From the NCBI GenBank assembly GCA_002011815.1, contig MTOV01000024.1, forward strand, positions 1-42,432: a stretch of DNA of 42,432 nt, given 5' to 3'. The position numbers and the translations under genes are program-made. This document shows positions 1-42,432 of this stretch, in pieces; within the stretch, counting starts at the first letter, position 1, and the number at the start of each line of letters is the position of its first letter. Source of the stretch: Nitrospirae bacterium JdFR-86 (GTDB lineage: Bacteria; Nitrospirota; Thermodesulfovibrionia; Thermodesulfovibrionales; JdFR-86). Below the pieces are notes generated by a model. It was not told where the DNA came from and searched no databases. It saw only the letters and a program-made list of their open reading frames with translations.

Positions 1-48
1 AGTTGGGAGAGCGGTCGCACCGACAGGTCGGCGGTTCTCTCGGCTACA
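1..48 (+). pseudogene. tRNA-like fragment at the window edge
   Basis: Two 13-base blocks are identical to parts of the tRNA-Ala downstream: 1-13 matches 89-101 (D arm) and 25-37 matches 119-131 (variable/T arm). The part between them is 11 bases instead of 17 and forms only a short GTCG/CGAC hairpin, so no normal anticodon arm can be drawn. The 3' part does not form a standard T arm. The window starts inside it, so its 5' side cannot be judged. It is probably a decayed tRNA or another tRNA-derived repeat copy, not a working tRNA. Confidence 0.4.
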
Positions 49-75
49 GCAAAAGATAATTCTTGGTTTAAGTTC

Positions 76-151
<76 letters not shown>

Positions 152-159
152 TTAGAAAA

Positions 160-190
160 AAAGGGTTGTAAGTTGAACTTACAACCCTTT
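160..190 (+). terminator. Perfect hairpin after tRNA-Ala
   Basis: A 14-bp perfect inverted repeat (160-173 with 177-190) has a 3-base TGA loop. It lies 8 bases after the tRNA CCA. The 3' side is TTTAATTG, so the U tract is short, while the 5' side carries an A run that would be a U tract on the minus strand. It may end the tRNA transcript or separate it from the GIY-YIG gene. Confidence 0.6.
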
Positions 191-210
191 AATTGTTAAG
201 AAAAGCTCCA

Positions 211-525
<315 letters not shown>

Positions 526-532
526 GAAAATC

Positions 533-566
533 AAGGGGTTAGCCCTAAAGGGCTAACCCCTTTTTT
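533..566 (+). terminator. Rho-independent terminator after the tRNA/GIY-YIG cassette
   Basis: A perfect 13-bp stem (533-545 with 550-562) and a TAAA loop are followed by a T run (561-566). It lies 8 bases after the GIY-YIG stop codon and closes the cassette. Confidence 0.9.
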
Positions 567-590
567 GTGTTATATAACAGCCAGTGCCAT

Positions 591-630
591 AAAAATAAGC
601 GGGAGCCTTTTCACAGGACACCCGCTTATT
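591..630 (-). terminator. Rho-independent terminator of the carbonic anhydrase gene
   Basis: AATAAGCGGG (594-603) pairs with CCCGCTTATT (621-630), with a small inner CCT/AGG pairing. On the minus strand the stem is followed by TTTTT (595-591). It lies 15 bases beyond the carbonic anhydrase stop. Confidence 0.8.
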
Positions 631-645
631 CCCAGGCTTTATCTT

Positions 646-1407
646 TTAATTGCTGACTTTTATAATCCTTCCGTTTAAAGGCTGGACAGGTCGTGCGTTC
701 ATCTCGAAAATCGAGGAGAACTTTGCAATCTGCTTGGCAGATACCTCAATAGGGGTCTTCATAACCATCCACTTTACACCCTCACTGCATGGCGGAGTGG
801 TAAGTGAGCCGGTGAAACTATAGTATGTTTTATCAGCAGGCAGAAGCTGGCTTGCATTTATCTTTACACTTCTGACTGACCTTTCCTTGCCTTCTTCCTC
901 AGGCATGTATTTCCACAAGGTCTGGATGAAATCGTTCTTCTTGCCTTTTTTCATAAAAACGGCAACCACTGCCAGCTCACCGTCACTGCTTTTGTGCACA
1001 AGATGTGCCTCCATGTCATAAGGCTTTCCGTTAACAGTGTTCTCGCTTGGTCCGTGGAAATGGAACTGAAGAAGCTTGTATTCCTTGCCATTAACTTCAA
1101 TTGAACTGTCCCCGGCATAATTAACCTGAATGGCATGCCCGTTGTTTATAATCATCAAAGGAACATCATTGTAGTTAAACTCAATGTCATCAAGGTCTGC
1201 CTTAACAGCACCTGTAATATCCACTGGAGACTGCATCTTTCCTTCTTTGCATGCTGAGTATTCAGGGCTAAGGTCTCCCCAGTGCGCAGGGCCTATCTCT
1301 CCTTCATAGCCCCAGTGCGCAGAATGACCATGCCCGCCTGCAAACGATACCCCAAAAGAGAATAAAATCAATCCAGCAATCAACGCAGCATAAGTGATAA
1401 ACCTCAT
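646..1407 (-). CDS. Periplasmic alpha-type carbonic anhydrase
   Basis: The 253-residue protein interconverts CO2 and bicarbonate with a zinc ion. A signal peptide of about 23 residues (ending SFA) sends it to the periplasm. The zinc ligands expected for the alpha class are visible: His116 and His118 in FHFHGPSE and His135 in EAHLVH. LTTPPCSE at 202-209 is the conserved substrate-pocket loop; Cys207 and Cys53 are placed like the disulfide pair of bacterial alpha enzymes. The start is fixed by an AAAGGAGG site just upstream. It has its own terminator and no operon partner, since the next gene is divergent. The length matches secreted alpha-CAs (about 220-250). Confidence 0.95.
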   Translation of the reverse strand: MRFITYAALIAGLILFSFGVSFAGGHGHSAHWGYEGEIGPAHWGDLSPEYSACKEGKMQSPVDITGAVKADLDDIEFNYNDVPLMIINNGHAIQVNYAGDSSIEVNGKEYKLLQFHFHGPSENTVNGKPYDMEAHLVHKSSDGELAVVAVFMKKGKKNDFIQTLWKYMPEEEGKERSVRSVKINASQLLPADKTYYSFTGSLTTPPCSEGVKWMVMKTPIEVSAKQIAKFSSIFEMNARPVQPLNGRIIKVSN

Positions 1408-1608
1408 TTCTACCTCCTTTTCTACATAAAAACCTCAAAATATTTAAATTATTTCAATTAATCCTAAAATCCTAAAACCATCACCTCCCCCCTAATTGAG
1501 TGTAGCCCTTTGCCTTTTGTCTGAAAAAGTCAAAACGTAAGTTTATATTAAATTAGAATTATAATTGTCAAGAAGAATTTAAAACCGGGCAAACTGTATA
1601 CTAAGGTC

Positions 1609-2130
1609 ATGGCTGGTACGCACTCAAAGACCATACTCTTTATAGGCGACTCTCTTATAGAGTTTTTTGACTGGCAAAGGCGGTTCCCGGAGCACAAAAT
1701 CTTTAATCTCGGCATAGCCGGTGAGACAGTTGAAGGACTGCTTTCAAGAATCGACAGGATAATCAAGACGCACCCTGCCCCTGACCTTATCTTCATAATG
1801 ACCGGTATAAACAATGTTGCAATAGAAGACTTTGACTTTTTAGACTCTTACAAAGAAATAATCAAACGCCTGCGTGACGCTTACCCAAAAACCCAAATCT
1901 TTATCACCAGTCTCCTGCCAACCCTGCTTGAGTGGATACCGGAAGAGTTCATCCTAAAAGCAAACCTCTTTCTGGCAGAGATAGCCAAAGAAACCGGTGC
2001 AGAATTCCTGGACATCCACGCCTGCTTTGCGAATAACGAACTCAAAGAGTGTTTGCTTCCTGACGGAGTACACCTGAGTGATAAAGGATATGCCCTGTGG
2101 TCTCAGGCACTGGAGAAAATAATCAAGTAA
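1609..2130 (+). CDS. SGNH/GDSL-family hydrolase, cytoplasmic
   Basis: The protein has 173 residues. The four family blocks are present: GDSL at 13-16 (nucleophile Ser15), the NLGIAGET glycine block near 35-42, TGINN (GxN oxyanion block) near 64-68, and DGVH near the C terminus carrying the Asp and His of the triad. Such enzymes hydrolyse esters or thioesters (acetyl-sugars, lysophospholipids); the substrate cannot be read from sequence. There is no signal peptide or membrane segment. A TATACT -10-like box (1597-1602) ends 6 bases before the ATG, with only a weak AAGG, so the mRNA may be leaderless. Confidence 0.88.
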   Translation: MAGTHSKTILFIGDSLIEFFDWQRRFPEHKIFNLGIAGETVEGLLSRIDRIIKTHPAPDLIFIMTGINNVAIEDFDFLDSYKEIIKRLRDAYPKTQIFITSLLPTLLEWIPEEFILKANLFLAEIAKETGAEFLDIHACFANNELKECLLPDGVHLSDKGYALWSQALEKIIK

Positions 2131-2131
2131 A

Positions 2132-2162
2132 TTGACTTTACTTCAACTCCGTATGTTAAAAT
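2132..2162 (+). promoter_or_regulatory. Putative sigma-70 promoter for the 2206-5515 genes
   Basis: TTGACT (2132-2137) and TAAAAT (2157-2162) are separated by 19 bases. They lie upstream of the small membrane protein that opens a tightly packed four-gene run. The spacing is slightly long, so the call is tentative. Confidence 0.4.
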
Positions 2163-2205
2163 TTTTTCGGTCACCTATTGATGCCTGAAATTAAAGGGGG
2201 AATAC

Positions 2206-2394
2206 ATGGCTAGAACACTTGTAATGGGAGCAGTCCTTGGTCTTGTCGGTGGGATAATATTTAGTGTCCTTTACTTCGGCGCAGGACAGATAACAACACC
2301 GATGGCTTATATACACGATGTGTCAGGCGCGGCACTTGGAATACTGATAGCATGGATTGTAGCCCTCTACAGAAGAGGTGCGGATAAAAAATGA
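2206..2394 (+). CDS. Small two-helix membrane protein of unknown function
   Basis: This 62-residue protein has two hydrophobic helices (about 4-26 and 38-56), a short loop and a basic RRGADKK tail, so the C terminus is probably cytoplasmic. An AAAGGGGG site sits before the ATG. Its stop overlaps the ATG of the thioredoxin-like selenoprotein gene (ATGA), so the two are translationally coupled. I do not recognise a family. The position suggests a membrane partner of the redox/iron block that follows. Confidence 0.7.
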   Translation: MARTLVMGAVLGLVGGIIFSVLYFGAGQITTPMAYIHDVSGAALGILIAWIVALYRRGADKK

Positions 2395-2879
2395 CCCGTT
2401 TTGGGGTAAAGACACTTTTTATTGCACTCGTTTTTGTAGTAAGTTTTTCATGCTCAGACGGGTTTCCTCCGGAATTTCCTGCTCCTGATTTTACTCTCAA
2501 AAGCCCCCTGACAGGCAATGAGGTGACCCTTTCCTCACTCAGTGGCAAACCTGTTGTTATCTACTGGTTTGCAAGTTGGTGACTCCGCTGCACTGAAGAG
2601 ATTGCGCTGGTCAGGCGCGCAGAAGAAAAATACAAAGACACCGGTCTTACAGTCCTCTGGATAGGACATCAAGACCGTGTGGAAAAACTCACCAAATATG
2701 CCAAAGATAACGGAATACCCGATTACTTATTCGATGCTGACGACAGCATGTCAAAAAAATTCGGCATAACATACGGAGGCGGTATTGTATTCATCAACAG
2801 AGACGCAGTAGTAAAATCACGAATACCAAAAGGATTTTCTTCCTCTCGCCTTGAAGCCGAACTGAAAAAAATACTTTAA
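2391..2879 (+). CDS. Thioredoxin/TlpA-like selenoprotein (UxxC), exported
   Basis: The frame runs 162 residues if TGA at 2580-2582 is read as selenocysteine (residue 64). The sequence before it (PAPDFTLKSP, VVIYWFASW) and after it (LRC-TEEIALVRRAEEKY) is that of a TlpA/ResA-like thioredoxin, and the TGA falls exactly where the first Cys of W-C-x-x-C belongs, giving W-U-L-R-C with Cys67 as partner. Both halves are in the same frame. The N terminus has a hydrophobic signal ending near Cys21 (VVSFSC), so the protein is exported and perhaps a lipoprotein. The usual cis-Pro position is Gly (YGGGIVFIN). It would be a thiol:disulfide reductase or oxidase. Neighbours offer two roles: reductant for cytochrome c maturation (ResB/CcsA nearby) or partner of the FTR1/DUF2318 protein 3 bases downstream. 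SelA/SelB/tRNA-Sec are not in this window. Automatic annotation would split it in two. Confidence 0.85.
2588..2622 (+). promoter_or_regulatory. Candidate bacterial SECIS hairpin
   Basis: The outer stem CTGC/GCAG (2588-2591 with 2619-2622) and inner stem GCGCT/AGGCGC (2604-2608 with 2613-2618, one bulged G) present a GGTC apical loop (2609-2612). There is a 12-base bulge on the 5' side. The GG of the loop is 26 bases after the TGA. Bacterial SECIS elements lie inside the coding region just after UGA, with a G-rich apical loop roughly 16-37 bases downstream, so distance and loop both fit. Loop sequence and folding were judged by eye. Confidence 0.65.
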
Positions 2880-2882
2880 AAA

Positions 2883-4259
2883 ATGTCACAGCCGTTTCTC
2901 ATAGCCTTTAGAGAGGCATTACAGTGTTCTATAATCTTAGTCCTTATGCTGGCATACCTTAAGACAAAGGATGACAGCGAATACCACAAAAGTTTTATCT
3001 CCGGAATTGTCATCGCCTTCATCATAGGATTCATTGCAGGCTATGTTCCGCTTTTTAGCAGACTCTGGGGCAATAAAACATGGACATTCTGGAGATATAC
3101 CACTGAATTAATAATCTTCTATTCGAGCATACTGTTTTTAATCTCTAAGTCAAACCCGTCAAAGCCCGTTGTTAAAGCAGGGCTTATGCTTCTGGGTTTT
3201 TCCGTGTTTTTCTTTGAAGCAAGGGCTTCAGGATTCTTAATTTACGACTACGGCATGATGAAAGAAAACATCACAGGTATAACCATTGCAGGACTGACCG
3301 GTATCATCTCAGGCTTTATTCCCGTGCTTCTCCTGAACCGGTTTCTGGAGAAAATCCCCATTCACAAAGCACTGACACTTCCAAGTCTTCTGATGCTAAC
3401 AGGTGCATTGAAATTTGCATTTGGCGGAGCAGGTGAACTTGAAGAAGGAAATATACTGATAGCACTGCAAAAAGGCCTTCTCGGATTTTTTAAGGACACC
3501 ACAGAGTATATGCAGGGTGTCCTTTTGCTTTCAGAGCATCCGTTTATAGAAGTCCCCTTTGCTGCTCTTGCCCGTTTTCTCTCAGGAGACCGGATGGCTA
3601 CCTCGGCAATGGTGATATTTACAATGCTTCCTCCTCTGCTCATACTCAGCCACCTGTTTGCAAAGCCTGAACCAATAGTCAGCGACATTCAAGTCAGAGC
3701 AGAAAGAAGACTCAATATCGCATTCTTCAGAAAAGAACTTATTTATAAAACAACACCAGTATTGCTCTCATTTGTAATCCTCTTAGTCTTAATCCATGCA
3801 GTGAACATGGCAGTAAATCCACTTTATGGTCCTGAACCCATACCTGTAAGAGAGGCCGAAGGGCTTGGTGTCCTGAAGATACCGCTTTCTGACCAGGTCG
3901 GAGACCTTACAGACGGCAAACTCAGAAAATATGTTTATTACTATGGAGACAAGCAAATTATATTTCTTGCCATACTCAAACCTGACGGCTCTCTTGGAGT
4001 AGCACTTGACCAGTGCGAGATATGTAAACCTGCAGAATGGAATAAAGCTGCACAGGGATACGCCCAGAGGGGAGACCACCTTGTCTGCAAATACTGCATG
4101 ACACCCATACCCATTCCCACAATCAATAACCCCGGGGGCTGTAATCCAATACCCCTTCCATTTAAACTCGAAGACAATTACATAATAATCTCTCTTGACG
4201 ACCTCATAAGAACATACAAAAACGCCGAGGCTTTGGATAAAAAAGGGACACACCTATGA
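2883..4259 (+). CDS. FTR1-like polytopic membrane protein with C-terminal DUF2318 domain
   Basis: The protein has 458 residues. The N-terminal ~270 residues hold about seven membrane helices and begin with FREALQ, resembling the R-E-x-x-E motif of FTR1 iron permeases, although the last Glu is Gln here. A further helix (about 295-315) precedes an extracytoplasmic DUF2318 domain with Cys378, Cys381, Cys402, Cys405 and Cys420 in a CxxC, CKYC, PGGC arrangement plus the PIPIPTINNPGG segment; these could bind metal or heme-like cofactors. In Campylobacter an FTR1 permease, P19, a DUF2318 protein, FtsX-type permeases and TlpA-like thioredoxins form an iron-uptake cluster, so the thioredoxin 3 bases upstream fits. 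There is no clear Shine-Dalgarno, so translation is probably coupled. Transport of iron is inference. Confidence 0.78.
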   Translation: MSQPFLIAFREALQCSIILVLMLAYLKTKDDSEYHKSFISGIVIAFIIGFIAGYVPLFSRLWGNKTWTFWRYTTELIIFYSSILFLISKSNPSKPVVKAGLMLLGFSVFFFEARASGFLIYDYGMMKENITGITIAGLTGIISGFIPVLLLNRFLEKIPIHKALTLPSLLMLTGALKFAFGGAGELEEGNILIALQKGLLGFFKDTTEYMQGVLLLSEHPFIEVPFAALARFLSGDRMATSAMVIFTMLPPLLILSHLFAKPEPIVSDIQVRAERRLNIAFFRKELIYKTTPVLLSFVILLVLIHAVNMAVNPLYGPEPIPVREAEGLGVLKIPLSDQVGDLTDGKLRKYVYYYGDKQIIFLAILKPDGSLGVALDQCEICKPAEWNKAAQGYAQRGDHLVCKYCMTPIPIPTINNPGGCNPIPLPFKLEDNYIIISLDDLIRTYKNAEALDKKGTHL

Positions 4260-5515
4260 TGCAGAAAAAAATCATAAGACTCGTATCCTCATGGCAATTT
4301 ACACTAATCCTGCTGCTTTTGCTTTGCACCTCATACGTATTCTTAACATTTACTGAAAGACCCTATGAAAAATGGATAAATTTCATTTTCCATACACCTG
4401 CAGGACTAATTCTTTATATCGGGCTCATTGTTAATCTCATATCTTTAAACATCAGAATCGCCTGCTCAAGACTCAAACGCAAAACAGTCACCCTTGAAAG
4501 CATCAAAAACATGGATACTTATATAGAACTCCCTGCAAACGCTCCTCACCTGGGGGAAACAATCACTGCATGGGCAAAGAAAAAAGGCTTCCACACAGAC
4601 ACAGACAAAAACTATGTAATCGCACTAAAGGGGAAACTCTCGTTTCTTCCCGGAACCTTATTCAGAACAGGCTTGATTGTTCTCATGACTGCACTTCTTT
4701 TCAGCGCATATCTCAGGAAGACTGAAGAAGCAGTGTTTCACGAAGGGGACAAACTCTTTGGAAAAAACATCTATCTGACAAGTATTAAATCCAATCTTCC
4801 TGAAGAGTTTTTGCAGGTAGGCGAAAAAAGCATATTCAAACTGAACGGTGTTTCCGCAACTCTTTCAACCTCGACAAAGACATACAGTATTACAAGCGGA
4901 TTTCCCACAAAAATTAAAGGCAAGTATTATCGCATCACCAATCTCGGGTTTTCCCAGCCGTTTTCAGTTGGAAAATCACCGACTGAAAATGCAGACATAG
5001 ACATACTTCCACCAGGCAAAACCGATACACTCACACTGCCATCCGGGGATCCACTTACAATTACGCTTCAACCGGAAAAGACTATAAAAAAAGGACTCAT
5101 TACAGGAAAACTCTACAATCTCAAGACTCCCCTTTACAGCATAAGCTTTAAGAATAAAAACGGTAATAACATAGAAGGCTTGAGTATAAGACCTTTGGAA
5201 AGCATTGCATTCGGAGAGGTCGATATTTCACTTGGCAAGAACTCTCTGTTCGTAAAGATACAATCCGTATATGACCCTGCACTTGTGTTCATATATACAG
5301 GCATTCTGCTGACCTTTTCAGGTCTAATTTTCATGTTCAGCCGGTTTTTCTGGTATGAAAAACAGATGTGTGCCGTCTTTACGGACAAAACAGTGCTTAT
5401 CGGTTATAGAAAAGAGTTTTACAAGAAGTGGGGCATACAGAAATTTCACAGGTGGAAAGACGTCTTTGTGTCAGGCACTGAATCTTCCGTAAACAAAGCC
5501 CAGACCACCGATTGA
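4256..5515 (+). CDS. ResB-like cytochrome c biogenesis protein
   Basis: The 419-residue protein has helices near 12-33, 48-68, 134-152 and 343-365, and a large extracytoplasmic beta-rich region between the last two. The SSWQFTLILLLLL start and overall topology match the ResB/CcsB family, which with CcsA moves heme across the membrane and attaches it to apocytochromes c. Conserved heme histidines could not be confirmed by eye. The start overlaps the DUF2318 gene (ATGA), placing it in the same transcript. Its last 45 bases overlap the 3' end of a convergent second ResB-like gene. It could serve a specialised maturation or metal-reduction role with the DUF2318 protein. Confidence 0.72.
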   Translation: MMQKKIIRLVSSWQFTLILLLLLCTSYVFLTFTERPYEKWINFIFHTPAGLILYIGLIVNLISLNIRIACSRLKRKTVTLESIKNMDTYIELPANAPHLGETITAWAKKKGFHTDTDKNYVIALKGKLSFLPGTLFRTGLIVLMTALLFSAYLRKTEEAVFHEGDKLFGKNIYLTSIKSNLPEEFLQVGEKSIFKLNGVSATLSTSTKTYSITSGFPTKIKGKYYRITNLGFSQPFSVGKSPTENADIDILPPGKTDTLTLPSGDPLTITLQPEKTIKKGLITGKLYNLKTPLYSISFKNKNGNNIEGLSIRPLESIAFGEVDISLGKNSLFVKIQSVYDPALVFIYTGILLTFSGLIFMFSRFFWYEKQMCAVFTDKTVLIGYRKEFYKKWGIQKFHRWKDVFVSGTESSVNKAQTTD

Positions 5516-6187
5516 CAGGAACACACCGCCTATAAGTGCCCAAAGCGCACCTGGGTCGCGGCATACCCTTATAAGTGCTGAAGGTTCAGGCTCTATGCTT
5601 ACTGATTTAAAGTAAAGCCCGAACTGTCCGAAATACAAAGGATGCACAGGACGAAGAACCTCTTCTTTGACTTTTTCGCCGTTTTCAAACCACCATAATT
5701 TTGCTTCCCAGTCAGTATAATATCCTTGCTTATCAGTCTGTACTTTCACGTCTTCAAGATAAAGCTCTATTTCTCCGGCGACGACCTTCTTTTCGCCTTC
5801 TTTAATACGCATATCTGTCTTAAACCCTATGGAGGCTGTAAGCAGATGCCCGAGCATTATAAAGAGCACTCCGAGGTGCATTACTTGTGGCGAAAGCTTC
5901 AGTATGAGATTTCGGCTGTTAAGCCCCTTAATTGTGCCATCTATAGTACAGAATATAGTGCTGACTGCAAGCAGGGCAAGCATCAGTATCATAGCGTATA
6001 TCCACCATGTAAGCTTAAGATTTCCGGAGTCTGAAAGCCACCTAAAAAGCGGTGTATCGTCTATGCCTGAGAAAAACGCAAGATTGTTTGGAAGAACTAC
6101 CGAACCTATGAATGCAAACACAATGAATACGAAAAACAGCCAGAATGCAGTCTTAAGCGAAAGGAAAAATCGTGCAATTGCCTTCAT
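5471..6187 (-). CDS. ResB-like protein (short form), System II cytochrome c maturation
   Basis: This 238-residue protein has a SLKTAFWLFFVFIVFAFIGSVVLP opening helix typical of ResB/CcsB, helices near 60-80, 100-120 and 210-230, and a soluble segment between them (RIKEGEKKVVAGEIELYLEDVKV). It is much shorter than full ResB (400-plus residues). It follows the CcsA-like gene by 25 bases on the same strand, so the two form a heme-handling pair. An AGG-rich site lies 12 bases upstream of the ATG, rather far. The 3' end overlaps the convergent ResB-like gene by 45 bp. Confidence 0.78.
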   Translation of the reverse strand: MKAIARFFLSLKTAFWLFFVFIVFAFIGSVVLPNNLAFFSGIDDTPLFRWLSDSGNLKLTWWIYAMILMLALLAVSTIFCTIDGTIKGLNSRNLILKLSPQVMHLGVLFIMLGHLLTASIGFKTDMRIKEGEKKVVAGEIELYLEDVKVQTDKQGYYTDWEAKLWWFENGEKVKEEVLRPVHPLYFGQFGLYFKSVSIEPEPSALIRVCRDPGALWALIGGVFLSIGGLGFVYGRFSA

Positions 6188-6212
6188 AAAATAAAAACAC
6201 CTCCGGCAAAAC

Positions 6213-6977
6213 CTAAAATTGAGTCGGTGGGCTCGGTATCACAGTGCCCACACCAAAGTAGGCAAAAAGAGCCACTGCAAACCCGAGTATTCCAAGTACT
6301 GCTGCTGGTCTGCCCCTTAATCCTCTTATAAATCTTGCATGCAGATAAAGCCCGTAGTAAAACCATACGAGCGTAGTCCAAAGCTCCTTTGACGTCCAAA
6401 GCCAGTATGTGCCATAGGCTACAAAAAACCATATACTGCCTGCTACCAGCGAGATAGAAAACACTATCCAGCCATGAATTATCCCCTTGTATTGAAGCAA
6501 CTCGTATTCGCCCTTGCCGTTTAACAGATAATACACCCCGATGCACGCTGATATTCCAAAAAACGCATAACCTATAAAGTAAAAGAATATGTGAAGATAA
6601 AACCACGGTGACTTTAAAAAAGGCGAAATTGTATTAATGGGCTTAAAGGCAAGAGAAACAAACATAAAGATTGAAAGCAAGGGCAATGCTACAATACCTA
6701 AATTCTTCAATCCCTGACGGCTGTAAAAATACCAGTAGACAAAAGCCATTACAAGCGCCATGAACGAAATATTATCGTGCTTTTCTGTAAGTGGAATCCT
6801 GCCTATCTCTACCCCTCTCAGAACAATACTCAGTATATGGAAAAAAATTCCGGAAAGAAAAAGCCAATAGCCTTTTTTCCCTTCCATAAGCCCCATGATG
6901 TATAATGCCGTGGGGATGAGAATAAGAAAAATAGTAAGTAAAGACCGGCCTTCTTCGCTAAGTTCAAAAAGTGCCAT
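6213..6977 (-). CDS. CcsA/CcmC-family cytochrome c assembly protein
   Basis: A 254-residue, almost entirely membrane-embedded protein with about eight helices. The WWD-like heme-handling loop is recognisable as YGTYWLWTSKELWTTLVW, and His residues in LYLHARF and WFYLHIFFYF may be heme ligands. CcsA proteins hold and export heme and ligate it to CxxCH motifs in the periplasm together with ResB; this window encodes several such cytochromes at 17328-19494. The ATG at 6977 is preferred over GTG 6986 because AGGTG sits 6 bases before it. The WWD loop lacks the usual Asp (Thr here). Confidence 0.85.
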   Translation of the reverse strand: MALFELSEEGRSLLTIFLILIPTALYIMGLMEGKKGYWLFLSGIFFHILSIVLRGVEIGRIPLTEKHDNISFMALVMAFVYWYFYSRQGLKNLGIVALPLLSIFMFVSLAFKPINTISPFLKSPWFYLHIFFYFIGYAFFGISACIGVYYLLNGKGEYELLQYKGIIHGWIVFSISLVAGSIWFFVAYGTYWLWTSKELWTTLVWFYYGLYLHARFIRGLRGRPAAVLGILGFAVALFAYFGVGTVIPSPPTQF

Positions 6978-7076
6978 AACTGTCACCTATTCCACTAAAA
7001 ACATGTTATTGCCACTGTATTTTTGCTGCCTCAATCTTAGCATTCATTTTACCGTTAATGTCAAGAAATGCTTATG

Positions 7077-7107
7077 TTGGCAAACAAATCGCCTAATAAA
7101 GTATAAT
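7077..7107 (+). promoter_or_regulatory. Putative sigma-70 promoter of the PilZ-receiver gene
   Basis: TTGGCA (7077-7082) and a perfect TATAAT (7102-7107) are 19 bases apart. Transcription would start near 7114, leaving a short leader that carries AAAGGT before the GTG start at 7130. Confidence 0.5.
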
Positions 7108-7129
7108 AGGCATTGTATCAAAGGTAACG

Positions 7130-7981
7130 GTGCCGATTATGAGTGCTTATGAAAGGAAATACCTGCGTGTAGCTCCGTCACCGGAAAATCCCATAGAGGT
7201 TATATTCAACAAAGAGCAATTAAAGGCATACGCCAGCCAGATAAAGGTTAGAGACATCTGTTTAGGCGGAATAGGGCTGGAAATTCCGAATGCCGAATCC
7301 ATATTACAGCCAGGAACAGTCATCGAATACATTGGCCTTACAATCCCGGAGGAAGGAAAGTGTGTGGTGTCAGGCGTAGTCAAGTATGTAAAAAACAACA
7401 AGTGCGGTATTGCATTCCTCAGGGTCCATGATTACGAGCTCAGAAAAGTTGCACGTTATGTCCATAAAAGAGAACTCGAGATACGAGAGCTTGAAAAATA
7501 CAAAGGCGAAGAAACCTTAGAGACAACAGAGGAAGAAAAAGAGGAAGACAACTACTGTGAACCAGTCGAGCCGGAAAAGAAAACAACCGCTGAAGAACCC
7601 CCTCCGCAGAAGAGCAAAAAAATTCTGATAATTGACGACTCTCCTGCCATACAGGGCACCTACAGCACATTTTTCTCCAAGCACGGATTTGAAGTACTAC
7701 AGGCAAAGGACGGTGCAGAGGGAATTAAAAAAGCAATGGAAACACTGCCTGATATAATACTCATGGACATAAACATGCCCGTGCTGAACGGACATGAAAC
7801 CACAAGGATAATAAAAAGCCATCCGAACACAAACCACATACCTATCGTGATGTTCACAACAGAGAGCGAAAAAGACGCAGTAGTCAGGGCACTGAAGGTC
7901 GGAGCAAAAGACTATATTATTAAGACGATGAATAAAGAATTCGTCCTCGAAAGAATACGGCAATTCCTAGGAGACAAATAA
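7130..7981 (+). CDS. PilZ domain - CheY-like receiver fusion protein
   Basis: The protein has 283 residues. The N-terminal PilZ domain (about 5-110) shows RKYLR at 9-13 and DICLGGIGLEI at 42-52, the latter close to the D-x-S-x-x-G c-di-GMP motif but with Cys for Ser. An acidic Glu/Lys-rich linker (about 115-160) follows. Then comes a receiver domain with DD at 169-170, phospho-acceptor Asp213 in LMDINMPVLNG, TT near 230 and Lys in IIKT. There is no output domain after the receiver, so it probably acts through protein contact, combining c-di-GMP and phosphorelay inputs. GTG at 7130 is chosen because AAAGGT lies 5 bases upstream; ATG 7139 would be too far. The cyclase gene follows 27 bases later. 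Confidence 0.88.
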   Translation: MPIMSAYERKYLRVAPSPENPIEVIFNKEQLKAYASQIKVRDICLGGIGLEIPNAESILQPGTVIEYIGLTIPEEGKCVVSGVVKYVKNNKCGIAFLRVHDYELRKVARYVHKRELEIRELEKYKGEETLETTEEEKEEDNYCEPVEPEKKTTAEEPPPQKSKKILIIDDSPAIQGTYSTFFSKHGFEVLQAKDGAEGIKKAMETLPDIILMDINMPVLNGHETTRIIKSHPNTNHIPIVMFTTESEKDAVVRALKVGAKDYIIKTMNKEFVLERIRQFLGDK

Positions 7982-8008
7982 ACTCGGAAATCCCTCCGGG
8001 GACATCAC

Positions 8009-10111
8009 ATGGCTAAAGGTAAAAACAAAGTCCTGAGGATAATACTTCTAACCGCAGTATCTTTTGCTTTGTCTGCTGGCATTGTTTTCTCCGGCATTCT
8101 CAACACATTTGAACTCAAGGCATACGACCTGCTGTCCAGAAATCTGAACCCTGCTGAACCGCCAGATGATATAGTAATCATAAAGGTTGACCAGCAAAGC
8201 ATAGACGCGCTGAACGCAGAGGGCATCAGATGGCCCTGGCCCAGACAGATGTATGCACCTCTTGTGGACTACTTGTCAGAAGCAGACGCCGTATTTATAG
8301 ACATACTCTTTACCGAACCCTCATCATACGGTGAAGAGGATGACTTAGTCCTGTCCAAGGCGATTAAAAAAGCATCGAATGTATATCTGCCGGTCTTTCT
8401 CACAAACAGGGAAAAAGACCTAAGCGAAAAAGACATGGAATTTCTGGAAAAAATCTCTGTCAAAGGGAAAGTCCCTGCTGCCATGGCATTTAATTCAGTT
8501 GTCACCCCTATAGACGCTTTGAAATTCTCTGTCAGGGGAGCAGGAAATGTAACTATCCCGCCTGACGAGGACGGAGTATACAGAAGAGTGCCCTTAATAT
8601 TTAACTCAGGGGAATATACCATTCCTCATTTCATCCTCAGCTATTTAATAAACGAGGGGAGAATAACCATCAAAGACGGCTCTATTTATATAGACGGCAG
8701 CAAAATCCCTCTCAGGGAACAGGCACTCATGCTCAGATACTTCAGAAAAACCTCACCTTTTCCAGCAATATCTGCTGTTGAAGTCCTCAGGTCATATCTT
8801 GAAAACAGCTTGTCAGGGAATCCCTCTGTTAAAAAAGAATACTTCAGGGGGAAAAAAGTGTTCATCGGACTGACTGCCGCAGGGCTCTATGACCTGAAGC
8901 CAACAGCCGTATCATCCATATCCACAGGAGTAGTAATCCATGCCACCACACTCGAAAACATCATCAACAAGACCTTTATCAAGCCGATAAATAACATCTA
9001 CACTGTCGTATTCATGTTTTTAATCTGTTTCCTCATAAATTTTTCTGTCATAAGATATCATTCCGTATATGCAAATCTTTCTGTATTTCTTATATTGTTT
9101 CTTATTGCCGTATCAATCCCTGCCTTATTATTTAAAAATGCCTTATACATGGGCATAGTCTCTCCTTCTGTTTCACTTGTAGTGGGTTTTATTATTTCAG
9201 CTGCCTACAGTTATGCAACCGAAGGGAAAGAAAGGCGCTTTATCAAAAAGACTTTTTCCCGGTATATGGACAAAAAGATTGTCGAGCACATACTGAAAAA
9301 CCCCGTGCTTATCAAACCTGGAGGACAGAGAAAACACATCACTGTATTTTTCGCTGATATTGCAGGGTTTACGACCATTGCCGAGAAAGTTCCTGCTGAG
9401 GAAACGGCAAAGATTCTTCACACCATACTTAACTCGTTCACAGAGGTAATAATCAGAAACAGCGGTGTCATAGACAAATACATAGGCGACTGTATAATGG
9501 CATTCTGGGGCGCACCTGTTGCTGATGAAAAAGACGAAATAAATGCCTGCCGCTGTGCACTTCAGTGCATGGAGGCGCTTGAAGAAATCAACAGGGCATT
9601 CAGGGCAGAGGGGCTGTCTGAAATAGCCGTCAGAATAGGCATACACTCAGGAGACGCCATTGTGGGTAACCTCGGCAGCGACAGGCTGTTCGACTATACT
9701 GCTGTCGGTGACACTGTTAACCTTGCCTCAAGACTTGAATCCGCAAACAAGCTCTTCAATACACAGATAATCATCAGCGAAGAGACTTTGAAAAAAACAG
9801 ATGACATGTTTTTTACAAGACAGCTTGGCATGCTCGAGGTAAAAGGCAAAAACATTCCTGTAAGGATCTTTGAACTTATTGCTGAAAAGGACAAAATCAG
9901 GCATAATAAAAAAGAACTCGTGGCGATGTTCAATCAAGGAATGGCTTTTTTCAATGAACAGAATTTTGAAAAAGCACTAGGCATCTTCAATAGCATACTC
10001 GAAAAATTTCCTGACGACAGACCTGCAAAGTTCTACAAAGACAAATGTGAACAGCTGATTGCAACCCTTCAGCAGACAGACTGGAATATTATTAAGATGA
10101 GGGAAAAATGA
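8009..10111 (+). CDS. CHASE2-domain class III adenylate/guanylate cyclase
   Basis: The 700-residue membrane sensor has an N-terminal helix (about 9-30), an extracytoplasmic CHASE2 domain (about 35-320; VIIKVDQQSID, RWPWPR), three helices (about 330-400), and a cytoplasmic class III catalytic domain (about 440-620). Metal-binding Asp is in FFADIAGF (near 450) and DKYIGD (near 493); YTAVGDTVNLASRLES carries the Asn and Arg transition-state residues. A short TPR-like tail (FNQGMAFFNEQNFEKALGIFNSIL) ends the protein. It makes cAMP (or cGMP) in response to an unknown signal. The next gene starts 4 bases inside its stop (ATGA), linking it to the SH3-like and M48 genes. Confidence 0.93.
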   Translation: MAKGKNKVLRIILLTAVSFALSAGIVFSGILNTFELKAYDLLSRNLNPAEPPDDIVIIKVDQQSIDALNAEGIRWPWPRQMYAPLVDYLSEADAVFIDILFTEPSSYGEEDDLVLSKAIKKASNVYLPVFLTNREKDLSEKDMEFLEKISVKGKVPAAMAFNSVVTPIDALKFSVRGAGNVTIPPDEDGVYRRVPLIFNSGEYTIPHFILSYLINEGRITIKDGSIYIDGSKIPLREQALMLRYFRKTSPFPAISAVEVLRSYLENSLSGNPSVKKEYFRGKKVFIGLTAAGLYDLKPTAVSSISTGVVIHATTLENIINKTFIKPINNIYTVVFMFLICFLINFSVIRYHSVYANLSVFLILFLIAVSIPALLFKNALYMGIVSPSVSLVVGFIISAAYSYATEGKERRFIKKTFSRYMDKKIVEHILKNPVLIKPGGQRKHITVFFADIAGFTTIAEKVPAEETAKILHTILNSFTEVIIRNSGVIDKYIGDCIMAFWGAPVADEKDEINACRCALQCMEALEEINRAFRAEGLSEIAVRIGIHSGDAIVGNLGSDRLFDYTAVGDTVNLASRLESANKLFNTQIIISEETLKKTDDMFFTRQLGMLEVKGKNIPVRIFELIAEKDKIRHNKKELVAMFNQGMAFFNEQNFEKALGIFNSILEKFPDDRPAKFYKDKCEQLIATLQQTDWNIIKMREK

Positions 10112-10578
10112 ACATTTTAATATCTATCGTCAGCCTGCTTATATTTGTTCTTGCATCCGTCCCTGTGCATGCAAGCACACTAAGAGTCGTTACAAAAGAA
10201 AACGCCATAAGGGAGTACTGTAAATTCTTTTCTCCGGTAAAGCTAAAAGTGCGATATAACGACAGGCTGGATGCAATCTCAAAAGAAGGCGACTGGTTCA
10301 GGGTCAGGTTTAAAGGCATAAAAGGGTGTATTCACAAAACTGCTGTTGAAGAAAAGACATTTACTTTCTCAGGAATATTAGGCTCGAGGACACAGGCGGC
10401 ATCCAGCGATGAAGTGGCTCTGGCAGGCAAAGGATTCAATCCAGAAGTCGAAAACTCTTTTAAGAGCAAATACCCTGAACTTAACTTCCAGACAATCGAC
10501 ATGATAGAAAAATACAAAATACCAGAAGACAAACTTTTAAGGTTCATCAAAAGCGGAGGACTGAATCTACCGCAATGA
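10108..10578 (+). CDS. Exported SH3-like domain protein
   Basis: A 156-residue protein with a signal peptide (about 1-22, ending VHA). The segment 25-80 (VRYNDRLDAISKEGDWFRVRFKGIKGCIHKTAV) has the beta pattern of bacterial SH3 domains, which often bind cell-wall peptides. The remainder (AGKGFNPEVENSFKSKYPELNF) is a segment often seen next to M48 peptidase genes; its function is unknown. It overlaps the cyclase and peptidase genes by 4 bases on each side, so the three are co-translated. Confidence 0.75.
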   Translation: MNILISIVSLLIFVLASVPVHASTLRVVTKENAIREYCKFFSPVKLKVRYNDRLDAISKEGDWFRVRFKGIKGCIHKTAVEEKTFTFSGILGSRTQAASSDEVALAGKGFNPEVENSFKSKYPELNFQTIDMIEKYKIPEDKLLRFIKSGGLNLPQ

Positions 10579-11432
10579 AAAAGACAATATTGCTCTTACT
10601 TGTAATCATCGTCTCTCTGTCTGGGTGCAGAGGGCTTGAGGTAAAAGGCGTATCAAAGCCCATGGATATTCTTGCTTCGTCTATTGTCCCGGTAGCCAAG
10701 GCTGCAAGACCTATATCTGATGAAGAAGAGTATTATCTCGGGCGTGCGGTTGCAGCAAAGATTCTTTCATCCTATCCGCTTTCAAAAGACACAAAGGTAG
10801 TTGAATATGTCAATATGGTCGGGCAGACAATAGCACTACACTCGGATAAACCATATACATACGGTGGTTACCACTTTGCTGTCCTTGAATCCGACGAGAT
10901 AAATGCATTCGCCTGTCCAGGGGGGATAATATTCATCACAAAAGGCACTATAAATGCAACCAGAAACGAAGACGAACTTGCAGCCGTGCTTGCGCATGAA
11001 GTAGCACATATAAACAACCGTGACGGAGTTAAGTCTATTAAACAATCGCGATGGTTGGAAGTAGTAAAGATTATAGGCTCCAAAACAGTAAAAGAAGCCG
11101 GCTCAGAGCGCATACCACGGCTTGTCAAACTCTTTGAAGGTTCAATCAACGATGTGTTCAAAACGCTTGTTGTTACCGGTTACAGCCGGTCTCAGGAATA
11201 CGCAGCAGACACCAAGGCACTGACTTATCTTTCAAGAGCAGGGTATAACCCAAAAGCACTGGAGGACTTCCTTCAGAGACTTTACAGTCAGAACAGAACA
11301 TCACAGCGCGGAATACTTAAAACCCATCCTGCCACAATGAACAGAATCAAAAACGTGAAGAAAAACATGCCGGTAAAAACTGCAGCTATAACACCCGCAA
11401 GAACCAAAAGATTTAACAGAATCGTAAAATAA
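10575..11432 (+). CDS. M48-family metalloprotease lipoprotein
   Basis: The 285-residue protein has a lipoprotein signal with LSGC (Cys18) and an M48 peptidase domain. The zinc site is HEVAH (141-145), with Glu208 in SRSQEYAAD as the third ligand and catalytic Glu142. The length fits the BepA/YcaL/LoiP-like periplasmic proteases without a long TPR tail. These degrade misfolded or mis-assembled outer-membrane proteins. The start overlaps the SH3-like gene by 4 bases; the SH3-like protein may be a partner that guides it to the wall. The next gene is convergent. Confidence 0.92.
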   Translation: MKKTILLLLVIIVSLSGCRGLEVKGVSKPMDILASSIVPVAKAARPISDEEEYYLGRAVAAKILSSYPLSKDTKVVEYVNMVGQTIALHSDKPYTYGGYHFAVLESDEINAFACPGGIIFITKGTINATRNEDELAAVLAHEVAHINNRDGVKSIKQSRWLEVVKIIGSKTVKEAGSERIPRLVKLFEGSINDVFKTLVVTGYSRSQEYAADTKALTYLSRAGYNPKALEDFLQRLYSQNRTSQRGILKTHPATMNRIKNVKKNMPVKTAAITPARTKRFNRIVK

Positions 11433-11465
11433 ATCCTTTCTTATCCGACCTCAAGCAGATAGGTT

Positions 11466-11927
11466 TTATTTCATTTCCTGAATCTTTTTTATTATTGCGG
11501 AAGTTGACATTCCTTCTATATAAGGCAGGCTGTGGGTTTCAGGGACGATATCAGAGCCTACGATTTCCTCGACCTTCCAGTCACCGCCTTTGACAAGCAC
11601 ATCCGGCATCAAAAACTTTATAAGCTCATAAGGTGTAGGTTCATCAAAAAGGGTCACGTAGTCCACCATTTCAAGTGCTGAAACCACCTCTGCTCTCTGC
11701 GCTTCAGGCACTATTGGTCTTCCGGGTTTTATCTCAGATACAGACCTGTCTGTGTTTAATGCGACAACCAGAACATCACCGAGTTTTTTAGCGTCCCTGA
11801 GGTATCTGATATGCCCTGCATGAAGGATATCAAAACAGCCGTTGGTAAAGACTACCTTTTTCCCCTGAGCCCTTGCCTCGTCAAGTGCTGTCTTCAGTTT
11901 ATTCCAGTCAACAATCGTTTCAGCCAT
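11466..11927 (-). CDS. rfaE2: D-glycero-beta-D-manno-heptose 1-phosphate adenylyltransferase
   Basis: The 153-residue nucleotidyltransferase corresponds to the C-terminal half of E. coli Hld[13 protein letters not shown] at 28-39 contains the HxGH ATP site, and [12 protein letters not shown] near the end is the second nucleotide motif (ISTT-like). It makes ADP-heptose for the lipopolysaccharide inner core. The kinase half is not in the window, so it is a separate gene elsewhere. Its start overlaps the Nudix gene by 8 bases. Confidence 0.93.
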
Positions 11928-12360
11928 TATCCAGAATCATCCTTTTTGCCTTTTCGACTATTTCTCTATCTCCCTTAAAGGCAATCTTATTTATGGCTTC
12001 GTCTATAGGGAACCAGGCTGACTCATCCACCTCCCAGTCATGATTGTCCGTGCTTCCGCTTACATACTGCATGAGATAGAAATAAACGGTCTTTTTGCAT
12101 TTTACATTTTCCTCTTTAATAAAATACCAGTAGGAGATCTGGCCTATCTTTCCAAGTATATTGCCTTTAAGACCTGTTTCTTCTTCTACTTCTCTTAATG
12201 CTGTTTCTTCAGGGGTTTCGCCTTTGTTGACTATGCCCTTTGGAAGACACCACACAGTGCCGCCTTTGACTGCAATCAATGCCACTTCTATACGACCCTT
12301 ATGTTTTCTGAATATAACCCCGCCTGATGAGACCTGAGTCTTAAGCGACGCAGGCTTCAT
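11920..12360 (-). CDS. Nudix hydrolase
   Basis: A 146-residue protein with a complete Nudix box: Gly42, Glu48, Arg56-Glu57, Glu60-Glu61 and Gly63 in the GX5EX7REUXEEXGU spacing. It hydrolyses a nucleoside diphosphate linked to another moiety. [11 protein letters not shown] upstream resembles Ap4A/dNTP-type Nudix enzymes, but the substrate is not determined. It overlaps rseP by 4 bases and rfaE2 by 8, so it sits in the middle of the dxr-rseP-nudix-rfaE2 operon. Confidence 0.9.
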
Positions 12361-13427
12361 GGAGTACCCCTGCCTGTCACAACTCTTATAATATCGTTAT
12401 AAAGGGCAAACGCCATTATTACGATAATTACCGCAAGACCTACTTTCTGTGCCGTTGCCATTGCCCTTTCACTCAAAGGTTTTCTCCTGAAAAGCTCAAT
12501 GCCAAGGAACATAATATGTCCGCCATCAAGCACAGGTATTGGAAGCAGATTAATAACACCCAAGTTTATACTTATAACCGCCATGAATGTGAAAAAATTC
12601 ATCATCCCCCGCGCTGCCTGCTCTCCAGCCATCTGAAGTATGAGTATTGGTCCTCCGATAGTCTCAGCCGGTATAATCCTCTGAATCAGTTTTATGATAG
12701 AGACAACTGTAAGAACTGCTATCTCAACTGTTCTTTTGATGCCAAAATAGAATGCCTCAGGAACGCTATACTTTTTAGTGAACTTATTTCCCAGAGGTCT
12801 TATGCCTATAAGTCCAATTTCCTCTTCTTCGCCGAAGATATTCGTAACTGTTTTCTTCTCAGGGGTTATTGTAAGCTCGATGATTTCGTCATCTCTTTGT
12901 ATTTTGAAATTCAGGCTCTTATTAGGGCTTTCATAGATAATCCCAGTCATTTCTGACCATTCGGTAATCTTAGTCCCCTGTATTTCTATGATTCTGTCGC
13001 CTTTCATAAGCCCGACCTGCTCGGCAGGGGAATCCTTCATGACTTCGCCGACATCAGGGAACAGGGCAGGCACTCCGTAAATAAATATAATTATGAACAG
13101 GACAGATGCAAAAAATATATTGAAGACAGGACCTGACAGCACAATCAAAAACCGTTTCCACACAGGCTGGTAGTTGTATGCCCTTGCCCTGTCTTCTGCG
13201 GTAAGTTCTTCTCCTGGCTCTTCACCGAGCATTTTCACATAGCCGCCTAACGGAACAGCGGATATAAGATATTCTGTGTCTCCGTATTTTTTGCCTACAA
13301 GCTTTGGACCAAACCCGAGGGAAAACTTCAATACCCTTACCTTCATGAGCTTGGCAAAGAGAAAATGCCCGAGTTCATGAACGAATATAAGTATCCCAAG
13401 CAGGACTATCGCTGAAATAAACGTCAT
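12357..13427 (-). CDS. rseP: RseP-type site-2 (M50) membrane metalloprotease
   Basis: The 356-residue intramembrane protease carries HELGH at 17-21 in the first helix and the second zinc motif LDGGH near residue 300 in the third. Between them is one PDZ domain (about 115-205, including DSPAEQVGLMKGDRI), whereas E. coli RseP has two. It cleaves membrane-anchored regulators such as anti-sigma factors and signal-peptide remnants. It begins directly after the dxr stop with no spacer, the dxr-rseP order seen in many bacteria. Confidence 0.94.
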   Translation of the reverse strand: MTFISAIVLLGILIFVHELGHFLFAKLMKVRVLKFSLGFGPKLVGKKYGDTEYLISAVPLGGYVKMLGEEPGEELTAEDRARAYNYQPVWKRFLIVLSGPVFNIFFASVLFIIIFIYGVPALFPDVGEVMKDSPAEQVGLMKGDRIIEIQGTKITEWSEMTGIIYESPNKSLNFKIQRDDEIIELTITPEKKTVTNIFGEEEEIGLIGIRPLGNKFTKKYSVPEAFYFGIKRTVEIAVLTVVSIIKLIQRIIPAETIGGPILILQMAGEQAARGMMNFFTFMAVISINLGVINLLPIPVLDGGHIMFLGIELFRRKPLSERAMATAQKVGLAVIIVIMAFALYNDIIRVVTGRGTP

Positions 13428-14582
13428 TTACCTAACAGCAATGTAATTGATTAGTTCTTGCGCCTTGTTTCTTGCCCAATCGTCTGCTTTAATGACTGCC
13501 TCTATCCCTTCCACATCGGCCTTTTCACAGGAATCCATTGTATTTTTTATTATAGCAGGAATATCGTTAAATCCTATTTTTCCATCGAGGAAAGAGGCTA
13601 CAGCCACTTCATTTGCAGCGTTCAGGACGGCAGGCATAGTGCCTCCGTCCCTTAATGCGTCATATGCATAGGACAGACATGGAAAGCTCTTAAGGTCAGG
13701 ACTTTCAAAGGTAAGTTTTCCTATTGAAGGCAGGTCAAGTGGAGGAACAACATCATCAATTCTTTCAGGATAAGAAAGGGCATAAGCGATTGCAGCCCGC
13801 ATGTCAGGCACTGACATCTGGGCTATTGAACAACCGTCATTGAACTCAACTATCGAATGGATAATGCTCTGAGGGTGTATAAGCACATCTATCCGTTCCG
13901 GTTCGAGGTCGAACAGATAATGCGCTTCTATCACTTCAAGCCCTTTATTCATAAGTGTAGCTGAATCAACTGTTATTTTCTTTCCCATGTTCCAGCTTGG
14001 ATGTTTCAGGGCGTCCTCAGGTGTTACATATTTGAGTTCCTCAACGGTTTTACCGACAAAAGGTCCGCCTGATGCAGTCAGTATAATCCTTCTGAGAAAC
14101 CTGCGATTTCTGCCTTCAAGGCACTGAAGCACTGCACTGTGCTCGCTGTCAACAGGAAGAATCTTCGAACCGCTTGCCCTGGCTTCTCTGATTACGATAT
14201 CGCCTGCGATTACAAGTGTCTCTTTATTGGCAAGACCGATGGTCTTGCCTGCTTTTATAGCAGAAAGCGTAGGCAGCAGCCCTGCAAATCCGACAATAGC
14301 CGACAGGACAAAATCAGAATTTTCATGCGAAGCAACCTGACATAATCCTTCCTGCCCCTGAAGCACAGGAATCTGAACCTTCTTCTTTATCTCATGGGCG
14401 GTCCGCTCATCAGACACTGCAACGACTTCAGGCTTAAACTCCTCTATCTGTCTGAGCAGAAGGTCTACATTCTTGTGCGCCGTAAGTCCGACAACTCTGA
14501 ACTTATCACCATGCCGGGCTATAACATTGAGGGCGCTTCTGCCTATCGAACCTGTAGAACCTAAAATCGTTACACGCTTCAT
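13428..14582 (-). CDS. dxr: 1-deoxy-D-xylulose 5-phosphate reductoisomerase
   Basis: The 384-residue enzyme catalyses the committed step of the MEP isoprenoid pathway, converting DXP to MEP with NADPH. The N-terminal GSTGSIG motif (8-14) binds NADPH, LANKETLV and LPVDSEHSA are the conserved substrate/metal segments, and MNKGLEVIEAHYLF follows. Length and domain order match the family. It opens the four-gene minus-strand operon (dxr, rseP, Nudix, rfaE2) combining isoprenoid, envelope-stress and LPS functions. Confidence 0.97.
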   Translation of the reverse strand: MKRVTILGSTGSIGRSALNVIARHGDKFRVVGLTAHKNVDLLLRQIEEFKPEVVAVSDERTAHEIKKKVQIPVLQGQEGLCQVASHENSDFVLSAIVGFAGLLPTLSAIKAGKTIGLANKETLVIAGDIVIREARASGSKILPVDSEHSAVLQCLEGRNRRFLRRIILTASGGPFVGKTVEELKYVTPEDALKHPSWNMGKKITVDSATLMNKGLEVIEAHYLFDLEPERIDVLIHPQSIIHSIVEFNDGCSIAQMSVPDMRAAIAYALSYPERIDDVVPPLDLPSIGKLTFESPDLKSFPCLSYAYDALRDGGTMPAVLNAANEVAVASFLDGKIGFNDIPAIIKNTMDSCEKADVEGIEAVIKADDWARNKAQELINYIAVR

Positions 14583-14636
14583 AAAAACTATATGTCATTA
14601 TACCTCATCTTTCCCAAACAGGTCAGATTTCATAAT

Positions 14637-14668
14637 AAAAAAACGAAGGCGGCATAAAAAGCCGCCTT
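14637..14668 (-). terminator. Rho-independent terminator of the hsp20 gene
   Basis: On the minus strand AAGGCGGC pairs with GCCGCCTT (14668-14661 with 14653-14646) around a 7-base loop and is followed by CG and a T run (14643-14637). It lies about 30 bases beyond the hsp20 stop. Confidence 0.9.
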
Positions 14669-14696
14669 GAAAATATCAACTAAAAGTACTGAATTA

Positions 14697-15185
14697 CTAT
14701 TCTATCTTTACTTTCTTCCCTTTCTTTTTAGCCTCTTCGGTTTTGGGGATTCTTATCTCAAGCACTCCATTGGTGAACTTTGCCTTTGCCTTTGAACTCT
14801 GCACCTCAGCAGGCAGTGTAAAAGAACGGCTGAAAGAACCGTAAGAGCGTTCAAGCCTATAGTAGTCTTTTCTGTCTATCTTTTCTTCTTTCTTTTTCTC
14901 ACCTGAGATAGTAATCGTATTGTCAGTGATGTTAACGCTAAGGTCTTCTTTCTTCGCTCCCGGCAATTCGGCTTTGACAACAACTGTGTCTTTGTCTTCA
15001 AAAATATCAACCGAAGGATATGTTATATCCAGCTCTTCAGGCCACTTTATGCTTGGCCACCAGACAGGTCCGAACCTTCTTCCGAAGAAGCGTTCAAAAA
15101 GCCTGTCCATTTCATCAAAAATCGAAGGCATCCAGCCTGGTTTGTACGGTACCACTTCTTTTTCCTTCGCCTTTCCTTTTGCCAT
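14697..15185 (-). CDS. Hsp20/alpha-crystallin small heat-shock protein
   Basis: The 162-residue chaperone has a hydrophobic N-terminal arm (SIFDEMDRLFERFFGRRFGP) and a central alpha-crystallin domain (about 52-145): VDIFEDKDTVVVKAELPG, EDLSVNITDNTITISGEKK, and the A-x-x-x-N-G-V-L signature as FTNGVLEIRIP. The Lys-rich tail lacks a clear I-x-I motif apart from IRIP. It prevents aggregation of unfolded proteins. A GGAGG site precedes the ATG. It stands alone, with its own terminator. Confidence 0.95.
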   Translation of the reverse strand: MAKGKAKEKEVVPYKPGWMPSIFDEMDRLFERFFGRRFGPVWWPSIKWPEELDITYPSVDIFEDKDTVVVKAELPGAKKEDLSVNITDNTITISGEKKKEEKIDRKDYYRLERSYGSFSRSFTLPAEVQSSKAKAKFTNGVLEIRIPKTEEAKKKGKKVKIE

Positions 15186-15320
15186 ACCTGCCTCCTTATG
15201 GCTTTCTGTTAATACAACATATCATCCGCTAGACACAACGATGCTGACTTCCCACCCCCTTCCCGTTCGGTCTCTAAAAGAAATCATATCACAATGTCTA
15301 TCTCATGAGAACTGCAACTT

Positions 15321-16526
15321 TTATCCACTTTTTCTTATGGCTTCGTAAGGGGATATCCCTGATGCCCTGACAATAGGATAAGAAGTCGCAACCAGTCCGG
15401 AGGCGAGTGCAAACGCCAGCACTGCCAGCATAAGAAGCAAAACATAAGCTAAAGATGGAAAAAGAAAAGGCACATTAAAAAACACTCTGAGCATGTTCTG
15501 AAAACTCAAAATAAAAACAATACCGCAGACTATTCCTGCGATACCTCCCGCACTTGAAAGTAGAAAAACCTCATTAATGAAAATACCTAAAATGTCTTTT
15601 CTTTTTGCACCCATTGCCCTTAGAAGCCCTATCTCCTTTGTTCTTTCATCCACAGAAAGAGAATACAGAACCCCTATCATGATAAGACTGACAATCCACT
15701 GTATGACACCGGCAGCAACTGTTGATTTCACCGGCACAGCCAGGTTATGTCTTGCAGTTCTCAGGACATCGCTTGCAAGGACGACTTTAAGTTCCGGCAG
15801 GGCGTATTCTATTCTTAAAGCCACCTCTTCGTGTCTGACATCCTGGTCAAACCTGAGGAGTACTGCAGATATTTCATCAGGTTTTATACGGAGGGTCTTC
15901 AAGGCGTTTTCTTCTGACCCTGCTATCATCTGTCTCACACCATTCATGGGAATGAACACAGAGCTGTCTATAAATTTCATTCCTGTGGGCTCGAGTTTTC
16001 CTGCTATAAGGAACTCTTTTCCGTAAAACTTTATTCTTCCGCCTGGCTCTGCAAGTATATTCGTGCCTATTATTACTTCGTTGTCAGAGAGCTTTTTTTT
16101 CAGAGTTTCTCTCAGCCACGGGGAAATCGTAAAGTCTTTTTCAGGGTCAAACCCTATGAGCATTGTATCCGAAACTGTACAGCAGGAAAGCGGTGCTGAA
16201 ATGACAAAAAGCTGCGAAGCAGTAGCGGCAACGCCTTTTATATTTCTTAGCTTTTCTTCCACATCAGCCTTCATGTAAAAGGCAGAAGGTCCTCCTGAAA
16301 GGAGAATGCCTTTTGTATCTTCCTGCCATCCCTGAGGCACTACCAGCGCATCGGCTCCAAGACGCGCCCTGCCCTTCTCAATACTGTTGTTCACAGAGAG
16401 ATATATAATCGTAAGGGCAAACAGCATTCCTGACAGGGCTGCTATACCGAGCAATATTGCTACAGTCCTTACAGGCTTCTGCTTAAGGTTCTTTACTGCA
16501 ATTTTAAAGGCACTCAAACTTGCAAT
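15321..16526 (-). CDS. FtsX/MacB-type ABC transporter permease
   Basis: The 401-residue protein has one N-terminal helix (about 20-42), a periplasmic MacB-like domain (about 45-265), and three C-terminal helices with the cytoplasmic ERTKEIGLLRAMGAKRKDI segment typical of FtsX/MacB/LolC permeases. I choose an ATT start at 16526 because AGGAG (16539-16535) sits 8 bases upstream; the first ordinary alternative, TTG 16517, is 17 bases away. No ATPase gene is adjacent. DsrE and DUF134 genes lie immediately upstream. Such permeases occur in the Campylobacter-type DUF2318/FTR1 iron cluster and PLSCCTVSDTMLIGFDP may mark this subgroup, but the link to 2883-4259 is only inference. Confidence 0.8.
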   Translation of the reverse strand: MASLSAFKIAVKNLKQKPVRTVAILLGIAALSGMLFALTIIYLSVNNSIEKGRARLGADALVVPQGWQEDTKGILLSGGPSAFYMKADVEEKLRNIKGVAATASQLFVISAPLSCCTVSDTMLIGFDPEKDFTISPWLRETLKKKLSDNEVIIGTNILAEPGGRIKFYGKEFLIAGKLEPTGMKFIDSSVFIPMNGVRQMIAGSEENALKTLRIKPDEISAVLLRFDQDVRHEEVALRIEYALPELKVVLASDVLRTARHNLAVPVKSTVAAGVIQWIVSLIMIGVLYSLSVDERTKEIGLLRAMGAKRKDILGIFINEVFLLSSAGGIAGIVCGIVFILSFQNMLRVFFNVPFLFPSLAYVLLLMLAVLAFALASGLVATSYPIVRASGISPYEAIRKSG

Positions 16527-16530
16527 CCAA

Positions 16531-16548
16531 AATTCTCCTAAGAGAATT
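16531..16548 (-). promoter_or_regulatory. Hairpin covering the ribosome-binding site of the FtsX-type permease
   Basis: AATTCTC (16531-16537) pairs perfectly with GAGAATT (16542-16548) with a 4-base loop. On the minus-strand RNA the AGGAG site lies partly in the loop and partly in the 3' arm, so folding would restrain ribosome access to the permease start. Confidence 0.45.
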
Positions 16549-16549
16549 G

Positions 16550-16924
16550 TTAAAATGTCAAACTCTGTCTTTCAAGAAGCATCTCTGCTAGAAATGTGCC
16601 TGGTTTTATCTCAGCGTTAGGGATAAGCTCTGCCTCACCCAGATCATAATGCTTAACGCACGATGCACAGACATAGAATTTTACACCAAAGTCCTCTGTA
16701 AGGGTCTTCAAAAGTTCATGTATGGGAGAAAACTCATCTTTTTTCTGCCATATAAGGGTTTCTGCAAAACCTTTTTTTGCAAGCAAAGCAGCCCCTTCCA
16801 TAAGGAAAAAGTCAACCTCTATGTCGAGTGCCTTCATGTTGGTTGCAAGCTGCATGGCACCAGCTATTACATCCGGCTTGTCATAAGACTGTGTGAGAAT
16901 AAACACAAATTTTTTATCAGCCAT
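16550..16924 (-). CDS. DsrE-family protein
   Basis: A 124-residue cytoplasmic protein with the DsrE/DsrF-like fold pattern: KKFVFILTQSYDKPDVIAGAMQLA (strand-helix), IEVDFFLMEGAALL, and FYVCASCVKHYDL with a conserved-type Cys at the third strand. Members act in sulfur relay (DsrEFH, TusBCD) or as peroxiredoxin-like proteins. The ATG at 16924 is supported by GGAGG 7 bases upstream and overlaps the DUF134 stop (TAATG), so the two are coupled. The role here is probably sulfur or metal-sulfur handling under DUF134 control (inference). Confidence 0.85.
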   Translation of the reverse strand: MADKKFVFILTQSYDKPDVIAGAMQLATNMKALDIEVDFFLMEGAALLAKKGFAETLIWQKKDEFSPIHELLKTLTEDFGVKFYVCASCVKHYDLGEAELIPNAEIKPGTFLAEMLLERQSLTF

Positions 16925-17226
16925 TATTTTTCCTCCTTTCCACATACAGTCTCCTCAAATACAATCGCATTGCATTCAGACAGTGCCTTTGCCACTTTCT
17001 TTCTTGCACTGGAAAGTATCCTCTGCACTGTGCCTCTGGACACACCCATCTTTCTGCCAGCCTCTTCCTGCGTCAAGCCGTCAAGGTCGCAGAGCTTTAA
17101 TGCTTCAAGCTCATCTCTGAAAAGGGCAACCTTGTCTATCTTAGTCATGGGAATGCCTGTAGGCTTAAAAGCCCTGCCCATAAACTTACAGCCGCAGCGT
17201 CTGGGTTTCTTATACCTTGGAGACAT
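16924..17226 (-). CDS. DUF134 (UPF0251) helix-turn-helix regulator
   Basis: The 100-residue DNA-binding protein has an N-terminal RRCGC segment that may bind a metal, followed by a sigma-70 region-4-like helix-turn-helix (DGLTQEEAGRKMGVSRGTVQRILSSARKK, about 50-78). ATG 17226 is chosen because AGGAAAGG lies just upstream; an in-frame ATG at 17259 falls inside the promoter. The promoter is overlapped by a perfect 22-bp palindrome, strongly suggesting autoregulation. It heads a transcript with the DsrE gene and probably the FtsX-type permease. Confidence 0.9.
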   Translation of the reverse strand: MSPRYKKPRRCGCKFMGRAFKPTGIPMTKIDKVALFRDELEALKLCDLDGLTQEEAGRKMGVSRGTVQRILSSARKKVAKALSECNAIVFEETVCGKEEK

Positions 17227-17240
17227 AAAATCCTTTCCTG

Positions 17241-17262
17241 ATAATGTGCATATGCACATTAT
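17241..17262. promoter_or_regulatory. Perfect 22-bp palindromic operator
   Basis: ATAATGTGCAT at 17241-17251 is followed without a break by its exact reverse complement. It covers the -10 box and the expected transcription start of the DUF134 gene, so a bound dimer would block transcription. The DUF134 protein encoded 15 bases downstream is the obvious candidate ligand. Confidence 0.8.
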
Positions 17263-17287
17263 ATCCGCCTGGCTAACCTCTTGTCAA
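17258..17287 (-). promoter_or_regulatory. Consensus sigma-70 promoter of the DUF134-DsrE transcript
   Basis: On the minus strand a perfect TTGACA (17287-17282) and a perfect TATAAT (17263-17258) are 18 bases apart. Such a strong promoter needs repression, consistent with the overlapping palindrome. Confidence 0.85.
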
Positions 17288-17327
17288 GAAATCCAGAGCA
17301 CTTTTCTTGTTGCTTAAGGCAGGCTGT

Positions 17328-17840
17328 TTATTTCACAGGTCCGGAGAATATATAGTCGTTGTCTTTTCTTTTTGAATGGCAGTCTATACAGCTTTTGACT
17401 TTTCCTGCTGCCTGCACTGTTCCGTCACGCGCATACCTAACCCAGAACCAGTCGCCAGCCTCAGGGTTATACCCCTGAATCTTATACATCACAGTAAGCG
17501 CAATGAATTTCTTGTCAGGAGTGTAGTTCTCCTTTACGATTATCGAGCCGTATTTCATGCCTGTCTTTTTCTTGATGGAACGGAGTGCAATATCATTCAC
17601 GAATGTCGTAAGAAGCACGCCGTGCGGTTCTGTGCCCCTGTAAAGCTTCTTCTTGCCAGGCCAGAGACTCCACCCTTTGTAAGGATTGTACAAGACCAGA
17701 TATTCATTGAGTTTTTCTGCATCAGCTCCCGGTAATGGCACAAAGGTCTCAGACGGGATTATCTCATGTATAGCATAAGCTGAAGCGGCAACACAAATGA
17801 CAAACATGGCTACAACAACAGCCTTCAGCAGATTATTCAT
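17328..17840 (-). CDS. Cytochrome P460-family c-type heme protein
   Basis: The 170-residue protein has a signal peptide (about 1-22, ending AYA) and one C-terminal heme-attachment motif CIDCH (151-155) typical of the P460/cytochrome c'-beta family: a beta-sheet domain (YGSIIVKENYTP, FIALTVMYKIQGYNPEAGDWFWVRY) followed by the heme. P460 members oxidise hydroxylamine or bind NO; the crosslinking Lys that defines true P460 cannot be assigned by eye. ATG 17840 is preferred (GGAGG 6 bases upstream) over GTG 17843. It lies 89 bases after the AhpD-like gene and may be in the same transcript. Confidence 0.85.
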   Translation of the reverse strand: MNNLLKAVVVAMFVICVAASAYAIHEIIPSETFVPLPGADAEKLNEYLVLYNPYKGWSLWPGKKKLYRGTEPHGVLLTTFVNDIALRSIKKKTGMKYGSIIVKENYTPDKKFIALTVMYKIQGYNPEAGDWFWVRYARDGTVQAAGKVKSCIDCHSKRKDNDYIFSGPVK

Positions 17841-17929
17841 CACACACCTCCATCAAGATTAATACACTTCCTAAGACAATTGTATCCCCATCAGATGAAA
17901 TATCAAGGGGGATACGGCATTTCGGAGAA

Positions 17930-18286
17930 TCACTCCTCCTCGACACTACAGCAGACATCTTCCTTTATCTCCTTTCCTTCTTTCAGTTCTTTATAAACGG
18001 CGTAAGCCTTGAGCGCCCACTGCTCGCCAGGACACCCGCCTTCCGTCATCGCAACATTGAGAAACTCAAGGAGCTCCTCTTCTGTGGCTCCTTTTTCATA
18101 TGCCATCTTTGTATATGCCCTTATGCAGGGTTCGCACTTTTCCACGACAACGACAGTTAATGCAGCAAGAACCTTATATTTTGCAGGCACTGCAGCATCC
18201 CTGAATGTCTCTTCACGCATCCTCACAAGACCACCTGTCACTTTAGGGGTCAAACGTCTTAACTCTTTATAAAGGTCTTCTGCCAT
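17930..18286 (-). CDS. AhpD-like carboxymuconolactone decarboxylase-family protein
   Basis: A 118-residue all-helical protein with CEPC at 51-54. In AhpD-like members this CxxC pair followed by His gives peroxidase or disulfide-reductase activity; here the His position (58) is Tyr (CEPCIRAY), so the proton relay is altered. A second Cys region (VCCSVEEE) ends the protein. Its start (ATG 18286, behind AAAGGGG) is 22 bases after the membrane cytochrome gene, so it is probably a redox partner in the same operon. Confidence 0.85.
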   Translation of the reverse strand: MAEDLYKELRRLTPKVTGGLVRMREETFRDAAVPAKYKVLAALTVVVVEKCEPCIRAYTKMAYEKGATEEELLEFLNVAMTEGGCPGEQWALKAYAVYKELKEGKEIKEDVCCSVEEE

Positions 18287-18308
18287 ACCACCCCTTTCTC
18301 TCCCGCTG

Positions 18309-19055
18309 TTAAAGCGTGTTAAGGTATGCAATTATGTCTTCTATCTCCTCGTCAGTCAAGTAATCGAAAGGAGGCATTTGATCGAACGGTTGTTTTAATT
18401 GCAGGACTATATTTTCAGGGGTCGCCGGTCTTTTACTCACAGGAAGAAGTGGATTTTTGAGAATGCCTTTATGTCCGGGGCCTATAATCGTATCGTTGCT
18501 GAACGGGTCATGGCAGGAGTAGCACTTGGAATCATAAAGTTCTTTTCCCCTGCGGATGCTCTCTTCGTCTGTCTTAACAGCAATCTTAAACTCCTCTTTC
18601 AAAACTTCCTTTTCGGTCTTTTTGCCCTGTCTGAATTTTATTTCCGTGCTGAATTTGGTAACGAGGAGATAATACCCGGCTGAAGTCCCTACCATGCCAA
18701 AGGTTATAATGGCTATCAAAAGCCCGAAGGTCTTTGCATAACTGTAAAACCCTCTGTAAATTCTGATAAAAGAAACTTTTAAGACGAACAGCACTACTAT
18801 TGTCAGTGCAAACAATGCATGAAATGTAGAGCGGGGTGAAAGCTCTGTCCTTGTATCCAAGATGAACTTAAGACAGAAATATGATACGAACAAAAACAAC
18901 AGGATGTAGAACCTTCCATTTATTCTGTGAAGCCTTTTGAGTCTGTCTACGTTATATCTCTTTTCACCCCTTCCGAAGACCTCAAACATCGTAAACATCG
19001 CAAACAGGGCAGACAGAATGATGATGAGCGACAGGAAGGACTTTACCAAAAACAT
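18309..19055 (-). CDS. Membrane-anchored monoheme cytochrome c
   Basis: The 248-residue protein begins with four membrane helices (about 5-25, 50-68, 78-98, 110-132) in a b561/DUF420-like arrangement with His43 (RLHRING) and His79 (FHALFAL), which may bind a b heme. A linker leads to a periplasmic cytochrome c domain with CYSCH at 178-182 and a likely Met ligand in QMPPFDYLTDEEIEDIIAYL. The protein could pass electrons from the quinone pool to soluble cytochromes. ATG 19055 is chosen because GGAGG is 7 bases upstream; an ATG at 19061 is too close to that site. Confidence 0.87.
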   Translation of the reverse strand: MFLVKSFLSLIIILSALFAMFTMFEVFGRGEKRYNVDRLKRLHRINGRFYILLFLFVSYFCLKFILDTRTELSPRSTFHALFALTIVVLFVLKVSFIRIYRGFYSYAKTFGLLIAIITFGMVGTSAGYYLLVTKFSTEIKFRQGKKTEKEVLKEEFKIAVKTDEESIRRGKELYDSKCYSCHDPFSNDTIIGPGHKGILKNPLLPVSKRPATPENIVLQLKQPFDQMPPFDYLTDEEIEDIIAYLNTL

Positions 19056-19071
19056 TGCCATACCTCCGCTT

Positions 19072-19101
19072 CAGGCAGGGGGGAATGCCCCCCCATGCCT
19101 G
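19072..19101. promoter_or_regulatory. Strong GC-rich intercistronic hairpin
   Basis: CAGGCA (19072-19077) pairs with TGCCTG (19096-19101), and GGGGGG (19078-19083) with the following C run, around a short AATG(C) loop with one bulged A. It sits between the stop of the soluble cytochrome and the Shine-Dalgarno of the membrane cytochrome. No U tract follows on either strand, so it is more likely an RNA-stability or translation element than a terminator. Confidence 0.6.
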
Positions 19102-19494
19102 CTAATAACCGGGCACCCCGTAACCCGGCACTCCGTAACCCGGCACTTCTATCTTCATCAGAGACTTGATGTAGGTAACTATGTCTTTCATCTCCCGGGA
19201 CCTTGTGCCGATTGCCTTGCCTTTTGATGCGCGGGTGATACAGAAATTTACCGCTTCCTCAATGCTGTTTTGTCTCTTGCCCATAATCCTGAAGGTCTTT
19301 TTGCCTCCGGCTTTCTCCAGCCCCCTGCCGTTTGGATGACACGAGTCGCATGACTTTTTGCTGTCTGCAAAATTTGCATCGCGGAAAAAAGCCCTTCCAC
19401 GCTCCTCAGGAGTAATCTTCTTTACAGCATAAGCACCTGTAAAGGTTAAACCGACGACTATGATGCAGAACAATACAATCCCTAAAATCTTCAT
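19102..19494 (-). CDS. Small periplasmic monoheme cytochrome c with VPGYG tail
   Basis: A 130-residue cytochrome with a signal peptide (about 1-23, ending AYA) and heme motif CDSCH at 49-53, preceded by GRAFFRDANFAD as in class I cytochromes; Met in SREMKDIVTYI is the probable sixth ligand. The end (117-130) is VPGYG twice plus VPGY, an exact elastin-type pentapeptide repeat not expected in cytochromes. ATG 19494 is preferred (AAGGGGG 8 bases upstream) over GTG 19503. It is the first gene of the cytochrome operon. Its product may be an electron donor or acceptor for the membrane cytochrome next to it. Confidence 0.87.
   Translation of the reverse strand: MKILGIVLFCIIVVGLTFTGAYAVKKITPEERGRAFFRDANFADSKKSCDSCHPNGRGLEKAGGKKTFRIMGKRQNSIEEAVNFCITRASKGKAIGTRSREMKDIVTYIKSLMKIEVPGYGVPGYGVPGY
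19105..19146 (-). repeat. 15-bp tandem repeat coding VPGYG
   Basis: Nearly three copies of a 15-bp unit encode V-P-G-Y-G at the C terminus of the small cytochrome. The units differ by only one or two bases, so the expansion is recent. Confidence 0.85.
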
Positions 19495-19557
19495 CCTTTT
19501 CACCCCCTTTCTTTAAACAACATCTGTAAACTCCGGCGAACGGACTTACTTAAGCCG

Positions 19558-19586
19558 ATTCTATCAAAGGCAATACCCCCCTGCAA
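19558..19586 (-). promoter_or_regulatory. Putative sigma-70 promoter of the cytochrome operon
   Basis: On the minus strand TTGCAG (19586-19581) and TAGAAT (19563-19558) are 17 bases apart, upstream of the first cytochrome gene. Four of six and five of six bases match consensus. Confidence 0.5.
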
Positions 19587-19652
19587 CAATTTTTCCGTCT
19601 TTGTTTACGCCTCTGAAATAGAGATAGAAGGCAGGACAAAAGCGGAAAGAGA

Positions 19653-20858
19653 CTATGAGCTTATTGCCCCTGTCTTTTTTAAGGCGAACTTCAGCATGTA
19701 AGGGCCTATTATCTCGTTTATAGCGGTTTTTGCGACGATAACATTGATTGCGATTACGCTGTATTGTTCAACAGCAGGTATGCGCTCCAGGAAAAGGGCA
19801 AGGCCGATGGCAATACCTGCCTGGGGCGCAAGCGCCAATCCTATGTACTTGGAAGTCTTTTTAGGCGTCGCTGAGAGCATGCCGCCTGCAAAAGACCCAG
19901 CCCATTTGCCCGACAGCCTGAAGATGGCAAACACGATAGCCAATGGGAAATACTCTACCAAAAGAGAGAGATCTATATGTGCGCCCGCAAGGACGAAGAA
20001 TATCGCAAAAACCACTACCTCGTAGCCTTTTTCGACATACATAAAAGGCCTTTCACCGGGGATGACGTTCGCAACGGTCACGCCGAGGAGCATGGTTGCA
20101 AAAAGTGGCTCAAGGTTGAACTGCTGAGCAAATCCAAACGTAAGACAGAAAAAGGCTATCGTGAAGATGACAACGGTGTTTTTCTCTCTTACGTATTTCA
20201 GTAACCAGATAAGCACAAGACCTGTAGAAATCCCAAGCAGTGCGGAAAATAAAAGAGTTACAAACGGCTCTATCAGAGAAGGCACAGTAACCGCTGCGTC
20301 CAAGATGAAGTTCTTTACAAAGGCTATGGTCAGGGCAAAGCCCATAAGACCGAGGGCATCATCAAGGGCTACAACAGCAAAAAGCATAGATGGGAAATCC
20401 CCCTTTGCCTTGTATTCATGAACAGTGGCTACAGTAGCAGCAGGGGCAGTAGACAGGGAAAGTGCACCGAAAATGAATGCAAGCGCAACGATGTCCCGGG
20501 GAGCAAAATCAAAAAAGTCTAAATGCAAAAATATGAGTGTACCTACTGCTACAAAGACATACGCCCCCACCCCCTGCCCAATCGTGACATAAAAGATGCT
20601 TTTGCTGCGTTTCTTCAGGTCACTGCATCTTAAGTTTCCGCCGAGGATGTAAGCGACCATGGCAAGGGCAAAATCAACGATAACAGAGGAGGACTTAACA
20701 AACTCATGGGAGATGACACCGGTAACCGTGGGGCTCAGAAGTATCCCGATAAAAACATAGCCGCTGACCTTAGGCAGTCCGATTCTATTGACTAAAAGTC
20801 CACCAAGATAGCCCAATAAAAATATCAGACCAATCAGCAGGACTATGGAGATATTCAG
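19653..20858 (-). CDS. CPA2-type cation:proton antiporter (KefB/NapA-like), probable CTG start
   Basis: A 401-residue membrane protein with about twelve helices. GLPKVSGYVFIGILLSP is the conserved second-helix region, and ALDDALGLMGF carries the paired Asp residues of the CPA2 ion site. No RCK/TrkA domain follows, so this is the short transporter-only form. It would exchange Na+ or K+ for H+. The first ordinary start (TTG 20816) would cut off half of helix 1. The upstream in-frame codons give NISIVLLIGLIFLLGYLGG, completing the helix, and a GGAGG (20869-20865) lies 6 bases before a CTG at 20858-20856. No ATG, GTG or TTG is available there, so CTG is the probable start. Confidence 0.85.
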   Translation of the reverse strand: MNISIVLLIGLIFLLGYLGGLLVNRIGLPKVSGYVFIGILLSPTVTGVISHEFVKSSSVIVDFALAMVAYILGGNLRCSDLKKRSKSIFYVTIGQGVGAYVFVAVGTLIFLHLDFFDFAPRDIVALAFIFGALSLSTAPAATVATVHEYKAKGDFPSMLFAVVALDDALGLMGFALTIAFVKNFILDAAVTVPSLIEPFVTLLFSALLGISTGLVLIWLLKYVREKNTVVIFTIAFFCLTFGFAQQFNLEPLFATMLLGVTVANVIPGERPFMYVEKGYEVVVFAIFFVLAGAHIDLSLLVEYFPLAIVFAIFRLSGKWAGSFAGGMLSATPKKTSKYIGLALAPQAGIAIGLALFLERIPAVEQYSVIAINVIVAKTAINEIIGPYMLKFALKKTGAISS

Positions 20859-20919
20859 ATGTGACCTCCTTTTTAAAACTTAGTTCCATCCGGCTTCAAT
20901 GTCAAACCCTGTCATGTGT

Positions 20920-20948
20920 TTGTTGTTTTACAGGGAAACGGATATAAT
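20920..20948 (+). promoter_or_regulatory. Putative promoter of the rsmB operon
   Basis: A perfect TATAAT (20943-20948) is preceded at 17 bases by a weak TTGTTG (20920-20925). The -10 box ends 7 bases before the ATG, so the transcript would start almost at the codon. Confidence 0.45.
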
Positions 20949-20955
20949 CTTAAAG

Positions 20956-22299
20956 ATGCCTGCTGTAAGAAAACTGGCAATAATTGCCCTCAACGAGATA
21001 TTCAAAGGCGGAAAACCCAAAGATACACTGGAAAGCCTGTCCGAAAAACTCAATGCCAGAGACAGGGCGTTCCTCATGGAACTCGTATACGGCGTGCTGA
21101 GACACAGAGACACGCTCGACTGGATATCAAAAGGCTTTCTGAAAAAGCCCCAGAGATTAACCCGTGAGACCGTCAACAACCTGAGGCTCGGTGCATATCA
21201 GATACTTTACACGAGAGTGCCTGAATGGGCAGCTGTAAACGAAACAGTAAAGCTTGAGAAGAAAGCTCCCGGAGTCCTGAACGCTGTCCTCAGAAACATC
21301 ATAAGAAAGCGTGAGCAGTTAACCTCAGAGCTTAATAACATGAGGGAAGCCGCATTGAATCCTTCTACGCCGAATATGACCAGGACATCACACATTGCCA
21401 CCGTCACCTCGCATCCCAGATGGCTGATAAAACGGTGGATTAAAAGATTCGGATATAAAGAGGCATTCGAACTTGCCGAGGCGAACAATAAAATCCCTCC
21501 GCTTACGCTCAGAGTCAATACCCTGAAGACCAACAGGGACGAGGTCATCAAACGGCTCAAGGCTCTGGACATAGACTGCGAGCCCACCACAATAAGCCCT
21601 GACGGCATAAAGCTGAAAGGAACACATGCATTCAGGGATTTTTCAGACCTTAAAGGCTACATCTTTGTACAGGATGAGGCGGCACAACTTATTACATACA
21701 TGCTTGACCCCCAGCCCGGAGAAAAAGTGCTCGATGCATGCGCTGCACCCGGCGGCAAAACAACGCACATCGCACAACTAATGGGTGATTCAGGCGAAAT
21801 CATTGCCGTGGAATACGACGAAAAAAGAATCGCCAGACTCGAAGAAAACATATCCGCACTTGGACTGTCCTCTATCAGAATAATTAAAGCAGACATAACT
21901 GACCTGAAAAACACCGAGATAATGAAGCTCTGCCCCTTCGACAGAATAATGCTCGATGCACCGTGTTCGTCCACAGGCGTCATAAGAAGAAACCCTGATA
22001 TAAAGTACCGGCGGAGAGCAGAAGACCTGCTCGTATTCAGAAAAAAACAGCTTGACATGCTTCGTTCTGTATCCGCACTGCTTAAACCCGGCGGCATCCT
22101 CGTATATTCCACCTGCTCCACCGAACCTGATGAAGGAGAAGAGGTAATAAGAGGGTTCTTGAAGACTTCAAGAGATTTCTATATCATAAAGGACGTTCCT
22201 TTCGCAGAGGGGTTATGCGTTGACGGGTTCTTAAGAACATACCCGCACAAACACGATATGGACGGTTTTTTTGGAGTAAGACTTTACAAAAATCCATGA
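20956..22299 (+). CDS. rsmB: 16S rRNA m5C967 methyltransferase
   Basis: The 447-residue protein has an N-terminal NusB-like RNA-binding domain (about 1-130; RAFLMELVYGVLRHRDTLDW) and a C-terminal SAM methyltransferase. AAPGGKTTH is the SAM loop, DAPCSSTG holds the conserved Cys of motif IV, and YSTCS has the catalytic nucleophile Cys. It methylates cytosine 967 of 16S rRNA. Start 20956 (MPAVRKLAI) is chosen by family alignment; an ATG at 20899 lies upstream of the promoter. It is the first gene of a long plus-strand run and overlaps the PASTA gene by 4 bases. Confidence 0.94.
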   Translation: MPAVRKLAIIALNEIFKGGKPKDTLESLSEKLNARDRAFLMELVYGVLRHRDTLDWISKGFLKKPQRLTRETVNNLRLGAYQILYTRVPEWAAVNETVKLEKKAPGVLNAVLRNIIRKREQLTSELNNMREAALNPSTPNMTRTSHIATVTSHPRWLIKRWIKRFGYKEAFELAEANNKIPPLTLRVNTLKTNRDEVIKRLKALDIDCEPTTISPDGIKLKGTHAFRDFSDLKGYIFVQDEAAQLITYMLDPQPGEKVLDACAAPGGKTTHIAQLMGDSGEIIAVEYDEKRIARLEENISALGLSSIRIIKADITDLKNTEIMKLCPFDRIMLDAPCSSTGVIRRNPDIKYRRRAEDLLVFRKKQLDMLRSVSALLKPGGILVYSTCSTEPDEGEEVIRGFLKTSRDFYIIKDVPFAEGLCVDGFLRTYPHKHDMDGFFGVRLYKNP

Positions 22300-22991
22300 A
22301 ATGGTTTATTAAAATTCCATTTTATATCCTGTGCTTTAGCCTGCTAAGCATCGCCTCCGCTTACGTTACATTCCGGGTTCTCAGCTCAGGCATGACGGTG
22401 GAAGTCCCAGACCTCATAGGCAGAAGTCTGGCAGAAGCGGACAGACTGCTTGATAAAAGAGGGTTGTATCTAAAAGTCGAGGCAGAAGACTATGACCTGT
22501 CTATACCAAAAGGGCATATCATAAGTCAGAACATACCAGCAGGCAGCCACATAAAAGGGCAGAGTGAAGTCAAGGTAGTGGTAAGCAAGGGACCGAAGGT
22601 TTATCTCATCCCCTCTGTAATCGGCAATACCTTGGCAGAGGCAAAAAATCTTTTTCTCCAGAAAGGACTGGAAATCTCCAAAGTCATCTATGTGCATTCG
22701 GATACTGTAGAGAAGGACAGGATTATAGCCCAGAAACCTGCACCTGAGGAATGGACAGGTGGTGCCGTCACTCTTGTCGTCAGTAAAGGACCCTATAATG
22801 TAATCTATTACTGCCCTTTCTTTGAGGGCATGTTAAAAGAAGATGCACTCATGCTTGCCAGAGAACTGGGACTTAATGTAGAAATTATAGGTCCAATCGA
22901 CACAGGACGGATAATAGTTTCGCAGAAGCCAAAGCCGGGAACAGAAATAAAAATCGGCAGCACCATATATCTTAAACTGAAAGGAGACTGA
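22296..22991 (+). CDS. Membrane-anchored PASTA-domain protein
   Basis: A 231-residue protein with one N-terminal membrane helix (about 5-27) and three extracytoplasmic PASTA repeats: VEVPDLIGRSLAEADRLLDKRGL, VYLIPSVIGNTLAEAKNLFLQKGL and a more divergent third starting near residue 165. PASTA repeats bind peptidoglycan fragments or beta-lactams, usually on Ser/Thr kinases or penicillin-binding proteins; no kinase or transpeptidase domain is attached here. The rsmB-PASTA-rpe order suggests co-transcription; the gap to rpe is 2 bases. Confidence 0.88.
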   Translation: MKWFIKIPFYILCFSLLSIASAYVTFRVLSSGMTVEVPDLIGRSLAEADRLLDKRGLYLKVEAEDYDLSIPKGHIISQNIPAGSHIKGQSEVKVVVSKGPKVYLIPSVIGNTLAEAKNLFLQKGLEISKVIYVHSDTVEKDRIIAQKPAPEEWTGGAVTLVVSKGPYNVIYYCPFFEGMLKEDALMLARELGLNVEIIGPIDTGRIIVSQKPKPGTEIKIGSTIYLKLKGD

Positions 22992-22993
22992 AG

Positions 22994-23653
22994 ATGAGTA
23001 AAATCGCTCCGTCGATACTTTCGGCTGACTTTATGCGTCTTGGCGAGGAGATAAAAGCCGCTGAAAAAGCCGGTGTTGACATGCTCCATGTAGACATAAT
23101 GGACGGACACTTCGTCCCGAACATTACCATAGGACCGTTTATCGTAGAGGCTATCAGAAAGACGACCAGCCTTCCGCTCGACGTTCATCTCATGATAGAA
23201 GAGCCGGACAGGTATCTTAAGGATTTTATAGACGCAGGCGCAGAGTATCTGACCGTCCATGTCGAGACGGTCGTGCATCTTCACAGGACAGTGCAGTGGA
23301 TAAAAGAAAGCGGGGCAAAGGCAGGTGTGGCGCTGAATCCAGCCACTTCTGTATGGGCACTAGACCATATACTGCCTGATGTAGACCTCATTGTCATAAT
23401 GTCAGTCAACCCCGGGTTCGGAGGACAAGGCTTCATACCACAGGCTATAGAGAAAATAAAATCCCTGAAGGAGATTTTGAAAGAGCGTGCACTCCCTACC
23501 CTTATAGAAGTAGACGGAGGCGTAAAACCTGAAAACGCAAAACAGGTGAAAGATGCAGGCGCAGATATACTCGTGATGGGCTCTGCCTTTTTTAATTCCG
23601 AAGACTACACCACACTGACAAAAAGACTCAGAGAGATGCTCGGTAATGGATAA
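22994..23653 (+). CDS. rpe: Ribulose-phosphate 3-epimerase
   Basis: The 219-residue TIM-barrel enzyme interconverts ribulose 5-phosphate and xylulose 5-phosphate in the pentose phosphate pathway. APSILSADF opens the barrel, HVDIMDGHFVPN holds metal-binding His and catalytic Asp, HLMIEEP the next ligand, and EVDGGVKPENA the second catalytic Asp; the phosphate loop GSAFF ends it. Length matches the family. It overlaps the following TPR gene by 8 bases. Confidence 0.96.
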   Translation: MSKIAPSILSADFMRLGEEIKAAEKAGVDMLHVDIMDGHFVPNITIGPFIVEAIRKTTSLPLDVHLMIEEPDRYLKDFIDAGAEYLTVHVETVVHLHRTVQWIKESGAKAGVALNPATSVWALDHILPDVDLIVIMSVNPGFGGQGFIPQAIEKIKSLKEILKERALPTLIEVDGGVKPENAKQVKDAGADILVMGSAFFNSEDYTTLTKRLREMLGNG

Positions 23654-24704
23654 TATTCTTGCAGAGGCTGAAAAACTCAGACAGCGTTCTGATTACCCCA
23701 GAGCACTCCTGCTCTTCAAACAGGCTTTAAAACGCTCAAAAGGCGAAGACAGGTTGCAATGCCTTCAGGCAATAGCAGACACCTACAGAATGACCGGCAA
23801 CTTCAGAGCCGCTGAAAAATACTACACCAAGGCAGTAGCCTTAAGCAAAAAACTAAAGGACTTGCACGCTGAAATGGACACCACCGTAGGGCTTGCACTG
23901 GCAAAACGGGCATCAGGAGACTACAAAACCGCACTCAGGCTCTTTTCCAAGGCTGAAGGCGCATATAAAAAACTTCATGATAAAGAAGGCTTGGCATTCA
24001 CCCTGTGGGCAAAAGCAGGTGCCTTTAGAGTCAAAGGGGACATTGCAGAGGCTATTAAAACCTTCAAGTCTGCACTCAGGGTGTTCGACTCTCTTGGATA
24101 TGAGCACGGCATCGGATATTGCCTGTGCGGACTTGGAGGAAGCTCAAGAGTCAAAGGGCTTTACACCCAGTCCCTTAAATACTATAAAGCGGCAAACGAA
24201 CTGTTCCGGAGACTCAGAGACACCTTCGGCACTGCATACTCGCACTGCGGCATAGGCAATGCCCTGAGAATGCAGGGTGATTACGAAGCCGCAAAGACCC
24301 ATTTCAGAAAGGCAATCAGACTCTACAGACGAATAGGCGACATCGTAAGCTCTTCCTACACCCTCTGGAGCATGGCTAAAACCTACATGATGTCAGGGAA
24401 ATACAGTTTAGCAGAAAAATACCTCAAAGACGCAACAGCACTGTTTAAGAAGACAAAAGACTCAAGAGGTATCATATACTCAAAAATAGCACTCGCAGAA
24501 CTAAGATTCCTCAACGGCAAGACAAAGACTGCAAAAAAACTAGTACTGGCTGCATTTACGGAAGCCGACGAATACGGATTTTCAGTGGAGAAATGCCACG
24601 CCTCTGCTCTTCTCTCTTGTATGAACGGAAAGACAGACAACAGGTGTTATAATAAACTCGGATTGAGGCTCAGGTTTCAATCCATACCGTTTAATATCCC
24701 ATAA
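23646..24704 (+). CDS. Tetratricopeptide-repeat protein
   Basis: A 352-residue protein made almost wholly of TPR helices, at least six or seven repeats of about 40 residues (for example GNFRAAEKYYTKAVALSKKL, GDYKTALRLFSKAEGAYKKL, GDYEAAKTHFRKAIRLYRRI), the long-spaced type found in kinesin-light-chain-like TPRs. No signal peptide, so it is probably a cytoplasmic scaffold. The partner is unknown. It starts inside the end of rpe and is followed by pgsA after 27 bases. Confidence 0.85.
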   Translation: MDNILAEAEKLRQRSDYPRALLLFKQALKRSKGEDRLQCLQAIADTYRMTGNFRAAEKYYTKAVALSKKLKDLHAEMDTTVGLALAKRASGDYKTALRLFSKAEGAYKKLHDKEGLAFTLWAKAGAFRVKGDIAEAIKTFKSALRVFDSLGYEHGIGYCLCGLGGSSRVKGLYTQSLKYYKAANELFRRLRDTFGTAYSHCGIGNALRMQGDYEAAKTHFRKAIRLYRRIGDIVSSSYTLWSMAKTYMMSGKYSLAEKYLKDATALFKKTKDSRGIIYSKIALAELRFLNGKTKTAKKLVLAAFTEADEYGFSVEKCHASALLSCMNGKTDNRCYNKLGLRLRFQSIPFNIP

Positions 24705-24731
24705 AATTACTGTTTATTCTGTGAGGCGCGC

Positions 24732-25271
24732 ATGCATGTACTGAATCTCCCTAACACCCTGACGATAACAAGGATCGTATTGATTCCCGTATTTACAACA
24801 CTAATCGTCTATAAGATGTATGACTATGCGCTTTATGTGTTCGTAATCGCAGCACTGACAGATGCACTCGACGGACTTCTGGCAAGGCTCAGGAATCAGA
24901 AAACCCCGCTCGGGACATTCCTTGATCCGCTTGCTGATAAATTCCTGATTGTAACCTCATTCATATTATTTTCCTTCTATGGCTGGGTGCCTGAATGGCT
25001 TACAATAATAGTTATAAGCCGTGACATCATAGTGGTAATCGGATGGGTGCTTCTTTATTTTATAACCCATACGCTCAAAGTAGAGCCTTCGATGCCTGGT
25101 AAGCTCTCAATAGGACTACAGCTTATACTGCTTTGCTATGTGCTTCTGGACATAAATTATGGATTTATACCTGCCATAAAAGGCATACTTATATGGGCAA
25201 CAGCATCGCTTGCCATACTTTCGGCTCTGCACTACATCTACAGGGGGTTAAAACTCACAGGTGAGAAATAA
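24732..25271 (+). CDS. pgsA: CDP-diacylglycerol-glycerol-3-phosphate 3-phosphatidyltransferase
   Basis: The 179-residue membrane enzyme makes phosphatidylglycerol phosphate from CDP-diacylglycerol and glycerol 3-phosphate. The full CDP-alcohol phosphotransferase motif is present: Asp47-Gly48, Ala51-Arg52, Gly61, Asp65 and Asp69, with correct spacing. About five to six helices follow. The opening LNLPNTLTITRI is typical of PgsA. It overlaps the next gene by 11 bases. Confidence 0.95.
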   Translation: MHVLNLPNTLTITRIVLIPVFTTLIVYKMYDYALYVFVIAALTDALDGLLARLRNQKTPLGTFLDPLADKFLIVTSFILFSFYGWVPEWLTIIVISRDIIVVIGWVLLYFITHTLKVEPSMPGKLSIGLQLILLCYVLLDINYGFIPAIKGILIWATASLAILSALHYIYRGLKLTGEK

Positions 25272-26547
25272 ATCAGGGGTCGTAATAGAAGAAGTTGCGC
25301 CTTCAAGCCCTGCTGCACAGGCAGGCATACAAAAAGGAGACATCCTGGTTTCAATAAACGGCAATAAACTCTCTGACATCATTGACTACATGTTCTATAA
25401 ACCTGAAACAGAATCGGACATCGTCATATCAAGAAAGGGGAAAAGGCATTCAATAAAACTCATTCTTGACGAGTCTGAAGACCCTGGCATCAAGCTCAAA
25501 CAATTCAGAATAAAGACCTGCCGGAACAAGTGCATCTTCTGCTTCGTATCCCAGCTGCCCCGTGGTCTTAGAAAAACACTGTATATCAAAGATGAAGATT
25601 ACCGGATGTCATTCCTTTACGGCAATTACATCACCATGACCAACCTTACGCAGGAAGACAAAAAACGGATAGCAAGACAGCGACTAAGTCCCCTTTACAT
25701 CTCTGTTCATTCAACAAACAACGCACTAAGATGCAAAATGCTCGGCAATCCAAAAGCACAGGATATTCTCAAGGAACTCCGGTTTCTCAAAGACAACAAA
25801 ATAAAAATGCATACACAGATAGTCCTCTGTCCCGGCTGGAACGACGGCAAGGAACTCGAAAAAACCATACGTGACCTTTATTCCTTTTATCCTTATCTTT
25901 CGTCAATTGCAGTAGTGCCGGTAGGGCTTACAGCACACAGAAAGACAAAACTAAAAGCCGTGGAAAAAGAAGACGCTGAAAACGCACTTCAGATAATCAG
26001 CGCGTTTCAGAAAAGGTTTAAGAAAAAGCACGGCGACCCAATCGTATATGGCGCTGACGAACTTTATATAAAAGCCGGACAGCCCTTTCCTCCTATAAAG
26101 GACTATGGAGACCTGCCCCAGATAGAAAACGGTGTCGGTATGGTTGCCCTCTTCATGTCAAAGGCAAAGAAGATAAAACTTCCTTCAAAGCCTCCGTCGA
26201 AAAAATATCTGACCATTACAGGTGTGTCTTTTTACCCTTATCTCAAGAGGTTTCTTGACAGGCTTGAAAAAAACGGAATAAGCATTACCCCTGTTGCTGT
26301 GGAAAACAGTTTTTTCGGCAGGTCTGTTACTGTAACCGGACTGCTTACAGGCAGGGATGTGATAAAATCTCTTTCTACAAAGGCTGAAGGCTACGACCTT
26401 CTTCTGCTGCCTGATTGTATGCTAAGGGCAGAAAAGGACGTCTTTTTAGACGACGTAAGTGTCAGGGACCTGGAAAGCACCATTGGTATAAAGACAAAAA
26501 TAGTGGAGTCAACTCCACAAGGACTTCTGAGGGGGATCGAAATATGA
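25261..26547 (+). CDS. DUF512 protein: PDZ plus radical-SAM-like iron-sulfur domain
   Basis: The 428-residue protein has an N-terminal PDZ domain (about 5-70; SSPAAQAGIQKGDILVSING), then Cys87, Cys91 and Cys94 in the CxxxCxxC spacing of radical SAM enzymes (CRNKCIFCF), a TIM-barrel-like middle (YISVHSTNNALRCKMLGN), and a C-terminal DUF512 domain (YGADELYIKAGQPFPP, TGVSFYPYL). The family is widespread in anaerobes and often called an Fe-S oxidoreductase; its reaction is unknown. It uses GTG at 25261, overlapping pgsA by 11 bases, and overlaps aroE by 4. Confidence 0.92.
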   Translation: MRNKSGVVIEEVAPSSPAAQAGIQKGDILVSINGNKLSDIIDYMFYKPETESDIVISRKGKRHSIKLILDESEDPGIKLKQFRIKTCRNKCIFCFVSQLPRGLRKTLYIKDEDYRMSFLYGNYITMTNLTQEDKKRIARQRLSPLYISVHSTNNALRCKMLGNPKAQDILKELRFLKDNKIKMHTQIVLCPGWNDGKELEKTIRDLYSFYPYLSSIAVVPVGLTAHRKTKLKAVEKEDAENALQIISAFQKRFKKKHGDPIVYGADELYIKAGQPFPPIKDYGDLPQIENGVGMVALFMSKAKKIKLPSKPPSKKYLTITGVSFYPYLKRFLDRLEKNGISITPVAVENSFFGRSVTVTGLLTGRDVIKSLSTKAEGYDLLLLPDCMLRAEKDVFLDDVSVRDLESTIGIKTKIVESTPQGLLRGIEI

Positions 26548-27371
26548 AAATAAGCGGAAAAACAAAAATAGTTGCCCTTTTAGGCTATCCTGTAGAACAC
26601 ACCCTTTCACCTGCAATGCACAACTTGGCATTTGAACACCTCGGCTTGGATTACTGCTACGTAGCCTTTCCTGTAAAGCCTGAAATGCTAAAAGACGCTG
26701 TAACAGCCATCAGAGCGCTTAATCTTGCAGGCGTTAACGTAACTGTTCCGCATAAAGAAAATGTAATACCGTTTCTGGATGAGGTTGACAAAGAGGCATC
26801 CTTCATAGGAGCAGTGAACACAATAGTGAACAAACAGGACAGGCTCGTAGGCTATAACACTGACGGAAGAGGATTTATGCGAAGCCTTTCTGACGAAGGG
26901 ATAGATGTAGAAGGCAAAAGCGTCTTGATAATAGGTGCAGGCGGTGGCTCAAGGGCTGTCAGTTACTATCTGAGTGAAAAGACCTCAAAGCTCTTTCTCT
27001 TCGACATAGACACGGATAAGGCAGAACGCCTTGTGAGCGACCTTAATAAAATCCGCTCTGACGTCTATCGCCTGGAAGCTATAAACGACTTGAACAACAT
27101 AGATATCATAATAAACGCCACCCCTCTTGGTCTTAAAGACTCAGACCCGCTTCCATGCGATATGTCATTGATATCGCCGAAACACATCGTAGGCGACTTA
27201 ATCTACAAGGAGACCCCTCTTCTTAAAGAAGCAGCCCAAAAAGGCTGCAAGACATTCAACGGCATAGGCATGCTGCTATGGCAGGGGGTTCTGGCGTTTG
27301 AACTCTGGACAGGCATACTCCCACCTCATGAGATGATGCGCGAAGTGCTTATTAAAGGGATGAAAAAATAA
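26544..27371 (+). CDS. aroE: Shikimate dehydrogenase
   Basis: The 275-residue NADPH enzyme reduces 3-dehydroshikimate in aromatic amino-acid synthesis. LGYPVEHTLSPAMHN binds shikimate, NVTVPHKE carries the catalytic Lys, NTDGRGF the catalytic Asp, and IIGAGGGSRAVSYYL is the dinucleotide loop. The ATG at 26544 follows GGGGG and overlaps the DUF512 stop (ATGA); a longer frame from 26415 is not needed. Confidence 0.96.
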   Translation: MKISGKTKIVALLGYPVEHTLSPAMHNLAFEHLGLDYCYVAFPVKPEMLKDAVTAIRALNLAGVNVTVPHKENVIPFLDEVDKEASFIGAVNTIVNKQDRLVGYNTDGRGFMRSLSDEGIDVEGKSVLIIGAGGGSRAVSYYLSEKTSKLFLFDIDTDKAERLVSDLNKIRSDVYRLEAINDLNNIDIIINATPLGLKDSDPLPCDMSLISPKHIVGDLIYKETPLLKEAAQKGCKTFNGIGMLLWQGVLAFELWTGILPPHEMMREVLIKGMKK

Positions 27372-27414
27372 AGTTGAACTTTACTAAACATCGGTGATGT
27401 GATAAAATTTTCTT

Positions 27415-27912
27415 GTGAAGAAAACACTTCTGCTGACAGCATTTTTAGCTGCATTCCTGCTGTTTTTCCCAATGCTTAAACAGCACGGAAAAGAGAAAAA
27501 GCCTGTTGTTCTGGAGTCGTTCCTTGAAAACGTAGAAGTCGTCAACAAAAAGGCTGGCGAACATCAGTGGTCTCTCCTTGCCAAAAAAGTAACCATTTCC
27601 GAAGACGAAAACATCGCAAAAATGCACACAGTCACAGTCAACCTTCCAAGACAGGGTATGACAGTAAAAGCAGACTCCGGCTCTTATAACATAGACAGCA
27701 AAGACTTGACACTTACAGGAAACATAAAAGCTGAGACAGACGGTTATGTGGTCAGAACAGAACAAATCACCCTTCAGTCCGATAAAGACGAATTGTCAGC
27801 AGAAGATAGAGTCATCATAAAAGGAAAGAGATTCAGGATAGAAGGTACCGGACTTAAAGTAATACAGCAAAAAGTGAGGATTCTCAGTAATGTCAACGCT
27901 GTATTCTTTTAA
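27415..27912 (+). CDS. lptC: LPS export protein LptC
   Basis: A 165-residue bitopic protein with one N-terminal helix (about 4-20) and a periplasmic beta-jellyroll (LENVEVVNKKAGEHQWSLLAKKV, GNIKAETDGYVVRTEQITLQSD). LptC connects the LptBFG transporter to LptA. The start is GTG at 27415; no clear Shine-Dalgarno, and a TAAAAT box ends 6 bases upstream. It overlaps lptA by 23 bases, and lptA-lptB-rpoN follow as in many Gram-negatives. Confidence 0.9.
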   Translation: MKKTLLLTAFLAAFLLFFPMLKQHGKEKKPVVLESFLENVEVVNKKAGEHQWSLLAKKVTISEDENIAKMHTVTVNLPRQGMTVKADSGSYNIDSKDLTLTGNIKAETDGYVVRTEQITLQSDKDELSAEDRVIIKGKRFRIEGTGLKVIQQKVRILSNVNAVFF

Positions 27913-28375
27913 GAAAATCTTTCTCCTTTGTGCTTTATTCTTAATTATAATTATTCCCTATCAGTCAAACGCAAATCAGAAAAACCTCACAGGAGGAGGC
28001 CCGATTGTAATAACATCTTCCACGCTTTCAGCAGACAACAAGGCCCGCACTGCACTCTTTGAAGGTTCTGTAGTAGCCAAAACAGATGATATGACACTTT
28101 ACTCTAACCGAATGACGGTATTCTACTCTGAAGACGGCAGGGTTACAACAGTTAAAGCAGAAGGCAGTGTAAAACTCATCAGAGGCGAGCGGGTTGTGAC
28201 AGCAGGCAAGGCAGTGTATCTCGCTGATGAACAAAAGATAATTTTCACGGATAATCCGAAAGCAGTAGAAGGAAACAACGTTATCACAGGCTCAAAGATG
28301 ATATACCTGATTAAAGATGACCGTTCTATTGTTGAAGACAGCAAGGTATTTCTCAAACAGCCGGAAGGCAAATAA
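27890..28375 (+). CDS. lptA: LPS transport periplasmic protein LptA
   Basis: A 161-residue protein with a signal peptide (about 1-28, ending SNA) and a single OstA/LptA beta-jellyroll: PIVITSSTLSADNKARTALFEGSVVAKTDDMTLYSNRMTVFY and matching later strands. LptA polymers bridge the periplasm and carry LPS from LptC to the outer-membrane LptD. It lies between lptC (23-bp overlap) and lptB (1-base gap). Confidence 0.93.
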   Translation: MSTLYSFKKIFLLCALFLIIIIPYQSNANQKNLTGGGPIVITSSTLSADNKARTALFEGSVVAKTDDMTLYSNRMTVFYSEDGRVTTVKAEGSVKLIRGERVVTAGKAVYLADEQKIIFTDNPKAVEGNNVITGSKMIYLIKDDRSIVEDSKVFLKQPEGK

Positions 28376-28376
28376 A

Positions 28377-29099
28377 ATGCATACTCTTACAGCAACCAAT
28401 CTCTCGAAGAGCTACGATGGACGACAGGTAGTCCGAAACATTAACTTATTCGTCAACTCCGGTGAGATAGTAGGTCTTCTCGGACCCAACGGAGCCGGCA
28501 AGACTACGACTTTCTACAGCATCACCGGTGTGCTCAAGCCTGAAAGCGGCAGCATTACTCTTGACGGGGAAGAAATAAGTCATCTGCCGATGTATCAGAG
28601 AGCCTTAAAAGGCATAAGCTATCTGCCGCAGGAGCCGTCTATTTTCAGAAAACTCAGCGTGAGGGACAACCTCAGAGCTGTGCTTGAGATAAAGGGCTTG
28701 CCACCAAATGAAATAGACGCCCGCATAGAGCACCTCCTTGATGAGTTCGACCTCAGAGGGTTCGCCGACAGAGAAAGCACAAGGCTCTCAGGCGGAGAAA
28801 GAAGAAGAACAGAAATAGCAAGAGCTATTGCCACAGAGCCAAAGTTTATTCTTTTTGACGAGCCGTTTGCAGGAATTGATCCAATAGCAATAATAGAACT
28901 TAAAAAGATGTTAAAATATTTAAGGGATGCCGGACTTGGCATTCTGATAACAGACCATAACGTGAGAGATACGCTTTCGATTACCGACAGGGCATATATA
29001 TTAGCCGAGGGTGAGATACTCGATGAGGGTTCACCTGAAAAACTTGTTTCTAACCCTAAGGTAAAAGACATATACCTTGGGGAGGGGTTCAGACTCTGA
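28377..29099 (+). CDS. lptB: LPS export ABC transporter ATP-binding protein LptB
   Basis: The 240-residue ATPase powers LPS extraction with LptFG (not in the window). Walker A is GPNGAGKTT, the Q-loop region is YLPQEPSIF, the signature is LSGGERRR, Walker B is FILFDEPFAGIDP, and the H-loop is ITDHNV. YLPQEPSIFRKLSV is typical of LptB. ATG 28377 (GGAAGG about 9 bases upstream) is chosen over a longer frame from 28317 that would lie inside lptA. Its stop overlaps the rpoN ATG by one base. Confidence 0.95.
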   Translation: MHTLTATNLSKSYDGRQVVRNINLFVNSGEIVGLLGPNGAGKTTTFYSITGVLKPESGSITLDGEEISHLPMYQRALKGISYLPQEPSIFRKLSVRDNLRAVLEIKGLPPNEIDARIEHLLDEFDLRGFADRESTRLSGGERRRTEIARAIATEPKFILFDEPFAGIDPIAIIELKKMLKYLRDAGLGILITDHNVRDTLSITDRAYILAEGEILDEGSPEKLVSNPKVKDIYLGEGFRL

Positions 29100-30523
29100 T
29101 GGCACTGGAAAATAGATTAGAACTTAAAATGTTGCAGAAGCTTATACTGACGCCTCAGCTTCAGCAGGCGATAAAGCTTCTGCAGATGCCTCAGATTGAA
29201 CTCTCGCAAACACTCTCCAATGAGCTGGTGGAAAACCCGTTTCTTGAAGAAATACTCGAAGAGTCCACTAAAGAAGAACTTGCTGAGACGGAAAGCTTTG
29301 AAGAGCCGGATGACACAGAAGCACCTCTTGAAAAACTTATGGGCTTTTCAGTCAGTGAATACTTTGATACAAGAAGCTACGACGGCAGAGACCTCGGATA
29401 CTTCACACCTGATATTAACGCCGTTCCGTCATATGAACAGTTTGTAAGTCAGGGGACAGACCTTTACGACCATCTGACATGGCAACTCAGGTTCGCGGAT
29501 GCGCCAGATGAGGTAAAAAGTGCAGCTGAAGTCGTAATAGGCAACATTGATGACAACGGCTACCTGCGAGCATCAGAAGAAGACATAGCCAAGTATGCAG
29601 ACGTCAGTCTTGAGGTTGCAAAAAAAGCTATAAAACTGGTGCAGACGTTCGACCCACCGGGGGTAGGCGCAAGAGACCTCAAAGAATGCCTCGTGCTTCA
29701 GCTTGAACCGCTTAATCTCAGGGGAAGCCTTGTTGAAGACCTCATCATGAATAACTTGGAAGACATCGAAAAGAGAAGGTATCAGCAACTGGCGCAACGC
29801 TATGGATGCTCTGTTGACAGCATCAAAGGGGCAGTAAAGATTATCGGAGGCTTGGAGCCGAAACCCGGCAGAGGTTTCTCAAGCTCACAGCCTGTATACA
29901 TCACGCCGGATGTCTTCGTAGTGAAAACCGAAGACGGCTTCCAGATACTTCTTAACGACGACAACATACCGCGTATAAGAATCAACAACTACTACAAAAA
30001 ACTCCTGGCCCAGAAGAACTCCCTGCCAAAGGAGGAAAAAGAATACCTTGAGGAAAGACTCCGCTCTGCTGTCTGGCTTCTCAAAAGCCTTGACCACCGC
30101 AACAAGACCATATACAGGGTTACTGAAAGCATACTCAATTTCCAGAGGGAGTTTTTTGAAGGCGGTGTTGCATATCTGAAGCCGCTAAACCTCAGAGACG
30201 TGGCAGCCGACCTGAATATGCACGAAAGCACTATAAGCAGAGCCACGTCAAACAAATATCTCGCATGCAGTCACGGACTGTTCAGTTTTAGATTTTTCTT
30301 CTCAAGCGGCATAAGAGCAGAGACAGGAAAGGTCTCCTCTACATCCGTTAAAGACATGATTAAAAAGATAATCAGTGAAGAAGACCCCAGAAAACCCCTG
30401 AGCGACCAGAAAATAGCCGAAATGCTTAAGAACTTTAATATAACAGTCGCAAGAAGAACCATTGCAAAATACAGGGATGAGCTGAATATTCCGCCTCAAA
30501 ACCTCAGAAGAAAAATCGAATAA
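29099..30523 (+). CDS. rpoN: RNA polymerase sigma-54 factor
   Basis: The 474-residue sigma factor begins with the Gln/Leu-rich activator region (LKMLQKLILTPQLQQAIKLLQMPQIEL), has an acidic linker (about 50-85), the core-binding domain (VGARDLKECL), the helix-turn-helix region (LRDVAADLNMHESTISRATSNKYL), and the C-terminal RpoN box ARRTIAKYR (about 451-459) that reads the -24 element. It directs enhancer-dependent transcription. The lptB-rpoN-hpf-rapZ order is conserved in many bacteria. Confidence 0.97.
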   Translation: MALENRLELKMLQKLILTPQLQQAIKLLQMPQIELSQTLSNELVENPFLEEILEESTKEELAETESFEEPDDTEAPLEKLMGFSVSEYFDTRSYDGRDLGYFTPDINAVPSYEQFVSQGTDLYDHLTWQLRFADAPDEVKSAAEVVIGNIDDNGYLRASEEDIAKYADVSLEVAKKAIKLVQTFDPPGVGARDLKECLVLQLEPLNLRGSLVEDLIMNNLEDIEKRRYQQLAQRYGCSVDSIKGAVKIIGGLEPKPGRGFSSSQPVYITPDVFVVKTEDGFQILLNDDNIPRIRINNYYKKLLAQKNSLPKEEKEYLEERLRSAVWLLKSLDHRNKTIYRVTESILNFQREFFEGGVAYLKPLNLRDVAADLNMHESTISRATSNKYLACSHGLFSFRFFFSSGIRAETGKVSSTSVKDMIKKIISEEDPRKPLSDQKIAEMLKNFNITVARRTIAKYRDELNIPPQNLRRKIE

Positions 30524-30540
30524 AACATCAAGGAGGGGCC

Positions 30541-31068
30541 ATGAATATAGTTGTTAACGGAAGAAATGTTGAGATAACACCATCTCTTAGAAGCTATGCC
30601 GAAGATAAGATCTCAAAATTCGAAAGGTATCTTTCAAACATTACAGAGGCTATAGTAACACTCAGCGTGCAGAAATACAGGCATAAAGCCGAGGTGCTTC
30701 TTAAGGCTAACGGCATATTGATTCAAGCTGAAGGGGTTACAGAAGAACTTTACTCCTCTATAGACCAGGTTGCGGAAAAGCTTGAGAGACAGGTCAAAAA
30801 ATTCAAGGAAAAACTCCTCTCCTACAGAAAAGGAGAAAACAAAAATAAAATAGCTCCGTCTATCTCGTCTCCTCCTGCTGAAGAGACAGGCAGGATTATA
30901 AAGAGAAAGAAATTTGACATGAAACCAATGACACCTGACGAAGCCGCCATGCAGATGGAACTCCTTGATAAAGACTTCTTCGTGTTCACAAACGACAAGA
31001 GCGGGGATATTAATGTCATATACCGAAGAAACGATGGCAACTTCGGACTTATCGAACCCGCAAAATAA
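30541..31068 (+). CDS. hpf: Ribosome hibernation promoting factor, long form
   Basis: The 175-residue protein has the N-terminal HPF/RaiA domain (about 1-95; MNIVVNGRNVEITPSLRSYAEDKISKF) that sits in the mRNA/tRNA channel of idle ribosomes, and a C-terminal dimerisation domain (about 118-175; IIKRKKFDMKPMTPDEAAMQMELL, FFVFTN, VIYRRNDGNFGLIEP) that joins two 70S into 100S particles. An AGGAGGGG site precedes the ATG. Position after rpoN is typical. Confidence 0.95.
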   Translation: MNIVVNGRNVEITPSLRSYAEDKISKFERYLSNITEAIVTLSVQKYRHKAEVLLKANGILIQAEGVTEELYSSIDQVAEKLERQVKKFKEKLLSYRKGENKNKIAPSISSPPAEETGRIIKRKKFDMKPMTPDEAAMQMELLDKDFFVFTNDKSGDINVIYRRNDGNFGLIEPAK

Positions 31069-31092
31069 CTTCACTCAAATCGGGCATTGTCC

Positions 31093-31941
31093 GTGAAGCC
31101 CACTATAGTCATCATAACCGGTCTTTCCGGCTCTGGAAAGACTGTTGCCCTCAGGGCTATCGAAGATATCGGGTTTTTCTGCGTTGACAACCTTCCCCCA
31201 CAGCTCATTGATTCATTTGCATCAATAGCAACGGAAAAAGACAATATTAAAAAAATTGCCATAGGCATTGACATAAGGGAAAAAGACTTTCTACCTGCCC
31301 TGGAATCCGCACTTCAGCCCCTGCGGAAAAAATACAATATCAACATCATATTTCTCGAAGCGGAAAAGGACGTCCTGATGCGAAGATTCAAAGAGACCAG
31401 AAGACCGCATCCGCTTATGACATCGACCGAAACCGACATACAGCATGCAATCTCCATGGAAAAAGAGCTTCTTAAACCTCTAAGAGAAAGTGCCGACAGG
31501 ATTATAGACACATCAGCATTCACGCCCCATCAGCTCAGGAATTTCATGTTCTCGCTTTACGGGTATGAAACAGGAGACATGAACATCACATTAATATCCT
31601 TTGGTTATAAGTTTGGCGTCCCGCAGAATATAGACCTCCTGTTTGATGTGAGATTTCTTCCCAACCCGCATTTTATCCCAGAACTAAAACCCCTCAAAGG
31701 CACAGACCCTGAAGTGAAAAACTTCGTTCTGGAAAAGCCTGAAACCAAAGAATTCATCAAAAGGTTATGCAAGCTCTTGAACTTCCTCATCCCGCTTTAC
31801 AAAAAAGAAGGCAAGGCCTACCTCACAATCGGCATAGGATGCACAGGCGGAAGACACCGCTCGCCGGCAATAATCGAATCAGTTGCCTCGCTTATAAAAC
31901 AACAGCATTTAAACATCAACATCGTTCATAGGGACATGTAG
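31093..31941 (+). CDS. rapZ: RapZ-family RNase adapter / P-loop protein
   Basis: A 282-residue protein with an N-terminal P-loop (GLSGSGKT) and the RapZ C-terminal domain with GCTGGRHRSPAI, which binds glucosamine 6-phosphate or nucleotides. In E. coli RapZ guides RNase E to the GlmZ small RNA; in other phyla the family has signalling roles. GTG 31093 is chosen so that VKPTIVIITG aligns with family starts; TTG 31087 is possible, and neither has a good Shine-Dalgarno. The stop is followed immediately by the next ATG. Confidence 0.9.
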   Translation: MKPTIVIITGLSGSGKTVALRAIEDIGFFCVDNLPPQLIDSFASIATEKDNIKKIAIGIDIREKDFLPALESALQPLRKKYNINIIFLEAEKDVLMRRFKETRRPHPLMTSTETDIQHAISMEKELLKPLRESADRIIDTSAFTPHQLRNFMFSLYGYETGDMNITLISFGYKFGVPQNIDLLFDVRFLPNPHFIPELKPLKGTDPEVKNFVLEKPETKEFIKRLCKLLNFLIPLYKKEGKAYLTIGIGCTGGRHRSPAIIESVASLIKQQHLNINIVHRDM

Positions 31942-32874
31942 ATGCTTCTCAGGGTCTCCTCAGAGGATTCACGACAGAGAATAGATAAATTTGTTTCAGA
32001 AAAAACAGGCATTACACGCTCTCAGGTGCAGAAACTGATAGAGACGCACCACATACTGGTTAACGGCAATCCGGTCAAAACCAACTATAAAATCAAGGAA
32101 AACGACGAAATCAATGTATCAGTCCCGGAGAAAGAATCCGAAGCCCTTGTACCCGAAAACATACCCATTGACATCATCTACAAAGACGACTGGCTTGTCG
32201 TTGTAAACAAGCCTCCGGACATGGTTGTTTATCCCTCTTTGGGTCATGCGAAAGGAACACTGATGAACGCCATCTGCTTTCATATCAGGAAGCTTGCAAA
32301 TGTAGGAGCGCCTTTAAGACCCGGTGTAGTTCACCGCCTTGACAAAGACACATCAGGAATAATGGTTATCGCCACGAGTGATGATGCTTATTACAGTCTT
32401 GTCGAGCAGTTTAAAAAAAGGACAATAAACAGAAGCTATACAGCACTTGTGCACGGAAGCCTTAAACAGGACAAAGGACATATAAACCTCAAGGTGGGAC
32501 GTTCTGAGACGGACAGAAAAAAGATGTCAACAAGGACAAGAAGGGGAAAAGAGGCACAAACCTCATGGGAAGTAATCGAAAGGTTTAAAAACGCAACTCT
32601 TATAAGGGCAAGGCTTGCCACAGGAAGGACACACCAGATAAGAGTTCATTTTGCATCCATTGGTCATCCGGTCCTGGGCGATAGAACTTATGGAAGAAAG
32701 ACTTTTATCGAGATTAATAAGAAGAGGTTTTTGCTTCCCCGCCAGATGCTCCATGCAGAGCTTCTCGGCTTTACGCATCCGATAACCGGTGAATACATGG
32801 AATTCAGCCGTCCTGTGCCCGAGGACATGAAGGAGGCAATAAGGGTACTGAGAGAAAATGTAAGCTCTATCTAA
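31942..32874 (+). CDS. RluD-family 23S rRNA pseudouridine synthase
   Basis: The 310-residue enzyme has an N-terminal S4 RNA-binding domain (about 10-70; RIDKFVSEKTGITRSQVQKLI) and the RluA-type catalytic core with PGVVHRLDKDTSGIMV carrying the catalytic Asp, then ATGRTHQIRVH and LGDRTYG. It isomerises uridines in 23S rRNA helix 69 or a related site. It starts on the base after the rapZ stop, and its end overlaps the convergent nitroreductase gene by 8 bases. Confidence 0.94.
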   Translation: MLLRVSSEDSRQRIDKFVSEKTGITRSQVQKLIETHHILVNGNPVKTNYKIKENDEINVSVPEKESEALVPENIPIDIIYKDDWLVVVNKPPDMVVYPSLGHAKGTLMNAICFHIRKLANVGAPLRPGVVHRLDKDTSGIMVIATSDDAYYSLVEQFKKRTINRSYTALVHGSLKQDKGHINLKVGRSETDRKKMSTRTRRGKEAQTSWEVIERFKNATLIRARLATGRTHQIRVHFASIGHPVLGDRTYGRKTFIEINKKRFLLPRQMLHAELLGFTHPITGEYMEFSRPVPEDMKEAIRVLRENVSSI

Positions 32875-33379
32875 ACTCCACCGCCTCTTCTTTCGAGACC
32901 CTTGGCGGTGCTTCGGGGATTCTTTCAGGGTAGCCTACAGGTACAATAGCCACAGGTCTTAGATCGCCGGGCAGGTCGAGTATCTCGAACACCTCTGTCT
33001 CATGAAACGCGCCTACCCATACTGTGCCGAGTCCTAATTCATAAGCAGTAAGCATCATGCACATAATGCTGGCGGCAACATCCTGTATTGAATAGAGATT
33101 AACCCCCCTGTTTCCATATCTCGTTGCTATCCTGTAGTCAGCGCAGCCAACGACTACAAGAGGCGCTTCTGCTATAAAAGTCTGGTTCAGGGCAGCAGAG
33201 GCTATCCGCCTTTTAAGACCCGCATCCCTTATGAAATAGAATTTTCTCGACTGTAAATTCCCTGCACTCGGCGCCCAGATTAGAGCATCTATTAATCTCT
33301 CTACAGCCTCATCAGGTATTCCCTTTTTCTGAAAGTTCCTGATGCTCCTTCGCTCCTTTACAGCCCTTATGACACTCAT
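32867..33379 (-). CDS. Nitroreductase-family FMN protein
   Basis: A 170-residue flavoprotein. VKERRSIRNFQKKGIPDEAVERLIDALIWAPSAGNLQSRKF is the FMN-binding start, and LGTVWVGAF plus VPVGYPE near the end complete the site. The family reduces nitro compounds, quinones or other acceptors with NAD(P)H; the substrate is unknown. GGAGG lies just before the ATG. It is short, as in single-domain members common in anaerobes. Confidence 0.93.
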   Translation of the reverse strand: MSVIRAVKERRSIRNFQKKGIPDEAVERLIDALIWAPSAGNLQSRKFYFIRDAGLKRRIASAALNQTFIAEAPLVVVGCADYRIATRYGNRGVNLYSIQDVAASIMCMMLTAYELGLGTVWVGAFHETEVFEILDLPGDLRPVAIVPVGYPERIPEAPPRVSKEEAVEFR

Positions 33380-33433
33380 AGTGCCTCCTTTCAGTGAGCA
33401 GTGAACAGTCTAAATAGACCATCCACTGTCACA

Positions 33434-33868
33434 TCAAAGTTTAAGCAGTGACAGACCGGATGAAGGGTCAAGCTCCCTTACGGCATTAATGCCCTTAAGC
33501 TCCATAATCACGGCTTCAAGCACAAGGAAAGTCTCTGAGTCTCCCCTCAGACAGCCGACTTTAGCTACATCTCTTTTGCCAAATGCACCATGCAGGTGAA
33601 TCTTCGGTTCATCCGCTTCATAAAAGATGGTGCCTATGGCGATTATTTCATGGCTTTCGTCAATCTGTCTCCACACAGGCTGAGGCGGAAGTTCCTCTTT
33701 CTCAGGACCAACAACAACCCTGCCTTTTTTTACCCCTCCAATAAGATAGACAACCGCAGCCCTTATGCCCTCGTCCTTTGAAATCTTTGCAAGATTGCCA
33801 AGCACATCCTCGCCGTCTTCAAACCGGGCGACTACGACTCTTCCGGTCTTCCCAATCTGATACTTCAT
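33434..33868 (-). CDS. PPC/PCC (DUF296) domain protein
   Basis: The 144-residue protein is a stand-alone PPC domain: GEDVLGNLAKISKDEGIRAAVVYLIGGVKKGRV, IIAIGTIFYEADEPKIHLHGAFGKRD and a C-terminal VLEAVIMEL strand. In plants this domain follows AT-hooks; in prokaryotes it forms trimers of unknown role, with His in HLHG possibly binding metal. It overlaps the DUF763 stop by 4 bases (ATGA) with GGAGG upstream, so the two are co-translated. Confidence 0.9.
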   Translation of the reverse strand: MKYQIGKTGRVVVARFEDGEDVLGNLAKISKDEGIRAAVVYLIGGVKKGRVVVGPEKEELPPQPVWRQIDESHEIIAIGTIFYEADEPKIHLHGAFGKRDVAKVGCLRGDSETFLVLEAVIMELKGINAVRELDPSSGLSLLKL

Positions 33869-34929
33869 AAAGCCTCCTTGAAATACATGTTTAATCTTTT
33901 CAATGCATTAACTTTATCTGTATTGCCTACTCTGGCTGATTCTATTGCCTTTCTCATCACCTCGATAGACCTGTCATAAGTTGTTCTGTCAACTGGAAAA
34001 GGAGTGCCGTCTTTGCCTCCATGCGCAAAGCTGAACCTCGCCGGGTCACGATAACTCGGCGGCTTGCCGTAGATTAACTCTGACAAAAGACTCAACGCCC
34101 TGATGGTCTTTGGACCCACTCCCTCGATGCCAAGAAGGCTCTCGAAATCTTCAGGCTGTCTTTCATAAGTTTTGGTAAGAATGCTCTTGAATCTTTCGGG
34201 TCTAATGTCTGAAAAATTAATATTATGCCTTAGAGGCGCTTTCAGTTCTTTTATCACTTTCTCCGGATTCTGCCTTGCCAGAGAAACTGACAAATTTCTT
34301 GCATCCTCGCTTTCTTTTGCAACCATGTTCAGGGTGCGATGTTTTCTGTCACAGCAGATTGCCTTATGAGGCTCGACGACAAAATCTCTGACATCCTCGG
34401 AAAGCCAGTGATAACGCCTTGCAGTTCTATTAAGGGCATTCATTCCCTGCTGTATCACTGCCCATTTGCCTTCGTGCGTGAAAACAAAGACATGGTGGTA
34501 AAGCTGGTATCCGTCCTGCAGAGCAGTGTTGTCAACCTTTGCCGACATTCTGCTTGCGTATACAAGCGGTGAAGGGTTGATATGATATTTGTCAGCGTAA
34601 AGCAAAATCTGCTCAGGTGTCTTTCTTGAGGTTGCACCTTTGCCGCCTGCAATGAAGATGCCGAGTTCCTTTTCCATTCCTTTAATGCCTTCCTTTAATG
34701 CACCGGTAACTGTCGTCGTCAAACCGCTTGAGTGCCAGTCGAATGCAAGAACACAGCCCAGTGCCTGAAACCAATAAGGGTCGGAAAGCCTTCTTAGTAA
34801 CTCTGTTTGCCCAAACTCCCTTACAATGGCATATACAATTTCTCTCGACAGTGCCACCATTCTTGAGAAAAGCCAGCGGGGAGCTTTACCGTGATGAAGA
34901 GGAAGCGTTGCGGTACCTGTCCTCGGCAT
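33865..34929 (-). CDS. DUF763 protein
   Basis: A 354-residue cytoplasmic protein. The start RTGTATLPLHHGKAPRWLFSRMVALSREIV and the RLSDPYWFQALGCVLAFDWHSSGLTTTVTGALKEG block are characteristic of DUF763, a family common in archaea and thermophilic or anaerobic bacteria. A helix-hairpin-helix (IEGVGPKTIRALSLLSELIYG, about 267-287) suggests nucleic-acid binding. The enzymatic role is unknown. No Shine-Dalgarno is visible; a small Cys-rich gene ends 6 bases upstream. Confidence 0.9.
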   Translation of the reverse strand: MPRTGTATLPLHHGKAPRWLFSRMVALSREIVYAIVREFGQTELLRRLSDPYWFQALGCVLAFDWHSSGLTTTVTGALKEGIKGMEKELGIFIAGGKGATSRKTPEQILLYADKYHINPSPLVYASRMSAKVDNTALQDGYQLYHHVFVFTHEGKWAVIQQGMNALNRTARRYHWLSEDVRDFVVEPHKAICCDRKHRTLNMVAKESEDARNLSVSLARQNPEKVIKELKAPLRHNINFSDIRPERFKSILTKTYERQPEDFESLLGIEGVGPKTIRALSLLSELIYGKPPSYRDPARFSFAHGGKDGTPFPVDRTTYDRSIEVMRKAIESARVGNTDKVNALKRLNMYFKEAL

Positions 34930-34935
34930 TTTAAA

Positions 34936-35145
34936 TTACCATGTTACAGAAAGGATACGCTCTATATCACCCTGCAGCCTGTTGAACTTGCATTCAATTA
35001 CCATGCACTCGTCTGACCTGTAGCAGTATCCTCCCTTTACAACCACATGGATATATATTCCACTTTTTTCTTTATGTGGACACGGGATATGTAATTTGCC
35101 TGTAAACTCGCAAAACCGCTTTGTATTCAGCAGGTCTTTCTTCAT
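34936..35145 (-). CDS. Small cysteine-rich protein, possible zinc-binding
   Basis: The 69-residue protein contains Cys12, Cys22, Cys41, Cys47 and Cys52, plus His24 (PCPHKEKSG), compatible with a small metal-binding fold. No signal peptide. ATG 35145 is chosen since a TATAAT (35157-35152 on the minus strand) ends 6 bases before it; longer frames would run through this promoter. It is the first gene of the DUF763-PPC transcript. I do not recognise a family. Confidence 0.6.
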   Translation of the reverse strand: MKKDLLNTKRFCEFTGKLHIPCPHKEKSGIYIHVVVKGGYCYRSDECMVIECKFNRLQGDIERILSVTW

Positions 35146-35151
35146 ACTTAT

Positions 35152-35157
35152 ATTATA
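35152..35157 (-). promoter_or_regulatory. -10 box of the small Cys-rich gene (probable leaderless start)
   Basis: A perfect TATAAT on the minus strand ends 6 bases before the ATG at 35145. The -35 region is only T-rich. No Shine-Dalgarno site fits between. Confidence 0.45.
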
Positions 35158-35185
35158 CGCAACATGAAATCGAAAAAAACCCCTC

Positions 35186-35215
35186 TTGTAAATACTTTGT
35201 TTACATGGATATAAT
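35186..35215 (+). promoter_or_regulatory. Putative sigma-70 promoter of pheT
   Basis: TTGTAA (35186-35191) and a perfect TATAAT (35210-35215) are 18 bases apart. The -10 box ends 9 bases before the pheT ATG, so transcription should begin 1-3 bases before the codon and the mRNA is probably leaderless. Confidence 0.6.
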
Positions 35216-35224
35216 AACCAAATT

Positions 35225-37276
35225 ATGCATGTCCCTCTAAGTTGGCTTAAAGAATTTATAGACATTGAGATATCCGCTGACGAGGTCGCCCAGAAATTAA
35301 CACTGGCAGGCCTTGAAGTAGAGGCTATTGATTACCTCGATGACGACTATGTTTTTGAAGTCAATGTCACACCAAACAGAGGCGACTGCCTGAGCATCTT
35401 AGGCATTGCCAGGGAACTTTCAGCCATAACAGGCATACCTTTAAAAATCCCTGAACACGAGATAAAAGCCGAAGAAGACTACGACTTCAAGATAGAAATA
35501 AAAGACAAAGAACTCTGCAACAGATATACAGGCAGGGTCGTTAAAGGCGTAACCATAGCCGACTCCCCTGACTGGATAAAAACACGGCTTGAAAAATGCG
35601 GCATAAGAGCAATAAACAACATCGTTGACATTACAAACTACGTGCTTCTTGAACTCGGACACCCGCTTCATGCATTCGACCTTGACACACTCATGGGAAA
35701 CACCATCAGGGTGGATGTCGCAGGAGAAAACCAGAGCATTGTTACACTTGACGGAGTAGAAAGAAAACTTCCTGAAAGCGCCCTTCTCATCTGGGATGCA
35801 GAACGCCCTGTGGCAGTAGCAGGCGTTATGGGAGGCGCTGAAACCGAAGTTACAGAATCCACCAAAAACATATTCCTTGAGAGCGCTTATTTCAAACCCA
35901 CATCTATCAGGAGGACATCAAAGGCACTTGGGCTTAAATCAGAATCCTCATACAGGTTTGAAAGAGGCACAGACATCGAGATGCTCGAGACCGCACTTGA
36001 CCGCACTGCGTTCCTGATTGAAAAAATAGCAGGAGGCAAAATCGGGAAAAAGATTGACGCCTACCCGAAAAAATTCGTGCCTGAGCCGGTAACCGTCAGA
36101 TACGAAAAAGTAAACAGACTCCTCGGCACCGACATCCCCCACGAAGACATGCTGAATACCCTGAAAAAACTCAACCTCGATATAAAAACAGAAAAGGACT
36201 ATTTTATTGTAACCCCGCCTTCATCCCGGTCAGACCTAAAAAGAGATGCAGATATAATCGAAGAGATTGCAAGACTTTACGGCTATGACAGAATTCCAAC
36301 CACTGTGCCTAAAGCGGATATTACATCAGCAGGCAAAAAGACATGGCGTCACATATTATCTGACATAAAAAATGCAATGCTTAAAGAAGGTTTTCATGAA
36401 GCCGTTAATTACAGTTTCATGAATGAGAAATACCTTGATATCCTGAATATCCCGGAAGACGACAGAAGACGCAAAACCATCAGGCTGAAAAACCCGCTTA
36501 GAAAAGAAGACTCGCTTCTCAGAACAATGATTCTTCCTTCCCTCGTCGAAAACTTTATTTATAACTTCTTTAGAGGCATTAAGGATATTCGTATATTTGA
36601 AACCTCAAAGGTATTTGAAAATACCGGCGAGGCACTGCCTCTTGAATCCCTGCGTCTTGGCGGTATTTATTTCAAGGAGAAAACCCCTTCGCTGTGGAAG
36701 GAAACAGCAGAGGATTTCTATCTGGTAAAAGGGGCACTGGAGTCTCTTTTTGAAAAACTCAAGATTAAAGAATGCTCTTTCTCTCCTTCAGGAGAGCCTT
36801 TCCTTCATCCGGGGAAGTCAGCAGACATCTATATAGCAGGTGAGAGAACAGGCTTTATGGGAGCGCTATCACCAGAAGTAGTAGAAAGGCTCGATGTCAA
36901 GACAAAAAGCGATATACTGGTATTTGAGCTTGACGTGGATAAATTGCTTTCCTTTATACCTGAAAGCCTGACATACACGCCTATACCGAAATTCCCTCCG
37001 ATAGAACGTGATGTGGCACTGGTTATAGACGACAGCATAAAGGCATCTGAGATAATAAATCTCATACGTGCATACCCGACGGAATTCATCGAAGAGGTCT
37101 CAGTGTTCGACTTCTACAAAGGGAGCAATATCCCTGAGGGCAAAAAAAGTCTTGCCTTCAGTATCCGCTACAGGTCAAAGGAACGCACACTTACTGATGA
37201 AGAAGTGGAAACCCTGCACAAAGGACTCATTGAGTATCTTACGGCAAAGACAGGCGGAAAGATACGGGGTCAATAA
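35225..37276 (+). CDS. pheT: Phenylalanyl-tRNA synthetase beta subunit, short form without B2 tRNA-binding domain
   Basis: The 683-residue subunit works with PheS to charge tRNA-Phe. It has the B1 start (MHVPLSWLKEFIDIEISADEVAQKLTLAGLEVE), B3/B4 (YTGRVVKGVTIADSPDWIKTRL, NNIVDITNYVLLELGHPLHAFD), B5 (VTVRYEKVNRLLG), the catalytic-like core and the C-terminal anticodon-recognition FDX-ACB domain (PIPKFPPIERDVALVIDD). Between GLEVE (about residue 32) and TPNRGDCL (about 49) there are under 20 residues; E. coli PheT has over 110 there, forming the EMAP-II-like B2 domain. B2 is therefore absent. pheS, normally upstream, is not adjacent. The gene has its own promoter and no Shine-Dalgarno. Confidence 0.95.
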   Translation: MHVPLSWLKEFIDIEISADEVAQKLTLAGLEVEAIDYLDDDYVFEVNVTPNRGDCLSILGIARELSAITGIPLKIPEHEIKAEEDYDFKIEIKDKELCNRYTGRVVKGVTIADSPDWIKTRLEKCGIRAINNIVDITNYVLLELGHPLHAFDLDTLMGNTIRVDVAGENQSIVTLDGVERKLPESALLIWDAERPVAVAGVMGGAETEVTESTKNIFLESAYFKPTSIRRTSKALGLKSESSYRFERGTDIEMLETALDRTAFLIEKIAGGKIGKKIDAYPKKFVPEPVTVRYEKVNRLLGTDIPHEDMLNTLKKLNLDIKTEKDYFIVTPPSSRSDLKRDADIIEEIARLYGYDRIPTTVPKADITSAGKKTWRHILSDIKNAMLKEGFHEAVNYSFMNEKYLDILNIPEDDRRRKTIRLKNPLRKEDSLLRTMILPSLVENFIYNFFRGIKDIRIFETSKVFENTGEALPLESLRLGGIYFKEKTPSLWKETAEDFYLVKGALESLFEKLKIKECSFSPSGEPFLHPGKSADIYIAGERTGFMGALSPEVVERLDVKTKSDILVFELDVDKLLSFIPESLTYTPIPKFPPIERDVALVIDDSIKASEIINLIRAYPTEFIEEVSVFDFYKGSNIPEGKKSLAFSIRYRSKERTLTDEEVETLHKGLIEYLTAKTGGKIRGQ

Positions 37277-37321
37277 CTTCTGTCCGGGCAAAACTCATAA
37301 ATAAAATCCAAAACTTTATAA

Positions 37322-37457
37322 CCCCATTTGAAAATTTCAGGTTCATGAAGGAGACCGGAGGGTTAAAAATTTTTGCATGTCTGAGGTCGGTTAGACCGAG
37401 TTCTGCAAAAATTTACCGGAGGTCGACTGAATGAACCGTCCGGAAATTTTCATGGGG
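37322..37457. repeat. Nested imperfect palindrome (MITE/REP-like element)
   Basis: Four nested pairings fold this stretch into one long hairpin: CCCCAT and GAAAATTTC (37322-37338) with GAAATTTTC and ATGGGG (37443-37457); GGTTCAT (37340-37346) with ATGAACC (37431-37437); 37367-37377 with 37404-37414; and TCGGT/ACCGA (37387-37391 with 37395-37399) at the tip. No open frame fits. It looks like a non-autonomous mobile repeat or structured RNA. Confidence 0.7.
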
Positions 37458-37469
37458 CGCCCTTTTTGC

Positions 37470-37497
37470 GCTACTTTTTGGGCGAGCAAAAAGTAGC
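37470..37497. repeat. Perfect 11-bp hairpin next to the nested palindrome
   Basis: GCTACTTTTTG (37470-37480) pairs with CAAAAAGTAGC (37487-37497) around GGCGAG. Similar intergenic segments with a G/C-rich loop flanked by an A/T-rich arm are frequent repeats in bacterial genomes. It could act as a terminator for pheT on the plus strand, though no T run follows. Confidence 0.6.
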
Positions 37498-37534
37498 AAG
37501 GGGTTTTGGGGCAAGCAAGAAAAGAACTATGAAA

Positions 37535-37978
37535 CTATCTCTTTGAATCAATCATTATCGTCACAGGACCGTCATTAACCAGATGGACTGCCATATAGGC
37601 AGCAAACTCACCTGAGCTTACTTTCACTCCGGATTCGTTTAGCCTTTTGACAAATTCAAGATACATTTCTTCTGCCTTTGAAGGCTTCTCAGCAGCATCA
37701 AAAGAAGGTCTGTTTCCACGCCTTGTGTCAGCCATGAGTGTAAACTGACTGACCACAAGCACCTCACCGTCTATGTCTTTCACAGAAAGGTTCATTTTTC
37801 CATCTGAATCCTCGAATATTCTGAGATTGGAAACTTTTCTTATGAGATAATCAAGATCATCTCCTGTATCGCCCTTCTGCACCCCTAAAAGCACGAGCAT
37901 ACCCTTGCCTATTGAGGCGACCCTCTTGCCCTCAATTTCAACCCTCGCTTCTGAAACACGCTGGATTAACGCCTTCAT
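37535..37978 (-). CDS. dtd: D-aminoacyl-tRNA deacylase
   Basis: The 147-residue enzyme removes D-amino acids (and glycine from tRNA-Ala) from mischarged tRNAs. Family motifs are SQFTL (about 78-82) and NDGPVT near the C terminus, the latter being the Gly-cis-Pro chirality filter. The start [17 protein letters not shown] is canonical, so ATG 37978 is used rather than the longer frame. A TTGACC/TATACT promoter ends 10 bases upstream with no Shine-Dalgarno. Confidence 0.96.
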
Positions 37979-37988
37979 AAGTGCCGAT

Positions 37989-38018
37989 AGTATAAGAACA
38001 AACAAGTGAATGGGTCAA
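37989..38018 (-). promoter_or_regulatory. Sigma-70 promoter of dtd
   Basis: On the minus strand TTGACC (38018-38013) and TATACT (37994-37989) are 18 bases apart. The start would fall about 3 bases before the ATG, again suggesting a leaderless mRNA. Confidence 0.6.
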
Positions 38019-38046
38019 TGTCTCTCCTGATATACTTAAAAACTGA

Positions 38047-38077
38047 CAGGCGGGGTTTCTTAAAACCACCCCGCCTG
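38047..38077 (-). terminator. Terminator of the DsrC-like gene
   Basis: CAGGCGGGGT (38047-38056) pairs perfectly with ACCCCGCCTG (38068-38077). On the minus strand the stem is followed by TCAGTTTTT. It lies 43 bases past the DsrC-like stop. Confidence 0.8.
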
Positions 38078-38120
38078 AAAATTCACTGGCTGGAAAATAA
38101 GGCAAGGGGAAAACCGCGTA

Positions 38121-38483
38121 TTAATCAGGGACAAGCAACCTGTATAGCTTTTTGGCTTCATCCACTGACTCTGTGGCAACCACCTCAGGATTGGGAAGCC
38201 CGGCTATCTTCCATGCTTTCAATGGGTCTATGAACTCTTCGGTTACGCAGTCCCTTGGCTGATGAACATTCTTGCATACAGCGCGCAGAATAGGAAACGC
38301 ATTATACTGCTTGTAGTATTGCCTCATGAAGTTTATAACCTCCATTCGCTCTTTTGTAAGCTCAGGCACCCCTTCCCGCTCTGCTATCGCACATGCCACT
38401 TTTTCATTCCAGTCATCAAAATTGGCAAGAAACCCCTTGTCATCCAGCTCAACTTCCAATCCTGCATACTCGATTACCGGCAT
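38121..38483 (-). CDS. DsrC/TusE-family protein lacking both redox cysteines
   Basis: The 120-residue protein has the DsrC fold signature: DDKGFLANFDDWNEKVACAIAE and the C-terminal WKIAGLPNPE segment. Canonical DsrC carries two Cys in this arm (A-C-K-I-A-G-L-P-K-P-T-G-C-V) that carry sulfur as a trisulfide. Here they are Trp91 and Val102, and an 18-residue extension follows. Cysteines at 31, 70 and 79 are elsewhere. It therefore cannot act as the usual sulfur carrier and resembles the Cys-less regulatory DsrC-like paralogs. ATG 38483 is fixed by GGAGG 6 bases upstream. Confidence 0.87.
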   Translation of the reverse strand: MPVIEYAGLEVELDDKGFLANFDDWNEKVACAIAEREGVPELTKERMEVINFMRQYYKQYNAFPILRAVCKNVHQPRDCVTEEFIDPLKAWKIAGLPNPEVVATESVDEAKKLYRLLVPD

Positions 38484-38630
38484 GTCACCCTCCTTTCTTA
38501 TAAAGGGCATAAAAAATGCCTTTCTCTGATTTGGAATCACCTTCTTTAGTTACTACTTAGCACCAAAAGGCTTACCTGTCAAGGCGAACACCCTTTAAAC
38601 ACACAAAAGGATTCTGTTATGATGATTCCA

Positions 38631-39449
38631 ATGACACAGGAAGACGCCCTTCGGGAAGAAATAAAAAGGCTGAGGAAGGCTCTTGCAAAACTCACTCCTG
38701 ATCTGGAGACCCTCCTGAGACTAAGAGGATTCAGAATATATAAAAGAGAACCTGCAGAAGACCTACTCCTGCCTGAGGCAAAATTCATAGACGACTTCTA
38801 CGAGATGATGAAAAAATACTCCTTCAGGCTCTTCCTCAGGGATGTAATAAAACATCAGGATATGTTTACTGAAAAAGAAGTCACAAGATATGCAACAGCA
38901 GAAGTAACAAGACACTACATCGACTACCTGCTCGATATAGAACTGGCAGAGAAGACAGAAACAGGTTTCAGACTCGTTAAACGCCCTATAAAGAGTTTCG
39001 GTGAGACCCTCGAATGGTTCCTCTCTGAGATATTCAAAAGGGAGTTCTTCACGGATGCGATATGGGGTGTAAAATTCAAAAGACCTAAAGTCGGCGGGGA
39101 CTATGACCTCATCGCAAAAATCAACGGCTCTATACTTTACATGGAAGTGAAATCATCACCTCCAAAGCAGATATATGCAAACGAGATAACAGCATTCCTT
39201 GACAGGGTATATGACCTTAACGCCGAGGTGGCAATATTCTTCATGGACACGGAACTCAGGATGAAAGACAAAATCGTCCCTATGTTCGAGGATGAACTGA
39301 AAAGAAGGCACAAACCACCGCCTGAAGTCAAGAGGATGGAAAAAGAACTCTTTCAGATATCAGACAGAATTTTTATAATAAATGCAAAGGACAGCATCAT
39401 GGGCAACATCGAAAAAGTCCTGAGCTGGTATTTCAGGAGGAAGACATGA
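38631..39449 (+). CDS. PD-(D/E)XK nuclease-like protein with coiled-coil N terminus
   Basis: The 272-residue protein starts with a charged coiled-coil-like helix (about 2-45), a helical middle (about 50-140), and a nuclease-like core: GGDYDLIAKINGSILYMEVKSS, giving Asp157 or Asp159 and Glu172-x-Lys174 in the D-(E)xK arrangement of restriction-like endonucleases. The target is unknown. ATG 38631 is preferred since TATGAT (38618-38623) ends 7 bases upstream with no Shine-Dalgarno; ATG 38619 would overlap that box. It overlaps the tiny Cys protein by 4 bases and heads a transcript leading to the metallopeptidase and ATPase. Confidence 0.75.
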   Translation: MTQEDALREEIKRLRKALAKLTPDLETLLRLRGFRIYKREPAEDLLLPEAKFIDDFYEMMKKYSFRLFLRDVIKHQDMFTEKEVTRYATAEVTRHYIDYLLDIELAEKTETGFRLVKRPIKSFGETLEWFLSEIFKREFFTDAIWGVKFKRPKVGGDYDLIAKINGSILYMEVKSSPPKQIYANEITAFLDRVYDLNAEVAIFFMDTELRMKDKIVPMFEDELKRRHKPPPEVKRMEKELFQISDRIFIINAKDSIMGNIEKVLSWYFRRKT

Positions 39450-39628
39450 CCAAAACAACGAATATCTGTGCAATCTGCGCCTGGAGGGCTACATGCCAGA
39501 AAAAATTCTCTATCTCAGGCAAGGATATGCGCTGCCCTGATTTCGTAAGAGACCTCTCGATCAAAGAAAAAGAGGAAGAAAAGGAAGAGGAAGAAAAGAA
39601 AGAAGAGAAAGAAAAAAAGGAGAAATAA
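39446..39628 (+). CDS. Tiny four-Cys protein with Lys/Glu-rich tail
   Basis: A 60-residue protein with Cys8, Cys11, Cys17 and Cys30 (CAICAWRATCQKKF, RCPDF), probably a zinc or iron-sulfur site, and a 22-residue tail made almost only of Glu and Lys. No signal peptide. It overlaps the nuclease-like gene (ATGA) and ends 1 base before the ATT-start gene, whose Shine-Dalgarno lies in the Lys/Glu tail. I do not recognise a named family; its tight linkage suggests it works with the nuclease-like protein. Confidence 0.7.
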   Translation: MTKTTNICAICAWRATCQKKFSISGKDMRCPDFVRDLSIKEKEEEKEEEEKKEEKEKKEK

Positions 39629-39629
39629 T

Positions 39630-40844
39630 ATTCTCAGGGCAATAGCCTATAGTCTTCTTTTAGTCCTTATCGTCATAATAGCATACCTGTATTTTCAAGG
39701 CTTCAGTATAAGCCCAAGGCAGAAAGAGCCTCCAAGCATACAGGGGACTCCCTTAGTCACTATAAAATTACGATATGAGTCAGCCAAAACCACAAAACCC
39801 AAACCACCAGAATCTGAAGCACCCCTGACTGAGACCACTCACCCGATACAGACGGAAAAAACCAATCGTAAACTCATTGAAAAAGCTATAGAAAGCTTTA
39901 ACAAAGGGGATTACGAAAACGCAGCCGAACTCTTCAAAGAGCTTTCAGAAAAAGACACAAAAGCGCTTATCGGCGTAGGGCTTTCATACTTCAAACTCAA
40001 TGATTACGACATGGCTATTTACTATCTTGAAAGGGCAATCGAAGAAAGCGGTGACGAATTCCTTGCAAGAAAAATTCTTGCCTTTGCTTACTACAACAAA
40101 GACGACATTGACAGCAGTCTCTTCAACACCAGAGCAGGACTTTCCCAAAAAGAAGACCCTGAACTCAAGGCCTTCTACAATAGACTCCTGAAGGAAAAAA
40201 ACGCACAGGAACACTATATAAGAGAATCAACCCTGCATTTTAACGTTCTCTTCGACGGCTACGAACACAGCGAACTGAGCAGAAAGGTCATTGACATACT
40301 TGAAGACGCCTACAACTCGATAGGAAATGAGATGAATTATTTTCCTTCTCAGCCTGTAACAGTTATACTCTATACTGAGAAGGACTTTTATGATGTAACA
40401 CGGGTTCCGGTATGGGCAGGGGGAGCCTACGACGGTAAGATAAGACTGGCTGTGAAGGGCATCGAAAGGCAGGGTGACAGGGCATTGAGGAGCATACTTT
40501 TCCACGAGTATACGCATGCAATGGTGTATTCTATTACCCCGGAATGCCCCATCTGGATCAATGAAGGGCTGGCAGAATACTTTTCAGAAGAGAATATTGA
40601 AAAAACCGGTCAGGTTATCCCGCTCACTTCGCTTGAAAAATCCTTTCCCACAAACAAACAACAGGCAAAAACTGCTTACAGAGAGAGTTATTCTGCAGTC
40701 TCATATCTCATAGACAGATTCGGCGCCTACAGCATAAAAGAGTTCCTTTTTTCTCTTGCAGAAGGCACTGACCTCGACGAGGCATTCGCATCAGCGTTCT
40801 TTATAACTTACAATGAATTTGTCTCAGAGTGGGGTAAAAATTGA
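39630..40844 (+). CDS. Membrane-anchored TPR plus gluzincin-type metallopeptidase (MA-like), probable ATT start
   Basis: The 404-residue protein has an N-terminal helix (ILRAIAYSLLLVLIVIIAYLYF-type, about 2-24), a Pro-rich linker, two or three TPR-like repeats (about 80-150) and a peptidase domain with HEYTH at 292-296 (Glu293 catalytic) and NEGLAEYF with Glu312 as third zinc ligand. It is probably a periplasmic-facing protease. The frame is open from 39627, but the first ATG (40011) would remove the anchor and most TPRs. AAGGAG (39617-39622) sits 7 bases before an in-frame ATT at 39630, so ATT is the likely start. Its stop overlaps the TTG start of the ATPase gene. Confidence 0.82.
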   Translation: MLRAIAYSLLLVLIVIIAYLYFQGFSISPRQKEPPSIQGTPLVTIKLRYESAKTTKPKPPESEAPLTETTHPIQTEKTNRKLIEKAIESFNKGDYENAAELFKELSEKDTKALIGVGLSYFKLNDYDMAIYYLERAIEESGDEFLARKILAFAYYNKDDIDSSLFNTRAGLSQKEDPELKAFYNRLLKEKNAQEHYIRESTLHFNVLFDGYEHSELSRKVIDILEDAYNSIGNEMNYFPSQPVTVILYTEKDFYDVTRVPVWAGGAYDGKIRLAVKGIERQGDRALRSILFHEYTHAMVYSITPECPIWINEGLAEYFSEENIEKTGQVIPLTSLEKSFPTNKQQAKTAYRESYSAVSYLIDRFGAYSIKEFLFSLAEGTDLDEAFASAFFITYNEFVSEWGKN

Positions 40845-42379
40845 TATACAACAGCTTCTTCGGATTCAATGAAGAGCCGTTCGGGGTCACACCTGACCCG
40901 AAGTTCCTCTACCTGAGCAAACAGCACGAAGAGGCAATCGCACACATCATGTTCGGAATCGAACAGAAAAGAGGCTTCATCATGCTTACAGGTGAGATAG
41001 GCTCAGGCAAGACAACGGTCATAAGGCACATCCTGAACAGGCTTGAGCCCAACACCCATACATCACTCATACTGAATCCAAAAGTCGAGCCTCTGGAACT
41101 CCTTAAGCTCATAAACCATGATTTCGGAGTCCGGACAAACGATTCCATGTCATATAAAGAGCTTCTGGATGCCCTGAACAACTTTCTTCTTGAGTGTTCT
41201 CAGCGCGGGGAAAAAGCCATTCTGATAATAGATGAGGCTCAGGAAATGTCTCCTGAATGCCTCGAATTCGTAAGACTGCTTTCAAACATCGAGACCGATA
41301 CAAAAAAGCTCCTTCAGGTAATACTCGTGGGACAGCCGGAACTAAGAAACATCATAAGCAGCAAAAGACTAAAACAGCTCGACCAGAGAATTGCAGTAAG
41401 ATATCATCTTGAGCCTCTGGACAAGACCGACACAATAAAATACATAAACCACAGACTTAGAGTAGCCGGTTCAATTGCCCTGTCTTTTCCTGAAAAAGGA
41501 GCAAAGATTATTCATGACTTCAGCAGCGGTGTCCCACGCCTCATAAACCTCTGCTGCGACAGAACCCTGACTCTGGCATTCGCAGAAAACAAGGCAACGA
41601 TAACCACATCCCATATAAAAACCGCTCTTAAAGAATTAACCCCGGGCAGAAAACCTGCACTAAGACCAGCACTGATATGGCTGACACTGTCTGTAATCTT
41701 CCTGCTCATCACAACCGTTGTATTTAAAAACAATCACATTCTAAAAGCCACAATGGCGAAAATCTCAGCGTATAATATTACTTTCCAAAAAAAGCCGAAA
41801 ATCTTTAAAAAACCGAAAATCTTTATGCACAACGGAATATACAAAACCACCGAACACAAATTTGCAGAAAAGGTATGCCTTTTGAACCTGCTCAGTCTAT
41901 GGGGCGAGACAGACCTGAACACAGAGTCCCTTGCAGAAGAAATCCTCAAAAGAGGATATTCTATATATACATTTAACGACACAGAAAGTATAATGAAATT
42001 CAAGATGCCTGCTATACTTTTTCTGAAGGACTCAGGTGCTGTGCTGTTGAAAGCTCTGGCTGGAAAAAATGCTATATTAATAGACCCTATGGAAGGTGAA
42101 AAGATATTACCATTAAACATGCTTAGAGGAAAAATCAGCCATATCCGGATTCTATATAAAAACCGGTTTACGGGTGATGACAAATATAAAATACTGCAGG
42201 AAAGACTTAAGGAATACGGTTTTTTCAAATACCCTGTTGCCGACGTTTTTGGATCTAAAACGAAAGCGGCACTTATGAGATTTCAGGAGGCAAACGGTCT
42301 GCAAAATACAGGGATACTCGATGAGGAAACCGTAATCCTGCTGTCAAGAGATACTAGTGTCCCGACACTAACTCGATAA
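40841..42379 (+). CDS. ExeA/GspA-like AAA ATPase with peptidoglycan-binding domain
   Basis: The 512-residue protein has an AAA ATPase domain (about 1-265) starting YNSFFGFNEEPFGVTPDPKFLY, as in ExeA; Walker A is GEIGSGKT at 51-58 and Walker B ILIIDEAQ with Asp131-Glu132. A membrane helix (about 277-295) leads to a periplasmic region with a C39-like segment (about 325-440) and a C-terminal peptidoglycan-binding domain (about 450-505; GSKTKAALMRFQEANGL). ExeA with ExeB uses ATP to help the secretin cross the wall in type II secretion. TTG 40841 overlaps the upstream stop (TTGA), with a GGGG site nearby. Confidence 0.92.
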   Translation: MIYNSFFGFNEEPFGVTPDPKFLYLSKQHEEAIAHIMFGIEQKRGFIMLTGEIGSGKTTVIRHILNRLEPNTHTSLILNPKVEPLELLKLINHDFGVRTNDSMSYKELLDALNNFLLECSQRGEKAILIIDEAQEMSPECLEFVRLLSNIETDTKKLLQVILVGQPELRNIISSKRLKQLDQRIAVRYHLEPLDKTDTIKYINHRLRVAGSIALSFPEKGAKIIHDFSSGVPRLINLCCDRTLTLAFAENKATITTSHIKTALKELTPGRKPALRPALIWLTLSVIFLLITTVVFKNNHILKATMAKISAYNITFQKKPKIFKKPKIFMHNGIYKTTEHKFAEKVCLLNLLSLWGETDLNTESLAEEILKRGYSIYTFNDTESIMKFKMPAILFLKDSGAVLLKALAGKNAILIDPMEGEKILPLNMLRGKISHIRILYKNRFTGDDKYKILQERLKEYGFFKYPVADVFGSKTKAALMRFQEANGLQNTGILDEETVILLSRDTSVPTLTR

Positions 42380-42397
42380 CTAAAAAGGAGGTAGATG

Positions 42398-42432
42398 ATG
42401 GATCTGAAAGAGTTATTCTCTCTGGAAGGCGA
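42398..42432 (+). CDS. Start of the next gene (partial)
   Basis: GGAGG (42387-42391) is followed at 6 bases by ATG 42398; ATG 42395 is in the same frame but only 3 bases away. Eleven codons are visible (MDLKELFSLEG). It is 18 bases after the ExeA-like gene, so a secretion-related partner is plausible, but nothing can be identified from this stub. Confidence 0.6.
   Translation, partial: MDLKELFSLEG

Follow-up and report, generated by a model that had tools for sequence, protein, structure and literature searches.

Selenoproteins that carry a UxxC motif, both of the peroxiredoxin-like (Prx-like) kind and of the TlpA-like kind (cd02966), have been described since 2004-2005 (PMC13188914, PMC1088965). 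The first description of the TlpA-like UxxC selenoproteins came from the Sargasso Sea metagenome (PMC1088965). In a 2026 review, the accessible part of the selenoprotein table has PF00578 or cd02966 with UxxC present and a Nitrospirota subfamily absent (PMC13188914). In bacteria, the selenocysteine (Sec) codon is directly followed by a stem-loop, the SECIS, which has a small apical loop containing G (PMC1088965). A further feature of thioredoxins is the cis-proline, which is more conserved than the CxxC motif and may prevent metal binding (PMC2757866).

The locus described here lies in the window, i.e., the whole stretch of 42,432 nucleotides that was analysed (Nitrospirae bacterium JdFR-86, contig MTOV01000024.1). 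We regard positions 2391-2879 as very probably a genuine selenoprotein gene, on computational evidence from the codon, the hairpin, selection, the fold and the neighbourhood. The features of the gene are:

2391-2879, + strand: complete selenoprotein gene, 162 aa, Sec being residue 64, with an N-terminal hydrophobic helix and a ResA/TlpA-like thioredoxin domain (TGA = Sec translation, Pfam, AlphaFold2, Foldseek)
2391-2453, + strand: N-terminal hydrophobic segment ending at Cys21 (sequence; helix 4-19 in the AlphaFold2 model)
2580-2582, + strand: TGA codon read as selenocysteine, codon 64, first position of UxxC
2589-2591, + strand: codon of the partner cysteine, Cys67 of UxxC (invariant column in alignments A1 and A3)
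2603-2619, + strand: SECIS hairpin, stem 2603-2607 with 2615-2619, GGUC at 2609-2612, covarying G2609-C2612
2778-2780, + strand: codon of Gly130, at the cis-proline position of other thioredoxins (profile alignment to ResA and 3kcm, alignment to Cys homologs)

The recoded frame and its hairpin

The open reading frame begins with ATG at 2391 and its TAA ends at 2879. Its TGA replaces the first Cys of the thioredoxin WCxxC motif (W-U-L-R-C) and is followed by 98 further sense codons in the same frame. The sequence-only reading had placed the TGA at exactly this position, codon and frame, and translation bears out the length it gave for the open frame. These 98 codons stay open in 0.4% of base shuffles of the gene, and the other two frames of the same stretch contain 4-5 stops each; the open frame past the TGA is more than chance. 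With the TGA kept in every ortholog found, this agrees with the earlier argument that a chance nonsense mutation was unlikely. Gene callers had been said to split the gene into pieces of 63 aa and 66 aa; the same pieces come from a table-11 ORF lister, and the gene is an example of one that will come out of annotation pipelines as two.

When 396 genomes of the phylum were searched with a profile, 17 of them had ortholog-level matches (160-275 bits), and all 17 have exactly one in-frame TGA, at the position of codon 64 wherever this was read; in one genome (G377) there is a second, fragmentary piece, which starts 3' of the TGA codon. In the next class (below 90 bits), among the matches listed, an in-frame TGA occurs only in G245, and a TAA in G214. 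The G245 match (locus L154, 1678-1740, minus strand) is a separate TlpA-like frame, with its TGA in the context WUPFC and its cis-proline kept, and was left out of the selenoprotein family. In a search of 100 relatives, strong matches were found in 7 genomes (40-76% identity, one TGA each), and the next matches, at about 62 bits and below, had no TGA. A scan of GTDB contigs found orthologs in Nitrospirota metagenome-assembled genomes, Thermodesulfovibrionales included, and the TGA agrees in all 12 of the scanned loci that cover the codon. The TGA-bearing orthologs come from genera of several families and classes, and the W-U-x-R-C position is common to 19 of the 19 distinct sequences aligned. 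The comparison with homologs that had been proposed as a check thus gives TGA in every ortholog-level match and Cys at the Sec column in distant homologs. The presence of Sec in all ortholog-level matches of the genome searches, with no Cys version among them, suggests that selenium chemistry is required rather than optional. The viral contigs searched yielded no relative.

In comparison with the nearest relative, pN/pS 3' of the TGA is 0.128/0.588; purifying selection continues past the codon. The decayed downstream frame, which the sequence-only reading had named as evidence against itself, is not what was found.

The hairpin at 2603-2619 lies directly 3' of the codon and has the small apical loop with G; its GGTC starts 26 bases after the TGA, exactly as had been noted from the sequence. 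The SECIS loop of E. coli fdhF is likewise GGUC. Among the 19 distinct sequences, 93.9% of the hairpin cells are paired, compared with 72.8% when shuffled and 41-51% when slid, and there are 23 double-change cells, compared with 8.3 in shuffles; kinship among the 19 sequences inflates the shuffle tests, whereas the slid control retains that kinship. The third base of a Pro codon covaries with an Arg codon (G-C, U-A, C-G); the window has its own double change, from C25-G39 to G25-C39 (Pro to Ala, together with a synonymous Arg codon, CGG to CGC), and two other loci (L143 and L144) have U28-A36 in place of C-G. The loop is GGUC or CGUG, with one GGUG, so the outer loop bases covary while the GU between them is invariant. 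When the 48 nt that follow the TGA of the window copy are folded plainly, the SECIS is not the minimum-energy structure; it is so when the 30-nt stretch around it is folded (-8.1 kcal/mol). The proposed mechanism is that SelB would recognise this hairpin, which starts 20 nt past the UGA, and that because of this the ribosome would read codon 64 as selenocysteine.

Selenocysteine machinery and the tRNA

The host genome encodes selA (619 bits), selB (382 bits) and selD (335 bits), all over cut-off. Its selD carries a TGA of its own (G-U-A-A-K), and its formate dehydrogenase FdhA has a TGA in UHxP context, before HAP. Of the genes that had been proposed for a search, these three are therefore present, but tRNA-Sec is represented in the host assembly only by its 5' half: an intact UCA tRNA-Sec was not found there with the Rfam model, two patterns, DNA similarity or a covariance model from eight relatives, and none of the candidates of the clade-specific model, all 130 of which were scored, is an intact tRNA-Sec. 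The 5' half is 41 nt long (contig C5, 10019-10059, minus strand, L087), ends just past the anticodon loop and is identical to the tRNA-Sec of G005; the upstream flank is also similar. It is bracketed by 37-nt direct repeats at 9869-9905 and 10131-10167 (L087, G000:C5). The 3' end of tRNA-Sec has short matches, possibly remnants of attachment sites, in L088 (G000:C12) at 10082-10109 and 11974-11990, and in L089 (G001:C20) at 9230-9245.

Because a 5' half exists, a split or intron-bearing tRNA-Sec was considered; it was rejected, since no 3' half matched it and the flanks contained no Rfam intron. Some Nitrospirae are reported to carry selC within or beside selB (PMC13188914); no such gene was seen in the host selB locus (L009). 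In the related genomes, 8 of the 9 searched have a tRNA-Sec over cut-off, read as UCA by ARAGORN; G001 has the selenoprotein gene without an intact tRNA-Sec. Our preferred reading is that the tRNA-Sec missing from the host assembly would lie in a gap of that assembly at a mobile-element junction. It may also have been truly lost in the host species and, if lost in that species alone, only the host's copy of the selenoprotein would be untranslatable.

The lack of an intact UCA tRNA-Sec in the host assembly is what would favour a pseudogene, a sequencing error, or a lineage-wide nonsense codon without read-through. We consider these extremely improbable, given that 17 of 17 genomes, each assembled separately, have this codon (which refutes a sequencing error for TGC or TGT), the purifying selection downstream and the covariation of the hairpin.

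The best Rfam tRNA-Sec match in the host is a Sec-shaped tRNA-Cys with a GCA anticodon and U73 (L001, G000:C2, 1501-1595), and similar Sec-like tRNA-Cys sequences are present in relatives (L059-L062, L064, L069). Such selC* tRNA-Cys are a known class, Nitrospirae included, and some have UCA anticodons (PMC7609411). This raises the alternative of UGA suppression that would insert cysteine or tryptophan in place of Sec, or that would use the Sec-like tRNA-Cys. However, the GCA anticodon of L001 does not read UGA, and the hairpin together with selA, selB and selD makes up a Sec apparatus, rendering suppression very improbable. The earlier identification as a thioredoxin selenoprotein with UxxC is supported by the conservation of the TGA, purifying selection, hairpin covariation and these three genes.

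Fold, neighbours and proposed role

Translated across the TGA, the protein matches AhpC-TSA (PF00578) with 62 bits (cut-off 26) and Redoxin with 55 bits. The AlphaFold2 model has a pLDDT of 92.2 and a helix at 67-80 after the redox motif; its best PDB fold matches in Foldseek are ResA structures (TMt 0.81-0.90; for ResA 1su9, E 1.4e-12 and TMt 0.88). ResA is high in the profile comparison too, where it is the top-named PDB match. The model thus predicts that the redox pair opens the first core helix of a ResA-like thioredoxin fold; the sequence-only reading had called the fold TlpA-like. The UxxC motif, as opposed to TxxU, and the match of the fold to ResA led us to reject a peroxiredoxin function. 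The N-terminal segment is a probable lipoprotein signal or membrane anchor: there are canonical lipoboxes in the orthologs of L092 (LAVSC), L093 (LLASC) and L094 (LLPAC); the lipobox of the window (SFSC) is weaker, and L098 is without the Cys. The cis-proline before the third core strand is absent, its place being taken by Gly or Ala in every ortholog read; it is invariantly lost beside a Sec residue, and this is unusual for a plain dithiol reductase. The genes surrounding the selenoprotein gene are:

2206-2394, + strand: 62-aa membrane protein of no known family, overlapping the selenoprotein start (no Pfam family at E 0.001)
2883-4259, + strand: fusion of an FTR1-like permease and DUF2318 (FtrD-like) (PF10080 82.7 bits; weak N-terminal EfeU/Ftr1 matches)
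4256-5515, + strand: divergent ResB-like membrane protein (PF05140 below gathering score in the window and two orthologs, 15.9-21.7 bits; synteny)
5471-6187, - strand: ResB-like cytochrome c assembly protein (PF05140 34.5 bits)
6213-6986, - strand: CcsA/ResC-like cytochrome c assembly protein (PF01578 108.9 bits)

Of 12 loci from relatives, 10 encode the 62-aa membrane protein immediately before the selenoprotein (58-81% identity). In the close clade, the FTR1-DUF2318 fusion and the divergent ResB-like gene are downstream of the selenoprotein gene. ResB and CcsA are near the selenoprotein in the window, L090, L094, L098 and L099. Near the selenoprotein operon or the CcsA/ResB genes of several relatives there is also a membrane protein of ~130 aa with the motif NYxHDVATALL (L090, 5393-5788; equivalents in L091, L092 and L095-L099); in the window, a GDSL hydrolase gene, not this protein, lies upstream of the 62-aa gene. 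Further along the window, an FtsX-like permease gene (15321-16517, minus strand) and a gene for a small AhpD-like protein with CEPC (17930-18331, minus strand) were seen by eye near c-type cytochrome genes.

Most likely, the protein is a membrane-anchored selenol/thiol reductase that would serve the neighbouring haem/iron module. The product would leave the cytoplasm and stay attached to the outer face of the inner membrane, through either its N-terminal hydrophobic segment or lipid. There, the U64-x-x-C67 pair would cycle between selenenylsulfide and selenol/thiol, most likely as a strong periplasmic reductant, with electrons presumably flowing towards the membrane module. Two candidate substrates emerge from the neighbours, which do not favour either one.

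The first, to which we give not quite even chances, would be apocytochrome c: in the ResA/CcsX role beside the adjoining System II maturation genes, the protein would keep the CXXCH thiols reduced for ligation by ResB/CcsA. ResA is its closest named solved relative in sequence and fold; the distance to ResB and CcsA, downstream in the window, is 3-4.5 kb, and both are directly upstream of the selenoprotein in L098 and L099, even without FTR1-DUF2318 nearby (L099). However, the window has ResB/CcsA on the strand opposite to the selenoprotein, whose operon partner is FTR1-DUF2318; the cis-proline of ResA is missing, and the host genome has other TlpA-like proteins without a TGA.

The second substrate, which may apply as well or instead and which we hold plausible while still putting it below even, would be the FTR1-DUF2318 iron-uptake protein, whose DUF2318 cysteines or whose iron (Fe3+) would be reduced by analogy with Campylobacter and its FTR1-P19-DUF2318 operon, where the C. 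jejuni genes for FTR1 and DUF2318 are joined by those of periplasmic thioredoxins, which have been proposed as iron reducers (PMC6083913). In the window, FTR1-DUF2318 comes straight after the selenoprotein gene, and it is adjacent in most close-clade loci (adjacent or near in most orthologous loci overall), and the absence of the cis-proline could permit metal contact (PMC2757866). Against this, the window gene has neither P19 nor ABC genes beside it, and there is no FTR1 gene near the distant loci L097, L099 and L100 (L097 and L100 being short contigs).

A bolder proposal, which we think unlikely, is that in this Sec-only, cis-proline-less subfamily the UxxC would itself contact a metal (iron or haem iron) within the membrane module of FTR1-DUF2318 and ResB, instead of serving as a conventional thiol-disulfide reductase. 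With either of the two substrates, the most likely reading, a reductase serving the haem/iron module, would link selenium with the assembly of cytochrome c or the handling of iron in Nitrospirota.

Comparison with described selenoproteins and thioredoxins

The window protein stays below the cut-off of every NCBIfam model. ResA (NF002854) scores 41 bits against a curated cut-off of 170; NF041054, a ResA-like WAxxUGC selenoprotein, shows weak similarity (31 bits, cut-off 300), but that model has a UGC motif and 354 positions, whereas the window protein has UxxC. Our literature search found nothing specific on a Sec-type ResA or a Nitrospirota UxxC protein.

In the C. jejuni operon, FTR1 and DUF2318 are likewise encoded with a periplasmic thioredoxin; however, that operon includes P19 and ABC genes, and its thioredoxins are not presented as selenoproteins (PMC6083913). 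The window differs in having Sec, in the fusion of FTR1 with DUF2318 and in having a ResB-like gene instead. ResA (Bacillus) and the periplasmic reductases CcmG/TlpA are the best solved relatives by profile and fold, and here, too, System II genes are nearby; ResA has two Cys and the cis-proline, whereas the selenoprotein has Sec for the first Cys and Gly or Ala for the proline.

The Prx-like thiol:disulfide oxidoreductase selenoproteins (UxxC/UxxU) likewise belong to PF00578 and have UxxC and a SECIS just after the codon (PMC13188914, PMC1088965); the window protein belongs with them in its PF00578 match and its U-L-R-C. Compared by description with that class (representative WP_010940744.1), the Nitrospirota group differs in W-U-x-R-C, the absence of the cis-proline and its recurrent neighbourhood. 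With the TlpA-like (cd02966) "thiol-disulfide isomerase-like" selenoproteins, likened by description, it has the TlpA-like fold and UxxC in common. The impression of an undocumented protein therefore does not extend to the kind, described since 2004-2005, and holds for the subfamily: apparently a distinct, unnamed subfamily of the known UxxC Prx-like/TlpA-like selenoproteins, adding to them a coherent and apparently uncatalogued group.
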